Shown in pieces: positions 1 through 64,000 of a stretch of 64,000 bases of DNA; position 1 is the first letter of the stretch, and each line of letters begins with the position of its first letter. This DNA comes from Paracholeplasma brassicae (lineage in GTDB: Bacteria > Bacillota_I > Bacilli_A > Acholeplasmatales > UBA5453). Under the pieces are notes generated by a model. That model made no database searches, was not told the DNA's origin, and was given only the letters and a program-made list of their open reading frames with translations. The DNA is taken from assembly GCF_000967915.1 (NCBI RefSeq), contig NC_022549.1, forward strand, positions 1,042,366 to 1,106,365. Direction: 5' to 3'. The translations under genes and the position numbers were made by a program.

Positions 1-104
1 TATTTGATAGAGTAAACCATGCGAATGTTGATGCGCCAAGTGCTGCAACGACTAAGGTTACTGCAACAATGCTCATCACCAATTTTTTTGTATAAGTTTT
101 TCAT
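1..104 (-). CDS. Exported surface protein, 5' end only, frame broken at A7
   Basis: Third gene of the riboswitch-controlled operon, running off the window. An ATG at 104 sits 9 bases after GGAG, but reading stays open only through MKNLYKKIGDEH. If one A is removed from the A7 run at 83-89, the product starts MKNLYKKLVMSIVAVTLVV and continues with LGASTFAWFTLSN. That is a hydrophobic signal segment ending in the same LGASTFAW motif as the upstream gene. As written, translation would have to start at a weak in-frame TTG, GTG or ATG after the run. I infer a secreted or anchored protein related to its neighbour. The frame break is either a sequence error, a phase-variable tract or a slippage site. 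Confidence 0.6.
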   Translation of the reverse strand, partial: MKNLYKKIGDEHCCSNLSRCSTWRINIRMVYSIK

Positions 105-128
105 TTTCTTTTTTCTCCATTTTCTCTT

Positions 129-1097
129 TTATAAGTTTTCATTTATTTCGGTAAGACTGTTTGCTGGTTTGAATGTGAGTTGTATTTTGATTGTGTCATT
201 CAAAATGGCATCAAACATATCCGCGTCCCAGCCTTCAAGCCAAATGTTGATTGTTAGTAAGCCTTTGTAGTAAACTCTACCGTACTCATCTAACTCGTTT
301 GTTTCTATGAGCCTTAACAACAAGGATTCATCACCTAAGGCTAAGTTTGGGTTATATTCTGCAAACTTTGATAGCTGATATATCGTTTCAGGTATGATCT
401 TTGGTGGGGTTAGATTACGACTGGTTACTTGATTGTAGTAAGCAAGCCCGCCGTAAGGCTTACCAAAACCTCTTAGCTCATTTTCACTTGGATCATAAAT
501 GGTTGTAAGTAGACTGTCTTCTTCTCTTAAGTCTTGTTCGTTAAGCTTTTGCTCAACAAATGATACCCGAACTGCGTTTGATGCAAACGCCTTAAATGTT
601 TCACCTGCATTCACGATTCTTGTTTCTGAATGCTGATATGTGACTTTTGATCTAAAATCCACACCCTTAGATAAGAAGTAGGTCCCCTCATCTGGTGGTG
701 TGTCATAGATCGCACCTACGTTTACGTTTTCATATAGATATACGTTACGATAGGGAGAGGTTGATCTGAAGTAGAAATCAAGCGAGATATAATCACGATT
801 CTTTCCTGCTTCTTTTAAATTTTGTTGGATACCAGTATAGAAAGTCTTGCCATCATAACTGGTCACATCCGTTAATTTTAACTTAGACAACTCGTCTAAG
901 ATTGCTTGCCCTTGAAGGTTTTGCTCATAGTTTATGCCATCAAGAGACATTTCAAGTCGGTTACCTAGTGTAGCATTGATGCCAATGCCTTCGACTCTAT
1001 TAACCGTTGTAATGGTAATCCATGCGAAGGTCGATGCGCCAAGTGTGATTGTTAAGAGTGTAAATGAAATCGATAATAACAAGATTTTTTTTATCAT
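129..1097 (-). CDS. Exported protein with SipW/TasA-like signal region
   Basis: 322 aa of unrecognised family. Residues 1-25 form a signal segment (two lysines, then a hydrophobic stretch) ending LGASTFAW. This motif resembles the signal regions of SipW-dependent proteins such as TasA and camelysin (family knowledge; the match is by eye). The rest is polar, rich in aromatic residues and short beta-prone stretches, with no second membrane segment, so it should lie outside the cell. Its ATG overlaps the stop of the upstream gene as ATGA, so the two are translationally coupled. It belongs to the operon behind the c-di-GMP riboswitch. A role as a surface layer, fibre or matrix protein is inference. 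Confidence 0.7.
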   Translation of the reverse strand: MIKKILLLSISFTLLTITLGASTFAWITITTVNRVEGIGINATLGNRLEMSLDGINYEQNLQGQAILDELSKLKLTDVTSYDGKTFYTGIQQNLKEAGKNRDYISLDFYFRSTSPYRNVYLYENVNVGAIYDTPPDEGTYFLSKGVDFRSKVTYQHSETRIVNAGETFKAFASNAVRVSFVEQKLNEQDLREEDSLLTTIYDPSENELRGFGKPYGGLAYYNQVTSRNLTPPKIIPETIYQLSKFAEYNPNLALGDESLLLRLIETNELDEYGRVYYKGLLTINIWLEGWDADMFDAILNDTIKIQLTFKPANSLTEINENL

Positions 1098-1804
1098 CTA
1101 TCCGCATTTGAAATTTCAAAGTTGATTTGAAACCTTATTCTTCCACCTAACATCTCATCACTTGAGTCTTGACCTTCAATCCACATAAGATAAGTAAATT
1201 TTCTAATTTGTCCTGCTTGTAATTTGTTAATATCTCTTTCGGCAACTGTCGTTCCGCTAAAGGTGACTGCCTCAGGAAGGTTCACATAATTTTTAGGAAA
1301 TGGGTCTTCTTTTTGATACATGGTCCTGGTGACTTCACCTTGGAGGTTGTCCTCAATCACAAGTATTCGAATCGCATCATCTAAATTATTGTGAATATCA
1401 TTTAGTGAAATGGTGTAAGTCAAATCAACCATTTCAAGCCCGCTATTCTTTATATAAAATGTGTACGCGGTATAGTCTTTGTTGTTTGGATCAGTGTATC
1501 TACCGTCAGTATTAATTGCGGCTTCCACATTCAAAAATAGATAAGTTGTATCAAGTGCATCCATCGTTGGGTTTACAAAGAGTCTAGATGCTGCATTTGT
1601 AAAATCCAAACTCTCAGACAATTGAATATTCTTTTCACTTGCCTCAGGACTCATTGTTAATGCATAAGTCCCAGTTTGAAGCCCATAGAATGTCACAAAT
1701 CCAAATCCTAAGGAAAGTAGACCACTGATCAAAATGATTAATGTGACGTATCTTCTTTTTAATTTAGGTTTTTTTTGTGCACCAAGTACTTCAGATAGCC
1801 TCAT
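1094..1804 (-). CDS. Membrane-anchored exported protein, first gene after c-di-GMP riboswitch
   Basis: 236 aa of unrecognised family. A basic N-terminus (KKPKLKRRY) precedes one hydrophobic segment at about residues 20-42, followed by GTYALTMSPEA, again similar to SipW-type export regions. The remaining ~190 residues look extracellular and beta-rich. The start ATG at 1804 has AGAAGGTGA eight bases upstream. It is the first gene after the riboswitch terminator, so its expression should follow c-di-GMP directly. It may be a minor subunit or anchor for the larger exported protein downstream (inference from operon order and shared signal type). Confidence 0.7.
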   Translation of the reverse strand: MRLSEVLGAQKKPKLKRRYVTLIILISGLLSLGFGFVTFYGLQTGTYALTMSPEASEKNIQLSESLDFTNAASRLFVNPTMDALDTTYLFLNVEAAINTDGRYTDPNNKDYTAYTFYIKNSGLEMVDLTYTISLNDIHNNLDDAIRILVIEDNLQGEVTRTMYQKEDPFPKNYVNLPEAVTFSGTTVAERDINKLQAGQIRKFTYLMWIEGQDSSDEMLGGRIRFQINFEISNADR

Positions 1805-1834
1805 ATAATCACCTTCTATCTATGTCTTAGTATA

Positions 1835-1873
1835 TAAAAAAGCCAGTCGCTCACTTAACGTGTGCAACTGGCT
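1835..1873 (-). terminator. Riboswitch-controlled intrinsic terminator
   Basis: On the minus strand AGCCAGTTGC pairs with GCGACTGGCT (one G-U), extended by CAC/GTG around a GTTAA loop, and is followed by six T. The 5' arm overlaps the 3' end of the c-di-GMP aptamer (GTAGCCAG), the usual arrangement for transcriptional control. It lies 30 bases before the first exported-protein gene. Confidence 0.85.
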
Positions 1874-1940
1874 ACCATTTCAGGCCCTATAGTTTTGCGT
1901 CACTAGATTTCTCTAGTTTTGCCTTTTAACATGACATACT
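1862..1940 (-). promoter_or_regulatory. c-di-GMP-I (GEMM) riboswitch aptamer
   Basis: The minus strand carries the GEMM-I core in order: GGCAAA, a CTAGA/TCTAG hairpin closed by a GAAA tetraloop (1903-1916), GACGCAAA, CTATAGGGCC and ATGGTAGCC. The class binds cyclic di-GMP (established knowledge). The second stem is unusually short: GGCC and GGTAGCC are joined by only TGAAAT, where most members carry a longer hairpin that receives the tetraloop. The outer P1 pairing is not obvious to me. The aptamer 3' strand is shared with the following terminator, which fits a switch where ligand binding prevents termination, but direction is inference. Confidence 0.88.
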
Positions 1941-1955
1941 TTTCGATACAGTGTC

Positions 1956-1984
1956 ATTTTAGCATGATGGATTATCTTTGTCAA
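1956..1984 (-). promoter_or_regulatory. Promoter of riboswitch operon
   Basis: Consensus -35 TTGACA (1984-1979), 17-base spacer, -10 TAAAAT (1961-1956). It lies just after the stop codon of the GGDEF-EAL gene, so the surface operon has its own strong promoter and the RNA would begin near 1949, a few bases before the riboswitch. Confidence 0.88.
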
Positions 1985-1994
1985 TAACTTTGTA

Positions 1995-3431
1995 TTATAT
2001 TTTTTCGTTGTGCTTTAAAACTTGATAATAACCCTTTAAATCATCGAAGCTCATCGGGTGCGCAAAGTGGTAACCTTGGCCATAATGGATGTCATAATTG
2101 ACTATTTTTTGAAGCATTTCATCATTTTCAATACCTTCTGCGATGATCACTTTCTTGTTATTCTTACCGAATTCGACTAATAAGTTTGCAAACTTTTCTG
2201 TGACGTAGGTTTGTTCTTCACTAATAAAACTCTTCGATAATTTAATAATATCGATTGGTGCCGTCTCAAGTCTTGTTAGTGTCGCGTAATCAAGACCAAA
2301 GCCATCAATTGCGATATTAAAACCGATGTGTTTTAACTTCTTGATGCTTTCAACCACGGTTTGATGTTTTTCAAAAAGTGCGTACTCTGCAAGCTCTAAG
2401 ATGATATTGTTCGCATTCATCTTATACTTTCTTAAGAGTTTTTGAAAGTCTGTTGCAATCGATTCATACATTAACTGCTTGGGCGATAAGTTAAACGATA
2501 GCTTAATGTCTTCAGTAGGGTAGGCTTGTTTAAGTTGATAATAACTTTTGATTAGTGACTCTAATCCCCATAAACCAACCCAGTAAATGTCACCAGATTG
2601 TTCCATGATGTTTATAAACTTATAAGGCGAGAGTAATCCGTGCTCTGGGTGTTCCCACCGTAAGAGTGCTTCTGCGCCATATATTTTATTTTCATCAAGC
2701 TTGATGATTGGGTGATAATACAAAACGAATTCTTTTTTCTCAATCGCTTTTTTAATTTGATAATAGTACTCTAGGAATTCACCATCGGTTTGACTCATGT
2801 CCTCAGAGTAAATACGAATCGCGTTTCCACCGTTCTTCTTAACGGTATAAACCGCTAACTTCAAGGAGTTTAGCATCGATTTGATGTTATTACCGTGGAT
2901 TGGGTAATAACAAAGCGCAATCGAGGCGGTGAGGTTAATGTTTGTTTCACCAAAGAGATCTATCGACTCATTGATGGCTTCATTTAATTTCCTTGCGTAG
3001 TTTAAGGCTTGCATTTTATCGTAATCTAGTGGCACAAATATCATAAAAGAATCTGAATCATATCGAGAAACTTTGATGTTTTTAGGCATAATATCAACCA
3101 TTCTCTTGGTAATTTTCTCAATAATTTTATCCGTTTCTTTGGTTCCAAAAGTATTATCAATATCAGCAAAGTTATCTAGATCCAAATAGATCATCGAGAA
3201 AGAGACATCTTTACCAATTTTTGCAATATATGAAGAAACATATGAGTTCATGGCACTTCTAGATAGTGCACCTTCAACAAGAATATTTCTTTCTTCTTTG
3301 TATCGTCTTTCGGTTGTTAGTACATTTTTTGCAAGAAAATACAACAATGCAATCGTAATACCTAGAACAACAACAAAGATAACTGTCGAGGTAACGCTAC
3401 CCATTTCAGTTTGTAAAATGATTTTAAACAT
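1995..3431 (-). CDS. Membrane GGDEF-EAL protein with degenerate active sites
   Basis: 478 aa. One membrane segment at about residues 13-36, then a GGDEF fold (YLDLDNFADIDNTFG, residues ~83-97) in which the signature is DSDSF instead of GGDEF. The EAL domain follows from about 215: AEALLRW, NLSP, ELAE and AEGIE are present, but DDFG reads DGFG and the KID motif reads KLS. Loss of these metal and catalytic residues suggests it is not a normal phosphodiesterase or cyclase and may act as a c-di-GMP sensor or partner (inference). It begins one base after the stop of the upstream EAL gene and sits immediately before the riboswitch operon. Confidence 0.88.
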   Translation of the reverse strand: MFKIILQTEMGSVTSTVIFVVVLGITIALLYFLAKNVLTTERRYKEERNILVEGALSRSAMNSYVSSYIAKIGKDVSFSMIYLDLDNFADIDNTFGTKETDKIIEKITKRMVDIMPKNIKVSRYDSDSFMIFVPLDYDKMQALNYARKLNEAINESIDLFGETNINLTASIALCYYPIHGNNIKSMLNSLKLAVYTVKKNGGNAIRIYSEDMSQTDGEFLEYYYQIKKAIEKKEFVLYYHPIIKLDENKIYGAEALLRWEHPEHGLLSPYKFINIMEQSGDIYWVGLWGLESLIKSYYQLKQAYPTEDIKLSFNLSPKQLMYESIATDFQKLLRKYKMNANNIILELAEYALFEKHQTVVESIKKLKHIGFNIAIDGFGLDYATLTRLETAPIDIIKLSKSFISEEQTYVTEKFANLLVEFGKNNKKVIIAEGIENDEMLQKIVNYDIHYGQGYHFAHPMSFDDLKGYYQVLKHNEKI

Positions 3432-3432
3432 G

Positions 3433-5982
3433 TTATTTCACCTCTTTTTTCTTAGATAGTTTATCAAGTGAAAATTCATTTAGCAAGACAACTGCATCAT
3501 CAAAGCGCATCGCTTTTCCAATGTAGAAGCCTTGAACGGTGTTACAACCGCTCTTTTTAAGTAATTGGTACTGCTTATCATCCTCAACGCCCTCAGCAAT
3601 CACCTCTAAATCTAAGTTCTTAGCTAAGGAGATGATCATGTTAATGATGGCCTTAGAATATTTATCACTAAGCGCGTACATGATGAACTTGCGGTCGATT
3701 TTAATTGAATCAATCGGTAACTCTTTTAGATATAAGAGTGAACTATAACCGGTCCCAAAGTCATCTAGGTGAATTGAAACCCCAAAACGTTGTAATATTT
3801 TAAGTTTCTCTATGATTAGTTCAAATGAGGTCATTAAGAACGTTTCAGTCACTTCTATCGAAATCGAATTTGGTTTTAAATCGTAACTTTGATAGATTTG
3901 CATAAACTCATTTGTAAACCCTGCTTGTAGCATTTGAACGGGTGATATATTCATTGAGATGTTGATGTCATAGCTTTCAAGTGCTTTTGCCATTTTAAAG
4001 GTTTGGTGCATGATTTGTCTACCAATATCAATAATTAAGTTGTTTGATTCAGCTAGAGAGATATACTCTTCTGGTGATGTACTTAAATACTTTTTGTTAT
4101 CCCAGCGAATAAGTGCTTCAAAACCGACAATTCTATCTGAAACGGTCGAATACTGAGGTTGTAAGAACATCACAAACTCTTCTTTTTCAATCGCCTCAAT
4201 CAAATCTCTTTCCATTTGTTCTTTTTTATTCACAAACTGACCAAGCGTGATGTCATAAGTCACCAGTTTGCTTGTTAATAAGGTCTTACATTTGTTTAAG
4301 GCAAGCATGGCGTTATCATAAATTTCATCTTGATTTAGGCTAACGTAGTTGTCGTGCTCTAAGTTAAAGACACCAAAACGGAAATCTAACAAGAAATTAT
4401 TCTCATCCACGTCGATGGTTTGTTCAAGCGTTTGAGATAGTTTTTCGACAAATGGTTTAATGTCCTCGTAACTAGCCAGGTCTTTAAAGAATATCGCAAA
4501 ATGATCTTGATATAAATTATAAAGCGTTGCATTCTTATTTTTTAATAACTCTAATGTCGTATTTCTAATGTTTATAATCATCTTATTTACTACGACTTCA
4601 CCTAATAACTTAACGTAACTAGTAAAATTGACCATCGAAAAAACGAGTAGGGCATTTTTGTTGCTATGTGTCTCTGTTTGACTGACATATGCCGCTAAGT
4701 CATACTTTAAATGATTGATGTTTGGTAATTTAGAGATCGAATTAAAATGGGCAATCGAACGGTAAGACTGAAACTTTAATTCAAGTTTCGTGTAGTTATC
4801 CGCAACGAGTAAATACCCAAACGTTGTTTTTAGTGGAATAAATCTTAAATAGAGTTGATGCTTCTCTAAATCAAAGCGTGTTGATAACACTTTTTGACGT
4901 TTAATGATGTCTAGAGGGTTTTGATTGTCCTCAACTAATAGAAAATCACGCACACTAACTAATTTATCGTGAGCAACAATGGTTTCTTTAAAACTTCTAT
5001 TTTTCTTTAAGATTTTGCCGTAACGGTTAATTTTTACCATCATTGGCTTGTCGTAATAAAACTTAAACCTTGAGTTTTCAATGTCCGCTACTTTCATTTC
5101 GACTAACTTATAACCGAGTAATAAGAAGCCGATGAATAATACCACGGATAGACTAAAAATTAGAATCAGTGTTTCAATTAAGGCTTGATTTGATCCAATC
5201 ACATCGTCATACAAAAAGACATTGACGAAGTAAATCGGTTCTAATGAGTCATAATTGACTTCATTAAAGGTAATAAAAGAGACTTCATCTAGGTAGGTTG
5301 TTTCAATCAAGCCAGATTGATTTGATCGAAGATTCAAAAAGAAGTCTTTGCGTTCAACCTCAAGTAAAAAATGGTTGCCAAATTTGGTCGTTGAGTATTG
5401 TTGATCCGAACTGATAAACACATAGCCGTCTTGAGAGATAATGTAACTTTGATAGCTACTTGCGTGATTTGAATTAAAGATGTTTTCGACGTAAGCGTTG
5501 GCATCAAGTAACATGACATAATCATTTGAGGTAAAGACAACGTAATTGGTTTGATCTTCTGTATTAAATACGGTGCTTAGTGGGTAAATCGATACGGGTA
5601 TTTGAAAATAATTCGTTTCGAAAAACACTTGCTGATAAACTAAGCTTTCACCGAACAAGGACAGTGTGTTTCCTTCTTTTTTCCCAAAGGTAACGGGCGT
5701 TAAGCCATTAAATGTGACACTTTCTTTATGATCATTTAAACCGTCGATTGGATTTACATCATTCATATGAGCATCAAGGTAGACTAAAAATGCGTCGTAA
5801 TCTTTTTTAAAGGTGGACGATAGGTGCGTATTCATCGATTCACCAATTAAACTTAGATTGTCGGTGGTTCTTTCTTTTAAGAAATTGTTCGTAATTAGAA
5901 AAAACGATGAGTAAAGCAGTGCACTAAGCACGCTAAATCCTAAAATCATAAAGATACTTAATCGAATTTGAAACCGTTTCAC
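3433..5982 (-). CDS. Membrane sensor with GGDEF-like and intact EAL domain (c-di-GMP phosphodiesterase)
   Basis: 849 aa. Membrane segment near residues 8-30, an external sensor region of about 230 residues (Cache-like by layout), second membrane segment near 265-295, then a linker or PAS-like part. A GGDEF fold follows whose signature reads YQDHF, so no cyclase activity is expected. The C-terminal EAL domain keeps FEALIRW, NISP, EVTE, DDFGTGYSSL, KIDRKFI, AEGVE and QGFYIGKAM, which predicts active hydrolysis of c-di-GMP to pGpG. The start is GTG at 5982 with AAGGATGTGA upstream. It is probably co-transcribed with the degenerate GGDEF-EAL gene one base downstream. The ligand of the external domain is unknown. 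Confidence 0.9.
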   Translation of the reverse strand: MKRFQIRLSIFMILGFSVLSALLYSSFFLITNNFLKERTTDNLSLIGESMNTHLSSTFKKDYDAFLVYLDAHMNDVNPIDGLNDHKESVTFNGLTPVTFGKKEGNTLSLFGESLVYQQVFFETNYFQIPVSIYPLSTVFNTEDQTNYVVFTSNDYVMLLDANAYVENIFNSNHASSYQSYIISQDGYVFISSDQQYSTTKFGNHFLLEVERKDFFLNLRSNQSGLIETTYLDEVSFITFNEVNYDSLEPIYFVNVFLYDDVIGSNQALIETLILIFSLSVVLFIGFLLLGYKLVEMKVADIENSRFKFYYDKPMMVKINRYGKILKKNRSFKETIVAHDKLVSVRDFLLVEDNQNPLDIIKRQKVLSTRFDLEKHQLYLRFIPLKTTFGYLLVADNYTKLELKFQSYRSIAHFNSISKLPNINHLKYDLAAYVSQTETHSNKNALLVFSMVNFTSYVKLLGEVVVNKMIINIRNTTLELLKNKNATLYNLYQDHFAIFFKDLASYEDIKPFVEKLSQTLEQTIDVDENNFLLDFRFGVFNLEHDNYVSLNQDEIYDNAMLALNKCKTLLTSKLVTYDITLGQFVNKKEQMERDLIEAIEKEEFVMFLQPQYSTVSDRIVGFEALIRWDNKKYLSTSPEEYISLAESNNLIIDIGRQIMHQTFKMAKALESYDINISMNISPVQMLQAGFTNEFMQIYQSYDLKPNSISIEVTETFLMTSFELIIEKLKILQRFGVSIHLDDFGTGYSSLLYLKELPIDSIKIDRKFIMYALSDKYSKAIINMIISLAKNLDLEVIAEGVEDDKQYQLLKKSGCNTVQGFYIGKAMRFDDAVVLLNEFSLDKLSKKKEVK

Positions 5983-6101
5983 GCCATCACATCCTTCCTA
6001 ATTGAACATTGTATCATAAAAAAACAAAGAAAAAACGCGTATTTCTTTATTACCATTATACAACAAAACTCTAAAAATAAACCGAATCACATCAAAAGTA
6101 G

Positions 6102-6133
6102 AAAAAAAAACACGTTTGAATGAAATCAAACGC
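6102..6133 (-). terminator. Terminator after GH3 gene
   Basis: Minus-strand stem CGTTTGA / TCAAACG with a TTTCAT loop, followed by a run of nine T. It lies just after the stop of the beta-glucosidase gene. Confidence 0.8.
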
Positions 6134-6148
6134 ATTTTATCGAGTTTG

Positions 6149-9100
6149 TTAGTAGTGTCTAATTAAACTAATTTCATTAATTTCTAGACCACTTCGGTTG
6201 AATCTTAAACCTAAGAACGTGAGGCCTTTTTCGATGATGATCTGTGCACTGACCGTTAGTTCTTTACCATCGGTTCCATTGCTGGTGATGGTTTGTTTGA
6301 TGGTATTTTCAATTAAAAGTGAAAAAGGCATTTGTGATAAGCTTGGTTCGTCACTTTGTAATTTAAATTCCACAATGTACTTAGAGGTTTCTAATACATC
6401 AATGGCGTAATACACGTATTCGTTTTTTAGGCAATTGGTTAGACCATTTTTACTTGTTTTGATGGCTTGACTCTTTAAATGGGTCTTCTCGAGTGCTAGC
6501 TCTGTTTTTCCCCACGGCTCTTTGTTAACTGCCAAGGCTTTGATTGGCTTGTCTTTTTTAAATTCTAAGGTCATGCTTTGTTTGACTAGTGGTTTACTTG
6601 TCAGCTGATAAATCACTTGTTGACCGACTAGGATTAAAATCGTATCCAGATTGGCTTCGATTTTATAATCATGGTTAGTGATTACTCTTAATTGGTTCAC
6701 AGAGACGTTTTGTTCTAGATGATACACCATCACATCTTTTTGAAAGCCAAAAAGTGGCTTTCCATCAATTAAAAGATCGTCAATTTGTGGTTGTTCTAAA
6801 AGATTTTCATGGTGTTTATTCAATTTTCCTTGTTGTTTTTGATACGTATAAGAATCTAAAACAAAGTTGGTTATGTTTGAGGCAATTCGTTCTAGCTCAC
6901 CTCTTGTGATCTGGCCTTTATGAAGCATGTCTTTGGTATTGTCATTACCAGAATTATTTTTCGCATCAGTAATTACCATGTAAATATCGTTTTGAGCCCG
7001 AACCATCATCGCCGTGTTGTCTTTTGATGCACGGTCTTGGTCGTCGTTCATTTTAGCCCACCAATCGGTAATGACGATGCCTTTAAATTTAAAGTCGTGT
7101 CTTAGAATGGTCGTATTTAAATCATAGTTTGAGGCTGCCCAAATCCCGTTGATTGGATTATAAGCAGTCATAATTGCTTTAACATTGGAATGTTTAATTG
7201 CAAGTTCAAATCCCTTTAAATAGATTTCTCTTAACGCTCTTTCTGAAACGATGGCGTTACTATCAAACCGAAGATGTTCTTGATTGTTGCAAGCAAAGTG
7301 CTTTAGTGAGCCTGTAACCCCACCTTTATCTAACCCATGAATGACGGCTTTTGCCATGTGACCGGTTAAATAAGGGTCTTCTGAGAAGTATTCAAAGTTA
7401 CGTCCATTTAGTGGGTGTCTATGAATGTTCATCCCTGGGGCAAGTAAAAGCTCAATGTTGTAATTTTGCATCTCTAAAGCAATCCCATAGTAGAGATCAC
7501 TCACGAGTGATTCATTAAAGCTAGATGCCAGCAGCGTGCCGATTGGTATAGAGGTAGCTTCATAGCCGCTATCCATGCGTATGCCGCTTGGACCGTCGGC
7601 ACCACACAAAATTGGAAACCCTTTTTGTTTTAATTCATCAGTTACACCGGCAAACGCACACGCGGTTCCAGGTGTGACTTTTGGACTACTCATGCCTTCA
7701 CCACGGGTGAGGCAGATTAAGTCATCGTCACTTAATGAGGCGATAAAACCGTTTAATAAGCTTCTATTATTAAAGACTTCATTTAAATTTGAGACGTGCG
7801 CATTTGTTAGAGCTTGTGGGCGCATGTCAACGATTCGTTTTTTCAGTGACGTTTTACGAATTGGTACATCTTCGTATGAAATTACGTAGCCGTTTTGATC
7901 TAGTTTAGGCTTTATCCGCTCAAATCGAACCACAGGACGTAGCGCCTCACTTACTTTTTTGACTAAATAGGTTTGATCTAGATGATACTTATAGCATGGC
8001 ATTAAATCCATGGAGTCAAATCCAACATAAACATGATAATCGCCTGCTTCTAAGACATAACTGCTTGGATAGCCACTTTTTCCTTCTTCGTCATAACTTG
8101 ATATTTCAGTTAAGTCAATGGTAATCGAAAAGTGTTCATCAAAGGCAGGTTTAATCACGTTCGTTTTGTAATAGCCAATGAGCTCTTTATCTGGTTTACC
8201 AAGTGCGCCTTGAGGTGCCTTTATGTAGACTTGAATCACTTGTTTTGAGGCGTATTTTCCAACGTTTGAAATGAGACCTTCAATCGTAATAAGTTGCTTA
8301 TTAAGGGATACTGTAGAGGTTTGAAGTTTAAATTTTGTGTAGGTTAACCCATAACCAAATGGGTATAAAATGGCTTCTTTCTTAAACGTGTTAAAATATC
8401 GGTAACCGACATAAATGTCTTCGGTATATTTGTTTTCAATTGCCCCAAACGTTTGATTCGAAGGGTAATCCTCGATCGTTTTTGCGATGGTATCGGTTAG
8501 TTTACCACTAGGACTATCATAACCTGATAAAAGATCACTAATCGCAAGTGCACCTTGTAAGCCGCCATGATAAGCAAGCAAACAAGCAGAAATTTGATAC
8601 TTTTCGATAAATGACATGTCAATTAAGTTACCAACGTTTAAGACGACAACAGTTTCTTTAAAGTGTGTACTGACGTTTTTCAGTAATTGTTCTTCTTCAT
8701 CAGTCAAAAGATAACTGCCTTTTTCTTTTTGATTGTCTTTGTCTTCACCAGCCGTACGACCAAGAAACACAAGTGCAATCTCACTAAATTTAGCGGCATC
8801 TATGTAGGTTTTTTCATCAAGAACCATTTCAATCTGGCTCCATGGTTCACTTGCCCACATGCCGTTGCCACTGTTAAATGGGTGCTCATTGACCCAAGCT
8901 TGATAGGTCTTGATCAACGCCTCATTTAACGCTAATCTTGGGTTCATTTGAAGTGCTTCAAGAATGCTGTATTTTTTTCTCACATTCACAAGACCACCAG
9001 AGCCTGTGCCTGATTGATAATAGTCAAATTGAATTCGACCAAAAACACTCACTTTTTGATGAATCAACGGTAAAACACCGTTGTTTTTTAGTAATACCAT

Positions 9101-9190
9101 GCCTTCTTTTGCCATTAATCTTGATAAGCCTGCTAACCCGTCCATAGGTTTATAAGGCGTTCTTTTTTCTAACTCATAATATGTTGTCAC
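6149..9190 (-). CDS. Glycoside hydrolase family 3 beta-glucosidase, permuted domain order
   Basis: 1013 aa, no signal peptide, so cytoplasmic. The GH3 C-terminal domain comes first (EGMVLLKNNGVLPL near residue 30, LLSGYDSPSGKLTDT near 220), then a fibronectin-III-like part (~290-400). The catalytic GH3 N-terminal barrel follows at ~495-760 with GADGPSGIRM, GRNFEYFSEDP, GSLKHFACNNQE and GIVITDWWA, whose Asp is the expected nucleophile. About 180 further residues form an unassigned beta-rich tail. This swapped order is known for some GH3 enzymes, such as one from Ruminococcus albus. It likely splits imported beta-glucosides; substrate unknown. Start GTG with GGGGTGG upstream. The gene stands alone. 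Confidence 0.9.
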   Translation of the reverse strand: MTTYYELEKRTPYKPMDGLAGLSRLMAKEGMVLLKNNGVLPLIHQKVSVFGRIQFDYYQSGTGSGGLVNVRKKYSILEALQMNPRLALNEALIKTYQAWVNEHPFNSGNGMWASEPWSQIEMVLDEKTYIDAAKFSEIALVFLGRTAGEDKDNQKEKGSYLLTDEEEQLLKNVSTHFKETVVVLNVGNLIDMSFIEKYQISACLLAYHGGLQGALAISDLLSGYDSPSGKLTDTIAKTIEDYPSNQTFGAIENKYTEDIYVGYRYFNTFKKEAILYPFGYGLTYTKFKLQTSTVSLNKQLITIEGLISNVGKYASKQVIQVYIKAPQGALGKPDKELIGYYKTNVIKPAFDEHFSITIDLTEISSYDEEGKSGYPSSYVLEAGDYHVYVGFDSMDLMPCYKYHLDQTYLVKKVSEALRPVVRFERIKPKLDQNGYVISYEDVPIRKTSLKKRIVDMRPQALTNAHVSNLNEVFNNRSLLNGFIASLSDDDLICLTRGEGMSSPKVTPGTACAFAGVTDELKQKGFPILCGADGPSGIRMDSGYEATSIPIGTLLASSFNESLVSDLYYGIALEMQNYNIELLLAPGMNIHRHPLNGRNFEYFSEDPYLTGHMAKAVIHGLDKGGVTGSLKHFACNNQEHLRFDSNAIVSERALREIYLKGFELAIKHSNVKAIMTAYNPINGIWAASNYDLNTTILRHDFKFKGIVITDWWAKMNDDQDRASKDNTAMMVRAQNDIYMVITDAKNNSGNDNTKDMLHKGQITRGELERIASNITNFVLDSYTYQKQQGKLNKHHENLLEQPQIDDLLIDGKPLFGFQKDVMVYHLEQNVSVNQLRVITNHDYKIEANLDTILILVGQQVIYQLTSKPLVKQSMTLEFKKDKPIKALAVNKEPWGKTELALEKTHLKSQAIKTSKNGLTNCLKNEYVYYAIDVLETSKYIVEFKLQSDEPSLSQMPFSLLIENTIKQTITSNGTDGKELTVSAQIIIEKGLTFLGLRFNRSGLEINEISLIRHY

Positions 9191-9214
9191 ATCGCCACCC
9201 CGTTTTCTTATCTA

Positions 9215-9220
9215 ATTATA
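9215..9220 (-). promoter_or_regulatory. Putative -10 of GH3 gene
   Basis: TATAAT 25 bases before the GTG start; no convincing -35 at the right spacing. Weak call. Confidence 0.4.
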
Positions 9221-9255
9221 ACAAATCAATTGGTGATATGATACCCAATAATACG

Positions 9256-9287
9256 AAAAAACACCAAGAAATTTAAGTTTCCTGATG
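9256..9287 (-). terminator. Terminator after 7TM-GGDEF gene
   Basis: Minus-strand stem CATCAGGAAA / TTTCTTGGTG (two G-U pairs), loop CTTAAA, followed by six T. It separates the cyclase gene from the GH3 gene. Confidence 0.8.
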
Positions 9288-9303
9288 TTTCCTTAACTAA
9301 GAG

Positions 9304-10434
9304 CTAGTTTTTCTTCTTTTCTTTGTCTTGATACATGAACTGATCCAGTACGTCGATAAAAGCATTCGCGTTTTGATGTTTTTCTTTATCAAAGACTTCA
9401 TAACCGATTGAAAACTCAATCAAATACGGTTTTAATCCTAACGCATTATAGGATTGAACCCGATGTTCAATCGCCTGATTCAATTGTTTAATTTCATCTT
9501 CGTCATCGATGTCGATAACGATACAAAACTCATCGCCACCATATCGTGCAATTAACGCGTCTTTTGATGTGGCATCTTTGAGTAATTGAGCAACAACCTG
9601 TAATGCGATGTCACCCTCGGTGTGTCCGTAGGTGTCATTAATTTGCTTAAAGTTATCTAAATCAATCATCGATGCGGCAAACGAATGTTCTTTTGAAGCA
9701 TTATTGATTCGCTCAACTAGATGCTGTTGTAATTTTTTTCGATTAAAGACATTGGTCAAATAATCAATTTCCATTTGATTGGCTTGTGTATCGATAAACA
9801 CAAGTAAAATCGAGATTGTTATACTGTTATAAATAAGCGAATACCCATAAAAGAAAATATGAATAATTGAGGCGAAAACCGGTGGAATAACAAACGCAAT
9901 CAATGACTTAAACTGGCGTTTATCGATACGCGATTGATTCTTGATGATGTAAAACATACTAAAAATCATCAACCCATACGCATAAACGAATGATAAGACA
10001 TAAAGCGGCCCGCGTTCATAGATGTTTTGTTCATTGATGGTGTAATAAAGCCCCCTTGAAATTGCGATTGTCGCAAACACTAGGTTTATGGCGAACAATA
10101 TAAGGAGAATTGAGATCCATTGATTTAATTTACGTTTTGATAAATTCACTCGGTAGTTCACGTATAGTGTCCATATCAGTGGTAAAAGCGGGGTAAGAAT
10201 GAACACTAGGTAATTACCAATTTGGTTGAATATGGCGAAATAAGGTTGCTCAAGTCCATCAAATCGCGAGAGAACATCCAATACGTTCATCACAATATTT
10301 GAAATAATCAAGTATTTGAACAAGGTCTGTTCCACCGTTTTTTGATACTTGTACTTGTAGGTAAAATACAAAAATATGACCAAAATCATAATGGAATAAA
10401 AACTCAAAACCATATTATTTTGAAATAAATCCAA
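9304..10434 (-). CDS. Seven-TM diguanylate cyclase (GGDEF)
   Basis: About 376 aa. The N-terminal ~220 residues hold roughly seven hydrophobic segments (7TM sensor layout). The GGDEF domain starts at DYLTNVFNRKKL and contains DLDNFKQINDTYGH and an intact RYGGDEF, so c-di-GMP synthesis is predicted. No RxxD inhibitory site is visible before the signature. I place the start at TTG 10434, because AAAGGGGGTGG lies at normal distance from it, whereas the GTG at 10443 is inside that ribosome-binding site. It is monocistronic with its own terminator. The 7TM input signal cannot be told from sequence. Confidence 0.88.
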   Translation of the reverse strand: MDLFQNNMVLSFYSIMILVIFLYFTYKYKYQKTVEQTLFKYLIISNIVMNVLDVLSRFDGLEQPYFAIFNQIGNYLVFILTPLLPLIWTLYVNYRVNLSKRKLNQWISILLILFAINLVFATIAISRGLYYTINEQNIYERGPLYVLSFVYAYGLMIFSMFYIIKNQSRIDKRQFKSLIAFVIPPVFASIIHIFFYGYSLIYNSITISILLVFIDTQANQMEIDYLTNVFNRKKLQQHLVERINNASKEHSFAASMIDLDNFKQINDTYGHTEGDIALQVVAQLLKDATSKDALIARYGGDEFCIVIDIDDEDEIKQLNQAIEHRVQSYNALGLKPYLIEFSIGYEVFDKEKHQNANAFIDVLDQFMYQDKEKKKN

Positions 10435-10539
10435 CCTTACCACCCCCTTTAATCGAAATAGATTAACTACACTATATCATAAATGATAACCCGAATAAAC
10501 TAATTAAGTAATACCATTACGACATTTTTCAAACATATG

Positions 10540-10565
10540 AAAAAAACGAAGGATTTCTCCTAAGT
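10540..10565 (-). terminator. Probable terminator after satP-like gene
   Basis: Short minus-strand stem AGGA/TCCT with a GAAA loop and A/T-rich flanks, followed by TCG and about seven T. Short stem, hence moderate confidence. Confidence 0.5.
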
Positions 10566-10577
10566 TTTTTTTGATTT

Positions 10578-11126
10578 CTATAAAGGAAATACGTTTTTAC
10601 CCAATTCTTGGTTTACAATTTGTCCACCAGCACTATAAAATGCCGATAACCCTGAGAAAATTCCAACGTAACCAGCAATCACATGGATTAAATGTGAGTC
10701 TAAGAAGTTTGCGAGCGCTAATAAATAGAATAATACCGCTAAACTTGAAAAAATTACTTTTGAACTTGTGTTGTGCGAAAGTGTACCAACAAACATGAAC
10801 GTGGTAAATAATCCCCAGATAAGCAAGTAAAATCCCATCGAAAGATTATCTGCTTCAAACCCAGCCGGTGCTTGAGTCCAAATCATGACAAGCGATAACC
10901 AAAATAAACCATACGCGGTAAACGCAGTACCACCAAAGGTATTTCCAATCTTAAATTCTAAAATACCAGCGATGATTTGAGCAATACCACCAAGCGCGAC
11001 ACCCATTGCGATAATGACAATCGTTAATGGAATAAAATCCGCGTTGTGGATGTTTAATAAAATCGTGGCAAGACCAAATCCAAGTAAGCCGAGTGGGCCT
11101 GGATTCATTTGTTTTTGTGTTGACAT
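10578..11126 (-). CDS. GPR1/FUN34/YaaH (SatP) family acetate transporter
   Basis: 182 aa with six hydrophobic segments. The family signature NPGPLGLLGFG (usually NPAPLGL) is at residues 8-18. The family moves acetate or succinate with protons across the cytoplasmic membrane. With acetate kinase elsewhere in the window, release or uptake of fermentation acetate is likely (inference). RBS GGGG eight bases before the ATG. Single-gene unit between two terminator/promoter regions. Confidence 0.85.
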   Translation of the reverse strand: MSTQKQMNPGPLGLLGFGLATILLNIHNADFIPLTIVIIAMGVALGGIAQIIAGILEFKIGNTFGGTAFTAYGLFWLSLVMIWTQAPAGFEADNLSMGFYLLIWGLFTTFMFVGTLSHNTSSKVIFSSLAVLFYLLALANFLDSHLIHVIAGYVGIFSGLSAFYSAGGQIVNQELGKNVFPL

Positions 11127-11169
11127 ACTGTATTCCCCATTTCTATTTTTTTAAAAGACAACAATGCAT

Positions 11170-11175
11170 ATTATA
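11170..11175 (-). promoter_or_regulatory. Putative -10 of satP-like gene
   Basis: TATAAT about 45 bases before the ATG, with a weak TAGACT -35 at 16 bases. Confidence 0.5.
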
Positions 11176-11235
11176 CATAAAAAAAAGAAATAGTCTAGTA
11201 TTTTCTTTGAAATGCTTACTATTTCTTTTATCTAT

Positions 11236-11841
11236 CTAGTCTTCTATTATAATTTTCATTTCATTTGCATCAAATTCTTGAATGAGCATTTCGATTTTCT
11301 CACAAACCAACTTGAAACTTTGGTTGATGTCTTCTGGTTTAATGAACTCCTCATAACGATAATAAATCAGATCTTCAACTTCTACTTTATTCATGTTAAA
11401 ACCAAATTCCTCTTCATCTAATTCAAGCTCAATAAAGTAATCTTCAAACATGCCTGAAATGGTGATGATGATTGTTTCATCAATGGTATCGATTGAGTGT
11501 TTAATTCGTGTGAAGTTCATCTTTTGAAGTTCTTTGATGAATAACTTTGAATCATACGCTCTGATGATCCTTGAAAAAGCTAAATCGTTTTCGTTAGCGT
11601 AGGATAAGTACTGTTGTTTTTTATGTTTTAAGTAGTATTTTTTCGCTTCTTTGGCAAAATAAACCGTTAGGGTTGATCCAAGTAAAAACAAGATTGTCAG
11701 AATAATCATGAGGACTTGATGCTTTCTAATCAGGATTAAGATAATCGCACTTACTAGAAAAAGTGGACTAAGTGCTAGGGTGATTTTAACCAATCGGTCA
11801 TAAAACACTTTTTTTTCTTGATATACTTTATTACTATTCAT
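11236..11841 (-). CDS. Two-TM membrane protein of unknown function
   Basis: 201 aa, not recognised. Hydrophobic segments at about residues 19-38 and 44-63, then a charged cytoplasmic part with a very acidic C-terminus (ELELDEEEFGFN and IIIED). No catalytic motif is visible. It is transcribed in the same direction as the ABC transporter upstream but 97 bases away, so co-transcription is possible but unproven. An AGAAGG motif precedes the ATG. Confidence 0.65.
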   Translation of the reverse strand: MNSNKVYQEKKVFYDRLVKITLALSPLFLVSAIILILIRKHQVLMIILTILFLLGSTLTVYFAKEAKKYYLKHKKQQYLSYANENDLAFSRIIRAYDSKLFIKELQKMNFTRIKHSIDTIDETIIITISGMFEDYFIELELDEEEFGFNMNKVEVEDLIYYRYEEFIKPEDINQSFKLVCEKIEMLIQEFDANEMKIIIED

Positions 11842-11938
11842 TTTTAGCCTTCTTTCATTTCGTTAATTAAACATCAGTACCTCTATTATACCAAAGAAAG
11901 AGTTATGAAAGAATAATATTATATAAAAAATATTTAAT

Positions 11939-12691
11939 TTAAAATGAGGTTAGGACATTCGATAAAAATTGTTTGGTTTTCTCATTTTTTGGTTCATTGA
12001 ATATGACACTTGGATGACCTTCTTCAATGATCTTTCCACCTTTATCCATCACAACAATTTTATCTGCAAAATGTCTTGCAAATCCCATTTCGTGTGTCAC
12101 GATAATCATCGTGATCCCCGTTTGGATTAAATCTTTCATAAGCAATAAAACCTCTTTGATCATTTCTGGGTCTAGTGCGCTGGTTGGTTCATCAAATAAA
12201 ATGGCGGTAGGATCCATTAATAACGCTCTTAGGATTGCCACACGTTGTTGTTGCCCGCCTGAAAGCTGGTTTGGATAATTGTTGATTTTTTCTGCTAAAC
12301 CGACTTTTTCTAAAAGCGTCATGGCTTTAGAGATTGCCTCACTTTTGTCTCTTTTTAGGACGTCAACTTGTGCAAGTGTCAAGTTCTCTAAAATCGTTAG
12401 ATGTGGAAATAAATTAAAGTTTTGAAAGACCATCCCGACGTGCTTACGATGTTCATAAACATCATAATTTGGATTTAAGATATTCTTACCTTCGAATTCT
12501 ATGGTACCCTCAGTTGGGTATTCCATGAGATTTAGTGTTCGTAAAAGTGTTGACTTACCACTACCAGAAGGTCCAATAATGATTGTAACTTCGTGTTGAT
12601 TAATTGTTAAGGATACGTCATCAAGTGCTTTAGTTCCATCCTCAAAGACTTTTGATAATTTTTCTATTTTAAACAAGCTATTATTTGCCAT
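11939..12691 (-). CDS. Polar amino-acid ABC transporter ATPase, probably arginine
   Basis: 250 aa from the ATG at 12691, chosen because AAGAGG lies just upstream; an upstream GTG/ATG extension would run deeper into the permease gene. Walker A GPSGSGKSTLL, signature LSGGQQQRVA, Walker B AILFDEP and switch His in VTHEMGF are all present. The length and GlnQ/ArtM-type sequence fit the polar amino-acid uptake family. It overlaps the permease end by 11 bases, so translation is coupled. Substrate is inferred from the T-box leader and the divergent arginine deiminase gene. Confidence 0.92.
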   Translation of the reverse strand: MANNSLFKIEKLSKVFEDGTKALDDVSLTINQHEVTIIIGPSGSGKSTLLRTLNLMEYPTEGTIEFEGKNILNPNYDVYEHRKHVGMVFQNFNLFPHLTILENLTLAQVDVLKRDKSEAISKAMTLLEKVGLAEKINNYPNQLSGGQQQRVAILRALLMDPTAILFDEPTSALDPEMIKEVLLLMKDLIQTGITMIIVTHEMGFARHFADKIVVMDKGGKIIEEGHPSVIFNEPKNEKTKQFLSNVLTSF

Positions 12692-13352
12692 AAGATAACC
12701 TCTTTTCAAAATACCCCATTAACTTAGAGGTTGGAAACGTTAGCATAAAGTAGAGTATCGCAACCACAATATAAGTTTCTTTAACGGCATAAGTCGAGGT
12801 ACGTACAATCGTTGCCGCATACATGAGTTCTGCAATACCTAGATACATGAAAATCGATGTTTCTTTGATCATCGTCACAAACTCATTACCGAGTGCCGGT
12901 ATGATGTGTTTAATCGCTTGTGGTAGAATAATCTTTCTCATGGTTTGTTTTTGATTCATTCCAAGTGACAATGCCGCTTCTTTTTGTCCTTTTGGTACGG
13001 ATAATATGCCCCCACGAATGATTTCTGAGACGTAAGCACTTGAGTTAATTAATAACGCCAACATCCCTGGAATAAAACTCGATAAATCAATGCCTAAAAA
13101 GACAACAACCGGTAGACGAACCATACTATAAATGAGTAACACCTGAACCAATAGTGGTGTCCCGCGGATTAATTCAACGTAACTTTTCGCAATCACGTGC
13201 AGGACTTTATGCCTACTTAATCTCATAAATGCCGGAATGAAACCAAGCATTGAGCCAAAGACAACCGATAATAGCGCCAGCAACAACGTCATGCCTAAGC
13301 CGCTAAATAATATCCCTAGGTAATAAGGGTCTAAGACAAATGAGAAATCCAT
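12681..13352 (-). CDS. Polar amino-acid ABC transporter permease
   Basis: 223 aa with about five membrane segments and the HisM/GlnP family EAA loop (EAALSLGMNQKQTMRKIILP). It is placed one base after the substrate-binding protein gene and overlaps the ATPase gene. A single permease gene implies a homodimer. It forms the membrane channel of the transporter whose binding protein and ATPase flank it. Confidence 0.92.
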   Translation of the reverse strand: MDFSFVLDPYYLGILFSGLGMTLLLALLSVVFGSMLGFIPAFMRLSRHKVLHVIAKSYVELIRGTPLLVQVLLIYSMVRLPVVVFLGIDLSSFIPGMLALLINSSAYVSEIIRGGILSVPKGQKEAALSLGMNQKQTMRKIILPQAIKHIIPALGNEFVTMIKETSIFMYLGIAELMYAATIVRTSTYAVKETYIVVAILYFMLTFPTSKLMGYFEKRLSYGK

Positions 13353-13353
13353 T

Positions 13354-14157
13354 TTAGTTCTTATTTAGTTCGGTCATGTCAAAAATGATTTGATCCATTT
13401 TCCCAGACGAAATGAGTGATTCTAATACCTGATTAATTACAGCTAATAGTTCGGTATTTCCTTTTTGTACAGCCGCTGCAGAACCTTCTTCAGGGTTACC
13501 TATTTGTAAATCTAGAATGTGTAAACCACTGATGTTTTTTAAGTACCCTTCAGCCACAGGACGTTCAACAACAACCGCATTTAGCTGTTTATTTGATAAT
13601 CTTAAGACCAAATCAGGCACCGATTGAATGAATTGTGTTTGAGCTTTATTAAAGTGTTCTTCGACAAGCGTTTGTTGAACAGACCCAATTTGAGCACCAA
13701 TTCTAAGACTTGCTACATTCAAGCTTTCCAAACTTGCGAAGGAATCTTTTTCTGATTCATTCACTAAAATGACTTGGTTGGCTTCGTAATAGATAATTGA
13801 AAAGTCCACTTGTTTTTTTCTTTCTTCACTTGGATTCATCCCAGCTAAAACAAAGTCAACTTTACCATTTTCTAAATCGTCTAACAAGAATTCAAAGCCC
13901 TTATTGACCACTTTTAAGTTCTTACCCAACGCTTTGGCAACTTCCTTGGCAATCTCAATATCAATACCAACTAGGGTTTGTTTGCCACTGACTTTCATTG
14001 GCCACTCGTATGGTGGATAGTCAGCCGATGTGCCTAAGGTGATGTACTCCGTATAAGATTCATCTATTGTATAGGTAAATATGTTGTTTTGTCCCTGACA
14101 AGACGCTAAAAACAAACCCGCTGTTACTGCTAATATTAAACTTACTAATTTTTTCAT
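13354..14157 (-). CDS. Amino-acid-binding lipoprotein of ABC transporter, probably arginine
   Basis: 267 aa. Lipoprotein signal with lipobox LASC (Cys20), so it is tethered to the outer face of the membrane. The body matches solute-binding family 3: TSADYPPYEW, GIDIEIAKEVAKALGK, DFVLAGMNPSEERKK. It is the first gene of the transporter operon and lies directly behind the T-box leader. A leader that senses uncharged tRNA for arginine (likely CGU specifier) and a divergent arcA support arginine uptake. Other basic or polar amino acids remain possible. Confidence 0.9.
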   Translation of the reverse strand: MKKLVSLILAVTAGLFLASCQGQNNIFTYTIDESYTEYITLGTSADYPPYEWPMKVSGKQTLVGIDIEIAKEVAKALGKNLKVVNKGFEFLLDDLENGKVDFVLAGMNPSEERKKQVDFSIIYYEANQVILVNESEKDSFASLESLNVASLRIGAQIGSVQQTLVEEHFNKAQTQFIQSVPDLVLRLSNKQLNAVVVERPVAEGYLKNISGLHILDLQIGNPEEGSAAAVQKGNTELLAVINQVLESLISSGKMDQIIFDMTELNKN

Positions 14158-14184
14158 TTTCTTCTTCTCCTTATATTTTTATAT

Positions 14185-14300
14185 AAAAAAACGCTCTTGG
14201 CAAAAAACTTGCCAAGGACGATTATTACCGCGGTACCACCTTGATTCTAGTCTAAAAAAGACTAGCACTTACCTAGTTAACGCCTAGCTACGTTTAAACC
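14185..14300 (-). promoter_or_regulatory. Second T-box module without Stem I
   Basis: Copy of the downstream half of the T-box: the GGTTTAAACG...GGCGTTAAC stem II/pseudoknot strands, a CTAGTC/GACTAG stem III, the T-box TGGTACCGCGG (14238-14228) and a terminator CTTGGCAA/TTGCCAAG with a T run (14220-14185). Only a remnant with ACGTG lies where Stem I should be. It would add a second termination checkpoint to the same leader RNA. Confidence 0.85.
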
Positions 14301-14333
14301 TAAAATTGAGTGACACGTAAAGGGGCCAAAAAA

Positions 14334-14560
14334 TAAAAAAATCCTAGCATAATAGCTAAGGACGAAATTTTCCGTGGTACCACCTTAGTTCTAGTGTAAA
14401 CACTAGCACTTAAATCGTTAACGCCGATTAATACGTTTAAACCTCAATCATTCGATTTAAAAGCTCCCAAGCACGTTCATATGTATCCCACACTGATTTA
14501 CACCAACCATCAGCTCTCTTAAGAAGTCCTACAAATTACTACTCTTGTTCTTCGCTTACT
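14334..14560 (-). promoter_or_regulatory. T-box riboswitch leader (probable arginine specifier)
   Basis: Full T-box: Stem I with GAGTAGTAA on the 5' side and AGAGAGCTGATGGTTGGTG at the distal AG-bulge/loop, a specifier-loop 3' strand GAACGTG, stem II, stem III (CTAGTG/CACTAG), the T-box TGGTACCACGG (14382-14372) and a terminator (14362-14334). T-boxes read through when the cognate tRNA is uncharged. Reading the specifier as the triplet after GAA gives CGT (Arg). This fits the amino-acid transporter it controls and the divergent arginine deiminase, but the specifier choice is by eye. Confidence 0.88.
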
Positions 14561-14563
14561 TCA

Positions 14564-14591
14564 ATTATAAATATTTAGCGTCATTAATCAA
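14564..14591 (-). promoter_or_regulatory. Promoter of T-box/amino-acid transporter operon
   Basis: -35 TTGATT (14591-14586), 16-base spacer, -10 TATAAT (14569-14564), placing the RNA start just before Stem I. Confidence 0.78.
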
Positions 14592-14676
14592 GTTTTATTC
14601 ATTTGAAAACGATTTCTTACTTTTAATAAAACCAATCAATATCCCGAGTAACGCCTTATTTAAAGCTAGGGTATGA

Positions 14677-14682
14677 TATAAT
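14677..14682 (+). promoter_or_regulatory. Extended -10 promoter of arcA
   Basis: TGATATAAT (TGn extended -10) 26 bases before the arcA start, -35 weak. Divergent from the T-box promoter about 90 bases away. Confidence 0.7.
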
Positions 14683-14707
14683 AGAAAAAGAATAAGGAGG
14701 CAAAAAA

Positions 14708-15928
14708 ATGATTAGTTTAAACGTAACTTCTGAAGTCGGACAATTAAAAAAAGTCCTTCTGCATAGGCCAGGTCTCGAATTAGAACATTTGACCCCTAAA
14801 TGGCTAAACCAACTGCTGTTTGATGACATTCCGTGGCTGAAACGTGCCCAAGAGGAACACGACGAATTCAAAAAAATTCTAGAAGACCATCAAGTTGAGG
14901 TCTTCTATCTAGAGGATTTAGTTTCTGAATCGTTATCAAACAAACAGGTAAAAAACCAATTTATTGAACAGTTTATTGATGAAGCTGGCGTCATCAATAA
15001 ACAAACGAAGAAAAAACTTCGTGCGTATTTAAGTACACTTAATACCAAAGAAATGGTCAAAGAAACCATGTCAGGTATCCCAAAAACAAAACTTGAAGGG
15101 GTTCGATTGGTCTCACTCAAAGAACGCATTGAGGATTACCCGTTCATTACAGATCCAATGCCTAATTTGTATTTCACAAGAGATCCATTTTCGATCATCT
15201 TTGACGGCGTCAGTATTAATAAAATGCACCGAAATGTCAGAGAACGGGAAACAATCTATGGGGATTACATTTTTACGTACCACCCTTCATTTAAAGACAA
15301 GAAACGCTTTTATGAACGTACGGAAAAACCATCGATTGAAGGTGGTGACATTTTAGTTTTAAGCAAGAAGGTCGTCGCCATCGGTATTTCTGAGCGAACC
15401 AACCCGGATGCCATTGAACTCATTGCTAAATCGCTTTTTGAATCGAGTGAGCTTGAATACGTGGTGGCAATTGACATGCCAAAAAAACGTGCATTCATGC
15501 ACCTTGATACCATTTTAACGCAGGTTAATACGTATCAATTCTTAGTACACCATGACTTTTTAAAAAAGTTAAATATCTATTTGATTAGACGTGGTTCAAA
15601 AAAAGACCATTTAGTCATCGAACACAAGGAAGAAACATTAAAACGTGTGTTCTCACGCTTGTTAAAAAATGCCATTACCATGATTCCATGTGGGGCAAAC
15701 GACGCGATTGCATCCGACAGAGAACAATGGAACGATGGCGCCAATACATTAGCGATTTCTCCTGGCGTTGTCATTGTTTATGAAAGAAATACGATCACAA
15801 ACAAATTATTAGAACAAGAAGGCATTAAAGTAATCCCAATGGCTTCTAGTGAGTTATCAAGAGGTCGAGGTGGCCCAAGATGCATGAGCATGCCACTTGA
15901 GAGACTCGATGTGGGTGAATACGAATGA
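14708..15928 (+). CDS. arcA: Arginine deiminase
   Basis: 406 aa, usual length. Hydrolyses arginine to citrulline and ammonia, the first step of the arginine dihydrolase pathway that yields ATP by way of carbamate kinase. Guanidino-transfer family residues are visible: FTRDP near residue 158, EGGD near 215, MHLDT with the catalytic His near 262, and the nucleophilic Cys392 in GRGGPRCMSMPLER. AAGGAGG lies seven bases before the ATG. arcB and arcC are not in the window. It is coupled by an ATGA overlap to a dehydrogenase gene and divergent from a probable arginine transporter. Confidence 0.96.
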   Translation: MISLNVTSEVGQLKKVLLHRPGLELEHLTPKWLNQLLFDDIPWLKRAQEEHDEFKKILEDHQVEVFYLEDLVSESLSNKQVKNQFIEQFIDEAGVINKQTKKKLRAYLSTLNTKEMVKETMSGIPKTKLEGVRLVSLKERIEDYPFITDPMPNLYFTRDPFSIIFDGVSINKMHRNVRERETIYGDYIFTYHPSFKDKKRFYERTEKPSIEGGDILVLSKKVVAIGISERTNPDAIELIAKSLFESSELEYVVAIDMPKKRAFMHLDTILTQVNTYQFLVHHDFLKKLNIYLIRRGSKKDHLVIEHKEETLKRVFSRLLKNAITMIPCGANDAIASDREQWNDGANTLAISPGVVIVYERNTITNKLLEQEGIKVIPMASSELSRGRGGPRCMSMPLERLDVGEYE

Positions 15929-16773
15929 AGATAGCATTTATCGGTAGTGGTGTCATGGGGTATCCTATGATCACACATTTAATTAACGCCGGACACGAAC
16001 TAACTGTTTATAACCGGTCAAAAGAAAAAACAAAGGGCTTAGAAACGAAAGCAACGATTGCAAATAATCTCATCTCTGCGGTAAAAGACGCTCAAGTTGT
16101 ATTTTCCATTGTGGGTTATCCAACGGACGTTAAAGAGATTTACGAAACCATCATTCCAAACGTAAAAAAGGGCACTATTTTAGTTGACATGACCACCTCT
16201 AGTCCAACGTTAGCCATTAATCTTGCAAAAAAAGCCGAAGCCTATGAACTTAGTATGTTCGATGCACCGGTGACTGGTGGTGACTTGGGGGCAAAAAATC
16301 AAACCCTTTCGATTATGGTCGGTGGCGATAAAAATGCATTTGATGTGGTTCTACCCTTATTAACTGTCCTTGGGAAAACCATCACTTATATGGGTAAATC
16401 GGGTAGTGGCCAACACATGAAACTGTCCAATCAAATCACAATCGCGGGAAACATCGCTGGGATTGCTGAAGGGTTAACCTATGCACGTGTTCAAGGCTTA
16501 GATTTAAACAGTGCTTATCAAGTGATCACCAACGGTTCTGCCTCAAGCTGGCAAGCCGTCAATAATGGATTAAAAATGATCAAAGACGATTACACCCCCG
16601 GTTTTTACATCAAACACTTTTTAAAAGATTTAAACCTTGCGATTGAAGAAAAGAAAGATTTGGATTTACCAATACTAACGACGGTAAGAAACATCTATGA
16701 TCAACTATCAAAAGACTACTATGATGAGGGTACGCAAGCAATTATAGCTTACTACTTAAAAAAACAAATCTAG
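15925..16773 (+). CDS. NAD(P)-dependent beta-hydroxyacid dehydrogenase
   Basis: 282 aa, 3-hydroxyisobutyrate dehydrogenase/tartronate semialdehyde reductase family. Rossmann motif IAFIGSGVMGYPM at the N-terminus, substrate loop DAPVTGGDLGA near residue 113 and catalytic Lys in SGSGQHMKLSNQ near 166. The natural substrate cannot be told from sequence. It overlaps arcA by four bases (ATGA), so the two are translated together, an unusual partner for arginine deiminase. A shared terminator follows. Confidence 0.9.
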   Translation: MKIAFIGSGVMGYPMITHLINAGHELTVYNRSKEKTKGLETKATIANNLISAVKDAQVVFSIVGYPTDVKEIYETIIPNVKKGTILVDMTTSSPTLAINLAKKAEAYELSMFDAPVTGGDLGAKNQTLSIMVGGDKNAFDVVLPLLTVLGKTITYMGKSGSGQHMKLSNQITIAGNIAGIAEGLTYARVQGLDLNSAYQVITNGSASSWQAVNNGLKMIKDDYTPGFYIKHFLKDLNLAIEEKKDLDLPILTTVRNIYDQLSKDYYDEGTQAIIAYYLKKQI

Positions 16774-16787
16774 AAGAGCCGATTAAC

Positions 16788-16822
16788 AAAAAAAGCGAAG
16801 AAATAAATTCTTGGCTTTTTTT
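16788..16822. terminator. Bidirectional terminator between convergent units
   Basis: AAAAAAAGC-AAGAA / TTCTT-GCTTTTTTT with an ATAAA loop and one G-G mismatch. T runs on both strands serve the arcA operon (+) and the PAS-GGDEF gene (-). Confidence 0.8.
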
Positions 16823-16839
16823 ATATGTTTAACGATTGT

Positions 16840-17814
16840 TTAAATGATGAATTGATCTTTTCCGTTACGTTTAGCAACGTAGAGCTTTTGATCAGCGTTA
16901 TCAATTAGTTGATATAAAGTTTGATTGTCATAAAACTCTATTCCCCCACTGACACTAATGTTGATTGTTTCTGTTAAATAGTAATTCTTAAATTCTTCTC
17001 TAATTCGATTACAACAGTTTAGGATTTCATCGCTTGTCTGATTTAAGCAAATAAGCATAAACTCCTCACCACCATAACGTCCAAACACCGATGAGTTGGG
17101 GATGTGTTTTAAGACAATAGATGAAAACTGTTTTAACACTTCATCACCAAAAACGTGACCTTTTGTGTCATTCACCTTCTTAAAATTATCAAGATCAAGC
17201 ATCACCACCGCAAGTGTATCAAATACTTTTTTTCCCGTAAGAAGATGATTTAGTTGACTATAAAGCGATCGGTGATTACAAATCCCCGTCAATGGATCCT
17301 TGATTGCTAATTCTTCTAAATATTTGTTTTTTGCTTTTAATTCTTCTTCAATTTCTTTTTTCTTTGTGATGTCAAAGACGATACCAGCCATCAGCAAGGG
17401 TCTGTTTTTCTCATCTCGCTTGGTTACAACGCCACGATCATAAAACCAAAGGTAAGACCCATCCCTTTTTTTAATACGGTATTCAACCTCGTAAGCGTCT
17501 CTTTTTCCTTGAAGGTGTTCTAACATATTTGACATCACACGTTCATAGTCATCCTCGTGTAGCTTTTCGGTGAAAAATTGGTAGTCGACCTGTTTTGGAA
17601 TTTCTTCGTAAACATAGCCAAGTGCCATCACTTTTAATGGATTAAACGTGACCTCATTGGTTTGATAATTCCAGTACCAGCGACCCAAGTTACCAGTCCA
17701 GCCAAAATCGAGTGATTCGAATGAATGATTATCATCGATCATTTGTTTGATGATTGTTTTTAATGACTGAACCTCATCTTGAAGTTCTTTGATACGTTTA
17801 TTATTTTGATCCAT
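16840..17814 (-). CDS. PAS-GGDEF diguanylate cyclase, soluble
   Basis: 324 aa from the ATG at 17814 (GTG 17823 would add three residues). A short coiled coil at the N-terminus is followed by a PAS domain with its PAC end (EVEYRIKKRDGSYLWFYDRG, DITKKKEIEEELK, residues ~50-165). The GGDEF domain contains DPLTGICNHRSL, DLDNFKKVNDTKGH and an intact RYGGEEF. No RxxD inhibitory site. There is no membrane segment, so it senses an internal signal through PAS. Predicted active cyclase, the second intact one in the window. Confidence 0.9.
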   Translation of the reverse strand: MDQNNKRIKELQDEVQSLKTIIKQMIDDNHSFESLDFGWTGNLGRWYWNYQTNEVTFNPLKVMALGYVYEEIPKQVDYQFFTEKLHEDDYERVMSNMLEHLQGKRDAYEVEYRIKKRDGSYLWFYDRGVVTKRDEKNRPLLMAGIVFDITKKKEIEEELKAKNKYLEELAIKDPLTGICNHRSLYSQLNHLLTGKKVFDTLAVVMLDLDNFKKVNDTKGHVFGDEVLKQFSSIVLKHIPNSSVFGRYGGEEFMLICLNQTSDEILNCCNRIREEFKNYYLTETINISVSGGIEFYDNQTLYQLIDNADQKLYVAKRNGKDQFII

Positions 17815-17868
17815 AAGAACCACACCACTTTCTAACTACATTATAACATGCCACCAAAAATAAGTACC

Positions 17869-18330
17869 TTACGAATGCTGTTTTTCTAGATTAATTAAAT
17901 AGGATTTGACTTCAATTCCACCGTTATAACCAATCAATTGTTGATTTTTGCCAATCACACGGTGACACGGAATTAGAATCATCAATGGATTCTTATTTAA
18001 CGCCTGTCCAACCGCTCTAGCCTTATTATGATTAAACGCATTGATTGATAACTCCAAATAGGTGGTTGTTTTCCCGTAGGCAATCGCTCTTGTCATTTCT
18101 AAGACGGTCTTTCTAAACTGGCTTACATCGAGTTTGTAAGGTAGGCTAAATGCTTTAAGATTTCCATCAAAGTAGCGACTAAATTCGTCTTTGATCCGTT
18201 CTTCTAACCTTAACGAATCTGATTTAAGAGCCTCTTTAACAAGTGATATTAAGATAATGTTATTGTGTTCAACAATGATTTCTAAGTTACCGATGGGCGT
18301 CTTCAAATATAGCTTTCCTGAGTCTTTCAT
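17869..18330 (-). CDS. ogt: Methylated-DNA--protein-cysteine methyltransferase
   Basis: 153 aa, usual length. Repairs O6-methylguanine by moving the methyl group to its own Cys in the IPCHRVIG motif (Cys ~121). The N-terminal helix-turn-helix part (MTRAIAYGKTTTYLELS) is present. Its ATG overlaps the metQ stop as TAATG, so it is translated as the last gene of the methionine transporter operon, an odd pairing. Confidence 0.93.
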   Translation of the reverse strand: MKDSGKLYLKTPIGNLEIIVEHNNIILISLVKEALKSDSLRLEERIKDEFSRYFDGNLKAFSLPYKLDVSQFRKTVLEMTRAIAYGKTTTYLELSINAFNHNKARAVGQALNKNPLMILIPCHRVIGKNQQLIGYNGGIEVKSYLINLEKQHS

Positions 18331-19142
18331 TAGTTAATAACTGGAACCACATTGCCTTCAAATTCTTCTTCAATCCACGCTTGGATTTCTAAGGATTTTA
18401 ACACTTCAATTAACGCGATGACGCGTGGGTCATCAAGGTCAGATTCGTTGACCGCTAAGATGTTACTGTATGGATTTGTTTGATTCGCTAACTCTAAAAT
18501 AAGCGCGTCCTTTGAAGGGGATAAATTGATATTTAACGCAAAATTGGTGTTAATCAAGATCAATTCAGCTTCGTTATTTTGATAAGCAAGCCCTAACATT
18601 TCTGGTGCGATGGTTGCTTTTATATCGAGATTTTTAAGATTTTGATCGATGTCATCTAACGTTGCATCAAATGGTTTTACGCCTTGTTTGAGAGTAATTA
18701 AGCCCGCTTCTACTAAAAGATTTAATAATCGTCCTTGGTCTGATAGTGAATTACTCATTAATACCGTATCGCCTTCTTTTACCTCTGTTAAGGACTCATA
18801 AACTTTAGAATAGATACCAATGGGTTCAATGTGTATTGAAGCTGCCTTAACGATCGATGTGTTGTTTTCATTATTGTACCGATTTAAATAGGGTTCATGT
18901 TGAAAGAAATTGGCAATGATCTCATTATTCGTTAACGCAACGTTTGGTAAAACATAGTCAGAAAATTCAATAATCTCTAAGGTATAGCCTTTTTCTTTTA
19001 ATAAGGGTTTTGCTTGTTCTAATATTGCCGCGTGCGGTAATGGTGAAGCGCCAACTTTGATCACTGATGGGTCATCTTTTTGGCAGCCAGTCAGTAGTGT
19101 GATTGAAACAATTGTTAATACAATTAATACGAATTTTTTCAT
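18330..19142 (-). CDS. metQ: Methionine-binding lipoprotein (NlpA/MetQ family)
   Basis: 270 aa. Lipobox LLTGC (Cys20). NlpA/MetQ family features: VIKVGASPLPHAAILEQ and FFQHEPYLNRYN. It captures methionine, or its D-isomer or oxides, outside the membrane and delivers it to the MetNI complex encoded upstream. Third gene of the metN-metI-metQ-ogt operon, 13 bases after metI. Confidence 0.92.
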   Translation of the reverse strand: MKKFVLIVLTIVSITLLTGCQKDDPSVIKVGASPLPHAAILEQAKPLLKEKGYTLEIIEFSDYVLPNVALTNNEIIANFFQHEPYLNRYNNENNTSIVKAASIHIEPIGIYSKVYESLTEVKEGDTVLMSNSLSDQGRLLNLLVEAGLITLKQGVKPFDATLDDIDQNLKNLDIKATIAPEMLGLAYQNNEAELILINTNFALNINLSPSKDALILELANQTNPYSNILAVNESDLDDPRVIALIEVLKSLEIQAWIEEEFEGNVVPVIN

Positions 19143-19155
19143 TTTTTATTTTCTC

Positions 19156-19809
19156 CTATAATCGCTTATCTATTTTTTTTACGACGAAATCACCGATACC
19201 TTGGATTAAAAATACCAGTGCTAACACCGTAAGTGTTGATAATAATATCATGGTTTGATCATTTTTTACAAAGCCACTTTGATAGGCTAGGTGGCCAAGC
19301 CCACCTGCCCCAATCACCCCTGAAATTGAGGTAAACCCAATTAAGGTAACTGAGGTAATTACTAAACCTGAAATCAATCCAGGTAATGATTCTTTAAGTA
19401 AAATAGGCGTCATTTGTGTGGTCGTTTTTCCTAGAGATTCTAACATCTCTATGATGGACTTCGGGATTTCTCTTAACGATTGGTAAACCAATCTAGCGTA
19501 GAAAGGGGTTGCCGAAATCACAAGCGCTGGGATTGCAGCACTTGAGCCTAAAATGGTGCCGATGATTTGTTTGGTTAATGGCATGATTAGAATCATCAGA
19601 ATCAAAAAAGGAATACTTCTTGCAATGTTTGTGAGAAAAACCAACAGTTGATGAACCACCTTTAAAATGCCTTTCTTTGACTCCGTCAAATACAACACAT
19701 AGCCTATTAAAAAGCCAAACACTAATACAAAGATTAAGGTCACAAACGTCATGTAGATGGTGTCAATCAAAGCGTCTTGAAGTAAATCAAATCTGACGTT
19801 ATCAAACAT
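19156..19809 (-). CDS. metI: Methionine ABC transporter permease
   Basis: 217 aa with five membrane segments and the family loop (SLGKTTTQMTPILLKESLPG). MetI-type ending GAGGLGHLAYQSGF is present. It overlaps the metN end by eight bases. Forms the channel with MetN and receives methionine from MetQ. Confidence 0.93.
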   Translation of the reverse strand: MFDNVRFDLLQDALIDTIYMTFVTLIFVLVFGFLIGYVLYLTESKKGILKVVHQLLVFLTNIARSIPFLILMILIMPLTKQIIGTILGSSAAIPALVISATPFYARLVYQSLREIPKSIIEMLESLGKTTTQMTPILLKESLPGLISGLVITSVTLIGFTSISGVIGAGGLGHLAYQSGFVKNDQTMILLSTLTVLALVFLIQGIGDFVVKKIDKRL

Positions 19810-20768
19810 ATAGATTCACCGACACTTTCTCTTTAAGATCAGCAATAGCTTTTAATTTATGCTTACCGCTCACTGTAATCAGTAAATAACCTACCGATTG
19901 ATGATTAATCTCACTGATTTTAGCGTACAAGATGCTGATATCGACTAGATGCTTTTTAGACACTTGAGAAATCAATGGGTAGTTTATCTCATTTAGAAAA
20001 TAGACTTCATAGACATCTTCTGTCACTTTATCTAAAAAGCGATCATCAAAATGATTTAAAAATCGTTTTGACACACTCGATTGATGATTTAATGCCAAGT
20101 CGATGGTCTTTCCTGATTCAATAACGTGTTTGTCTTCAATGACACAAACATCACTACAGATGTATTTTACCGCATCAATGTCATGAGAGACAAATAGAAT
20201 CGTTAAATTCATTTGCTGGTTGATTTGTTTTAATAAGTCCAAAATTTGATAAGCCGTTTCTTGATCCAAACTTGAAGTGATTTCATCACAAAGCAAATAA
20301 TCAGGTTCATTCATGAGTGCTCTAGCGATGGCCACTCGTTGCATTTGCCCACCAGAAAGTGTTTTAGGGTATCTGTTTTCAAACCCTTCTAATCCAACAA
20401 CCTTTAACAAATTAATCGCCTTTTTTTGTTTTTTCGATTTTAGATAAGTCTTTGCCTTGGTATCCAATTAGCACATTATTTAATACATCTTGTTGATAAA
20501 GCAGGTTAAACTGTTGGAAAATCATCGAAACACGCTTTCTCATTTTTCTAAGTTCAAGCGTTGTTAATGTGGTTAAATCTTGATTATCAATCAATATTTG
20601 TCCACTATCGGGCTTAACAAGCCCGTTAAGCATTCGAATAAGACTCGACTTCCCAGCCCCACTTCTACCTAAAATGCCATAAATAGTACCCGTGTCTACC
20701 GATAGATTCAGATTCTCAAGTATCTTGATATCATCGTATTTTTTTGACACATTTAATAGTTGAATCAT
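19802..20768 (-). CDS. metN: Methionine ABC transporter ATPase, frame broken at A7
   Basis: Two overlapping frames together make one MetN. The first (from 20768) holds Walker A GRSGAGKSSLIRML and the Q-loop IFQQFNLL and stops after EKTKKGD. The second holds LSGGQMQRVAIARA, DEITSSLD, the switch HD and the C-terminal NIL regulatory domain, ending at 19802. Removing one A from the A7 run at 20421-20427 joins them as EKTKKAINLLKVVGLEG into 321 aa, near the usual MetN length. All motifs are intact, so decay is not otherwise visible. Sequence error or slippage rescue is more likely than a real null. First gene of the operon, behind an attenuator leader. Confidence 0.85.
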
Positions 20769-20910
20769 GTTACCCCTCCGTTTAAATAAAAAAATAAAAG
20801 CCTCGATAAAGAGACTTTAAATTCGTACAATTTATCGTTTATAGCTGTACCACCGTAGCTAACTGCTGGTTGGTAGACGTTCACAGAGCTATATCTCTCC
20901 CGTCTTCTTA
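20769..20910 (-). promoter_or_regulatory. Structured attenuator leader of metNIQ, class unassigned
   Basis: Minus-strand RNA with a hairpin GACG-GG-AGAG/CTCT-GTGAA-CGTC (20904-20876), then TACCAACC pairing with GGTGGTA (20875-20848) around AGC/GCT. Next comes CGATAAA (20837-20831), able to pair with TTTATCG (20810-20804) in the loop of a terminator AAGTCTC/GAGGCTT with a T run (20817-20793). GGTGGTAC resembles a T-box (TGGTACCGCG) but reads TGGTACAGC. No canonical Stem I and no ATG specifier is seen. It lacks the SAM-I core. A methionine-linked signal is expected from the genes it controls. Confidence 0.7.
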
Positions 20911-20916
20911 ATAATT

Positions 20917-20945
20917 TTTATATTTGATTGATGCTATTGTAACAA
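20917..20945 (-). promoter_or_regulatory. Promoter of metNIQ-ogt operon
   Basis: -35 TTGTTA (20945-20940), 17-base spacer, -10 TATAAA (20922-20917). Confidence 0.7.
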
Positions 20946-21329
20946 TTAACGAATCGTTTGTAAAGAGAAATTACTCACTTTCATTAAAATACTTCTCATA
21001 CCCCTTAGGGGGTAAAAAAGACCTTTTTCATCTTTTTCATAAGTAAACACCTCGTAAACAGCCTCGACGTTGATTCTTCCATAGATGTGTGGGTAATAAT
21101 CCTTATCGCTTGCTTGCTCAAATTTAATTGTTGATTCGAGTTTATTCGTATCAATCACTAAACAGATTAGTTTCATTTTTTCATTCATAAACCTTGTTGA
21201 AACTTTAAAAAACTGTTTGGGTGTTGATGCGTGTATGAAACCTGCTTCTGTTAGATAACGCTCACCTAAATACGTATAATCAATCTCGCTTAAGTAATCT
21301 TCTAACTTCATATTCACTATGATATACAT
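20946..21329 (-). CDS. DUF952 family protein
   Basis: About 127 aa. Family features FIHASTPKQ near residue 35 and YYPHIYGRINVEAV near 85 match DUF952, a small family of unknown function whose conserved His residues suggest an enzyme-like pocket. Start placed at ATG 21329, which has AGGTG seven bases upstream; the GTG at 21338 lies within that site. Transcribed away from the TrxR gene, ahead of the met operon. Confidence 0.75.
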   Translation of the reverse strand: MYIIVNMKLEDYLSEIDYTYLGERYLTEAGFIHASTPKQFFKVSTRFMNEKMKLICLVIDTNKLESTIKFEQASDKDYYPHIYGRINVEAVYEVFTYEKDEKGLFYPLRGMRSILMKVSNFSLQTIR

Positions 21330-21423
21330 AATAATCACCTAATAATAATATTAACATAAAAGATCCTATTTATCACTATGTTCTTGCAAGTGCAAATCAT
21401 TATCAAAAGTTACCTATACCCAT

Positions 21424-21429
21424 TATAAT
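21424..21429 (+). promoter_or_regulatory. Putative -10 of thioredoxin-reductase operon
   Basis: TATAAT 23 bases before the ATG, with a weak TATCAA -35 at 17 bases. Confidence 0.5.
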
Positions 21430-21452
21430 AGTAATTAGAAAGGTGGTCTCCT

Positions 21453-22418
21453 ATGTTTAATTTTACCATTGACAAGACACCGAAAAAAGACCTATCAAAT
21501 GATAAAACTTATGATTTAATTGTCTTAGGCGGCGGTCCGGCCGGCTTAAATGCTGCCCTATACGCCAAAAGAAAAAATCTGGATGTGATCATTGTTGCTA
21601 ATGAAATTGGCGGACAATTAAATAACACAAAAGATGTCGACAATTACTTAGGCTTTAAAGCCGTTGATGCTTCTAGACTCATTGAAGCGTTTCAATCGCA
21701 CGTAAATACATTTGATGTGCCTACTTTGACTGGTGTTTATGTTAAAGAAATCCAAAAATCGGATAACCTATTTGTCATTTCACTATCAACTGGTGAAACC
21801 CTATCAAGCAAAACCATTATTTATACCTTAGGTGGTAACCCTAGAAAACTAGGGGTTAAAGGTGAAAAAGAATTTCAATCAAGAGGTGTCAGTTACTGTG
21901 TAACCTGTGATGGTCCGTTTTTTAAAAACAAAGTGGTCGCGGTCATTGGAGGCGGTAATAGCGCCGTTGATGCAGCCATTGACCTTGCACAAATTGCAAA
22001 ACAAGTCGTCTTAATACAACGAAGTCAATTAAGAGCTGACCAATCGTCTGTTTTAAAACTACAGTCACTACCTAACGTCCAAATTCATCTTGAAACCGAT
22101 GTTCTATCATTCAATGGACAAGACGTTTTAAAGTCACTCAGTCTTTATGATAAGCATCACGAGTCAACGATTGAACTAGACGTTGATGGCGTTTTTGTTG
22201 AAATTGGAAACATTCCAAACAGCGATTTAGCCAGTGAATTTGTACTGCGAAACGATCAAAAAGAAATTATCACAAACGAATTACAAGAAACCAAAACCAA
22301 AGGCTTTTATGCCGCTGGTGATGTGACTTCAATGCCACATAAGCAAGTCATTATTGCCGCTAGCCAAGGCGCTATTGCAGCCCTTCAAGCAGCCATCTAC
22401 ATCAATAAAGGAGAATAA
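21453..22418 (+). CDS. Thioredoxin reductase-like flavoprotein
   Basis: 321 aa, length of low-molecular-weight thioredoxin reductase. FAD motif LGGGPAGLNAALYAKRKN near residue 25, NADPH motif IGGGNSAVDAA near 165, redox pair CVTCDG near 148, and a C-terminal FAD-binding AAGDVTSMPHKQ. It passes electrons from NADPH to a thioredoxin-like partner, most likely the two-domain protein encoded six bases downstream. This makes the pair comparable to a split AhpF. Confidence 0.93.
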   Translation: MFNFTIDKTPKKDLSNDKTYDLIVLGGGPAGLNAALYAKRKNLDVIIVANEIGGQLNNTKDVDNYLGFKAVDASRLIEAFQSHVNTFDVPTLTGVYVKEIQKSDNLFVISLSTGETLSSKTIIYTLGGNPRKLGVKGEKEFQSRGVSYCVTCDGPFFKNKVVAVIGGGNSAVDAAIDLAQIAKQVVLIQRSQLRADQSSVLKLQSLPNVQIHLETDVLSFNGQDVLKSLSLYDKHHESTIELDVDGVFVEIGNIPNSDLASEFVLRNDQKEIITNELQETKTKGFYAAGDVTSMPHKQVIIAASQGAIAALQAAIYINKGE

Positions 22419-22423
22419 TACTA

Positions 22424-23061
22424 TGGCAAAACTATTTTCAAATGAAGTATCTGATCAAATCAAAGACATTCTTAAGGACATGATCAATCCAATTTCAATC
22501 TTACTTTTCGTTGACAAGGCGTGCGATACTTGTAAAGAAACCAAACAATTACTAGAAGAAACTGCTGGATTATCGGATAAAATCACACTTAAAACGCTAG
22601 AACTTGAAGACGCAGCCGATGAATTATCAACTTACGACATCAAACGCGCACCAAGCTTTGTCTTCTTAGATCATAACGGTGATTATCGTGGTGTTAAATT
22701 TAATGGTATTCCTGCTGGTCATGAGATTAATTCATTCATTAGTGCTATCTTAGAAATGTCTGGTGTTGAATTTCAATTTTCTGATGACATTATTAATCGC
22801 ATTAAATCAATCAAAGAACCGGTTGACATCAAAGTGTTTGTGACACTCTCATGCCCTCACTGTCCAGGTGCTGTTCAAACCGCTCACCGCATGGCAATGT
22901 TAAATAGTAACGTAAAAGCTGAGATGATTGAAGCCCAAACATTCTATGACTTGTCAGAAAAATACAACGTTTCAGGTGTACCTAAAATCATCATTAACGA
23001 AACCTTAGAACTCGTTGGTAACCAACCAATTGAAGCATTCTTAGATAAACTCGGAAAATAA
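22424..23061 (+). CDS. Two-domain thioredoxin/glutaredoxin-like protein (PDO/AhpF-NTD type)
   Basis: 212 aa from the ATG at 22424, with GGAG 10 bases upstream. Two thioredoxin folds in tandem, the first with CDTC near residue 35 and the second with CPHC near 145. Both motifs being complete recalls archaeal protein disulfide oxidoreductase; in the AhpF N-terminal domain only the second pair is kept. It likely takes electrons from the reductase encoded just upstream. Targets (peroxiredoxin or disulfides) are unknown. Confidence 0.87.
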
Positions 23062-23066
23062 GACAT

Positions 23067-23095
23067 AAAAAAAGTCCAAAATTGGACTTTTTTTT
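23067..23095. terminator. Bidirectional terminator
   Basis: AAAAAAAGTCCAA / TTGGACTTTTTTT hairpin with T runs on both strands, between the convergent redox operon and the EEP phosphatase gene. Confidence 0.9.
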
Positions 23096-24164
23096 AATTT
23101 AATTTGAAATTTAAAACCACTGGGTTATGATCACTATATAAAAAGTCATAATCTAGGTTGATTACCGAAAAGGCGGTGATATTTGAAGATACGATGAACC
23201 CGTCTATCAGATAATATTGAGTATTTTCATCTAGTTTATCGTATGGTTGATTTAATAAGCGCGCGGTTGGCTTGATCGGATCGATTTGAAACGAATAACC
23301 CGATGGTAAATAATCATCCTCGATCGGATAGGCAACGTAATAGTCCTGTTTTGGTAAAAACAGATCTTTTACTTCTGGAAATGTTTGATTAAAGTCACCA
23401 CCAATGACAACGTAATTACCTAATGCTTCTTGTGCCACCATAAACTCTTTTAAATAGGCCATTTCAGCTTTTCTGAGTGAACCATCCCCATCATAAGCCG
23501 ACATATGTAAGTTGACCATGATTAATTTTTTATCGCTATTTTCAATTTCGTAGGTGTTTTCCATCATTGCGCGTTTCAGATTAGCGATTCGCAGTGGCCA
23601 AGAAAATTCGCCCGGAAATTGATGTCTTTTTGAGGATTCTACTTGTTTGGTCGAAAGCGTTAATAAACCACTTTCAACGTGACCGATATAATCAGTAAAT
23701 GATACGGGAAATGGAACAAAATTGGCTTTGAAATTGTAAGCAAAGCTACTAGAGAACCCATCACCCAAACGTTCTTCAATCAAACGCACTTGGTTTAAAT
23801 TAAAACTTCTTCTAGCTTTTAAGTCAACTTCTTGTAAAAAGTAAAAATCGGATTCGTGACTACTTAAGATATCTAAGGTTCCCTCAAGATAATCAAGAAC
23901 TACCTCTTTTGAATCCGGTCTACCTTTAGAACCACCATCCATCACAAAATCTTCTTTGCTACCTAGTCCAGCATAACCGATGTTATAAGTCATGGCTTTA
24001 TAAGTGGTATTTAACGAAACTTTTTGTGTTTGATTATTCGATATCTCTAGTGCTTCTATTTGATCTGGTCGATATTCAGTTACCGTGAGGTAGCCCAAAA
24101 AACCACCAATAAAAAGAATTAAGACAATTAGGACTTTTACGAATACTTTGATGATTTTCTTCAT
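23094..24164 (-). CDS. Membrane-anchored endonuclease/exonuclease/phosphatase family protein
   Basis: 356 aa. One N-terminal membrane segment (residues ~9-27), the rest outside the membrane. EEP fold motifs: MTYNIGYAG, LQEVDLKARRS, GGDFNQTF and SDHNPVV, with metal-binding Asn, Glu, Asp and His present. The family includes phosphodiesterases, lipid phosphatases such as sphingomyelinases, and nucleases; the substrate is open. Twelve bases after the formate/nitrite-type channel gene, so probably one operon. Confidence 0.85.
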   Translation of the reverse strand: MKKIIKVFVKVLIVLILFIGGFLGYLTVTEYRPDQIEALEISNNQTQKVSLNTTYKAMTYNIGYAGLGSKEDFVMDGGSKGRPDSKEVVLDYLEGTLDILSSHESDFYFLQEVDLKARRSFNLNQVRLIEERLGDGFSSSFAYNFKANFVPFPVSFTDYIGHVESGLLTLSTKQVESSKRHQFPGEFSWPLRIANLKRAMMENTYEIENSDKKLIMVNLHMSAYDGDGSLRKAEMAYLKEFMVAQEALGNYVVIGGDFNQTFPEVKDLFLPKQDYYVAYPIEDDYLPSGYSFQIDPIKPTARLLNQPYDKLDENTQYYLIDGFIVSSNITAFSVINLDYDFLYSDHNPVVLNFKLN

Positions 24165-24176
24165 ATTTTTGCCTCC

Positions 24177-24794
24177 TTAGACACTGTATTGATCGATTTT
24201 TTTATCTATGAAACACAAAATTGATGCCCCTATTCCATTACCAAGAATCATAAGTAATAAATAAAATAATGACTTCAATGTAATGGTTTTAGAAACAATC
24301 AAATAAGTCATGTTTGCGATACTATGTTCAAATTTAGCTAAGATAAAAATCATAACTGCAAATACAACAACCAACACTTTTGCTGTTTCATTTGAAATTC
24401 GTTGATACCCTTCCACGGCAATGTACATCATCATTCCACAAAACATGGATAAAATGATGACCGCTTCGATTGGATTACTTAGTTTCGCATCGACTAAAAG
24501 CGTTGCATTATGAACTAAATTCGGTTTAGCAATCAACCCTAAAACACTAACAAACGTGATACCTATCGCGTTTGAAACAAGCGTGGTGATGACGGTTTTA
24601 AGATAATTCTTTTGCCTTGCAAGATAACCGACTTTGCCTGTATAAAGGTAAAGACCTTCCGCACAAACAACAAGCAACCCTAAACTAAACAATAAACTGC
24701 CCAAATAGGCGTTCTCAACACTAAGATATAAGAGACTCGCTAGCCCAATCAAAATACCGGCGTAAATTCCTCTTACAATAACATTTTTATTCAT
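24177..24794 (-). CDS. Formate/nitrite transporter family channel
   Basis: 205 aa, six hydrophobic segments. FNT features: GIYAGILIGLASLLYL near the start and FEHSIANMTYL with the conserved His near residue 160. The length is shorter than most members (~250-280), mainly at the ends. It would move formate or another small monovalent anion across the membrane. No pyruvate formate-lyase gene is in the window to confirm the substrate. Confidence 0.82.
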   Translation of the reverse strand: MNKNVIVRGIYAGILIGLASLLYLSVENAYLGSLLFSLGLLVVCAEGLYLYTGKVGYLARQKNYLKTVITTLVSNAIGITFVSVLGLIAKPNLVHNATLLVDAKLSNPIEAVIILSMFCGMMMYIAVEGYQRISNETAKVLVVVFAVMIFILAKFEHSIANMTYLIVSKTITLKSLFYLLLMILGNGIGASILCFIDKKIDQYSV

Positions 24795-24888
24795 ACAATA
24801 CCCCTTTTTCTACAATACCATTATACTAAATAACATCGCTTAAATGAATAGCCTTTTTGAAACAACCGATGATGACTTTAAAGTGGTG

Positions 24889-24916
24889 TTGACATTCCAT
24901 CTAAAAATGGTATAAT
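24889..24916 (+). promoter_or_regulatory. Promoter of pgpA-like gene
   Basis: Consensus -35 TTGACA (24889-24894), 16-base spacer, -10 TATAAT (24911-24916), 36 bases before the start codon. Confidence 0.9.
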
Positions 24917-24952
24917 AAATTTCCATTAAACATATTTTAAGGGAGGAATAAT

Positions 24953-25480
24953 ATGAGTTTGCATTTAGAATTAAAAAAAGAGTACAACCGATTAAATGAT
25001 ACGAAAAAATACGACATCATAATCGAACGTTTAAAAGAAAGAGGTGTTGAATTAGTCGATATCGCAAAAATAACATACGACCTGCAAAAACCTTACGTAA
25101 AAGACGTGACTTTAGAGATTTGCCTAGACCACGTTGATCGTGTGATTCTTAAAAGAGAGGTACAACACGCAGTTCTTGTTGGCATTGAACTAGATGTTTT
25201 AGCAGAAAAAAAACTGCTTAGTGAACCACTTTTAAGTATGTTACTCGGTGATTATGGCCTATTTGGTGTTGATGAAGTGCTCGCGTTTTCAATCGTCAAT
25301 GTCTACGGTTCCATTGGGTTTACCAACTTTGGATTTGTTGACAAATCAAAACCTGGTATTATCGGCAGATTAGACACTGAAGGTAAGGAAGAGGGCAAAT
25401 GTAACACTTTCTTAGATGACATCGTAGGTGCCATCGCGTCTGCAGCAGCCAGTTCAATTGCTCATAAGTACGCTCAATAA
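24953..25480 (+). CDS. Phosphatidylglycerophosphatase A-like protein (YutG type)
   Basis: 175 aa, soluble. Matches the Bacillus YutG/PgpA-like group: ERGVELVDIAKITYDLQKPY, VDRVILKREVQHAVLVGI, LAFSIVNVYGSIGFTNFG and the final LDDIVGAIASAAASSIAHK. The family is linked to dephosphorylation of phosphatidylglycerophosphate, which would feed the cardiolipin synthase encoded at 37 kb. GGGAGG lies upstream of the ATG. Single gene with a strong promoter and terminator. Confidence 0.85.
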   Translation: MSLHLELKKEYNRLNDTKKYDIIIERLKERGVELVDIAKITYDLQKPYVKDVTLEICLDHVDRVILKREVQHAVLVGIELDVLAEKKLLSEPLLSMLLGDYGLFGVDEVLAFSIVNVYGSIGFTNFGFVDKSKPGIIGRLDTEGKEEGKCNTFLDDIVGAIASAAASSIAHKYAQ

Positions 25481-25490
25481 AATCATACAT

Positions 25491-25526
25491 ATGTACGATT
25501 GCTCAATGCCATCGTACATTTTTTTT
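25491..25526 (+). terminator. Terminator after pgpA-like gene
   Basis: GTACGAT / ATCGTAC stem with an 11-base loop followed by eight T. Confidence 0.88.
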
Positions 25527-25527
25527 A

Positions 25528-26079
25528 TTATATAGACTCTTTAGCCTTACTCTTTCTCTCTAAGTCTTTTGCCTTGAGGTGTTCTTTTCGATACCAATCT
25601 AGCCAAAAATACACAAATAACACAAAGCCGAAAACCACATCAAATCTTTCCAGTGGGAATCGTTCTCTAATTGTAAAGTAAACTGAGTTTAAAAAAGCTT
25701 CTTCAAAAATACCGAAGGTTAACCATTCAACCACCACAAACATTCTTGCAACCAACGTTGACTTTATATACGCACTAAAGACACTTACGACAATAAAAAG
25801 GCTATGATGACTTCGATAAAGCTTAAAAAAGTAGGCTAGGCTCGATTTTTCATCATACATCACAGTCTGATAGTGTTTGATACATAGAGTCATTAAATAA
25901 ATGCTAATCAAATATAAAACATTAATCAAAAGCGTTACATAGCCAAAGTGACTGTAAAAGAGCGGATTTGCCTCGGTGACTATCTGATTATTTGATAAAA
26001 TAAAGACGGTCAAAACGAAGTCTAACAAGAATAAACCAATCGCGTATAAAGTGTAATGAGGTATTCGATTATTCTTCAT
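25528..26079 (-). CDS. Polytopic membrane protein of unknown function
   Basis: 183 aa with four or five hydrophobic segments (about residues 10-28, 46-66, 95-112, 150-165) and a basic C-terminus (KAKDLERKSKAKESI). No family recognised. Its ATG overlaps the stop of the SdpI-like gene by four bases, so they are co-translated and may work together. Confidence 0.6.
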   Translation of the reverse strand: MKNNRIPHYTLYAIGLFLLDFVLTVFILSNNQIVTEANPLFYSHFGYVTLLINVLYLISIYLMTLCIKHYQTVMYDEKSSLAYFFKLYRSHHSLFIVVSVFSAYIKSTLVARMFVVVEWLTFGIFEEAFLNSVYFTIRERFPLERFDVVFGFVLFVYFWLDWYRKEHLKAKDLERKSKAKESI

Positions 26080-26453
26080 TTAATTCTCATGCCACTTGAG
26101 TCAAAGTGAGTTCTTAGTGCTTTTTCAACAGGTATAATCGATAATATAGTAACCGTTATCAGTAAAAACTTGATAATGATACTACGAATAAATAGGACAT
26201 AATCTGATTCGTTCATAATAAATAGAAGTACCGTTGTGATTAATACCATCAAAACGGGACTTAAAGATAACCAAATCTTGCCATAATACCGATGAGCAAA
26301 GTGCCAAGTTTCATCGGATTTTTTCGACCACTTCGTTCGATAACCATACAAATCATTAATTTGGTTAGGTGTTTTCTTAATAAATAGGTAAGCGATAAAT
26401 AGAAAACCGATTGGTATACTCATATTCAATAGATAATTCATCCACCATATCAA
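26076..26453 (-). CDS. SdpI-family membrane protein
   Basis: About 125 aa. The motif NQINDLYGYRTKWSKKSDETW followed by hydrophobic segments is typical of SdpI/YhfL-type proteins. SdpI itself gives immunity to the SdpC toxin and senses it in Bacillus, but many members have unknown roles. I place the start at TTG 26453 because AGAAGGTG is six bases upstream; the GTG at 26462 lies inside that site. Coupled to the following membrane-protein gene. Confidence 0.7.
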   Translation of the reverse strand: MIWWMNYLLNMSIPIGFLFIAYLFIKKTPNQINDLYGYRTKWSKKSDETWHFAHRYYGKIWLSLSPVLMVLITTVLLFIMNESDYVLFIRSIIIKFLLITVTILSIIPVEKALRTHFDSSGMRIK

Positions 26454-26494
26454 AATGATCACCTTCTTACATGTAAATTATACTGTTCAATAGT

Positions 26495-26520
26495 AAAAAA
26501 AACAACAACCGTAGTCATTG
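26495..26520 (-). terminator. Terminator after rlmCD
   Basis: Minus-strand CAATGAC / GTTGTTG stem (two G-U pairs) with a TACG loop and eight T. Located between the rRNA methyltransferase stop and the SdpI-like gene. Confidence 0.75.
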
Positions 26521-26547
26521 TTTTCTGAATTTATATTGTTTATTGTC

Positions 26548-27876
26548 CTACTGAACTTGTTTTTTCGCAGTTAATAAAACAACATTTTCAATGTGATACG
26601 TTTGTGAAAACATATCGACTGGTTGAACTGGGTGAATGTCGTATTTATAACTAAGTTGTTTTAAATCTCGTGATAGTGTCTTTGGATCACAAGAGATATA
26701 TACTAACTTCTTTACCTTAATTTGATTTAACGCATCAACAAATGCTTTTTCTAGACCAGATCGTGGTGGATCGACGACAATCGCATCAAGCTTAACCTTT
26801 TGATTTACCATGTACGTGATGTATTTAGATGCGTCTTCGCAAACGAAATCAATGTTATTGATTTGGTTGATGTGTGCATTTTTTTTAGCATTTTTTACCG
26901 AATCAGGGTTAATTTCGACACAAAGAACCTCTTTTGCTTGCTTAGCAAGTGAGATACCAATGGTCCCAACACCGGCGTAAGCATCTAAAACCACATCATT
27001 TTTTGATAGATTTAGTAGCTCAATTGCTTTTTGATAGAGTACTTCGGTTTGTTTTGGATTCACTTGATAAAATGTTTTTGAGCCTATTTGGAATCGGTGT
27101 CCGAGTAAGACATCCTCAATGTAACCCTTGCCAAAAATAACTTTTTCTTCATTGCCTAGAACGACTGAGGTTCTTCTTGGATTGATATTTTGTACGACCG
27201 AAGTGATCTCAGGATGCTTTTGTCTAAGATCTTTTAAAATGTTATTTCTTCCAGGAAATACCAAATCCCTCGTGACAATAACAACGAGTACTTCTTTGGT
27301 AACTTGACTTCGTTTGACTAAAACGTGTTTAATTAAACCCTCATCTTTGGCTTCTAAGTAAGGTTTGATTTTATGTTTTGCCATTAACTGTTTAAATGTC
27401 TTGATGATTTCATTACCGACTTGGTCTTGAATATCACAATCCTCAGCATTGACGACTTTATGTGTATTTTCTTCATAAAAACCTGCAACGATTTTTTTCT
27501 TTTTCTCAGAAAAAACAATTTGCAGCTTATTACGATAGTGATATGGATCATTCATGCCGATTGGTTTTAACACTGGTACATCAAGATTAACTTCTTTGAA
27601 ACAATTTTTAACGTAGTCATGCTTTAAATCGAGTTGGTGTTCGTATCGGATGTGCTGGAGTTGACACCCCCCACACAAATGGTATACCCCGCAAACTGGT
27701 TTCACACGATCTGGGCTCTTTTTGATTAAAGAAACCACTTTGCCTGATTGACTGAATAGTTCGACTTCCGCTTCTTCACCCTCAAGTAGGTTTGATACTT
27801 TATACGCTTGATCGTTATAATAGACAATGCCGTAACCTTGTTCATCCACGCGGCTACAAACTAATTTTACACTCAT
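26548..27876 (-). CDS. rlmCD: 23S rRNA (uracil-C5)-methyltransferase, RlmCD type
   Basis: 442 aa. N-terminal TRAM-like domain, the iron-sulfur cysteines CGVYHLCGGCQLQH near residue 62, SAM motif DAYAGVGTIG near 300, VDPPRSGLEKAF near 370 and the catalytic Cys in VYISCDPKT near 395. Methylates U747 and/or U1939 (E. coli numbering) of 23S rRNA. Gram-positive RlmCD does both; which sites apply here is inference. Single gene with its own terminator. Confidence 0.92.
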   Translation of the reverse strand: MSVKLVCSRVDEQGYGIVYYNDQAYKVSNLLEGEEAEVELFSQSGKVVSLIKKSPDRVKPVCGVYHLCGGCQLQHIRYEHQLDLKHDYVKNCFKEVNLDVPVLKPIGMNDPYHYRNKLQIVFSEKKKKIVAGFYEENTHKVVNAEDCDIQDQVGNEIIKTFKQLMAKHKIKPYLEAKDEGLIKHVLVKRSQVTKEVLVVIVTRDLVFPGRNNILKDLRQKHPEITSVVQNINPRRTSVVLGNEEKVIFGKGYIEDVLLGHRFQIGSKTFYQVNPKQTEVLYQKAIELLNLSKNDVVLDAYAGVGTIGISLAKQAKEVLCVEINPDSVKNAKKNAHINQINNIDFVCEDASKYITYMVNQKVKLDAIVVDPPRSGLEKAFVDALNQIKVKKLVYISCDPKTLSRDLKQLSYKYDIHPVQPVDMFSQTYHIENVVLLTAKKQVQ

Positions 27877-27921
27877 TTGAATCCCTCATTCCTAATACTA
27901 TTTTACCTTAATTCGCACTCA

Positions 27922-27954
27922 AAAAAAACAAAGTCTCGAAAATATCCGAGACTT
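27922..27954 (-). terminator. Terminator after ackA
   Basis: Minus-strand AAGTCTCG / CGAGACTT stem with loop GATATTTT followed by GTTTTTTTT. Confidence 0.88.
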
Positions 27955-27964
27955 TTTATCACTT

Positions 27965-29140
27965 TTATTTTTGAAGTGACATGACTTCTCTTGCAATCAT
28001 GACTTCTTCATCGGTTGGAATCACATAGACTTTAACCTTTGAGTTTGCTGTAGAGATTAAATTCTCACCTCTAAGTTGATTCATACGTTCATCGAGTTCA
28101 ACACCAAGAACACCTAGACGATCTGCAATCATTTTTCTTAAAATGGCTGAATTTTCACCGATACCTGCAGTAAAGCAAATGGCATCAAGTCCACCCATGT
28201 AGACGTAATATGAACCAATGTAATCGACGATTTGTTTTGCTTGAACATCGAGTGCAAGTCTTGCTCTTTCGTTACCTTCTAAGATGGCATTTTCTAAGTC
28301 TCTTGAGTCATTTGAGATTCCGCTGATGCCTAGATAGCCTGATTCTTTGTTTAAAATATCTGTGATGCGATCCGAAGAAACATTTAATTTCTTTTCCATG
28401 TAGGAAGTAATTGCTGGGTCGATTGATCCACTTCTTGTCCCCATTGGAAAACCTTCAAGCGGTGTAAAGCCCATCGATGTATCCACACACTGACCATTTT
28501 TAACGGCAGATAAAGACGCACCATTACCAATATGGCATACAATGAGTTTTGTGTCATTTGATCCGAGTAATTCGTTTGCACGTTCACTGACAAATTGGTG
28601 TGAGGTTCCGTGAAAACCGTATTTACGAATGCCATACTTTGTGTACCACTCGTAAGGTGTACCGTATAAAAAAGCGTCTTCTTTCATTGTTTGATGGAAT
28701 GTTGTGTCAAAAACGGCAACTTGGATGACGTTTGGTAAGATTTCTCTAAACGCTTTAATACCCGTTGCATTAGCTGGGTTATGAAGCGGTGCCATGTCCC
28801 CTAAATCAATGATTTGTTGAAGTACTTGATCATTGATCACAACTGAAGATTTAAAAACTTCTCCACCTTGTACCACACGGTGTCCAACACCTTCAATTTC
28901 GTTGATTGAACTTAATACACCATGTTCAATTAATGCCTCAAGAATAATTGAAACACCCACCCCATGGTTTAAAATCGATGTGGTTTTTTGGTATTTTTGA
29001 CCATCAAACTTGATTGTAAAAGATGCATTGTCTGAACCGATTCGTTCCACAATACCTGTTGTAATTTGTTTTTCACTTGGCATGTCTAACAATTGAAACT
29101 TAATTGATGAACTACCCGCATTAACTGCCATAATTTTCAT
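27965..29140 (-). CDS. ackA: Acetate kinase
   Basis: 391 aa, usual length. Converts acetyl phosphate and ADP to acetate and ATP in the cytoplasm. Motifs: NAGSSSIKFQL at the N-terminus, VFDTTFHQTM near residue 147, GFHGTSHQFV near 178, CHIGNGASLSAV near 205 and ITAGIGENS-type FTAGIGEN near 322. No phosphotransacetylase gene is adjacent. Single gene with an RBS GAAGGAGCG. Confidence 0.97.
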   Translation of the reverse strand: MKIMAVNAGSSSIKFQLLDMPSEKQITTGIVERIGSDNASFTIKFDGQKYQKTTSILNHGVGVSIILEALIEHGVLSSINEIEGVGHRVVQGGEVFKSSVVINDQVLQQIIDLGDMAPLHNPANATGIKAFREILPNVIQVAVFDTTFHQTMKEDAFLYGTPYEWYTKYGIRKYGFHGTSHQFVSERANELLGSNDTKLIVCHIGNGASLSAVKNGQCVDTSMGFTPLEGFPMGTRSGSIDPAITSYMEKKLNVSSDRITDILNKESGYLGISGISNDSRDLENAILEGNERARLALDVQAKQIVDYIGSYYVYMGGLDAICFTAGIGENSAILRKMIADRLGVLGVELDERMNQLRGENLISTANSKVKVYVIPTDEEVMIAREVMSLQK

Positions 29141-29247
29141 AAAAATACGCTCCTTCTTTTATCATAAATATCATAATCTATATTAATCTTTTTTGCAAGC
29201 CATTCAAACCCTTACCATGAATTAAAATTCAGGTTAGTGGATTTTTT

Positions 29248-29880
29248 CTATAAAATATACAAATAGATGGCAAAAAAGTGTGAAACCGTACCTAATAAAA
29301 CAAAGATGTGCCATACAAAATGGCTGTATTTAAAAAACCTGGTGGCGTAAAAGAATACACCTACTGAATAAAATATGCCGCCAGAAAGGATTAAGTAAAA
29401 TACATTGGGATAGGTTTCAATTAGCGTTGGTGCTAACGTTAGCCCACTCCAACCAAGACCTAGAAATAAGATAACGTGCATGACCTGAAAACGATTAATC
29501 TTAACGGCTTTAAACATGATCCCAACGGATATTATTGCCCATTGTAATACCAAATAAATCCAACCGAGTGGTTTATCTATCGCAATGATAAATAACGGTG
29601 CAAACGTACCACCAATCAGTACATAGATCGAAATATGATCAAATCGTTTGAAGATGCGCTTCACTAATGTGTCTTTTTTAAATGCGTGATATAAACACGA
29701 CATCGTGTAAAGTAGAATCATACTAATACCAAAAACAAGTGATCCAAAAATATCGTAACCGTCGTTTGACTTGATCAGCATCAATACGAGTGCAGCAATC
29801 CCCAAAAGTGCACCAATACCATGGCTGATGGCATTTGCAATCTCTTCACCCAAGCTCTGAACTTTCGACTGTTTATTCAT
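29248..29880 (-). CDS. Hemolysin III/YqfA family (PAQR-like) membrane protein
   Basis: 210 aa, seven hydrophobic segments. Family features: EEIANAISHGIGALLGI at the N-terminus (conserved His), MSCLYHAF, FKRFDHISIYVLIGGTFAP and the C-terminal HFVWHIFVLLGTVSHFFAIY. The name comes from a Bacillus cereus hemolysin; the true role in most bacteria is unclear, with zinc-dependent membrane hydrolase activity proposed for PAQR relatives. Overlaps trmL by eight bases. Confidence 0.9.
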   Translation of the reverse strand: MNKQSKVQSLGEEIANAISHGIGALLGIAALVLMLIKSNDGYDIFGSLVFGISMILLYTMSCLYHAFKKDTLVKRIFKRFDHISIYVLIGGTFAPLFIIAIDKPLGWIYLVLQWAIISVGIMFKAVKINRFQVMHVILFLGLGWSGLTLAPTLIETYPNVFYLILSGGIFYSVGVFFYATRFFKYSHFVWHIFVLLGTVSHFFAIYLYIL

Positions 29881-30409
29881 GACTTACCTCCTTGAACTGT
29901 TCTAAAAAATCATTACCTTTTAGTGATTCTGGCTCCATTCTCTCCAAACCAGGAAAGTCAAGTTGTCTAAGTACTTCATAACTAACTAGCGCCGCACAGT
30001 TCGATAGATTTAAACTACGAATGTTCGAGGTTGTCGGAATTCTAAAACAATCATCGATGTGCTTAGCTAAAATTTGTTTATCAACACCGGTAGATTCTTT
30101 TCCGAAAATCAGGTAAATTGGTTCATCTACTGATTTAAAATCAATATCGGAATAAGTCTTTTTACCATAACGTGTCAAAAAGAAATATCGCCCTTTATTT
30201 TTTTGTTCAAATGCTTGAAAATTTGGATAGACTTCGTATTCCAACTGTGAAAAATAATCAAGTGCGCTTCGTTTAACGTATTTTTCTTCTAGTGTGAAGC
30301 CCATTGGTTCAATTAAGTGTAATTTTGCCCCAATACCAACGCAAGTTCTCATAATATTGCCTGTATTTTGAGGTATTTCCGGTTCAAATAATACGAGGTT
30401 TAACTTCAT
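29873..30409 (-). CDS. trmL: tRNA (cytidine/uridine-34-2'-O)-methyltransferase
   Basis: 178 aa SPOUT methylase, slightly longer than the usual ~155-170. LVLFEPEIPQNTGNIMRTC at the N-terminus, LIFGKESTGV near residue 105 and RSLNLSNCAALVSYE near 130 (knot region). Methylates the wobble base of tRNA-Leu isoacceptors. Overlaps the queG end by 26 bases; queG-trmL pairing is common in Bacillota and unites two anticodon-loop modification genes. Confidence 0.93.
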   Translation of the reverse strand: MKLNLVLFEPEIPQNTGNIMRTCVGIGAKLHLIEPMGFTLEEKYVKRSALDYFSQLEYEVYPNFQAFEQKNKGRYFFLTRYGKKTYSDIDFKSVDEPIYLIFGKESTGVDKQILAKHIDDCFRIPTTSNIRSLNLSNCAALVSYEVLRQLDFPGLERMEPESLKGNDFLEQFKEVSHE

Positions 30410-31346
30410 TTATTTTCATCCTCTCTAACTCTTCTAATAACTTACTAACTGTATTGACGTACCATTTGACGTCCTTAAATTGCAAAAGACTCTCCTTTAT
30501 TAGGTCATTGTAACGCGTGTTTCTTGTTTTATATAAAAGCGTCACAGCATTTCTCATTAAGATGAGTTTCCCGCGCCATAAATAAGCAGCATTATGGTAC
30601 TTTTCTTTAAATGCTTTTGTGGGCATTCTAAACAAGTCAACGATTTCAACTTGCTCATTACCATTAAGCATAAACCCGCTGTGTGTTGGTCTTAATATAT
30701 CGATGTTCTTTGGACAAACGGTTTGACAAATATCACAACCAAATAAGCTGTGATTTTTTTTAATTTCTGTTTCTGTCAGTTCCTTTTTCTCTTGATTAAA
30801 AAACGAAATGCATTTTTCCATTTCATAACCGTTTTCTTGATTCAATGCCCCGGTCGGACAAGCGTCTTGGCAAATGGTGCAAGATCCGCACCCATCATCT
30901 TCTAATTGATTAAACGTTGGTAATTCAAACTCGAACAAAGCAATTCCAATAAAAAAGTAAGAACCAAAGTCGTTGTTAATCATGAGTTGATTTTTGCCCT
31001 GAAAACCAAGGCCTGAAAGCTTAAATGCGAGACGTTCATCGATTGGATGGCTATCAACACCTATTTGATACGAATAGCCCAATGACTCACAAACAGCAGT
31101 CAAACGTTCTTTTAATTCTTCATGATAATCACGTCCAAATGTGTAGATACTTGGAACGAGTGTTTCTTTTGTGTGTCGAAACTTTCGATTTGAGGGGTAA
31201 CTTAACCCAACCACAACCATTGTGTTAAATGGTTCTAAAACCCACCTTACCGGGTTTTTCACCGCTTGATTGTACGTTGATGTATTAACGAATCCCACCA
31301 AATCAAATGATTGACTAAACGCTTCTTGCAACCTCTTTTTCATCAT
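30384..31346 (-). CDS. queG: Epoxyqueuosine reductase
   Basis: 320 aa, somewhat shorter than the usual ~370. Last step of queuosine synthesis on tRNA, reducing epoxyqueuosine with cobalamin and two 4Fe-4S clusters. Motifs: catalytic-region RWVLEPFNTMVVVGLSYP, AFKLSGLGFQGKNQLMIN, CGSCTICQDACPTGAL near residue 160 and GCDICQTVCPKN near 205. Starts within the MATE gene end (overlap ~30 bases). Confidence 0.92.
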   Translation of the reverse strand: MMKKRLQEAFSQSFDLVGFVNTSTYNQAVKNPVRWVLEPFNTMVVVGLSYPSNRKFRHTKETLVPSIYTFGRDYHEELKERLTAVCESLGYSYQIGVDSHPIDERLAFKLSGLGFQGKNQLMINNDFGSYFFIGIALFEFELPTFNQLEDDGCGSCTICQDACPTGALNQENGYEMEKCISFFNQEKKELTETEIKKNHSLFGCDICQTVCPKNIDILRPTHSGFMLNGNEQVEIVDLFRMPTKAFKEKYHNAAYLWRGKLILMRNAVTLLYKTRNTRYNDLIKESLLQFKDVKWYVNTVSKLLEELERMKINEVKPRII

Positions 31347-32730
31347 GTATGATCACCCGACGTTCAAACGTTACTTTCTTAAATAAATAGTGCCCAAGGC
31401 CTAATATCATTATATTACTTAACATCATTGAATACCAAATCCCTGGGTATCCGACGTTGGTCAAATGCATGAATATAAAAACTAAAGGTACTCTTAATAG
31501 CCAAAGTCGTGTAAACGACATAATGAATGAATATTTTGTGTTCCCAGAACCATTAAAGACTGACACATAATTTTGAAAGATTGCCATGAGTGGTTGTGTC
31601 CCTAGTATCCAAAAACTGTATTCGACAGTCACTTTTACAATTGCTTGATTTTCAGCACCAACAATCAATTCGGCAATTTGTTTAGAAAACGGAATCGCAA
31701 GACCGATGCCAAAAAGCATGATACTTACCGATAAATTTCTAGCAACTCGATAGGAGGCTTTCGCTCTTTCTGGGTTTTGATTGCCTATGTTTTGTCCCAC
31801 ATAGGCCGCAAGAACTGATCCAATCGCCATGACCGGATTTAAAATCAGTGATGAAATTCGGTTTCCAGTACCAAAACCTGAAGATACCGTGTCACCATAG
31901 CTTAATATCATTGCTTGAATTACTGCGAATCCGAGACTTGAAAAAGCTTGTGATGCCGCAGAAGGCATTGCAAAACGCGTGATTTCACTCATGATTTCTT
32001 TGTCAAATCCAAGTTCTTTATAATCGAGTCTAACGTGTTTTTTTGATCGTAACAGGGAAAATAACGCAAAAGGCATAATTAATAATTGACTGAGTAGCGT
32101 CGATAAGCCTGCCCCATGAATCCCCATATTAAATACTGAAATGAATAACCAGGTCATAATCATGTTTATCACAATACTGATGACTGATAAGATAACCGGT
32201 GACATCGTGTCACCTTCGGCTTGTCTAATCGCTTGGTAAGCTAAGAATAAATAGACAAAGATAAATTCGAAAGATCGATATCTAAAATAGGTAACCGCAT
32301 AATCAAATGTTAAATCTTTCGCACCCATTAAATTTGCAATTGTCGGGGCAAAAATGAATAATAATGCATTTACAAGCGCACCTAGTAAAACCGCATAAGT
32401 TACAAGTTTAGCTGCGTACTTGGTTGCTTCTTTTTCTTTCTTAGAACCAATGTACTGCGAAATGATACCAACCCCAGCAATACCCAAACCCACTCCAAGC
32501 GCATTAAATATATTATAAATTGGCCAGTGAATGTTAACTGCAGCCAATGCCGATTCAATTGCGTCTTTACCTAAATCCATTCTTGCCAAAAAATAGGAGT
32601 CAACAATGTCATGTAAACTCTTTAGCATATTACTTAAAAATAAAGGGATCATCATGATGAAAATACCCTTAAGTATGTTTTTATCTTCTAATATTAAAAA
32701 CTTGCGTTTATCATCGATCACGGTAGCCAT
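31315..32730 (-). CDS. MATE family multidrug/Na+ antiporter
   Basis: 471 aa from the ATG at 32730, with GAGGG nine bases upstream. A longer open frame is ruled out because the promoter -10 lies inside it. Twelve membrane segments in two halves; motifs IMMIPLFLSNMLKSLHDIVDSYF, GVGIISQYIGSKKEKEA and AAYVGQNIGNQNPERAK are typical of MATE/NorM exporters. Exports drugs or metabolites in exchange for Na+ or H+; substrate unknown. Followed by queG-trmL-hemolysin III in a likely operon. Confidence 0.92.
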   Translation of the reverse strand: MATVIDDKRKFLILEDKNILKGIFIMMIPLFLSNMLKSLHDIVDSYFLARMDLGKDAIESALAAVNIHWPIYNIFNALGVGLGIAGVGIISQYIGSKKEKEATKYAAKLVTYAVLLGALVNALLFIFAPTIANLMGAKDLTFDYAVTYFRYRSFEFIFVYLFLAYQAIRQAEGDTMSPVILSVISIVINMIMTWLFISVFNMGIHGAGLSTLLSQLLIMPFALFSLLRSKKHVRLDYKELGFDKEIMSEITRFAMPSAASQAFSSLGFAVIQAMILSYGDTVSSGFGTGNRISSLILNPVMAIGSVLAAYVGQNIGNQNPERAKASYRVARNLSVSIMLFGIGLAIPFSKQIAELIVGAENQAIVKVTVEYSFWILGTQPLMAIFQNYVSVFNGSGNTKYSFIMSFTRLWLLRVPLVFIFMHLTNVGYPGIWYSMMLSNIMILGLGHYLFKKVTFERRVIIHDEKEVARSV

Positions 32731-32760
32731 AGTCAATACCCTCACTAATTTAACATATCT

Positions 32761-32789
32761 ATTATACATAATATGCCAACTTTATTCAA
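32761..32789 (-). promoter_or_regulatory. Promoter of MATE-queG-trmL operon
   Basis: -35 TTGAAT (32789-32784), 17-base spacer, -10 TATAAT (32766-32761). It fixes the MATE start downstream at 32730. Confidence 0.8.
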
Positions 32790-32848
32790 TACAAAAAAAC
32801 AAAGAAATACAATATCATCTATCATAATAGACACCGTTTAAATACTGG

Positions 32849-32877
32849 TTGATATTGTAGACACTATCGGTTATAAT
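32849..32877 (+). promoter_or_regulatory. Promoter of GH105 gene
   Basis: -35 TTGATA (32849-32854), 17-base spacer, -10 TATAAT (32872-32877). TAGACAC occurs at 32829-32835 and again between the boxes, a possible operator repeat (weak). Confidence 0.8.
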
Positions 32878-32901
32878 TAGAGTAAATAAGGGGGTTTTTA
32901 C

Positions 32902-34035
32902 ATGAAACTGATCAATGATTTTATTGAAAAACTAATCACTGAATCAACACCAGAATTGCCACTTTGGAATATTGAATCCATTAAGCATGGCAAAGAACCG
33001 GCATGGAACTATGTCGATGGTTGTATGATGACGTCATTACTTGAGTTACACAAAGAAACAAAAGAAGAAAAATACCTAGAATTCGTCAAAAATTTTGTGA
33101 ATTACTATGTGTTTGAAGATGGCACACTAAGAGGATATGACCCAAAAACATTCAATCTTGACGACATTTGCGAGTCGCGTATACTCTTTGATTTACTCGA
33201 CTACACTAAAGAAGAAAAATATAAAAAAGCAATCGAGAAAACCTATCATCACGTTAGAAGACAGCCAAGAACCATCGAAGGTAACTTTTGGCACAAGCTC
33301 ATCTACCCTCAACAAGTTTGGTTAGATGGCTTATTCATGGCACAACCTTTTTACACACGCTATGAAACACTTTTTAATAATCAAACCTATTATTTTGACA
33401 TCATCAATCAATTCAAAAACGTCAGAAAATTGATGTTTGATGAAAATAAAAAATTATATTATCATGGGTATGATTCATCAAAAACGATGTTTTGGGCAAA
33501 CAAAGATACTGGCTTAAGTGCGAATTTTTGGTTACGTGCAACTGGTTGGTTTGTTGTCTCAATTGTGGATGTTATTGATTACATGTCTAAAGAAGAAAGA
33601 GCAGTCAAAGAGTTCTTCTTCCCACTCCTAAAGGAAACCGTTGATGGTTTACTGCAATACCAAGACAAGGAAACAAAACTGTTTTATCAAGTCATTGATC
33701 AAGGGGATAAACCTGGTAACTACTTAGAAGCAAGTGGTTCTTCCTTACTTGCATACTCTATTTTAAAAGGTGTTAGATTAGGTGCACTTGATTCGTCTTA
33801 TGAAGCCATTGGTAAAGCAATTTTTAATGGTATTGTCGAAAAATATATTACCGATAACGACGGTGACTTAAACATGGACGGTATTTGTTTAGTTGCTGGT
33901 CTTGGACCGGATAATAACACAAGACGTGATGGTACATTTGCATACTATATTTCAGAACCAATCGTTAAAAATGATGCCAAGGGCGTTGGACCATTCATCA
34001 TGGCATACACCGAGGTTTTAAAAACACTAAAATAG
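32902..34035 (+). CDS. GH105 unsaturated rhamnogalacturonyl hydrolase-like enzyme
   Basis: 377 aa, no signal peptide, so cytoplasmic. Six-hairpin (alpha/alpha)6 fold of the YteR/YesR group (GH88/GH105): WNYVDGCMMTSLLEL near residue 35, QVWLDGLFMAQPFY near 138, FWLRATGWFVVS near 210 and EASGSSLLAYSILKG near 280. The family removes unsaturated galacturonate from pectin or other lyase products. It suggests import of plant-derived oligosaccharides; no transporter is adjacent. Confidence 0.88.
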   Translation: MKLINDFIEKLITESTPELPLWNIESIKHGKEPAWNYVDGCMMTSLLELHKETKEEKYLEFVKNFVNYYVFEDGTLRGYDPKTFNLDDICESRILFDLLDYTKEEKYKKAIEKTYHHVRRQPRTIEGNFWHKLIYPQQVWLDGLFMAQPFYTRYETLFNNQTYYFDIINQFKNVRKLMFDENKKLYYHGYDSSKTMFWANKDTGLSANFWLRATGWFVVSIVDVIDYMSKEERAVKEFFFPLLKETVDGLLQYQDKETKLFYQVIDQGDKPGNYLEASGSSLLAYSILKGVRLGALDSSYEAIGKAIFNGIVEKYITDNDGDLNMDGICLVAGLGPDNNTRRDGTFAYYISEPIVKNDAKGVGPFIMAYTEVLKTLK

Positions 34036-34062
34036 CCTTTCTTAACATAGCTTACTACAAAC

Positions 34063-34095
34063 AAAAAAGAGAATTTTTTAAGTTCTCTTTTTTTT
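34063..34095 (+). terminator. Terminator after GH105 gene
   Basis: AAAAAAGAGAA / TTCTCTTTTTT hairpin with a long T run. Confidence 0.88.
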
Positions 34096-34147
34096 ACATA
34101 AGAATTATAAAGATCCTTTTTATATTGGAAAAATATAAATCGGATGT

Positions 34148-35584
34148 TTAGCTGTTTTTAGCGTACTTTTCAATTAAATCTTGTTTAAGTTGCCATAATT
34201 TCCTAGACAAATCGACGTAATATGGGTGTGGGTTTTCGAACCGTTTGACTTCATCCCATAGCGTTGACATTTGTTCCTTGTGGTAACTTCTGATTTCTTC
34301 TAATGACGGTTTTTGATAGACTAATTTGCCCTTTTTGAAGATTGGTTCTAATAAAGAGACCGCTCTAAAGTCGCTGACTAGTTTTTGTTTCCATGGGAAG
34401 TTTGGATCAAACAATAAATAAGGTTCATTTTCATTGATTACTTCTGTGTCTAACGTGACCACATCAGCAATCGCCTTATTTGAGCTTTGATCAAATAAAC
34501 GATAAAGTTTTTTAACACCTGGATTCGTTGTCTTTACCACATTATCAGAAAGCTTCATCTTAGGAATCATTGCCCCATTGTCTTTTAGAGCTGCAAGTTT
34601 GTATACCCCGCCAAATACCGAATCGCTTTTTGATGTGATTAATCTTTCGCCAACACCAAATGCATCGATTTGTGCACCTTGTTGAACTAAATTAGTTATC
34701 AAATACTCATCTAATGAATTGGAAACTGTAATTTTTGTTTCAGCTAATCCAGCCGCATCAAGCATTTCACGTGCTTTCTTCGATAAATAAGTCAAATCAC
34801 CAGAATCAATTCGGATACCCTTAAGGGTTTTACCCATTGGTTTTAAATAGTCGTTATAGACTCTAATCGCATTCGGTAGTCCCGAGTGAATCGTCGAATA
34901 CGTATCCACAAGAAGTACCGTTGAATCTGGGTAGGTTTTTGCATAAGCTAAAAATGCATCGTACTCGTTATCGAAACTTTGTATAAACGAATGGGCCATA
35001 GTTCCAAGTGCTGGAATTTTAAAATCACGATCGGTCATTGTATTTGCACTGCCGATAACACCCGCAATATAAGCCGCACGTGCACCAAAATTCGCCGCAT
35101 CATAGCCTTGGGCACGTCTTGATCCAAACTCCAAGACACTTCTGCCTTTGGCTGCATAAACGATGCGCGAGGTTTTTGTCGCAATCAAACTTTGATGATT
35201 GATGGTCAATAACAACATCGTTTCGACTAACTGACACTCAATAATCGGTCCTCTAACCACCATGACAGGCTCATTTGGAAAAATAGGTGTCCCTTCTTTG
35301 ATGGCTGAGACATCACAAGAAAATTTAAAATTGAGTAAATAAGTCAAAAAGCCTTCATCAAATAACTTCTTTGTTCTTAAATAGTCAATGTCTTTTTCAT
35401 CAAATTTCAGTTCTTGAATGTACTGAATTGCTTGTTCAAGCCCTGCCATGACCGCATAACCGCCGTCATCTGGCACACTACGAAAAAACAAATCAAATAC
35501 AGCTTCTTCATTTTTATGATGATGATAATAACTGTTTGCCATCGTTAATTCATAAAAATCAATTAACATCGATAAATTTCTCAT
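34148..35584 (-). CDS. pncB: Nicotinate phosphoribosyltransferase
   Basis: 478 aa, usual for the Gram-positive form. Joins nicotinate to PRPP, with ATP, to make nicotinate mononucleotide for NAD salvage. Motifs: LIDFYELTMANSYY at the N-terminus, EFGSRRAQGYDAANFGARAAYIAG near residue 155 in two parts, ALGTMAHSFIQSF (catalytic His) near 193, and RIDSGDLTYLSKKAR near 245. Single gene. Confidence 0.96.
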   Translation of the reverse strand: MRNLSMLIDFYELTMANSYYHHHKNEEAVFDLFFRSVPDDGGYAVMAGLEQAIQYIQELKFDEKDIDYLRTKKLFDEGFLTYLLNFKFSCDVSAIKEGTPIFPNEPVMVVRGPIIECQLVETMLLLTINHQSLIATKTSRIVYAAKGRSVLEFGSRRAQGYDAANFGARAAYIAGVIGSANTMTDRDFKIPALGTMAHSFIQSFDNEYDAFLAYAKTYPDSTVLLVDTYSTIHSGLPNAIRVYNDYLKPMGKTLKGIRIDSGDLTYLSKKAREMLDAAGLAETKITVSNSLDEYLITNLVQQGAQIDAFGVGERLITSKSDSVFGGVYKLAALKDNGAMIPKMKLSDNVVKTTNPGVKKLYRLFDQSSNKAIADVVTLDTEVINENEPYLLFDPNFPWKQKLVSDFRAVSLLEPIFKKGKLVYQKPSLEEIRSYHKEQMSTLWDEVKRFENPHPYYVDLSRKLWQLKQDLIEKYAKNS

Positions 35585-35657
35585 TCTATTACCTTCCTTA
35601 ACGTAATATCTATTTTACCAAAATATCCGACCCTTTACAATTTAATTATGGACGATG

Positions 35658-35687
35658 AAAAAAAACAAACCGTTTTCATGACGGTTT
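35658..35687 (-). terminator. Terminator after DsbA-like gene
   Basis: Minus-strand AAACCGT / ACGGTTT stem with loop CATGAAA and eight T. Confidence 0.88.
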
Positions 35688-35691
35688 GGCC

Positions 35692-36411
35692 TTAATCCTT
35701 CTTTATTTTTGGTACATAATCACAATCATCGCCGACACAGTATTCTGTTTTTGAAAGTCTTATTCTTCTGTCATCGACGGTCCTTTTATACACTCGGTAA
35801 AGCATTTCTAGAAATGCCTCAGTTTTTTGTGCGCCTGAAAGACTATACGTTTGATCGATTACGAAAAATGGGACCCCTGTAATACCATAACTAATCGCTT
35901 CGTCATTGTCAAACTCAATTTCTCTTTGTTTGAGATTTGATGTTAACGTCTTTTTTATCAAATCAGAGGATAAACCGACTTGTTTTCCTAGTTCAATTAA
36001 TAACGGTATCGATGAAATGTCTTTTCCTTCTTCGAAATACGCTTTGTAAATGGCATTTGATAGAATCTTTTGCTCGTTCTTATTTGAAATAAGCTTTAAC
36101 AATTGATGCGCATGAAACGTTGAGGTCACTTGGACTTGATCAAAATTGATACTGATTTCGTCTTCAAATGCCATTAAAGCTATTTTATGATGAATTTCTT
36201 TAGCTTCTTCTACACTAATGTCCTTATGCAGTGCTAAGGCTTGATTGGCGTCCATCGATAATGTCTTAGTCACCAAAGGATTTAATAAATAACTCTTATA
36301 AGTCACATCTACCACATCACGGAACTCAAACTGTTCTGTTGCTCTTTCGAATCTTTTTTTTGCTATGTAACAAAAAGGACATGTGAAATCTAACCATACT
36401 TCTATTTTCAT
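35692..36411 (-). CDS. DsbA/FrnE-family thioredoxin-fold oxidoreductase
   Basis: 239 aa, no signal peptide, so cytoplasmic. EVWLDFTCPFCYIAKKRFE carries the CPFC pair; a helical insertion follows and GITGVPFFVID gives the cis-Pro loop near residue 185. FrnE-like members act on intracellular disulfides or organic substrates. The C-terminus has a further CVGDDC pair. TAAGGAGG before the ATG. Exact substrate unknown. Confidence 0.88.
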   Translation of the reverse strand: MKIEVWLDFTCPFCYIAKKRFERATEQFEFRDVVDVTYKSYLLNPLVTKTLSMDANQALALHKDISVEEAKEIHHKIALMAFEDEISINFDQVQVTSTFHAHQLLKLISNKNEQKILSNAIYKAYFEEGKDISSIPLLIELGKQVGLSSDLIKKTLTSNLKQREIEFDNDEAISYGITGVPFFVIDQTYSLSGAQKTEAFLEMLYRVYKRTVDDRRIRLSKTEYCVGDDCDYVPKIKKD

Positions 36412-36501
36412 ATGTTGCCTCCTTAAGTATTTCCATTATAGCTTTTTTAATAATAAACCTCAAAAGATATACATTTCTTTTATAAACAGCTTAAATTATT
36501 G

Positions 36502-36507
36502 TATAAT
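36502..36507 (+). promoter_or_regulatory. Putative -10 of yaaA-cls operon
   Basis: TATAAT 17 bases before the yaaA start codon; -35 not convincing. Confidence 0.5.
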
Positions 36508-36523
36508 TAGGACGGTGATAAAA

Positions 36524-37222
36524 ATGAAAATACTGTTTGCGCCTGCAAAAACGTTTAATGAAAACGTCAAACCAACAAAACAAAAAGGCCATTTTAGAAA
36601 AGAAACGATTGAGTTAGTTAACCTAATTAAATCTTGGAGTAAAGAAGCGATATCAATTAAGTTTAAAACGTCTGAAACCCTCAGTGAAGAGGTCTATCAC
36701 TTTTATCAAACATTTGATCAAGCACACAGTTTTGAGGCATTTTCTCTTTACAAAGGGGTTTCTTATCTTCATCTAGACTACCCTAGTCTGACAAAAAATG
36801 AAAAAATGAGATTAAATGACCAAGTAATCGTCATCGATGCACTTTATGGCCTAATAAAACCAACCGATCCAATTAGACCTTATCGTTTGGATTTCACGGT
36901 AAAAGGTTTAAACCTTAGAACCATTTGGAAACCGGTCATCAATGCCTATTTAGAGAGTTTCAATGAACCAATACTATCGTTGACATCCACTGAATTTTCA
37001 AGTTTAATTAAGCGAGATATCCCTGTTTTTGACGTTTCATTTTTAGATTGTCAAAATGACAAATGCAAGGCGATATCTGTTTTTAATAAACAAAATAGGG
37101 GTGCCTTATTAAGATACATCATCCAAGAAAACATACTGAAAATCGATGATTTACCAGAGGTGTTCAACGGTTATCAAAAATCAATTGATTCCTACCATAT
37201 TATATACAAAAAAGGAGTATAA
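36524..37222 (+). CDS. yaaA: YaaA/DUF328 family peroxide-stress protein
   Basis: 232 aa from the ATG at 36524 (GGACGGTG upstream; the -10 lies in the longer open frame). MKILFAPAKTF, LYKGVSYLHLDY, VIDALYGLIKPTDPIRPYRL and the C-terminal NKQNRGALLRYI match YaaA, which in E. coli limits free iron and DNA damage during peroxide stress and binds DNA. Here it is directly followed by cls, an unusual partner. Confidence 0.88.
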   Translation: MKILFAPAKTFNENVKPTKQKGHFRKETIELVNLIKSWSKEAISIKFKTSETLSEEVYHFYQTFDQAHSFEAFSLYKGVSYLHLDYPSLTKNEKMRLNDQVIVIDALYGLIKPTDPIRPYRLDFTVKGLNLRTIWKPVINAYLESFNEPILSLTSTEFSSLIKRDIPVFDVSFLDCQNDKCKAISVFNKQNRGALLRYIIQENILKIDDLPEVFNGYQKSIDSYHIIYKKGV

Positions 37223-37223
37223 C

Positions 37224-38738
37224 ATGTACAAATTCATTCGTTTTTTGACTCATAAAAGTACGATAATTGCCTTATTAATTCTACTTCAACTTGTTTTTTT
37301 TGGTTATGTTGTTTTTTACGTCAGTAAGCTATCAACGATACTTCTTTATTTTTTTGAGGCCATCAGCTATTTGATTGTCATCTATGTTTTTGTTAGTAGT
37401 GAACCCATGCATTATAAAATCGCTTGGATCATTCCAATATTGATTGCACCGATCTTTGGTGGACTTTTCTACGTTATGTTTAAACCCCACAAACTTTCAA
37501 AAAAAGTGATGCAAGACATGACTCATTATCGTGAAATCCGAAAAAAGACCTTGACGAAGAGTCTTGGCAGTGCCGTCTTTTATGATGACCAAATATCTAA
37601 ACAAGTACGTCATTTAGGTTTTGATAAATGGCCATTATATGAAAAAACGGAGACCACCTTTTTTCCATCAGGTCAAGATAAACTTGACGCGCTTCTTCCG
37701 CTACTAGAAAGTGCTAAGAAATTCATTTTTTTAGAATACTTTATTATTGAGCCTGGCATTGTATGGACTCAAATTCATAATGTATTAAAAAAGAAAGCAA
37801 GTGAAGGCATTGATGTCCGTATCATCTACGACGATTTTGGTTGCTCATTTAAACAACCTAAATCGTTCAAAGAGCAATTAATCCATGATGGTATCAAGGT
37901 TAGTGTGTTCAATCCAATGCGACCACGTCTAAATTTAGCCATGAATTATCGAGATCACCGAAAAATAATCGTTATTGATGGAAACTACGGATTCACAGGT
38001 GGCATTAATCTAGCCGATGAATACATGAATTTAAAAGAAGTCTATGGCCACTGGCAGGACGCTGCAATCATGCTAAAAGGTGATGCGGTATGGAGCTTAA
38101 CACTGATTTTCTTAGAAAACTGGGATTATAACAAGCACACCCAATCGGACTATCCACTATATAAACCTACCATCAATGTCAAACATGATGGGTATGTCAT
38201 TCCTTTTGCAGATTCCCCTCTTGATGACAATTTTATAACAAAACACGCATATTTAAATTTGATCATGCAATCAAAAAAGTCTATCCAAATTACAAGCCCT
38301 TATTTCATTATCGATAACGAGCTCATGACTGCCTTAAAGGTGTCAGCAGAATCTGGGGTTAGGGTTGATATTATCGTCCCTGGAATCCCAGATAAACGTT
38401 ACGTACAAGTGGCCTCTGAGTACTACTATAAAGAGTTATTAAAGACACCAAACATTTATATCCATAAATACCAAAAAGGCTTTATTCATTCTAAAATTGT
38501 CTTAATCGATGACGAATTAGCCATTGTCGGTACCACAAACTTTGACTTTAGAAGTTTATATCTTCATTTTGAAAATAACGTTTGGTTGTATCAAGTAAAA
38601 GCGATTAATGATATCAAAAATTACATGAAAGAATCCATCGATTCCTCACACTTAATCACAAGTGAAATGCTTAAAAAAAATGGCTTCCTTTATCGCTTCT
38701 ATCAATCAATATTGGTCGGATTTTCACACTTAATGTAG
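37224..38738 (+). CDS. cls: Cardiolipin synthase
   Basis: 504 aa from the ATG at 37224 (AAGGAG seven bases upstream). Two N-terminal membrane segments (~15-35 and 42-60), then two phospholipase-D HKD motifs: HRKIIVIDGNYGFTGGIN near residue 245 and HSKIVLIDDELAIVGTTN near 420. Condenses two phosphatidylglycerols into cardiolipin and glycerol in the membrane. One base after yaaA, so co-transcribed. An in-frame A8 run near the end (38673-38680) is harmless here. Confidence 0.95.
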   Translation: MYKFIRFLTHKSTIIALLILLQLVFFGYVVFYVSKLSTILLYFFEAISYLIVIYVFVSSEPMHYKIAWIIPILIAPIFGGLFYVMFKPHKLSKKVMQDMTHYREIRKKTLTKSLGSAVFYDDQISKQVRHLGFDKWPLYEKTETTFFPSGQDKLDALLPLLESAKKFIFLEYFIIEPGIVWTQIHNVLKKKASEGIDVRIIYDDFGCSFKQPKSFKEQLIHDGIKVSVFNPMRPRLNLAMNYRDHRKIIVIDGNYGFTGGINLADEYMNLKEVYGHWQDAAIMLKGDAVWSLTLIFLENWDYNKHTQSDYPLYKPTINVKHDGYVIPFADSPLDDNFITKHAYLNLIMQSKKSIQITSPYFIIDNELMTALKVSAESGVRVDIIVPGIPDKRYVQVASEYYYKELLKTPNIYIHKYQKGFIHSKIVLIDDELAIVGTTNFDFRSLYLHFENNVWLYQVKAINDIKNYMKESIDSSHLITSEMLKKNGFLYRFYQSILVGFSHLM

Positions 38739-38766
38739 AAAAAAAGAGACATTAGTCTCTTTTTTT
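38739..38766. terminator. Bidirectional terminator
   Basis: AAAAAAAGAGAC / GTCTCTTTTTTT with an ATTA loop between the convergent cls and SGNH genes; it touches the SGNH stop codon. Confidence 0.9.
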
Positions 38767-39430
38767 ACATAAATTTTAAGAATGATTCATAAATCACTTC
38801 TTGACCATTTTCGGTCAAATGCATGCCATCTTTACAAATAAAGTTTAGAAAATCAACACGATCTAGAAACATTTCTCGCAGTGGAATATAGTCAACTTTC
38901 TTTTGTCTTGATATTTTGTATACGACGTCATTGTATCTTTTTTGATGCAAGTAGATTTCTTCTTTCGTTTTTAGGAACGCCATAATATTTGCTTCATTTC
39001 TTCCCTTGATGATGTAACAATAAAATTGTTTATAATCGAGTGGCGGTAAGCTCACCAAAATGGGTTTTATTTGATAGGTTCTTAGAAAGTCTATTATCTC
39101 ACAAAGTGCCGATTCGTAAGCATCAATTGGTGTTACCGGCTGGTGGTTCTTGTAAGGATTTAAACTCACTTGATCCCAATCGTAGTTACAATCATTACCG
39201 CCAAGTTCTATGTAGACTTCATCAAACTGTTGAAACGTATTGATGTCTCTTTTTAATATTTCAAGCGCTTTTGGAGTGGTCAAACCAAACTTAGTGTCGT
39301 TCGTTATATTATAGCCATCCTTCTTCAATCGCTCAATACCGCTGTTTTTCAAGATGGTATGTCTATCTTTTGATTCGTCGTAATAAATCCCCTTTAACAA
39401 GGAATCACCTATAATTTTTATTTTACTCAC
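38765..39430 (-). CDS. SGNH/GDSL-family hydrolase
   Basis: 221 aa. Block I IKIIGDSLLKG (catalytic Ser), block III ELGGNDCNYDW, and block V DGMHLTENG with the catalytic Asp and His near residue 205. No signal peptide, so a cytoplasmic esterase or acyl hydrolase of unknown substrate. Start GTG with GAGGTGATGAC upstream. Confidence 0.87.
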   Translation of the reverse strand: MSKIKIIGDSLLKGIYYDESKDRHTILKNSGIERLKKDGYNITNDTKFGLTTPKALEILKRDINTFQQFDEVYIELGGNDCNYDWDQVSLNPYKNHQPVTPIDAYESALCEIIDFLRTYQIKPILVSLPPLDYKQFYCYIIKGRNEANIMAFLKTKEEIYLHQKRYNDVVYKISRQKKVDYIPLREMFLDRVDFLNFICKDGMHLTENGQEVIYESFLKFM

Positions 39431-39521
39431 GTCATCACCTCATATCGATTTGTGGTTCATCTAGTTTTCAATACTAGTTTATAACATTATAATAACAATG
39501 TCAAGCCGTTAAAAAAAATAC

Positions 39522-39549
39522 TTCACAGTTGTTTGAACTATGCTATAAT
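39522..39549 (+). promoter_or_regulatory. Promoter of DUF1836 gene
   Basis: -35 TTCACA (39522-39527), 16-base spacer, -10 TATAAT (39544-39549); fixes the start codon at 39565. Confidence 0.8.
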
Positions 39550-39564
39550 AGATTTGGTGATAGA

Positions 39565-40167
39565 ATGGAAAAATTATTAAGACTATTTGATCAATTATCA
39601 AAATATAGAGTACCTGAATATGAAAATTTCCCTGAAATTGATCTCTACATGGATCAAGTCCTTACTTACATCGATAAGTACATGCCTTCTTATTTAGATC
39701 AAAACAATAAACTGACTGCTTCAATGATCAATAACTACGTCAAAGATAAAGTGATTGAAGCACCAATTAGTAAGAAATATGACAAACAATCGCTTGCTTC
39801 TTTAATTATCATTGCTAATCTAAAACGCGTCTTACCCATTAATGACATCAAAGTGATTCTAACCGACCAAAACGAAACCATTGAATCCCTTTATAACGCT
39901 TATGAAAAGACATTAAACGATGTGACTTTCCAAATGGCAACCGATGCGAAATCGATTATCGAAAGTACGGATGAACAAAGACAAGACTTAAAGATGCTTG
40001 CTTTGAGGTTAGCACTTGATGCGAGCATCAAATCATACATTGCACACGTTATCCTTCAATCGGACTTGTTAGCACTTTCTTCTGTAGAGGATTCACACAA
40101 AGATAAAAAACAAAAAAAGAAAAAAACAAAAAATCGACCAAAGAGGTCGATGACTTGTCTGAATTGA
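39565..40167 (+). CDS. DUF1836 family protein, probable DNA-binding regulator
   Basis: 200 aa from the ATG at 39565 (GGTGAT upstream). LTASMINNYVKDKVIEAPISKKYDKQSLASLIII is a MerR-like helix-turn-helix region typical of DUF1836, here in pieces around residues 50-85. The target is unknown. The C-terminus is an odd lysine-rich tail coded by three A runs (A7, A7, A6). If the two A7 runs were A6, the frame would end instead in STKEVDDLSELTTES at 40181, inside the terminator stem. I cannot decide which end is real. Confidence 0.75.
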   Translation: MEKLLRLFDQLSKYRVPEYENFPEIDLYMDQVLTYIDKYMPSYLDQNNKLTASMINNYVKDKVIEAPISKKYDKQSLASLIIIANLKRVLPINDIKVILTDQNETIESLYNAYEKTLNDVTFQMATDAKSIIESTDEQRQDLKMLALRLALDASIKSYIAHVILQSDLLALSSVEDSHKDKKQKKKKTKNRPKRSMTCLN

Positions 40168-40171
40168 CAAC

Positions 40172-40196
40172 AGAGAGCTAAATCGCTCTCTTTTTT
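40172..40196 (+). terminator. Terminator after DUF1836 gene
   Basis: AGAGAGC / GCTCTCT hairpin with a TAAATC loop and six T. Confidence 0.88.
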
Positions 40197-41281
40197 ATTT
40201 GTTTTTGTCGTACTTCTCTAGTTCGCTACCCAAAAGAAACACTTTGTGTTCATTTTGTTGTCTTTTAAGCCAATTTAATACCGTTCTAGCACGTGAATCC
40301 TGATTTGCGTCTTCGATTAATTCATCCAAGTCACTTTGATGATATGGGTGATCCAAATCTTTTAAATAGCTCAAAAATTTCATACGTCTTTCATCGTTTT
40401 TAATAAACCGATAGAAACTATCTAATAAACTTGGTAGTACCGTCTTAACGTATTTCGGTTCTATTTTTTCAACCACACAAGCCATTTCATAAATTTTGAT
40501 GGCTTGTTGAAGTTTCATGTACTCAATCATTTCTTGTTTTTCTTTGTTCTTCTCTTTCCAATTATCTAAAACATATAAAAGATCAATCCGCCATAAAATG
40601 CGGTGATGTGACGTTTGAGAGGCTTTTACATTTGTTTTTTTGTATTTCACTGATTTCGCTAAGTAATTGATAGTTAAATTTTCCTATGTTTAAATCAGCA
40701 ATGAAATCATAAATAAGAATTGAGATGTTTCCTTTTTCAACACGATCTGAAATAGAGACATTGATTTCGTGCAAAATATCTTCTGCCTCATTTAAAAATT
40801 CACTAATCAGTTCTTCTGTATTTACAACTCTAGAAACATAATCGTGTTTCTCTCTTTTGTAGATGTGCGTCTCGTACTTTAAGAATTTCATCGTGGTTTC
40901 TTCCATGTTCATCAATGAAAAGCCAAACCCACCCGTGTTATAGGTTCGATGGGTTGGATGACCCACAATATCATTTCGGATGTATTTGAGTTCATGCAAG
41001 GTTTTATTTAAATTCAGGTTGACCGAATAGCGATGTGACATGGTTGCTTTTGAAATATCATATAGTGCATCAATGCTAACAAATAAATTTTGAAGCAATC
41101 CAAACAAGTGAATTAAAACATCTTTTTTGTCGGTTAATTCAATGTTATTCATGAATGCTTCATTGATTGAAATCGAATGCTTTAACACCTGTATACAAGA
41201 AGCAATCTTATAATAATTTTGATCTTTCTTTCGATTGATCGTGCTTTCTTCTATGGCTAAGACACTTGAAAGATAAGACAT
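40195..41281 (-). CDS. HEPN-like helical protein, frame broken at A7
   Basis: Two frames overlap by 68 bases: 40583-41281 (232 aa) and 40195-40650 (151 aa). Removing one A from the A7 run at 40635-40641 joins them as SEISEIQKTNVKASQ into a 361-aa, mostly helical protein. The first half has YIRNDIVGHPTHR, an R-x5-H arrangement like the active site of HEPN ribonucleases, next to a helical pair. The family was not recognised. A toxin, antiphage or RNA-cleaving role is possible, but so is a non-catalytic HEPN. Upstream neighbour is the split GGDEF-EAL gene, 22 bases away. Confidence 0.62.
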
Positions 41282-41303
41282 AGCTTCCTCTTTTCCTCAA
41301 ATC

Positions 41304-44300
41304 TTAAGTTGATTCATTAATAATATCAATGATTTGGTTCAACTTAAGTACTTGATCAGTTTTTTGATTTTTGATGTATTTGATGCCAAGTTCTAACAGT
41401 TTCTTTTGCTCGTTTTTATCCGATACATTATAAAAGACAACGCCGATTTTATGTGTGTCAAAAAATGCCTTTTGATGGGATAACAAACTTAAATATCGTT
41501 CGCTAAAGCTTCTAGGTCGATCGGTAATGTGATAGAAATTCGTGTAGGTTTCTAACGTATAGTTCAATTGATCAACGCCAATCGAAATACCAGCTTCATT
41601 CAGTTCTTTTGACTTCTGAAAATCACTCAATGTACCATCTTTCATCAAAAACACAAAGTCGACTAAATGATAAGGGATTTGATATTGTTCGTATAACCCA
41701 AAAATAAATCGATTAAACTCATTTAATTTAAGTGTATTGGCAGAGACTGAGAGACTGAGTCTCACGTATTTTTGAGTCTTTTTCACAATTTCGTTTAGTG
41801 CCTTGAAGGATTGTTTAATGAGATACTTTTCCAATTTTTCCAATAAATTTCTTTTACTAGCGATAATATAAAAATATTGACTTGAAATATCAATTTCATG
41901 TGAATATACATTGACGTCATAACCGTAGATACGGTTATTCGCTAAGTCAATAATCTGTGTAAAACAGAGATCTAGTGTTTCGTTTGTAATTTGATCATCG
42001 ATTTGTTTAATTAAATTTGTTTCAAATTGATCTTCGACGTAATCGTTGTAGTCGAAATATTGGTATTTTAGTCCTTCTTTGATCCGTTTCGACTTAAGAA
42101 GTGCAATAGATAAATACTTCATCAGCTTATCTAGGTTCTTTTCTTCTGTATTAATCGGGTATCTTAAAATACCTAAATTCAATAAGTAACGCTGTTTTTT
42201 AAGTGTTGTTGATTCCAATCCATCGATGGTTTTATAAAAAATTTTACCCATTTTTCCACTGCTCTTATGTCATTTTTATTCATGATAATCAACGTTTTGT
42301 AGTCGTCTAAGTAATATATTGATCGAATATCTTTAATCCTTTGATTAATAAAGACAATCAATTCTTGATAGTATAGATCGACCGTAGATTTCCCATAGAT
42401 AAGTTCGAGATCTTCTAGTTTTTCAAGTCCCATTAAGATAAACGAACATTTTTCGTTTATGATTTCTTTAAACTCCTCAGAAAGCGCGTTTGTATTCTTT
42501 AGTTCATATTTGACATGGTTTATCGCTTTTTCTTTTAGTGCTTGTTCGTAGGCTTTTTCTTTTGTGATGTCTTCAATGTAGGAATAAATGTCATATGGAT
42601 AGTTTGTTGTATCTACAAAAAATGTTTCTTTTAATATTTTATCCATATAACCATAAATCAATCGTGCTTGAACATCTTCTTTCTTTTTAAGACGTCTTAT
42701 CGTATTTTGATAGTTCAGTTGATCGGTTGAGTGAATTCGAGAGACATAGTGATCAATCGAGTCTGTTTTGTTAAAAGAAAAGAGTTCCCTTCCATACGTG
42801 TTAAATTTCACTTGATGATCCGTTAAAATCCTAAATACACCAAGCTTGGATTCGAAAAAACGTTCGAATTGCTTTGAATTACGATTTTTTTTGTCGAGTG
42901 CTTTATCCGCTGAATAACTATTGTTTAATATCATTGATGTCAGTTTGAAAATGTCATCGGACTTCATGATGTCTTCTTCTTTATCTTGATAAAACACGAC
43001 GGAGCCGATGTGTCCAATCGGATAACTATATATTTGTCTAATACCAAGTTCTAATAGCGGTTTTCCTGAGAGTATATCGAGTGGATAACTAATGATGTCT
43101 GTCGATTCAACAATGTCTTCTAACAACTCATATGAAGCACCTAAAACGGTCTTCAAAAGATCCGTCGGTTGTATGTTTTTGTCGTATAAGCGTTCTTTCT
43201 TATAATGATATACATTAGGCTTAACGTAGATGATTGCGTCTGTAAATTGCACTTGTCTAGAAAGATAAACTAAAAGTAGTCTTAGCTTCTCTCTAAAAAG
43301 AATGTGTTCATTTTGTTCAGAAACGATCTTTAAGAGTTCTGATGCTACACTCAAGGTTTGATGTGTCTTTTCGTGATTATCACTTAAGTAATCTAAATTC
43401 TCTTTTGAAACAGTTATATTATCTTCAACTAAAGTAGAAACAATCACTTCTTTTTCATCTGATTTTTGAGGTATTTCTACTTTCTCGTTTATTAATTCTA
43501 AAACGGGGATTATTTCTTTTTCTTGTTCTTTTCTTTCAAGCTGAATTTGCTTGATTACTTTTTTATGTTTCTTTTGATAAGTTTCAAGTGAAATAATTGG
43601 GCCTGTTTTTTCATACATATCAATTAGTAGTGCGTAGATTTCTTTACGCGTGTATGGATCAAGTTCATCAATTCGTTTTTCATGCTCGACTTCATATATA
43701 CTTGCTTGTCTATATTTCTCTAATGAAATCAATGCTTTTAAAACGTACAAATCTTGCTTGTCTAATTCACTTAGTCTCTCAAAGGCTAATAGCTTTTCGA
43801 AATCGTTTTGTTTGTAGTATATTTCAGATTCAATGTTGATTAGAATTTGATCAGTCGAAGGAAGTACAAGCATTTCTCTGATTAATTGGATGGTTTGAAG
43901 AGCACTTTCATAATCACTTTCTTCAACCAATAAATGGAGCTTTTCAATCAAAAAAGCTTGTCTCGTCTCTAAGGGGAGCTGTTCGTTTAATGCGAGTGTG
44001 ATCTCGTCTCTATACGACTCCTTTGTTTTTTTCTTTAATTGAATCAAATCTAAATAATACGCGTACTGCTTTAAAATCGGCAACTCAATCTTACGTGATT
44101 CGATTTCAATTTTTGCTTGTTGAAACGCATTTAACTCAATTAAAGCATCGATCTTTAATTTTCTGATTTGATCCTTTATGACTGATGCGTTTTGAAACCG
44201 AAGTTCGTTATATAATTGATCCAGTTTTTCGATTGCTGTATTTTCTTGTTTCAAAGAAATTAATACCTTTGACAAGAAAATTTTGGCTTGTACTAACTCA

Positions 44301-44386
44301 TCATTAGAATGATTTTCAGTTAAAAAAACCTCAATTTCTTGAAGTGTTTCAAGTGTATGTGGTTTTTTTAACAATTCTTCTAACAT
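41304..44386 (-). CDS. TPR-like/GGDEF/EAL protein with degenerate domains, split frame
   Basis: Two frames overlap by 73 bases: 42179-44386 (735 aa) and 41304-42251 (315 aa). Together, with one base added, they give about 1027 aa. Helical TPR-like repeats (~1-270), a GAF-like middle, a PAS-like part, a GGDEF fold with LDDYK in place of the signature whose C-terminal part (YLLNLGILRYP) lies only in the second frame, then an EAL fold lacking the EAL, DDFG and KID residues. No catalysis is expected; a c-di-GMP or protein scaffold is inferred. Unlike the other broken genes, the missing base is +1. Confidence 0.7.
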
Positions 44387-44389
44387 CGG

Positions 44390-45244
44390 TTATTTCACCT
44401 CATCAAATTGTTTTTTTAATGCGTCGATTTTTTCTAAATATAATAGAGCTACTTTATCAAAAGGGATGTGTAATTTTTCACTAAGTCCGATGTTGTGTTT
44501 ATAAGTCGCAACCAAATGCCATTGAAGACACTGAAAGTAACGGTTATAAATTAATCGTTTGATGGCTTCATTGGTCGTTTTGTGGTCAAGATAAACATCA
44601 AGCAAGAGAAGTGCGTCATTAAAATCAATGTTTCCGAAGCACGCCAAATCATAATAGGGATCGTTATTTGCTGTAAATTCGAAATCAACGATTAATGCGT
44701 GATCGCCTGTAATTAAGAAATTTGATGGTTGTGCGTCACCATGAGTCAGCACCTTTGTCACTTTGCTATACGTTTTATAGAGTTCAAGCCACTCGTTTTT
44801 AAGTTCGGTGTATCTTGGGTTAATCGACTCAAGTAGCCCTTCATATTTCGTTAAACGTTCAATTAAACCGTAGTCATTTTCTGCTTTTAGACCACTTTGA
44901 TGAATCACTTTTAACACCTCAGAAACTTTTTCTAGATGCTTACTTCTATCAAGCGTCGAAAGAATTGTTCCCTCAACGTATTTTGCAATTTTGATGCCAT
45001 TATCCTTATTTAAATAGATGGTATGATTGGTTATTCCGAGTGATTCTGCTAATTCAATGTTTTTCTCTTCAACGCGTCTGTCAACAAAATGAAACGCATT
45101 TTCACCTGGTTGACGAAACGTGTATAACTGATTGTCCTTTTCAATTACAAACGTGTAATTACTCATACCACCAAGTAAGCGATACTTAACATTGACGCCT
45201 TGACCTAATATTTCTTCTGCTTTTTCTTTAATTAAATTTTCCAT
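44390..45244 (-). CDS. Choline/aminoglycoside kinase-family phosphotransferase
   Basis: 284 aa. Protein-kinase-like fold of the choline kinase (LicA) and APH group: LTHGDAQPSNFLI (catalytic Asp) near residue 165 and IVDFEFTANNDPYYDLACF (metal Asp) near 185. Phosphorylates a small alcohol or amino substrate such as choline, ethanolamine or a sugar; cannot be resolved further. Lies three bases after the phosphodiesterase gene, in a run rdgB-yfcE-kinase. Confidence 0.85.
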   Translation of the reverse strand: MENLIKEKAEEILGQGVNVKYRLLGGMSNYTFVIEKDNQLYTFRQPGENAFHFVDRRVEEKNIELAESLGITNHTIYLNKDNGIKIAKYVEGTILSTLDRSKHLEKVSEVLKVIHQSGLKAENDYGLIERLTKYEGLLESINPRYTELKNEWLELYKTYSKVTKVLTHGDAQPSNFLITGDHALIVDFEFTANNDPYYDLACFGNIDFNDALLLLDVYLDHKTTNEAIKRLIYNRYFQCLQWHLVATYKHNIGLSEKLHIPFDKVALLYLEKIDALKKQFDEVK

Positions 45245-45246
45245 TT

Positions 45247-45687
45247 TTATACCTCGTAGAATGTAATTTTTCCGTTTTCATAAAGACAATAACTCCCATT
45301 AAATCCAGAAATAGCCCCTGGATTTAAATAAGTGATGCCTTTGTGAACAATCATTTGTTTTTGATGCGTGTGTCCATAAATGCATAAATCAACGTCATAC
45401 GACTCAGCGACTTTAATTAGTTGTTCAAGGCCGTATTTAACGTTATGTTCGTGCCCGTGAACGACTAAAATATCAAGATTTTCTAAATTGATCAATTGTA
45501 TTTTTGGTAGGTCTAGGTAGTGATCACTATTGCCTTTAACCGCAATCAAGTTCAAGGTTTCAAGTTCTTTAACCGATAACATTAAATCACCTGCATCAAT
45601 GTGATGAAGCACGTCGTTGTGTTTGGCATGGACTTTTCTTAATAAATCGAATCTACCATGTGCGTCAGATGTGATTAATAATTTCAT
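45247..45687 (-). CDS. YfcE/MJ0936-type metallophosphoesterase
   Basis: 146 aa. Calcineurin-like metal site: SDAHGRFDLL, DAGDLML, VKGNSDHY, VVHGHEHN and YGHTHQKQ. Small stand-alone phosphodiesterases of this family cleave model diesters and 2',3'-cyclic nucleotides in vitro. Overlaps rdgB by 23 bases, the conserved rdgB-yfcE pairing of Bacillota. Confidence 0.9.
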   Translation of the reverse strand: MKLLITSDAHGRFDLLRKVHAKHNDVLHHIDAGDLMLSVKELETLNLIAVKGNSDHYLDLPKIQLINLENLDILVVHGHEHNVKYGLEQLIKVAESYDVDLCIYGHTHQKQMIVHKGITYLNPGAISGFNGSYCLYENGKITFYEV

Positions 45688-46258
45688 GAAGAGCCTCCTT
45701 AAATTTACTTAGTGCTATACTACGGTGCGATACTTTGTTTTTTAGATCGTTTGACATCTCTGCGTAAGTTAATTGATAATTTTCGATGTAAAACAAAGGG
45801 TCATAACCAAAACCATTTGTACCTCTTGGTTTTTCAAGGATGGTGCCTTCTACCCGGCCTGTAAAGTGTTTTTCTTCTTTCAAAAACGGGTCATAAAAAC
45901 AAATGTTTGATACAAAAGTTGCATTTTTATTTGTTGTATATTTGAGTGAATTAAGTAATTTTTGGTTATTGTCTTCATCCAAACCTGTGGATGAGTATCT
46001 TTTTGAATGAACGCCTGGTGCACCATTAAGTGCATCGACCATTAAGCCTGAATCATCAGAAATCGTATACATTTGATGTTTATTCCCAAAGTACGATGCT
46101 TTTATACTTGCGTTTTTTTCAAATGTATCGCCATCTTCAGTAACCTCATCAAAATCATTTAAGTCTTTTAGTGTTAATAATGTGACTGATGCGTTTCTTA
46201 GGATGGCTTCCATCTCAAGTTTTTTGTGTTGATTTTGTGTTGCTATTAAGATTTTCAC
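45665..46258 (-). CDS. rdgB: Inosine/xanthosine triphosphate pyrophosphatase (HAM1/RdgB)
   Basis: 197 aa. ILIATQNQHKKLEME at the N-terminus, TISDDSGLMVDALNGAPGVHS-type motif near residue 67 and GTNGFGYDPLFY near 150. Removes dITP, XTP and related nucleotides from the pool. Start GTG after GGGGG; an extended -10 (TGTTATAAT, -10 at 46277-46282) lies just upstream. Confidence 0.94.
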   Translation of the reverse strand: MKILIATQNQHKKLEMEAILRNASVTLLTLKDLNDFDEVTEDGDTFEKNASIKASYFGNKHQMYTISDDSGLMVDALNGAPGVHSKRYSSTGLDEDNNQKLLNSLKYTTNKNATFVSNICFYDPFLKEEKHFTGRVEGTILEKPRGTNGFGYDPLFYIENYQLTYAEMSNDLKNKVSHRSIALSKFKEALHEIINHI

Positions 46259-46276
46259 TGTTCAAAACCCCCTTAT

Positions 46277-46282
46277 ATTATA
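46277..46282 (-). promoter_or_regulatory. Extended -10 promoter of rdgB
   Basis: TGTTATAAT 19 bases before the GTG start and downstream of the ktrA terminator. Confidence 0.6.
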
Positions 46283-46297
46283 ACATAATTTGATATG

Positions 46298-46323
46298 AAA
46301 AAAATCAGCGTAAACTGATTTTT
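46298..46323 (-). terminator. Terminator after ktrA
   Basis: Minus-strand AAAATCAG / CTGATTTT hairpin with a TTTACG loop and a T run, overlapping the ktrA stop codon. Confidence 0.85.
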
Positions 46324-46975
46324 ATACAAGACGTAATTGAAATTTTGATATTTTATTATGTTTCCCAACGACAATGACAATGTCGCCTGCTTTAACGTAG
46401 TTTTCCGCTTTAGGGAGAATTGTTTCTTTCCCGCGTTTGATTAGTAAAACCGTCACATCATAACGATTACGAATATCCATCTCTAAGATTGTGGTTTCCT
46501 CAAAGTCTTTTCCTACCATAATTTCATAAACACCATAGTCGTCTGTGATGTTATAGTAATCCAGCACATTATCACTAAGAATTTTACGTGCGAGTCGTCT
46601 GCCCGCTGATTTTTCAGAGGAGATGACTTCAGTTGCTCCTACTTTTTCGGCAACTTTTGCGTGGTAATCGTTATCGACCTTTACAATGATTTTAGGGACG
46701 TTCATGTCACTTAAGATCATCGTCGTTAAAATACTATTTTGAACATTTCCAGGAATTGATACGATTGCCATATCCACGTGTTGTGCACCAATCTCACGCA
46801 ACACATGGTAATCGGTGGAATCCCCAATGACCGCATTATTAACATGCGTAGCCACGCGGTTAACCGCTTCTTCCTTGATATCTAATGCAATCACATCTGC
46901 TCCAAGTTCAGTGAGCTCTTCTGCCACAGAAATACCAAACGTATCTAATCCTATTACTAAATATGTTTTTTTCAT
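46322..46975 (-). CDS. ktrA: KtrA/TrkA-type potassium-uptake regulatory subunit
   Basis: 217 aa. RCK_N domain with the dinucleotide motif YLVIGLDTFGISVAEEL and acidic end of beta2 (ALDIKEEAV), then RCK_C from about residue 135. It forms the cytoplasmic ring that gates a KtrB-type K+ channel in response to ATP/ADP and, in Bacillota, often c-di-AMP (family knowledge). No ktrB gene in the window. Monocistronic. Confidence 0.92.
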   Translation of the reverse strand: MKKTYLVIGLDTFGISVAEELTELGADVIALDIKEEAVNRVATHVNNAVIGDSTDYHVLREIGAQHVDMAIVSIPGNVQNSILTTMILSDMNVPKIIVKVDNDYHAKVAEKVGATEVISSEKSAGRRLARKILSDNVLDYYNITDDYGVYEIMVGKDFEETTILEMDIRNRYDVTVLLIKRGKETILPKAENYVKAGDIVIVVGKHNKISKFQLRLV

Positions 46976-47087
46976 ATATTCTACCCCTTTAGTTCATGCA
47001 CTTGATTCTCATTATGGGAATTTTAACAAGTTCTTCTATTATCATATCATAATGCAAGAAAAAAGTAAAAACCTAATTAAGTTAGTG

Positions 47088-47093
47088 TATAAT
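47088..47093 (+). promoter_or_regulatory. Putative -10 of CPBP protease gene
   Basis: TATAAT 38 bases before the start; -35 unclear. Confidence 0.45.
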
Positions 47094-47131
47094 AAATGTG
47101 TATTGTCATTTTTCTAAAGGAGTGATAAATT

Positions 47132-48286
47132 ATGAATCAAAAAGACGAAATCAATTTTGATGAATTATTTGAAGACAATAAAAAAGAAACTGATTTTATA
47201 AAGAAATCAACTGATTTTTCTAAACAAAGATCATTAATATCGATCGTTGTTTATCTATTAATCTCTATTTTAGGTGGGTTAATTGTAAGTGTCATATTCA
47301 TTTCAGTCCAACCGGAATCCGTGGTTAGACGAAATGCGTATGAAGAAATGGCGTATCAAATTGATAAGAATAAGTATGCCATTGGCTACATGGCACAAGA
47401 TGAGTTCGATTCACTAGATGCTTCGTTCAAATCTGAGGTTAAAATCATTTACGAACTTAATGGTTTTGTTTTCTTAGCTAACCCTGAGAATAACTACCTT
47501 AAGAATGATAGCCCTTATTTACTTGATGAAATTCTTACAATTTACGTCGATACCGACACAACATGGAAAAACGATACGAACGAAACAAAAATCATCCGTT
47601 ATCGTTACTCAGACAATGATGAGTTCCAAATTTTGTTTGATCCCGTGTTTGAGTCAAGAGATGGTTATCAGACGGTTCAAGCAACCGCTGGTTTCGCACC
47701 TGAAGCGGCTGCGACTTTACAGTTTATCGTTTATGTTATATTGATGATTAGTATTGTACCACTTTTCTTTAATCAATTAAAATCTGAATGGCGCTCATCA
47801 AAACTTAGCTTAGCTGGTTGGCTACCAATCATCTTAATTGGTTACTTCTACATGATTGCGGGAAATATTGTTGGTAATGCCTTAAGTGGTATTCTATCGA
47901 CGTTGTTCAATTATGAGATGACTACCTCACTAAATCAAGCAGCAATCGAAGAAATGATGCTTTCTTCTAGTGGACTTTTAATGATTATTCCTGTTGTTTT
48001 CTTTGCACCAGTTGTTGAAGAACTCGTCTTTCGCAAAGCGATTTTCTCTTTATTCAAAAACGAATACATGGCGTTATTAATTAGTTCACTTTTATTTGGA
48101 TTGATCCACGTTAGTTCAGAAGCGAGTCTAGCGGCATTCGTCGTTAATGGTGTTACCTACATCGTTAGTGGCTTTGCGCTTGGTTATGTTTATATAAAAA
48201 ATAAACACAACATTTGGGCAAGCATATTTGTACATGCTTTTTCAAACGCTGTGTCAGTCATTATGATTTTTCTTTTAGCTGTTTAA
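47132..48286 (+). CDS. CPBP-family (CAAX protease-like) intramembrane metalloprotease
   Basis: 384 aa. Acidic cytoplasmic N-terminus, a membrane segment near residue 40-62, an external loop of ~130 residues, then six or so membrane segments with the family residues EELVFRKAIF (EExxxR) near 290, FGLIHV near 325 and HAFSNA near 370. Family members process membrane proteins or bacteriocins or act in their immunity. Its 3' end overlaps the convergent ankyrin gene by 26 bases. RBS AAAGGAGTGA. Confidence 0.9.
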   Translation: MNQKDEINFDELFEDNKKETDFIKKSTDFSKQRSLISIVVYLLISILGGLIVSVIFISVQPESVVRRNAYEEMAYQIDKNKYAIGYMAQDEFDSLDASFKSEVKIIYELNGFVFLANPENNYLKNDSPYLLDEILTIYVDTDTTWKNDTNETKIIRYRYSDNDEFQILFDPVFESRDGYQTVQATAGFAPEAAATLQFIVYVILMISIVPLFFNQLKSEWRSSKLSLAGWLPIILIGYFYMIAGNIVGNALSGILSTLFNYEMTTSLNQAAIEEMMLSSSGLLMIIPVVFFAPVVEELVFRKAIFSLFKNEYMALLISSLLFGLIHVSSEASLAAFVVNGVTYIVSGFALGYVYIKNKHNIWASIFVHAFSNAVSVIMIFLLAV

Positions 48287-49223
48287 TAAATTCTTTTAAC
48301 CCTTTTTTAGATGCGTATTCACAAGCATTCATTTGATATTCATCTTTAATATCTTTAGTGCCTTGGTATAAATATGTTCTAAGTAAATCCATATCCTCTT
48401 TGATCACTGCGTATCTAAGAGGGTATTTTTTTATATTTTTTTGGTATAAACTGCCTTGAAGGTGTGTTTCAATTAATTCTTTTACACCAATGCTATCGCT
48501 TTGTGAGGCAATATCGCTGATGGATTCACCAAAACGATTTTTTAGATTGACATATGCCCCATGATTAAGAAGTAACGATATTGTTTCAATTGAACCGCTC
48601 TTAATTGCGTGAAACAACGGTGTTTCTAGACGTTCGTTTTTTAGATGAGGGTTGTGCATTGATTCTAGCAAATACTTTGTAATGTTTGATAATCCATACC
48701 CACTAGCAACATGAAGTAAGGTATTACCTTGGTTATCCGTTTCACTCGAGAATCGACTCGATAATTGAAGCGTATACTTCAAAAACTCTACTTGGTTGCT
48801 TCTAATTGCGTAGTGTAGTACCGATTCCCCTCGATTCGTCAGTTCATCAACATTACTACCATTTTCTACAAGCAGTTTCATCATTTCTACGTCTGCTTTA
48901 CTAGCAGCGATATGGATTGGTAATTCCCCTTTAGCGTTTTTAATGTTTACGTTTGCAAACCGCCTAATTAATCGCTTAGCAATTGAAATTTTCGATTTCC
49001 GTACGCAGTCAAACAAAGGGGTTTCACCCATATAATCAATCACATTAACATCGATTTCATTAGTTAACAAGTATTCTATGACTTCATTAGCACTTGTCCG
49101 TACTGCGTAATGGAGTAGTGATTGTTTTCGTGAATCCTGAATTTGTAAATTAATCGGATTTTGATAGAAAAAAGTTAAGTTGTTTTGCGCTGCCATACTA
49201 AATGCTTGTTCCATAGTAATCAC
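48261..49223 (-). CDS. Ankyrin-repeat protein
   Basis: 320 aa, no signal peptide. About seven ankyrin repeats from residue ~28 to ~250 (for example KQSLLHYAVRTSANEVIEYLL, GETPLFDCVR, GELPIHIAASKADVEMMKLL in parts), then two more weak helical repeats. Acts by protein binding; partner unknown. The last codons overlap the 3' end of the convergent CPBP protease gene. Confidence 0.9.
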   Translation of the reverse strand: MITMEQAFSMAAQNNLTFFYQNPINLQIQDSRKQSLLHYAVRTSANEVIEYLLTNEIDVNVIDYMGETPLFDCVRKSKISIAKRLIRRFANVNIKNAKGELPIHIAASKADVEMMKLLVENGSNVDELTNRGESVLHYAIRSNQVEFLKYTLQLSSRFSSETDNQGNTLLHVASGYGLSNITKYLLESMHNPHLKNERLETPLFHAIKSGSIETISLLLNHGAYVNLKNRFGESISDIASQSDSIGVKELIETHLQGSLYQKNIKKYPLRYAVIKEDMDLLRTYLYQGTKDIKDEYQMNACEYASKKGLKEFIKQLKEKS

Positions 49224-49287
49224 CTATTACCCATTATAACATAGATTCACGACGATTAAAGCACTGGTTTTAAATCAATTTTGAGAC

Positions 49288-49311
49288 AAAAAAAAAGCCA
49301 AATAATTTGGC
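49288..49311 (-). terminator. Terminator after HU gene
   Basis: Minus-strand GCCAAAT / ATTTGGC hairpin followed by nine T. Confidence 0.9.
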
Positions 49312-49318
49312 ATTTTCT

Positions 49319-49594
49319 TTATTTTACAGCGTCTTTTAAAACTTTACCAGCTTTAAATGCAGGTGTTTTTTGTGCAGGAATACTAATTGTTTGGCCAGAA
49401 CGAGGATCGCGACCTTCTCTAGCAGCGCGATTACGAACTTCAAATGTACCGAAACCAGTTAATACTACTTTTTCGCCATGATTACCTAGGCTGTCTGCTA
49501 CTGTTCCAACAAATGCATTTAAAACTTCTTCAGCAACTTTTTTTGTTACTTCAGCTTTTTCAGCAACTACTGCAATTAATTCAGTTTTGTTCAT
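49319..49594 (-). CDS. hup: DNA-binding protein HU
   Basis: 91 aa, usual length. MNKTELIAVVAEKAEVTKK at the N-terminus, GFGTFEVRNRAAREGRDPRSG with the DNA-binding arm, and ending FKAGKVLKDAVK. Homodimer that bends DNA and compacts the nucleoid. GAGG before the ATG, strong promoter and terminator. It sits after gpsA as in Bacillus (der-gpsA-...-hbs). Confidence 0.97.
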   Translation of the reverse strand: MNKTELIAVVAEKAEVTKKVAEEVLNAFVGTVADSLGNHGEKVVLTGFGTFEVRNRAAREGRDPRSGQTISIPAQKTPAFKAGKVLKDAVK

Positions 49595-49623
49595 AATGAA
49601 CCTCCTCTTGTCTTTATAAGGCC

Positions 49624-49652
49624 ATTATAACACTTAATAATTTGATATGCAA
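49624..49652 (-). promoter_or_regulatory. Promoter of HU gene
   Basis: -35 TTGCAT (49652-49647), 17-base spacer, extended -10 TGTTATAAT (-10 at 49629-49624). Confidence 0.82.
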
Positions 49653-49723
49653 TGTATTTTAAACATTTTTTTAAATTTTATGCGTTAACTGTGCGTGAAA
49701 TAGCGTTTACACACTCAGTTTAG

Positions 49724-50725
49724 TTATTCTATTTTCTCACTTTTAAGGGTTCGAGTTAATAATTCATTCATTGCATCTTTGATTGAAAGACTCTCATAAA
49801 TAACTTTATAAGCGGTTGAAATGATTGGTAAACTCATGTCTTTTGAAACGGCCAATTGATGAAGGGCGTAGATACTTCTAATTCCCTCAATGGTCTGTGC
49901 TTCAGATGAAAATATCTGTTCAACAGCCATACCCTGACCTATTTTTTTACCTGCCTTAAAATTTCTAGAATTTTCACTTGATGCCGTAACAATCAGGTCA
50001 CCGACCCCAGTCAACCCAAATGCGGTATCACGTTTACCGCCATAGACTTCAACAATACGGACAATTTCTAATATACCTCTAGTAATGAGGGCTGCACGCG
50101 CATTTTCACCTAAATCAAGTCCTGTTGCAATCCCACTAACAACTGCAATTGCGTTTTTTGCAGCACCGCCCACTTCACATCCAATTAGATCATTAGATGT
50201 GTAAACCCTCATATAAGTTTCATTTGAAAAAATAACTTGAAGTTCTTCAGCAAATGATTGATTTAACGAGGCAACCGTTAGAAGGGTTAATTTACGTTTG
50301 ATCACTTCTTCAGCGTGTGATGGTCCGGTTAGTACTGCAAAGCCTGCAAGTTTGTCAGCTTCTATTTCTTCGGTGACAATTTCACTTACGCGCTTGAATG
50401 TATCTGGTTCGATTCCTTTTGATACATTGATGAAATAGGTTTTATTTGTAATTTTTTGATTGATTGTTTTTAAAACAGATCTCATGACTTTTGTAGGAAC
50501 CGCAAGCAATAAGTAATTAGAGAATTTGAGTGCTTCTTCTAAATCCTTTGTAGCTAATAAGTTCTTTGATAGTGCGTCATTAAAAAATGGGTGTATGTGT
50601 TCTTGGTTAATCTTGTTAACAAAAGATTCGTTAATATCATAAATTAGAACCTCATGATTATTATCAATCAAGAGTTGTCCAAGGGTAGCTCCCCATGCGC
50701 CCCCGCCAATGATTGAAACTTTCAT
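49724..50725 (-). CDS. gpsA: NAD(P)-dependent glycerol-3-phosphate dehydrogenase
   Basis: 333 aa. Makes sn-glycerol-3-phosphate for phospholipids. IIGGGAWGATLGQLL at the N-terminus, VSKGIEPDTF near residue 105, EVGGAAKNAIAVVSGIATG near 187 and GVGDLIVTASSENSRNF near 247. Three bases after der, same operon. Confidence 0.96.
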   Translation of the reverse strand: MKVSIIGGGAWGATLGQLLIDNNHEVLIYDINESFVNKINQEHIHPFFNDALSKNLLATKDLEEALKFSNYLLLAVPTKVMRSVLKTINQKITNKTYFINVSKGIEPDTFKRVSEIVTEEIEADKLAGFAVLTGPSHAEEVIKRKLTLLTVASLNQSFAEELQVIFSNETYMRVYTSNDLIGCEVGGAAKNAIAVVSGIATGLDLGENARAALITRGILEIVRIVEVYGGKRDTAFGLTGVGDLIVTASSENSRNFKAGKKIGQGMAVEQIFSSEAQTIEGIRSIYALHQLAVSKDMSLPIISTAYKVIYESLSIKDAMNELLTRTLKSEKIE

Positions 50726-50728
50726 AAC

Positions 50729-52036
50729 TTAATCCTTCTTTCGTAATATCAATTTAATCGGCGTGCCTGTAAAATCAAATGATTTTCTAAATTGATTTTC
50801 TAGGTAACGTAAATAAGAAAAGTGTACAAATGATGGGTCATTTACGAAGATAACAAACGTCGGTGGTTTTGTTGATACTTGTGTAACGTATGAAAATTTC
50901 GCTTTTCCTTGATTAAAGGTTGCTGGCGGATTCATTGAAACCGCATCTAACAAGACATCATTAATGATGTTCGTCGGAATACGCTTATTAAAGTTTTCAT
51001 ACGCACGTTCAACGGATTCAAAGATGGTTGAAATTCGTTTATTTTCCTTAGCAGAAACAAAACAAACTTCGGCAAACGTTAAGAACTTAAACTCATCATA
51101 AATATGATCCGTTAGTTTCTTCATCGTTTTTTCATCTTTTTCAACAGCGTCCCACTTATTGACAACAATAACTGCCGCTCTTGCATAATCTTGTATATAA
51201 CCTGCAACGTGTTTATCTTGAGCAATCAAATCCCTTGATCCATCAAGCACAACAAGTCCAACGTCTGAGCGTTCAATCGCTGAGACAGCTCTTAATACAC
51301 TGTATTTTTCAGTGCTTTCGTAAACTTGACCACGTTTTTTAATACCTGCTGTATCGATAATGATATATTCTTTACCGTCTTTTTTAAATGGTGTATCAAC
51401 GGCATCCCGGGTCGTACCGGCAATTTCACTTACGATGACACGTTCTTGACCTAAAATCGCATTCGTTAAACTAGATTTACCGACGTTAGGATATCCAATA
51501 ACGGCAAGTTTGATGATGTCATCATCCTCAAGCATCTTATTGTCCTCAGGCATTTCTGCAACAATTTGATCTAGCAATTCACCAATACCAATCCCGTGAT
51601 TACTACTGATTGCAATTGGATCACCAAATCCAAGTGCGTAAAATTCATAAATACTGTTTTTCAAGTCAACGTTATCAACTTTATTTACAGCAACTATTAC
51701 TTTCTTATCTGTTTGATATAGCATTTTTGAAATCACGTTATCGTCATCCGTTAACCCTGATCTTGAGTCAACAACGAAAACGATCAAATCTGCTTCATTA
51801 ATGGCCACTAACGCTTGCTGTTTAATCTGTTCTAAAAAGGGAGCATCGCCTATTTCGATGCCCCCTGTGTCGATTACAGCAAAGGTTTTTGTTAGCCATT
51901 CAGCTCTCGCATAAATGCGATCTCTTGTGACACCTGGGGCGTCATCTGTGATGGACAGTCTCGTGCCAACCAAGCGATTAAATAAACTTGATTTCCCGAC
52001 GTTTGGACGTCCGACAATCGCTACCGTAAATGGCAT
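50729..52036 (-). CDS. der: Ribosome-assembly GTPase Der (EngA)
   Basis: 435 aa from the ATG at 52036 (AGAGGTG upstream; a GTG three codons earlier is inside that site). Two GTPase domains: GRPNVGKSSLFNRL and DTGG with NKVD, then GYPNVGKSSLTNAI and DTAGI with NKWD, then a KH-like C-terminus. Acts in 50S subunit maturation. Follows cmk-rpsA, as in Bacillus. Confidence 0.96.
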   Translation of the reverse strand: MPFTVAIVGRPNVGKSSLFNRLVGTRLSITDDAPGVTRDRIYARAEWLTKTFAVIDTGGIEIGDAPFLEQIKQQALVAINEADLIVFVVDSRSGLTDDDNVISKMLYQTDKKVIVAVNKVDNVDLKNSIYEFYALGFGDPIAISSNHGIGIGELLDQIVAEMPEDNKMLEDDDIIKLAVIGYPNVGKSSLTNAILGQERVIVSEIAGTTRDAVDTPFKKDGKEYIIIDTAGIKKRGQVYESTEKYSVLRAVSAIERSDVGLVVLDGSRDLIAQDKHVAGYIQDYARAAVIVVNKWDAVEKDEKTMKKLTDHIYDEFKFLTFAEVCFVSAKENKRISTIFESVERAYENFNKRIPTNIINDVLLDAVSMNPPATFNQGKAKFSYVTQVSTKPPTFVIFVNDPSFVHFSYLRYLENQFRKSFDFTGTPIKLILRKKD

Positions 52037-52052
52037 AAGTATCACCTCTATT

Positions 52053-54131
52053 TTATTTTTTGTCTTTTTCAGTTAATAAATTTTCGAATAAGTCACCGAT
52101 GGTTGTCGTTGCTTCTTCGTCATGTGTTAAATATTGTTCATACTCACTTCTTAATGAATCCTCTGCAATTTGTTTAACCGATAACTTTAAATACCATTCT
52201 TTTGGATTTACATCGATTACTCTTGCTTGCATAGTATCACCTACTGCAAATAAATCTTCGATTTTGTTGACTCTTTCTGTTGATAATTCAGATACAGGAA
52301 TAAAGCCTACAACACCTTTAGCTTCAACATTCATGCCTTTATCAGTAATGATTTCAATCACTTTGACTTCAACATTTTCTCCACGTTTAAATGAAACATT
52401 TTTCCATGGGTTGTCAAATAATGCTTTTCTACTTAAGCTGATCTTTTTCTTTTTAACATCTACTAATAACACGGCTGATTCGACCACATCGCCAATCTTA
52501 ACAAAATTAGCGAAATTATCATTTGGATTCCAAGAATATTCTGATTGGTGTAATAAACCACGAACACCTTCTTCTAATTCAATGATTAAACCAAATGGCA
52601 GTTTTTGAACCACGGCACCTTTAACCGCACTACCTTTTTTATGCTCTTCTGAAAAAGCTTCAAACGGTGTTGGCAGTAACGCTTTATGAGATAAATCTAA
52701 TCTCATGCCTTCTTTTTTAATTACTTTGACTTCGATTTCATCACCAAGTTTAATTACTTCGTTGATGTCTTCAATACGTCTGTGTTGAATTTGTGAAATA
52801 CGAAGCAACCCTGCAACGTGGTTAAATCTAACGGTTGCCGCATGTGGTTCAATGCGTTCAATCGTTCCTTTTAACACATCGCCTGTGTTGATTTGATCGA
52901 TTTCTTCTTTACGTGCATTTTGTCTTTCTTCTAGTTCTTGTTGACGTCTTGCTTCAAAAATTTGCTTTCTTGAGGCAATCAAACGTGGTCTCTTTCCATT
53001 TTTCACTTCGATTAAATGAACTTCAAGTGTTTGACCCTTTAATGTGTCTTTACTTTCTACAAGTTCACGATCAAGTAAGCCATATGGTAAGAATATGTCA
53101 AATCCTTCGTATTTTAAATGAAGGCCTTTTTCGTCTACTTTAGTAATTTTTGTTTCAATTGTTTTGTTGTCTTTGTAAGCATCTTCGATTACTTTGAAAC
53201 TTTCGTCTTTTAGTAATGGTAAACGACTTAATAAAATATAAGAAGGTTCATCATTCATTTTTGTGATGATTGCAGTTACTTTGTCTCCTTCTTTCACTAC
53301 ATCTTTAAAAGAGGTAATATTCTTACCGTAAAACTCTACGAACATTCTGCCTTCTTCAAAGTTTTCGAGTGTCAAATAGATAACGTTGTCTTCAACTTTG
53401 AAAACCGTTCCCTCTACTTTATCACGCACCTTTAGTGTTTGAAACTTAACGTCCTTCATTTGTAGTTCTTCCATGGTAATTCTCCTTTTCAATATTTCGT
53501 TTGTGATACGCTCAATCGTATCCTCTATTGTAAAATTTGTTGTGTCAATGACAATTGCATCTGTTGCTACAACAAGTGGTGATTCCTTACGTGTTGAATC
53601 TTTTAAATCACGTTCTTGTAATTCTTTAGCTAATTGTTCAATGTCTTGTGTGACATTGTTAACTTCTTTATCTTTAAGACGTCTTTTGGCTCTTTCTTTA
53701 ACATGAGCCGTTAAGAAAATCTTTAAATCTGCGTTTGGCAGAACAACGGTTCCGATATCTCTACCATCCATGATAACATCAATATTTTTAGCAGCCTCTT
53801 GTTGAATACTAACGAGTGTACGTCTAACGTATGGAAAGCTTGATACTTTAGAAACATTTTTCGTTACTTTATCATCCCTGATTTTCGTAGTGACGTCAAT
53901 TCCATTTGCATAGATTTTTTCGTTCTTATATTCAATTTTAACTTTGCTAACAAATTCATATTCGGATTCATCGTCTAAATTAATGCCTTTTTCTAAGGCT
54001 AAATACGTGATGGCACGGTACATTGCGCCAGTATCAATATGTGTTAAATTTAGCTTTTCGGCTATTTTTTTACTTATCGTTGACTTCCCGCTGCCAGCTG
54101 GTCCGTCAATTGCAACTTTAAATCCTGGCAT
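52053..54131 (-). CDS. Fused cytidylate kinase and ribosomal protein S1
   Basis: 692 aa from the ATG at 54131 (GGAGGG six bases upstream). Residues 1-~215 are Cmk: FKVAIDGPAGSGKSTISKK, HIDTGAMYRAIT, MDGRDIGTVVLP and LKDSTRKESPL. From about residue 225 at least five S1 RNA-binding repeats follow. Between them, at 53474, an in-frame ATG (MEELQMKDV) has AAAGGAG seven bases upstream, so S1 may also be made alone. In Bacillus these are two genes. The fusion either is real or hides a lost stop or frameshift at the junction. Confidence 0.88.
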   Translation of the reverse strand: MPGFKVAIDGPAGSGKSTISKKIAEKLNLTHIDTGAMYRAITYLALEKGINLDDESEYEFVSKVKIEYKNEKIYANGIDVTTKIRDDKVTKNVSKVSSFPYVRRTLVSIQQEAAKNIDVIMDGRDIGTVVLPNADLKIFLTAHVKERAKRRLKDKEVNNVTQDIEQLAKELQERDLKDSTRKESPLVVATDAIVIDTTNFTIEDTIERITNEILKRRITMEELQMKDVKFQTLKVRDKVEGTVFKVEDNVIYLTLENFEEGRMFVEFYGKNITSFKDVVKEGDKVTAIITKMNDEPSYILLSRLPLLKDESFKVIEDAYKDNKTIETKITKVDEKGLHLKYEGFDIFLPYGLLDRELVESKDTLKGQTLEVHLIEVKNGKRPRLIASRKQIFEARRQQELEERQNARKEEIDQINTGDVLKGTIERIEPHAATVRFNHVAGLLRISQIQHRRIEDINEVIKLGDEIEVKVIKKEGMRLDLSHKALLPTPFEAFSEEHKKGSAVKGAVVQKLPFGLIIELEEGVRGLLHQSEYSWNPNDNFANFVKIGDVVESAVLLVDVKKKKISLSRKALFDNPWKNVSFKRGENVEVKVIEIITDKGMNVEAKGVVGFIPVSELSTERVNKIEDLFAVGDTMQARVIDVNPKEWYLKLSVKQIAEDSLRSEYEQYLTHDEEATTTIGDLFENLLTEKDKK

Positions 54132-54181
54132 GTTAACCCTCCACACCTATTAATTATAACATTATAATTATAAATTATCTA

Positions 54182-54917
54182 TTATATTTTTGTCTTTTTT
54201 GTATGCGCATACAATTTTTTCACTTCATGAATTGAAAGCTCTCGATATGAACCTCTTTGAACACCATCGAGTGTTAAGAAATCGTATTCAACACGCGTTA
54301 AATTCTTAACAGGGTATCCTAGCGCTTCAAACATTTGTCTGACTTGTCTATTTTTCCCTTCTGTGATTGTAATACGCACAAGAGATGAATTCTCTTTTAC
54401 TTTTACTTCTTCTAATCTTGCTTCTGCCTTTTTAGTTAGGTAATTATTCTCAATTCTAACACCTGCTTTTAGTTGGCGAATGATGTGTTTATTTACCAAA
54501 CCTTCAACGCGTGCTAAATATGTTTTTCTTACGCCAAAGTCAGGCTTCGTTAAAAAATAATTTAAATTGCCATCGTTAGTTAACAACAGCAACCCTGCGG
54601 TGTCAAAGTCAAGTCTTCCAACCGGAAACACACGGTACCTCTTATCAACTTCATCTAATAAATCAACAACCGTTTTACGATTTTTTTCGTCTTTAACCGT
54701 TGTGACGACACCCGTAGGTTTGTTCATAAGATAATAAACGTGTTTTTCTTTTTCTAAGACTTTGTCTTCTATCATGACTAGATCATTCTCGTTGACGTCA
54801 TATCCTGGTTCAAGAATTACATTTCCATTGACTTTTACTTTTCCTGAGGTAATTATTTCAACTGCCCCACGTCGTGAGGCAATGCCGGCTTCAGCTAATT
54901 TTTTTTGTTAATCTCAT
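54182..54917 (-). CDS. rluB: Pseudouridine synthase RluB/RsuA family, frame broken at A8
   Basis: An ATG at 54917 (GGAGG upstream) starts MRLTKK, then an A8 run (54906-54899) shifts into a stop after ISN-type residues. Removing one A gives LAEAGIASRRGAVEII, the start of the S4 domain, running into the catalytic domain with GRLDFDTAGLLLLTNDG (catalytic Asp) and GKNRQVRQMFEALGYPV, total 244 aa. Without repair, translation could restart at the ATG 54775, losing S4. Modifies 23S rRNA (U2605 for RluB). The intact remainder argues against a dead gene. Confidence 0.85.
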
Positions 54918-54946
54918 TTTCATTGCCTCCATTACATCTATCTATC

Positions 54947-54952
54947 ATTATA
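54947..54952 (-). promoter_or_regulatory. Extended -10 promoter of rluB
   Basis: TGTTATAAT 30 bases before the ATG, downstream of the efp terminator. Confidence 0.65.
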
Positions 54953-54974
54953 ACATAGACAGATGATTATTCCA

Positions 54975-55000
54975 TAAAAAAGGGTGATGAACTCACCCGT
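54975..55000 (-). terminator. Terminator after efp
   Basis: Minus-strand CGGGTGA / TCACCC stem with loop GTTCA and six T. Separates efp from rluB-cmk. Confidence 0.88.
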
Positions 55001-55011
55001 TTTGGTTAATC

Positions 55012-55575
55012 TTATTTATCTCTTGAAACGTAGGAACCATCTTGTGTACTAACGATGATTTTTTCGCCTTGTTCAATGAACATTGGGACTTTTACTAATA
55101 GCCCTGTTTGAACGATCGCGTCTTTTAAAGCGTTTGTTTTTGTGTCTCCTTTGACGCCAGGCACAGTTTCAGTTACTTCTAATACGACTTTGTCTGGTAA
55201 GATAACACCAAGTACTTCAATTTCGTTATAGAACATAACATCAACTTCCATACCTTCAAATATAAACTTACTTTCATATGCGATTTGCGCTTGTGTCAGT
55301 TCGATTTGTTCGTAAGTTTCCATGTTCATGAAAACGTGAGCATCCCCATTAACGTATAAATATTGCATTCTGGTTTTGTCAATTTGTGCACGATCAACTT
55401 TTTCACTTGCATTAAATGTGTAGTCAATCACAGAACCTGTTCTTAAATTTCTTAATTTAGAACGAACGAATGCAGCACCTTTACCTGGTTTAACGTGCAT
55501 AAATTCGATGATTTGATAGATGTTACCATCAAAACTAATTGTTAATCCTGTTTTAAAATCACTTGTACTAATCAT
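55012..55575 (-). CDS. efp: Elongation factor P
   Basis: 187 aa, usual length. Relieves ribosome stalling at polyproline. N-terminal KOW-like domain with the modified-Lys loop [18 protein letters not shown], then two OB-type domains ending [16 protein letters not shown] before the ATG. Own promoter, but downstream of aroQ in the same direction. Confidence 0.97.
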
Positions 55576-55604
55576 AATTTACCTCCTCGAAAATTTCCTT
55601 TATA

Positions 55605-55632
55605 ATTATATCATAAAAAAATCAATTGTCAT
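55605..55632 (-). promoter_or_regulatory. Promoter of efp
   Basis: -35 ATGACA (55632-55627), 16-base spacer, extended -10 TGATATAAT (-10 at 55610-55605). The -35 overlaps the aroQ stop. Confidence 0.75.
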
Positions 55633-56048
55633 ATTTTTTTGGTTAACATTTCAATCGCTTGTAGATAGCTTTGTTCTTTAAGTCCTTTTACATAAACATC
55701 TGCAAGTGCTTCAAACAAATCGATATGTCTAAATTCTTCACGCAACCTTATGTCACTAAGGTGACAGATACCTTTTGGCTTTGTTACAATCTCAAATGCA
55801 TCTCTTAGTGCGATGCTATAATGTGCAAAAGCCCCTGGATTCATTAACATAAAATCATAGTTATCGTTTGTTTGTAATAAATCAATTAGAACCGATTCGG
55901 AATTCGATTGAACAAACTCAAAATCAATTGATGGGTAAGTTTTTTTAATCAATTCGTTTAACTCACTTAATGTCAGACTACCATAATGTGTTTGATTACG
56001 CTTTCCAAGCATATTTAAATTAGGACCATTAATGATTAAGGCTTTCAT
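55629..56048 (-). CDS. aroQ: 3-dehydroquinate dehydratase, type II
   Basis: 139 aa. INGPNLNMLGKRNQTHYG at the N-terminus (catalytic Tyr region), NPGAFAHYSIALRDA near residue 75 and CHLSDIRLREEFRH near 100. Third step of the shikimate pathway. Overlaps aroK by four bases. Only these two pathway genes are here; others must lie elsewhere or be missing. Confidence 0.94.
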   Translation of the reverse strand: MKALIINGPNLNMLGKRNQTHYGSLTLSELNELIKKTYPSIDFEFVQSNSESVLIDLLQTNDNYDFMLMNPGAFAHYSIALRDAFEIVTKPKGICHLSDIRLREEFRHIDLFEALADVYVKGLKEQSYLQAIEMLTKKI

Positions 56049-56542
56049 TTTAAATACCCCTCTTCTTTTAACCTTGAGATGATTGTTTCTACTGTTTTTT
56101 CTAACTGATGATCATTATCGACAATGACATCTGCAAAGAAAATATAACTCATCATTCGCTTATTAAAAAGTTGATCCAAACTTTGTTGTTGCAATAACGG
56201 CCTTGGAAAATCATTTTTAATGCGTTTTTCAATGACATCTAGTTCAGTATTTAGATAGACGACTACGCCATTAAAATGCTCTTTATTTTCATTATTAGTA
56301 ACAATCCCACCACCGGTCGATACCACCATTTGGTCACAAGATTTCACTTCAATTAACGCTTCGGTCTCTAATTTTCGAAACGTTTGTTCGCCATATTTGT
56401 CAAATATTTCATCGATAAACATTAAGGCATTGCGTTCGATTTGTGCATCTAAATCAACAAACGTATAAGCCAGTTTTTGTGCTAATGATTTTCCTACGGT
56501 GGTTTTTCCACTCCCCGGCATACCAATTAAATAGATATTCAT
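56045..56542 (-). CDS. aroK: Shikimate kinase
   Basis: 165 aa. Walker A GMPGSGKTTVGKSLA, DLDAQIE substrate site, STGGGIV near residue 78 and FPRPLL lid region near 115. Phosphorylates shikimate with ATP. One base after miaA and four-base overlap with aroQ, thus one operon with mutS-mutL-miaA. Confidence 0.93.
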   Translation of the reverse strand: MNIYLIGMPGSGKTTVGKSLAQKLAYTFVDLDAQIERNALMFIDEIFDKYGEQTFRKLETEALIEVKSCDQMVVSTGGGIVTNNENKEHFNGVVVYLNTELDVIEKRIKNDFPRPLLQQQSLDQLFNKRMMSYIFFADVIVDNDHQLEKTVETIISRLKEEGYLK

Positions 56543-56543
56543 A

Positions 56544-57428
56544 TTACTCCTTTAAGAATTGATTGCACCTGATTTTCAGTGCTTCAATCGTTTGATTTAG
56601 CTCATTGTGATTAACGTTTATTATGGTCGCATCCATTTGATGTTTAAACCAAGTTTCTTGTCTTTTAGCTAAATGTCTTGTCTTCTTTTTGATTTCAATT
56701 AGTGCTTCTTCTAAGCTTATCGAGCCTTCAAAGTAGGCATTTAATTCACGATACCCTAAGATATTTAGAGTGATTCCTTCTTGATAGAGGTGAAACGCTT
56801 CTTCAACAAATCCCTCATTAACCATTTGGTCGACCCTCAAGTTAATACGTTCGTATAACTGTTCACGAGGCATTGTCAAATAAATAACAAGTGCATCATA
56901 GAGTCGTTCATCCTTCTTAACTAACTCACTTCGTTTAACGTTTGAATCCGCTTGAAGTATGGCACGAATGATACGTCTTCGATTGTTTTGATGCAGTTCA
57001 TTCGCTGTCTTTGCATCTTTGGATTTTAAAAGTTCGTGTAGTGCTTCATTTGAATAGGAATCGTACATCGATTCATCTTTTATATCGTATTTTGGTGCAT
57101 AAAACTCATAATTATCGATGACGGCTTTGATGTATAGTCCCGTGCCACCAACAATCATTGGTACCTTGATTTTATCAATTAAAGCTCTAGACATCGTTTG
57201 AAACTGAGCCACATCGTAGGTTTCGTTTGGCTCTTTGATATCGATTAAGTGATGAATTACCCCTTGTTTTTCATCACCCTTGATTTTGGCAGATCCTACA
57301 TCTAATCGTTTGTAAACCTGTACAGAGTCACCACTAATGATTTCAGCACTCAGGTGTTTAGCTAATTCGATTGAAATCGCGGTTTTTCCGACCGCGGTAG
57401 GTCCACATAAAACAATCACTTTTTTCAT
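56544..57428 (-). CDS. miaA: tRNA dimethylallyltransferase
   Basis: 294 aa. LCGPTAVGKTAISIELA (P-loop), SGDSVQVYKRLDVGSAK, GGTGLYIKAVID and LGYRELNAYFEG. Adds an isopentenyl group to A37 of tRNAs, the substrate for MiaB, whose gene ends at the right edge of the window. ATGA overlap with mutL. Confidence 0.96.
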   Translation of the reverse strand: MKKVIVLCGPTAVGKTAISIELAKHLSAEIISGDSVQVYKRLDVGSAKIKGDEKQGVIHHLIDIKEPNETYDVAQFQTMSRALIDKIKVPMIVGGTGLYIKAVIDNYEFYAPKYDIKDESMYDSYSNEALHELLKSKDAKTANELHQNNRRRIIRAILQADSNVKRSELVKKDERLYDALVIYLTMPREQLYERINLRVDQMVNEGFVEEAFHLYQEGITLNILGYRELNAYFEGSISLEEALIEIKKKTRHLAKRQETWFKHQMDATIINVNHNELNQTIEALKIRCNQFLKE

Positions 57429-59212
57429 ACGATTCGTTTAAACTTCTTTTCAATTTCATACAGTGAAAATGAAATTATGATTGGTCTGCCATGTGGGCAA
57501 AAATAGGGGTTTTCACAGTTTCTAAGTTCACTCATTAAATGATATATTTCATCTGAGTTCAAGGCTTTATTCGCTTTAATTGCACCTTTGCAACTGATGT
57601 CCTTAGCGAGTTGATCTCGTAATCGACTTAAGTCAATGGTTTGATATCGATCCAACTCTTCAATCATGCCATAAATCATGTAGTCAAGGTCTTTTTCATC
57701 AAGCCAAATGGGTATTTCTCTTAAATGATAACTGTTTTGACCAAACGGTTCAAACAGTAACCCTAACTTTTGAAATAGCGTTTGATTTGAATCAATCATG
57801 TTTTTTTCATTTGCTCTAAAATCATAAAGATGTGGCACAAGTAGTTGTTTTCTAGTTTGTGAAGGCTCCCCAAGTTTTTTATAATAAATTTCGTAACGAA
57901 TTCGTTCAGCAGCTGCGTGCTGATCCACTAAAAACAACCCTTCTTTATTTTGAAATAATAGATAGGTACCCGCATAAGTCCCTACGTAATCAAAATCGGG
58001 TATGCCTCGTTTAACTTCATTAAATTCAACCTTTTGTTCTTCAAAATTATTGATATCGTTGATTATTTCTTGATTACCATTTGATTTGTATTCAACATAA
58101 TCGGTTGGCCCTAATTTTGGTAATTGCTCTTCTTTAATCGTTAATAAAGCGTCTTCAAATCCACTGAGTTGCTTATAGTTTTCTGTTGCTGAGTCCATAG
58201 GCTTTAAGACATCTTCAATGATTCTAGGTTTTTTTGTTAGCGTTTGATAAATCAGTTTTCGAATCATTGATGCCAAAACGTACTCATTAGATAGTTTAAT
58301 CTCTCGTTTTTGAGGGTGTACGTTGACATCGATTAAGGATGGATCTATTGTTATTCTAATCACAGCAATCGGGTATCTATTGACCATGATGTAGGTGTGA
58401 TAGCCCTCGACAACCGCGTTGATTAACAAGTAGTTTTTAATCGTTCGACCATTGACTAAAATCGTAATATCGTTTTTCTTGGCTTTATTATAGGTTGGAG
58501 AGGCTAAAAAAGCATCGATTCTTATATCATTTTCATTGATTGTTGCTTTTTCTAACGTCCTACCTATTTCTTTTCCATGAATTTGTGCAAATAAATTAGG
58601 ATAGCTCTTGTCACCAAAAGATTGTTTTAGGACTTTATCTTCATGTGTCAATATAAACCGAACCTCTGGATTTGAAAGCATCGCTTCATCCACAACTTCC
58701 TGAATGTATGCGAGTTCTGTTTGAGGTGATTTGATGTATTTGAGTCTTGCTGGTACGTTATAAAATAGATCGTTAACAATGACCTCTGTGCCTTCATTTA
58801 AAGCACTTGAGCCATCAGAGTAGAGTTTTCCGCCATGATAGGTCACCTGATAGCCAGAGCCATCGTTCGTTTTTGATTTGATTGTCAGTTTCGAAACCGA
58901 CGCAATCGAAGGAATCGCCTCACCTCGGAAACCCAAGCTTTTAATATGTGCTAAATCATATTCATTTTTAATTTTAGATGTCGCATGTCTAAAAAAGGCT
59001 AGATGGATATCATCTTTATCCATTCCTACGCCATTATCAATGACTTTTATTTCACCTAAACCATAATCTTTGATGTGAATTTCAATCGAGGTTGCCTCTG
59101 CATCGATGGCATTTTCAATGAGTTCTTTTAGTGCTGAAGCGGGTCTTGAAACCACTTCACCAGCGGCAATCATATTTGATAATCGTTCATCAAGTTTGAT
59201 AATTCTAGCCAT
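57425..59212 (-). CDS. mutL: DNA mismatch repair protein MutL
   Basis: 595 aa. GHKL ATPase N-terminus: IAAGEVVSRPASALKELIEN, DNGVGM, FRGEAIPSIASVS, LFYNVPARLKYIKS. The C-terminal endonuclease site is complete: DQHAAAERIRYE, SCKGAIKANK and CPHGRPI. So it should nick DNA itself, as in bacteria without MutH. Sixteen bases after mutS. Presence of MutSL is notable for a Mollicute, since mycoplasmas proper lack it. Confidence 0.97.
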   Translation of the reverse strand: MARIIKLDERLSNMIAAGEVVSRPASALKELIENAIDAEATSIEIHIKDYGLGEIKVIDNGVGMDKDDIHLAFFRHATSKIKNEYDLAHIKSLGFRGEAIPSIASVSKLTIKSKTNDGSGYQVTYHGGKLYSDGSSALNEGTEVIVNDLFYNVPARLKYIKSPQTELAYIQEVVDEAMLSNPEVRFILTHEDKVLKQSFGDKSYPNLFAQIHGKEIGRTLEKATINENDIRIDAFLASPTYNKAKKNDITILVNGRTIKNYLLINAVVEGYHTYIMVNRYPIAVIRITIDPSLIDVNVHPQKREIKLSNEYVLASMIRKLIYQTLTKKPRIIEDVLKPMDSATENYKQLSGFEDALLTIKEEQLPKLGPTDYVEYKSNGNQEIINDINNFEEQKVEFNEVKRGIPDFDYVGTYAGTYLLFQNKEGLFLVDQHAAAERIRYEIYYKKLGEPSQTRKQLLVPHLYDFRANEKNMIDSNQTLFQKLGLLFEPFGQNSYHLREIPIWLDEKDLDYMIYGMIEELDRYQTIDLSRLRDQLAKDISCKGAIKANKALNSDEIYHLMSELRNCENPYFCPHGRPIIISFSLYEIEKKFKRIV

Positions 59213-59228
59213 CGTTTCTCCTCCTTAA

Positions 59229-61757
59229 TCAGTTAATTTCGTCTTGAAGCTCTTTTAAAATCACGAGTGCTTCAAGTGGTGTTAATTCATTGATGTTCAC
59301 TTGTTTTAATCGATTGACAACCAGTTCTAATTCACTTGTTAATACTTGTTGATTATCCTGTGCTTCATAATCATCAAAATTAAACAAATTTAGTAAAATC
59401 GTTTTATCTTTATCACTTTCAAGGTGTTTTAGAATATCATTACTACGTTTTATGATAGATTTTGGTAGTTTCGCTAGTTCTGCAACGTTTATCCCGTAGG
59501 ATTTATCGGTTGGTCCTTCTTCTACTTTGTGTAGAAACACAATTTGCTTATTTTCTTCATTGGCTGTCACATGGACATTTTTTAGCCTTTCAAGTGTTTC
59601 TTCTAAGCGTGTTAACTCATGATAGTGTGTTGAAAATAGAGTAATCGCTTTTGTTTTCTCATGTACGTATTCAATAATTGCTTGTGCAATCGCCATGCCA
59701 TCATAGGTCGCCGTTCCACGTCCAATTTCATCAAAAATCAACAATGAGTTTTTTGTTGCATACTTTAGTGCTTCATTGGTCTCTTTCATCTCAACCATGA
59801 ACGTCGATTGTCCACCAGCTAAATCATCCTGTGCCCCAATTCGAGTGTATATCGCATCAAAAAGTGGCAAATTAGCCTCAGAAGCAGGCACAAAAGCCCC
59901 CATTTGAGCTAAGATAACGATTTGCGCAAACATACGCATGTAGGTTGATTTACCGCTCATGTTTGGCCCAGTTATCAGTAAAATGCCGCCTTGTTTCACT
60001 AAGACATCATTTCTTACAAAACTTACCTTCGTATTTAATTCAACCACCGGATGTCGACCTTCTTTTATAAAAACGTCGTTTTTTTGATTAAATGAGGGTC
60101 TTACGTAGTGATTCTCAATGCTTGCTGTGGCTAGGGTTTGATACACATCAATTGTGGCAATTTGATCACTTAGGGATTGTAGGTCTTTCGTATAAGTGGC
60201 TACTTTATCTCTTAACTCAACGAATAGTTCGAATTCAAGTGCAAGCTCCTTTTCACCAGCACTTAATATCAACTGTTCTTTTTCCTTGAGTTCTGGTGTG
60301 ATAAACCGTTCAGATGACGTCAGCGTTTGACGACGTTCATAACCAAAAGAATCTTGTACTAACCCTAGATTGCCTTTTGATATTTCGATGTAGTAGCCAA
60401 AAACGCGATTATAGCCAATTTTAAGGTTCTTGATCCCTGTTTTCTCACGTTCCATTTGTTCGAAATTAGTCATCCATGTTTTACCATTAATCGAGAGATC
60501 TTTTAGTTCATCTAGGCGTTCATCGTAACCTTTTTTAATGATTCCACCATCTTTTAAAGTCAATGGCGGGTTATCTTCGATGGCTTTTTCTAGAAGTGAA
60601 TATAACGAACTAAAGTCATTGATTTCATTAGAGAAATTCGTTAGTTTTTGTTCGCTAAATTGATTTAGTGTTATCTTAATTAATGGAATTCGACTAAGTG
60701 TTTGTCTTAACTGCGCAAGGTCTTTACCTGAGGCATTTTGACTTGCGATTCTTGTAGTAATACGTCTTAAGTCATAAACACCTTGAAGTGCTTTTTTCAA
60801 ATCATCTCGCTTGAAGTGATCACTTCGAAGGGCTTCGATATAATCTAGTCTATCCTCAATTTGACTTTGATTATAAAGTGGCCGGTCTAACATGTCTTTT
60901 AATTTTCTTGAACCGAGTGCAGTCACACAGTGATCTAAAACATCTAATAACGATTGATTCTTACGCTGTTTGTTCGAAGTCATTAATTCTAATGAGTTTT
61001 TAGAATTCAAATCCATTTTTAGATAATCTTCTTCATTGATCACATTTACATTTGAAAACTGTAATAATTCCGCTTTTTGTGTTTGTTTAAAATAATTTAG
61101 TAGTCTTTTTACGGCTTTCGCAGGCGTGAAATCAATCTCACTTGCTAATTGATGTTCAAAATAACCTTCTTCGTATGAAACCAGAACGTGATTTCTTAGT
61201 TCATTTTCTAATTTTTCTTCATTTGAAGAAATTAAAACCTCTTTTAAACCTAATTGAAGTACAACTTTAATCAAATTTTCTTCTTTTTGATTTTGGATAA
61301 GGTTTAAATCCCCTGTCGAAATATCCCCAAAAGCAATGTGATAAAGTGATTTATCTTTTATAATTGAGCCAATGTAATTATAGTATGCCCCATCTAAAAT
61401 GCCCTCATCAATTACCATGCCAGGCGTAATCATCTTCACAACTTCACGCTTGACTAATCCATTGCCTGGTTCTGTGACTTGTTCTGCAATTGCTATTTTG
61501 TATCCTTTTTGTATTAACTTTTGAACATACGGTAAAACCGCATGATGTGGTACACCACACATTGGAACACGTTCTTTGGCACCGGCATCTCTACCAGTTA
61601 ATGCAATCTCTAACTCCTTAGAAGCTGTGATCGCATCTTCAAAAAACATCTCATAGAAATCACCTAATCTAAAAAAGACTAGCGCATCCGCATAGTCCTT
61701 TTTTAATGTTAAGTATTGTTCCATCATGGGGGTGTATTTAATGTCTTCTTTGTCCAT
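59229..61757 (-). CDS. mutS: DNA mismatch repair protein MutS
   Basis: 842 aa. Mismatch-reading motif RLGDFYEMFFEDA near residue 31, connector and lever domains, Walker A TGPNMSGKSTYMR near 605, LIFDEIGRGTATYDG near 680 and STHYHELTRLE near 715, C-terminal dimer helix. Binds mismatches and recruits MutL. 23 bases after the 520-aa gene. Confidence 0.98.
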   Translation of the reverse strand: MDKEDIKYTPMMEQYLTLKKDYADALVFFRLGDFYEMFFEDAITASKELEIALTGRDAGAKERVPMCGVPHHAVLPYVQKLIQKGYKIAIAEQVTEPGNGLVKREVVKMITPGMVIDEGILDGAYYNYIGSIIKDKSLYHIAFGDISTGDLNLIQNQKEENLIKVVLQLGLKEVLISSNEEKLENELRNHVLVSYEEGYFEHQLASEIDFTPAKAVKRLLNYFKQTQKAELLQFSNVNVINEEDYLKMDLNSKNSLELMTSNKQRKNQSLLDVLDHCVTALGSRKLKDMLDRPLYNQSQIEDRLDYIEALRSDHFKRDDLKKALQGVYDLRRITTRIASQNASGKDLAQLRQTLSRIPLIKITLNQFSEQKLTNFSNEINDFSSLYSLLEKAIEDNPPLTLKDGGIIKKGYDERLDELKDLSINGKTWMTNFEQMEREKTGIKNLKIGYNRVFGYYIEISKGNLGLVQDSFGYERRQTLTSSERFITPELKEKEQLILSAGEKELALEFELFVELRDKVATYTKDLQSLSDQIATIDVYQTLATASIENHYVRPSFNQKNDVFIKEGRHPVVELNTKVSFVRNDVLVKQGGILLITGPNMSGKSTYMRMFAQIVILAQMGAFVPASEANLPLFDAIYTRIGAQDDLAGGQSTFMVEMKETNEALKYATKNSLLIFDEIGRGTATYDGMAIAQAIIEYVHEKTKAITLFSTHYHELTRLEETLERLKNVHVTANEENKQIVFLHKVEEGPTDKSYGINVAELAKLPKSIIKRSNDILKHLESDKDKTILLNLFNFDDYEAQDNQQVLTSELELVVNRLKQVNINELTPLEALVILKELQDEIN

Positions 61758-61780
61758 TCAATCACCTTATTCTAATATAA

Positions 61781-63343
61781 CTATATGATAGTTTCGATTA
61801 TGTTTTTTACCCAAGAAAAGAAGCTTGCGATTTGATTTGATACTGGGTTATTCGTAATAAAACCAAGTGAAAATCCAGTTAAACCTTTTAATACTGCTAA
61901 AATGAATAACAATAATATTGCAATTAAAATACCACGAACTGTCCACTTTAGTATTTTTCTAAATTGGGATTGTTCTTTTGGTTTTTCTTCTTCGATTCCT
62001 AAAATACTATTTATATCTCTAGGAACGTCTTGAACATTCGTTTCTTGTTCAGAAAGCAAGCTTTGTTCAATCTTCTTGACTTTTTTCCACTCTTTACGTG
62101 TGAGTTTTGTTTCATATGCATTTACTGCAATTGCATCTAATATTGGTTTGTCTTCTTCAACTTCAACTTTAGCTTTTAGATTAGCAAGTTCTGCTTTAAT
62201 CTCTCTTAATTCTGCTAAAATCTCTTCAGTGTCGAACTCAACGACAAAGTCATGTGAATGATCACAATGTGCATCATGTGTATGAACTTCATCAAATGAT
62301 TCGGTTTCTTCTTTCAAAATTTCTTCTTCAACTGGCTCAGATTGATCTTCAAGCACTGATTGTTCCTCAACTACTGACTGTTCAACAACCGTTTCATCAA
62401 CTGCTGGCTCTTCAACCACAGGTTCTTCAACTACTGCTTCTTCAATCGGTGCAACAACTTCTTCTTGTTTTTCTTCTGGCACAATTATTGATTCATAAAC
62501 ACCTGGATGTTCTGGTATGAAGTATAATTCTTTTGTTCCTTCTGCGTTTGCCAAAATGTACTCAATAATTTCTTCTTTCTTTAATTCGATTGAAGCCTTA
62601 ATATTGTGGTCTTTTGCGAAACGTTGCAATTGAATAACAGCCATCTTTTTAACTTTTTCTTCAACTTCTGGAGTGTGTTCGTTATTATTTTTTAACTCAC
62701 GAATAATAATTTCTTGTAGTTCATTTTTCTTTAATCTTCTAGGTACATCAACACCATATTTCTTACCAATTTCTCTTAATTCCACTAATGTCGAACTCTT
62801 AAATAATACTGGTCTAAATAATTCTGGTGTCAGACCATCTATTCGATTCGCTTCGTCGTAAAAGATTGGTGCAAGCGTCTTGTTAAAAAAGACGACATCT
62901 TCGAACACTTGTCCTAAATTAACGTAATGGTTCTTTGATTCATTAATCAACTTGAAAACTTCATCTTCTCCAACTTGTTTATCAAAAATATAAGTCAATA
63001 ATCTTAACCATAGATTGACACGATAATTTTTTTCTAACTCATCGTCTTGAAAAAGTGGTAGCAGTCCTTCAAGTTGAGACTCACTAAAATTATCATACCA
63101 GGACAATCTGTAGTTTACTTCATCTGATAATGTTTGTGAAACTATTTGTTTTGATTTCACAACACTGTCCAACACTGAGCGTAAGGCGATCATTCGTAGT
63201 TTTCTTGGAACTAATAACCCTAAGCCTTGGAAAAAATTCACAACTTTCTCAGCAGGTAAATAAATCAACGTTTCAATTAATTCATCTACTTCGACTTGTT
63301 TCGTACCGATTAACACAGTACTTGATTTAGTTAAAATAGCCAT
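61781..63343 (-). CDS. Membrane protein with SAP/Rho-N-like repeats, acidic repeat and His-rich stretch
   Basis: 520 aa, not recognised as a whole. Helical N-terminal part (~1-190), two SAP/Rho-N-like units (ELREIGKKYGVDVPRRLKKNE ~195 and LQRFAKDHNIKASIELKKEE ~235, each shown in part), an EEPVVEEPAV-type acidic repeat (~300-345), HTHDAHCDHSHD (possible metal site ~360), a coiled coil, and one membrane segment near 465-490. SAP/Rho-N units usually bind nucleic acid; joined to a membrane anchor, this hints at DNA or RNA tethering (inference). Heads the mutS-mutL-miaA-aro operon. Confidence 0.7.
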   Translation of the reverse strand: MAILTKSSTVLIGTKQVEVDELIETLIYLPAEKVVNFFQGLGLLVPRKLRMIALRSVLDSVVKSKQIVSQTLSDEVNYRLSWYDNFSESQLEGLLPLFQDDELEKNYRVNLWLRLLTYIFDKQVGEDEVFKLINESKNHYVNLGQVFEDVVFFNKTLAPIFYDEANRIDGLTPELFRPVLFKSSTLVELREIGKKYGVDVPRRLKKNELQEIIIRELKNNNEHTPEVEEKVKKMAVIQLQRFAKDHNIKASIELKKEEIIEYILANAEGTKELYFIPEHPGVYESIIVPEEKQEEVVAPIEEAVVEEPVVEEPAVDETVVEQSVVEEQSVLEDQSEPVEEEILKEETESFDEVHTHDAHCDHSHDFVVEFDTEEILAELREIKAELANLKAKVEVEEDKPILDAIAVNAYETKLTRKEWKKVKKIEQSLLSEQETNVQDVPRDINSILGIEEEKPKEQSQFRKILKWTVRGILIAILLLFILAVLKGLTGFSLGFITNNPVSNQIASFFSWVKNIIETII

Positions 63344-63495
63344 CGTATCCCTCCATAATGTTCAAATTATACTTATATCTTACAACATTAGTTTAGAAAT
63401 ATCAATAGCCAATAATAAAGGAAAACCGTATATTTTGATAATTTACCTTAAATTTTCGAGTTTTCGAGATCTTTATTGACCTCAAATTCAATAAT

Positions 63496-63789
63496 TTACT
63501 TTATTTCAAGCAATAAGTTATTAATCTCGTTTTGAAGATCAAGATAAATATCAACCTTGGGTATTTCTTCAATTGAGCGCTTTACTGACTCATACTCTGT
63601 TTCAAACTGTGAAATTGCGTTCGTTTTGCCTATTGCCTTTGCATTAACTAGTTGTTTTTGAAGTGCTTTCATATCGGAAATCCTTTTCTTAAGGGATTTA
63701 TCGCCATTCACTAAAGACTCGAGTTTTTTATACGTTTCAAGCTCTTCCATTGTTTGAATCATTTCAAATAGTTCTTGTTTCTTACTCAC
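63496..63789 (-). CDS. ricA: YmcA/YlbF family protein (RicA-like)
   Basis: About 97 aa from GTG 63789 (GGTGAAG upstream), overlapping the miaB stop by eight bases. All-helical YlbF/YmcA family. Its place directly after miaB matches Bacillus ymcB-ymcA. There RicA joins RicT and RicF in a complex that directs RNase Y mRNA processing and is needed for biofilm, competence and sporulation. The exact paralogue is inferred from position. Confidence 0.82.
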   Translation of the reverse strand: MSKKQELFEMIQTMEELETYKKLESLVNGDKSLKKRISDMKALQKQLVNAKAIGKTNAISQFETEYESVKRSIEEIPKVDIYLDLQNEINNLLLEIK

Positions 63790-64000
63790 ACGCTTCACCA
63801 ATTAAAAACCATGTTCGTGTTTCGGTGATTTTAACGTCAACAATCTTTCCTATTAATGATTTATCGCCTTTGAAATTGACTAGTTTATTGTGTTCTGAGT
63901 ATCCTGCTAATGTATTATCATCTGCCTTGGACGTCCCATCTACAAGTACTTTTACAACTTTATCGGCGTACTTTTTGCTTGCTCTGGCGTAACCTTCATT
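63782..64000 (-). CDS. miaB: tRNA-2-methylthio-N6-dimethylallyladenosine synthase, 3' end
   Basis: 72 codons plus stop of a gene that starts outside the window. NEGYARASKKYADKVVKVL, LAGYSEHNKLVNFKGDKSLI and GKIVDVKITETRTWFL match the C-terminal TRAM domain of MiaB (YmcB). It methylthiolates the i6A37 made by MiaA. The radical-SAM part is not visible. Confidence 0.9.
   Translation of the reverse strand, partial: NEGYARASKKYADKVVKVLVDGTSKADDNTLAGYSEHNKLVNFKGDKSLIGKIVDVKITETRTWFLIGEACE

Follow-up and report, generated by a model that had tools for sequence, protein, structure and literature searches.

Partially tandem T-boxes were reportedly described by Vitreschak et al. in 2008. In fully tandem T-boxes, known from trp, ilv, and thrS leaders, Stem I and specifier are present separately in every unit. 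For these full tandems, a digital, pseudo-cooperative response for which two uncharged tRNAs are needed has been proposed (PMC12452182), and a digital, pseudo-cooperative response is also proposed in a second paper (PMC9413887). The mode of action of the partial tandems is listed as an open question in a 2020 review (PMC7583486). Models for tandem T-boxes and for IIA/B pseudoknots are named as future work in the TBDB paper (PMC7778990), and the words "tandem" and "Acholeplasma" are both absent from the part of a 2008 T-box survey that was available (PMC2494555). Within the T-box literature covered by our search, outside of which subscription papers fell, we found no proposal of a shared Stem I or of strand exchange.

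Here, we analyzed a leader on the minus strand of a 64,000-nt stretch of Paracholeplasma brassicae DNA (the window), where it lies upstream of an amino-acid ABC transporter. The leader has the partially tandem layout, with one Stem I and a repeated antiterminator and terminator, and an earlier note on this DNA was right to call partial T-box duplication a known kind. We propose, with a probability of roughly 0.65, that this is a transcription-terminating arginine T-box in which two successive discriminators share a single Stem I because one 5′ arm of Stem II can pair in two alternative ways. As in partially tandem T-boxes, a full T-box is followed by a further antiterminator/terminator part; the difference is that here the only 5′ side of Stem II covaries with both the linker and arm a′, the second 3′ arm, and this would supply a mechanism for sharing Stem I. 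The two terminators in series are a feature in common with the fully tandem T-boxes, but here one specifier serves two discriminators. Compared with Stem II insertions in T-boxes, the insertion in this leader consists of an entire second discriminator plus an arm that offers Stem II another way to pair. With its covarying composite Stem II, the leader provides a testable model with named bases, in which one decoding domain would serve two sensors by the exchange of one arm. If true, the arrangement would amount to a naturally occurring logic device that works in two steps and consists solely of RNA, and it would explain the tRNA specificity of a discriminator that lacks its own Stem I.

The T-box model RF00230 matched positions 14561-14355 completely (149.2 bits, E = 2.5e-35), which puts module 1 above the gathering score of 93. 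Its match to positions 14350-14211 was a half module, in which the Stem I part of the model is deleted, with 58.6 bits, below the gathering score, and an E-value of 5.5e-12 that refers to a search of 1 kb. The description in the earlier note, of a full T-box and behind it a second module that lacks Stem I, is borne out by these matches and by 15 genomes; RF00230 had been suggested there as a check on both modules. All features of the leader lie on the minus strand. A sigma-70-like promoter, identified by consensus match only (TTGATT, 16 nt, TATAAT; 10/12 matches; 14564..14591), is located upstream of Stem I (14463..14561), which the RF00230 alignment gives as the sole one in the leader. Stem I carries the specifier CGU (Arg) at 14473..14475, in the register GAA-CGU-GC. 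This register was adopted because the next one would vary from Val to Glu to Ala across relatives; in the adopted register the specifier is CGA in L090 and CGC in L035, and it reads Arg in every case. The specifier fits its setting, with an amino-acid transporter downstream and the gene for arginine deiminase as divergent neighbor of the leader. The transporter genes, also on the minus strand, encode a substrate-binding protein (SBP_bac_3; 13354..14157), for which the best NCBIfam match is of the Lys/Arg/Orn type and below the cut-off, a permease (12681..13352), and an ATPase (11939..12709).

Behind Stem I, the only Stem II 5′ arm of the leader, arm a (UUUUAAAUC, 14454..14462), was located by composite-pairing analysis. 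It is followed by strand b of copy 1 (GAUUGAG, 14443..14449) and by arm c (GGUUUAAAC, 14435..14443), the copy-1 Stem II 3′ arm, which would pair with a in a first state. The RF00230 alignment places the Stem IIA/B pseudoknot and Stem III of module 1 at 14391..14437 and antiterminator 1, with the T-box bulge UGGUACC and the core GGUGGUACC at 14384-14376, at 14355..14388. Terminator 1 with its T-run spans 14336..14360 (stem 14360-14343, −9.0 kcal/mol). The linker contains segment b′ (CUCAAUU, 14304..14310), complementary to b, both strands having been assigned by pairing, covariation, and a partner scan. Next is arm a′ (GGUUUAAAC, 14292..14300), the second Stem II 3′ arm, which is complementary to a. 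Module 2 then comprises a Stem IIA/B pseudoknot and Stem III (14247..14293, from covariation), antiterminator 2 (14212..14244, from the RF00230 alignment and covariation), again with the bulge UGGUACC and with its core at 14240-14232, and terminator 2 with its T-run (14184..14216; stem 14216-14196, −13.9 kcal/mol). Both terminators were identified in a terminator scan, which found two where 0.4 were expected from shuffles.

Local alignment of the two copies, counted by eye, showed 74 identities in 91 aligned positions with two gaps, and the repeat limits given in the earlier note, 14443-14372 and 14300-14228, are correct. In 11 genomes that were measured, terminator 1 and the second Stem II arm are 24-46 nt apart, which is too short for a Stem I, and module 2 therefore has none of its own. 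The proposed specifier remnant ACGTG is present in 1/15 linkers, that of the window's own genome, and a conserved specifier relic was rejected. We also rejected a separate promoter for module 2, since a scan of the minus strand across 14150-14720 gave promoter-like sites only ahead of Stem I and within terminator 2, and none in the linker between the modules. In the whole genome, 14 RF00230 matches were found, this half module included, and a search by exact pattern returned this partial tandem as the only one.

Comparison of sequences across relatives (designated by L numbers) established both modules, their conservation, nested complementarity of a with a′ and of b with b′ that covaries, and covariation within module 2. 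The two modules are present in 15 genomes of two orders, in 15/15 before the same substrate-binding protein gene, so that the comparison with related genomes, which the earlier note had advised, shows that the arrangement is not due to chance. By DNA search, both modules together were recovered from 10 of 61 close genomes; extension to the whole order added L045 as an 11th. The wider search used the exact pattern GGTGGNACC ... CGTTA ... GGTGGNACC, which would miss other cores or spacings. This pattern was present in 11/160 genomes of the order, including 7/7 of the window's genus and 4/7 of a second genus. It was further present in 10/395 of the class (eight already in the order set and two new), in 7/392 of the phylum (all already known), and in 5/90 of a second order. 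From the latter set we discarded L091, an ileS leader whose upstream pattern match is due to chance; the tandems of the second order are L089, L090, L092, and L093. A single T-box precedes the same gene in seven relatives that were examined, namely L013 (Acholeplasma oculi), L014, L025, L026, L028, L029, and L035, and L046 has the same leader as L013. On a tree of the substrate-binding protein, in which 8 of 18 inner branches are unresolved, the tandem/single label needs five changes. Judged by its occurrence in 15 genomes of two orders, the tandem arrangement is old, and the tree fits one origin or several.

From genome to genome, the linker segment b′ is the complement of copy-1 strand b, with a′ directly behind b′. 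Along the sequence, the elements follow one another in a nested order (a, b, c, [IIA/B, III, antiterminator/terminator 1], b′, a′), and a:a′ and b:b′ would therefore constitute one composite Stem II that encloses module 1. In the window, the 5′ and 3′ strands of this helix are UUUUAAAUC-GAAU-GAUUGAG and CUCAAUU-UUA-GGUUUAAA. The corresponding strands are AAAUC-GAAG-GUUUGAG and CUCAAAC-UCAA-GAUUU in L016, AAAUC-GAAAG-UCUUGAG and CUCAAGA-AU-GAUUU in L020, and AAAUC-GAAAUAU-GAUGAG and CUCAUC-UAUCA-GGUUU in L021. The pairing of a with a′ and of b with b′ can be drawn in 11/11 tandems of the window's order and in 14/15 when the second order is included. In all 11 tandems of the window's order, the duplex energy of the composite (−10.7 to −17.7 kcal/mol) exceeds in strength that of the copy-1 Stem II hairpin (−3.1 to −5.1 kcal/mol). 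Some genomes depart from the plan: b:b′ contains a single A-C mismatch in L022 and L024, and in the GC-rich L090 and L093 the linker pairs with arm c, not with b (8 and 7 bp), with the topology unchanged. In L089, the one genome of 15 without a convincing b:b′, an ensemble constrained by the module stems keeps a:c (P = 0.89).

The single arginine T-boxes of the same transporter (L026, L029, and L013 from A. oculi) share gene and specifier with the tandem, and those of L026 and L029 also share its Stem II plan of an arm, a short GA-rich internal loop, and an apical helix; they have no second module, and their apical helix closes a small loop, not a whole module. The Stem II of L013 is built differently, without the GAA strand. 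The five single arginine T-boxes that were folded all built Stem II from the arm, a short GA-rich internal loop, and a local apical helix 2-5 bp long. In copy 1 of the tandems, this local helix is absent from 9/11 and 2 bp long in the remaining two, which would fit a strand b that is reserved for b′. The b:b′ pairing would supply the apical helix across module 1 and thereby give module 2 the canonical order of Stem I, Stem II, IIA/B, Stem III, and antiterminator; because of this order, we regard module 1 as lying inside the loop of the Stem II that serves module 2. The letters of the classical S-turn of Stem II were visible neither in copy 1 nor in the composite.

Several comparisons support the pairing; the permutation and shuffle controls among them leave shared ancestry in. 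Swapping linkers among eight representatives gave p = 1.7e-4 over all 40,320 permutations, and p = 3.0e-4 with other representatives. For 11 representatives of both orders, the observed mean was −16.0 versus −11.0, with 0 of 200,000 random permutations as good. A partner scan, in which the 22 nt directly preceding a′ stood for the linker and no pairing register was chosen, gave strand b as the three best of 123 leader windows (z = 5.5, 5.1, and 4.7); the best window without overlap to b reached z = 2.85. Pair counts were made on 11 distinct rows, after L023 and L024 had been collapsed into rows identical to them and L090 and L093, whose linkers pair with c, had been omitted. At b:b′ pair 11/32 these rows contain UA four times, GC three times, CG twice, and AU and GU once each, so that all 11 are paired, and pair 12/31 is UA in five, AU in four, and CG in one. 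A third b:b′ pair shows three types and is unpaired in 3/11 rows. Overall, 95.2% of cells are paired versus at most 55.8% in slid registers, and the covariation score was reached by 0/500 shuffles. The b′ register in these counts was picked by complementarity, a choice that the 11-representative permutations and the partner scan do not need. Covariation thus shows the a:a′ and b:b′ pairing. An initial duplex test (own pairs, mean −6.1, versus −3.7 across groups), in which single-genome shuffles were mostly nonsignificant (0.02 to 0.40), lacked part of strand b and was superseded by the fuller constructs.

Folding ensembles were more equivocal. In unconstrained folding, a:a′ had a probability above 0.5 in 6/15 genomes and close to zero in L019 and L089. 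With the module stems imposed, a:a′ was favored in 14/15, and shuffled linkers averaged 0.66 as well. For the window's leader, the unconstrained probability of a:a′ was 0.62, and it was 0.02 on a transcript two bases shorter. Energy was dropped as the main argument in view of the 6/15 in free folding and the high values of the constrained shuffles, and covariation was relied upon instead.

These data suggest how one Stem I could serve both modules. In a first state, arm a would pair with arm c and join Stem I to module 1, and uncharged tRNA-Arg bound to Stem I would stabilize antiterminator 1, allowing RNA polymerase to pass terminator 1. This decision would fall before b′ and a′ exist. Once transcribed, b′ would capture strand b, joined in some genomes by part of c, while a′ captures a, so that the composite Stem II forms with module 1 inside its apical loop. 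The Stem IIA/B, Stem III, and antiterminator 2 of the second module would then stand in canonical order behind Stem I and Stem II, and the same specifier could serve a second charge test at terminator 2, Stem I being reused with the same tRNA or, equally, with a fresh one. We infer a strand exchange during transcription, a reuse of Stem I, and a response to arginine starvation that would be sharper or more stringent. A more specific version, which we hold tentatively and at somewhat below even odds, is a serial checkpoint with module 1 nested in the Stem II of module 2: the decoding domain would bind tRNA once and be passed between two aminoacylation sensors by Stem II strand exchange, so that charge is tested twice per transcription event, a kind of kinetic proofreading.

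Covariation speaks for pairing and not for purpose, however, and the helix of b:b′ and a:a′ could be real and yet do no more than lock or close off module 1, against re-folding, RNase attack, or backtracking, or fix the state of module 2, with no second tRNA check. Such a role would suit a composite that surrounds all of module 1 and, by prediction, is much more stable than the Stem II hairpin of copy 1. We nevertheless consider it rather unlikely, as module 2 keeps a selected IIA/B, Stem III, antiterminator, and T-box bulge, all of which would be superfluous in a mere lock.

Indeed, module 2 bears the marks of selection. In an alignment of 14 rows (L024, identical to L022, was omitted), 93.3% of cells in the IIA, IIB, III, A1, and A2 helices are standard pairs versus 83.2% in shuffles, none of which was as high (0/500). 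Both sides have changed in 11 of 23 pairs, chiefly in the IIB pseudoknot and Stem III. Both terminator hairpins are present in 12/15 tandems, the second being absent from L022, L023, and L024. This loss, the missing Stem I, and the five tandem/single changes on the protein tree, which suggest that the arrangement comes or goes easily, would agree with module 2 being the decaying rest of a T-box once duplicated in full, which now acts as a simple additional terminator and reduces basal expression. Such decay is very unlikely given the compensatory double changes in IIA/B, Stem III, and b:b′ and the retention in 15 genomes of two orders. By the same evidence, selection as read from the alignment maintains the antiterminator side of module 2, and the terminator is not alone in being kept.

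The T-box bulge of module 2 is intact in 14/14 aligned rows, as UGGU or, in L022 and L023, as UGGC. The 3′ end of tRNA-Arg(ACG) is GCCA in 15/15 genomes, with which UGGU forms three pairs and one U-G, while the UGGC of module 2 in L022-L024 matches G73 of tRNA-Arg exactly. As proof of tRNA binding, the bulge match was set aside: UGGU:G73 is a U-G in both modules of most genomes and is nondecisive. The intact bulge, and its exact match in L022-L024, would be compatible with the second of two options offered in the earlier note, in which module 2 senses uncharged tRNA through the acceptor end only, without Stem I, as a second gate of low specificity. We judge this option distinctly unlikely, and less likely than a shared specifier, because the conserved composite Stem II would then be pointless and the acceptor end pairs by only 4 nt, one of the UGGU:GCCA pairs being a U-G. 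The first option, one specifier controlling two terminators in series, is the one favored, now with a sharing of Stem I that covariation supports: since the one 5′ side of Stem II covaries with linker and arm a′ alike, module 2 can join the same Stem I. This comes close to the hidden Stem I that the earlier note had named as counting against its proposal, but the Stem I of module 2 would be shared, not hidden.

Other T-boxes provide a context for the bulge. Those of serS and of asparagine (asnA-like gene) have UGGU though their tRNAs carry G73, and that of trpS has UGGC for a G73 tRNA; both observations were made in the window's own genome and in L004, L010, and L012.

The leader ends of L022-L024 keep antiterminator 2 and have lost the terminator 2 hairpin. 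Gate 2 of these genomes has possibly shifted from transcription to translation, in the manner of class II, as modeled by a predicted pairing of CGUCCUUGG with the AGGAGG Shine-Dalgarno region. The predicted pairing is weak (−5.7 kcal/mol, z = −0.72 and −0.77), and a longer stretch folds otherwise than by CGUCCUUGG:AGGAGG pairing.

Elsewhere on the minus strand of the window, a c-di-GMP-I riboswitch (1860-1933) and a SAM riboswitch (20829-20917) both scored above their gathering scores. Downstream of the SAM riboswitch, a methionine-transporter-type ATPase (19802-20768) is split into two overlapping ORFs, reflecting either a frameshift or a sequencing error.
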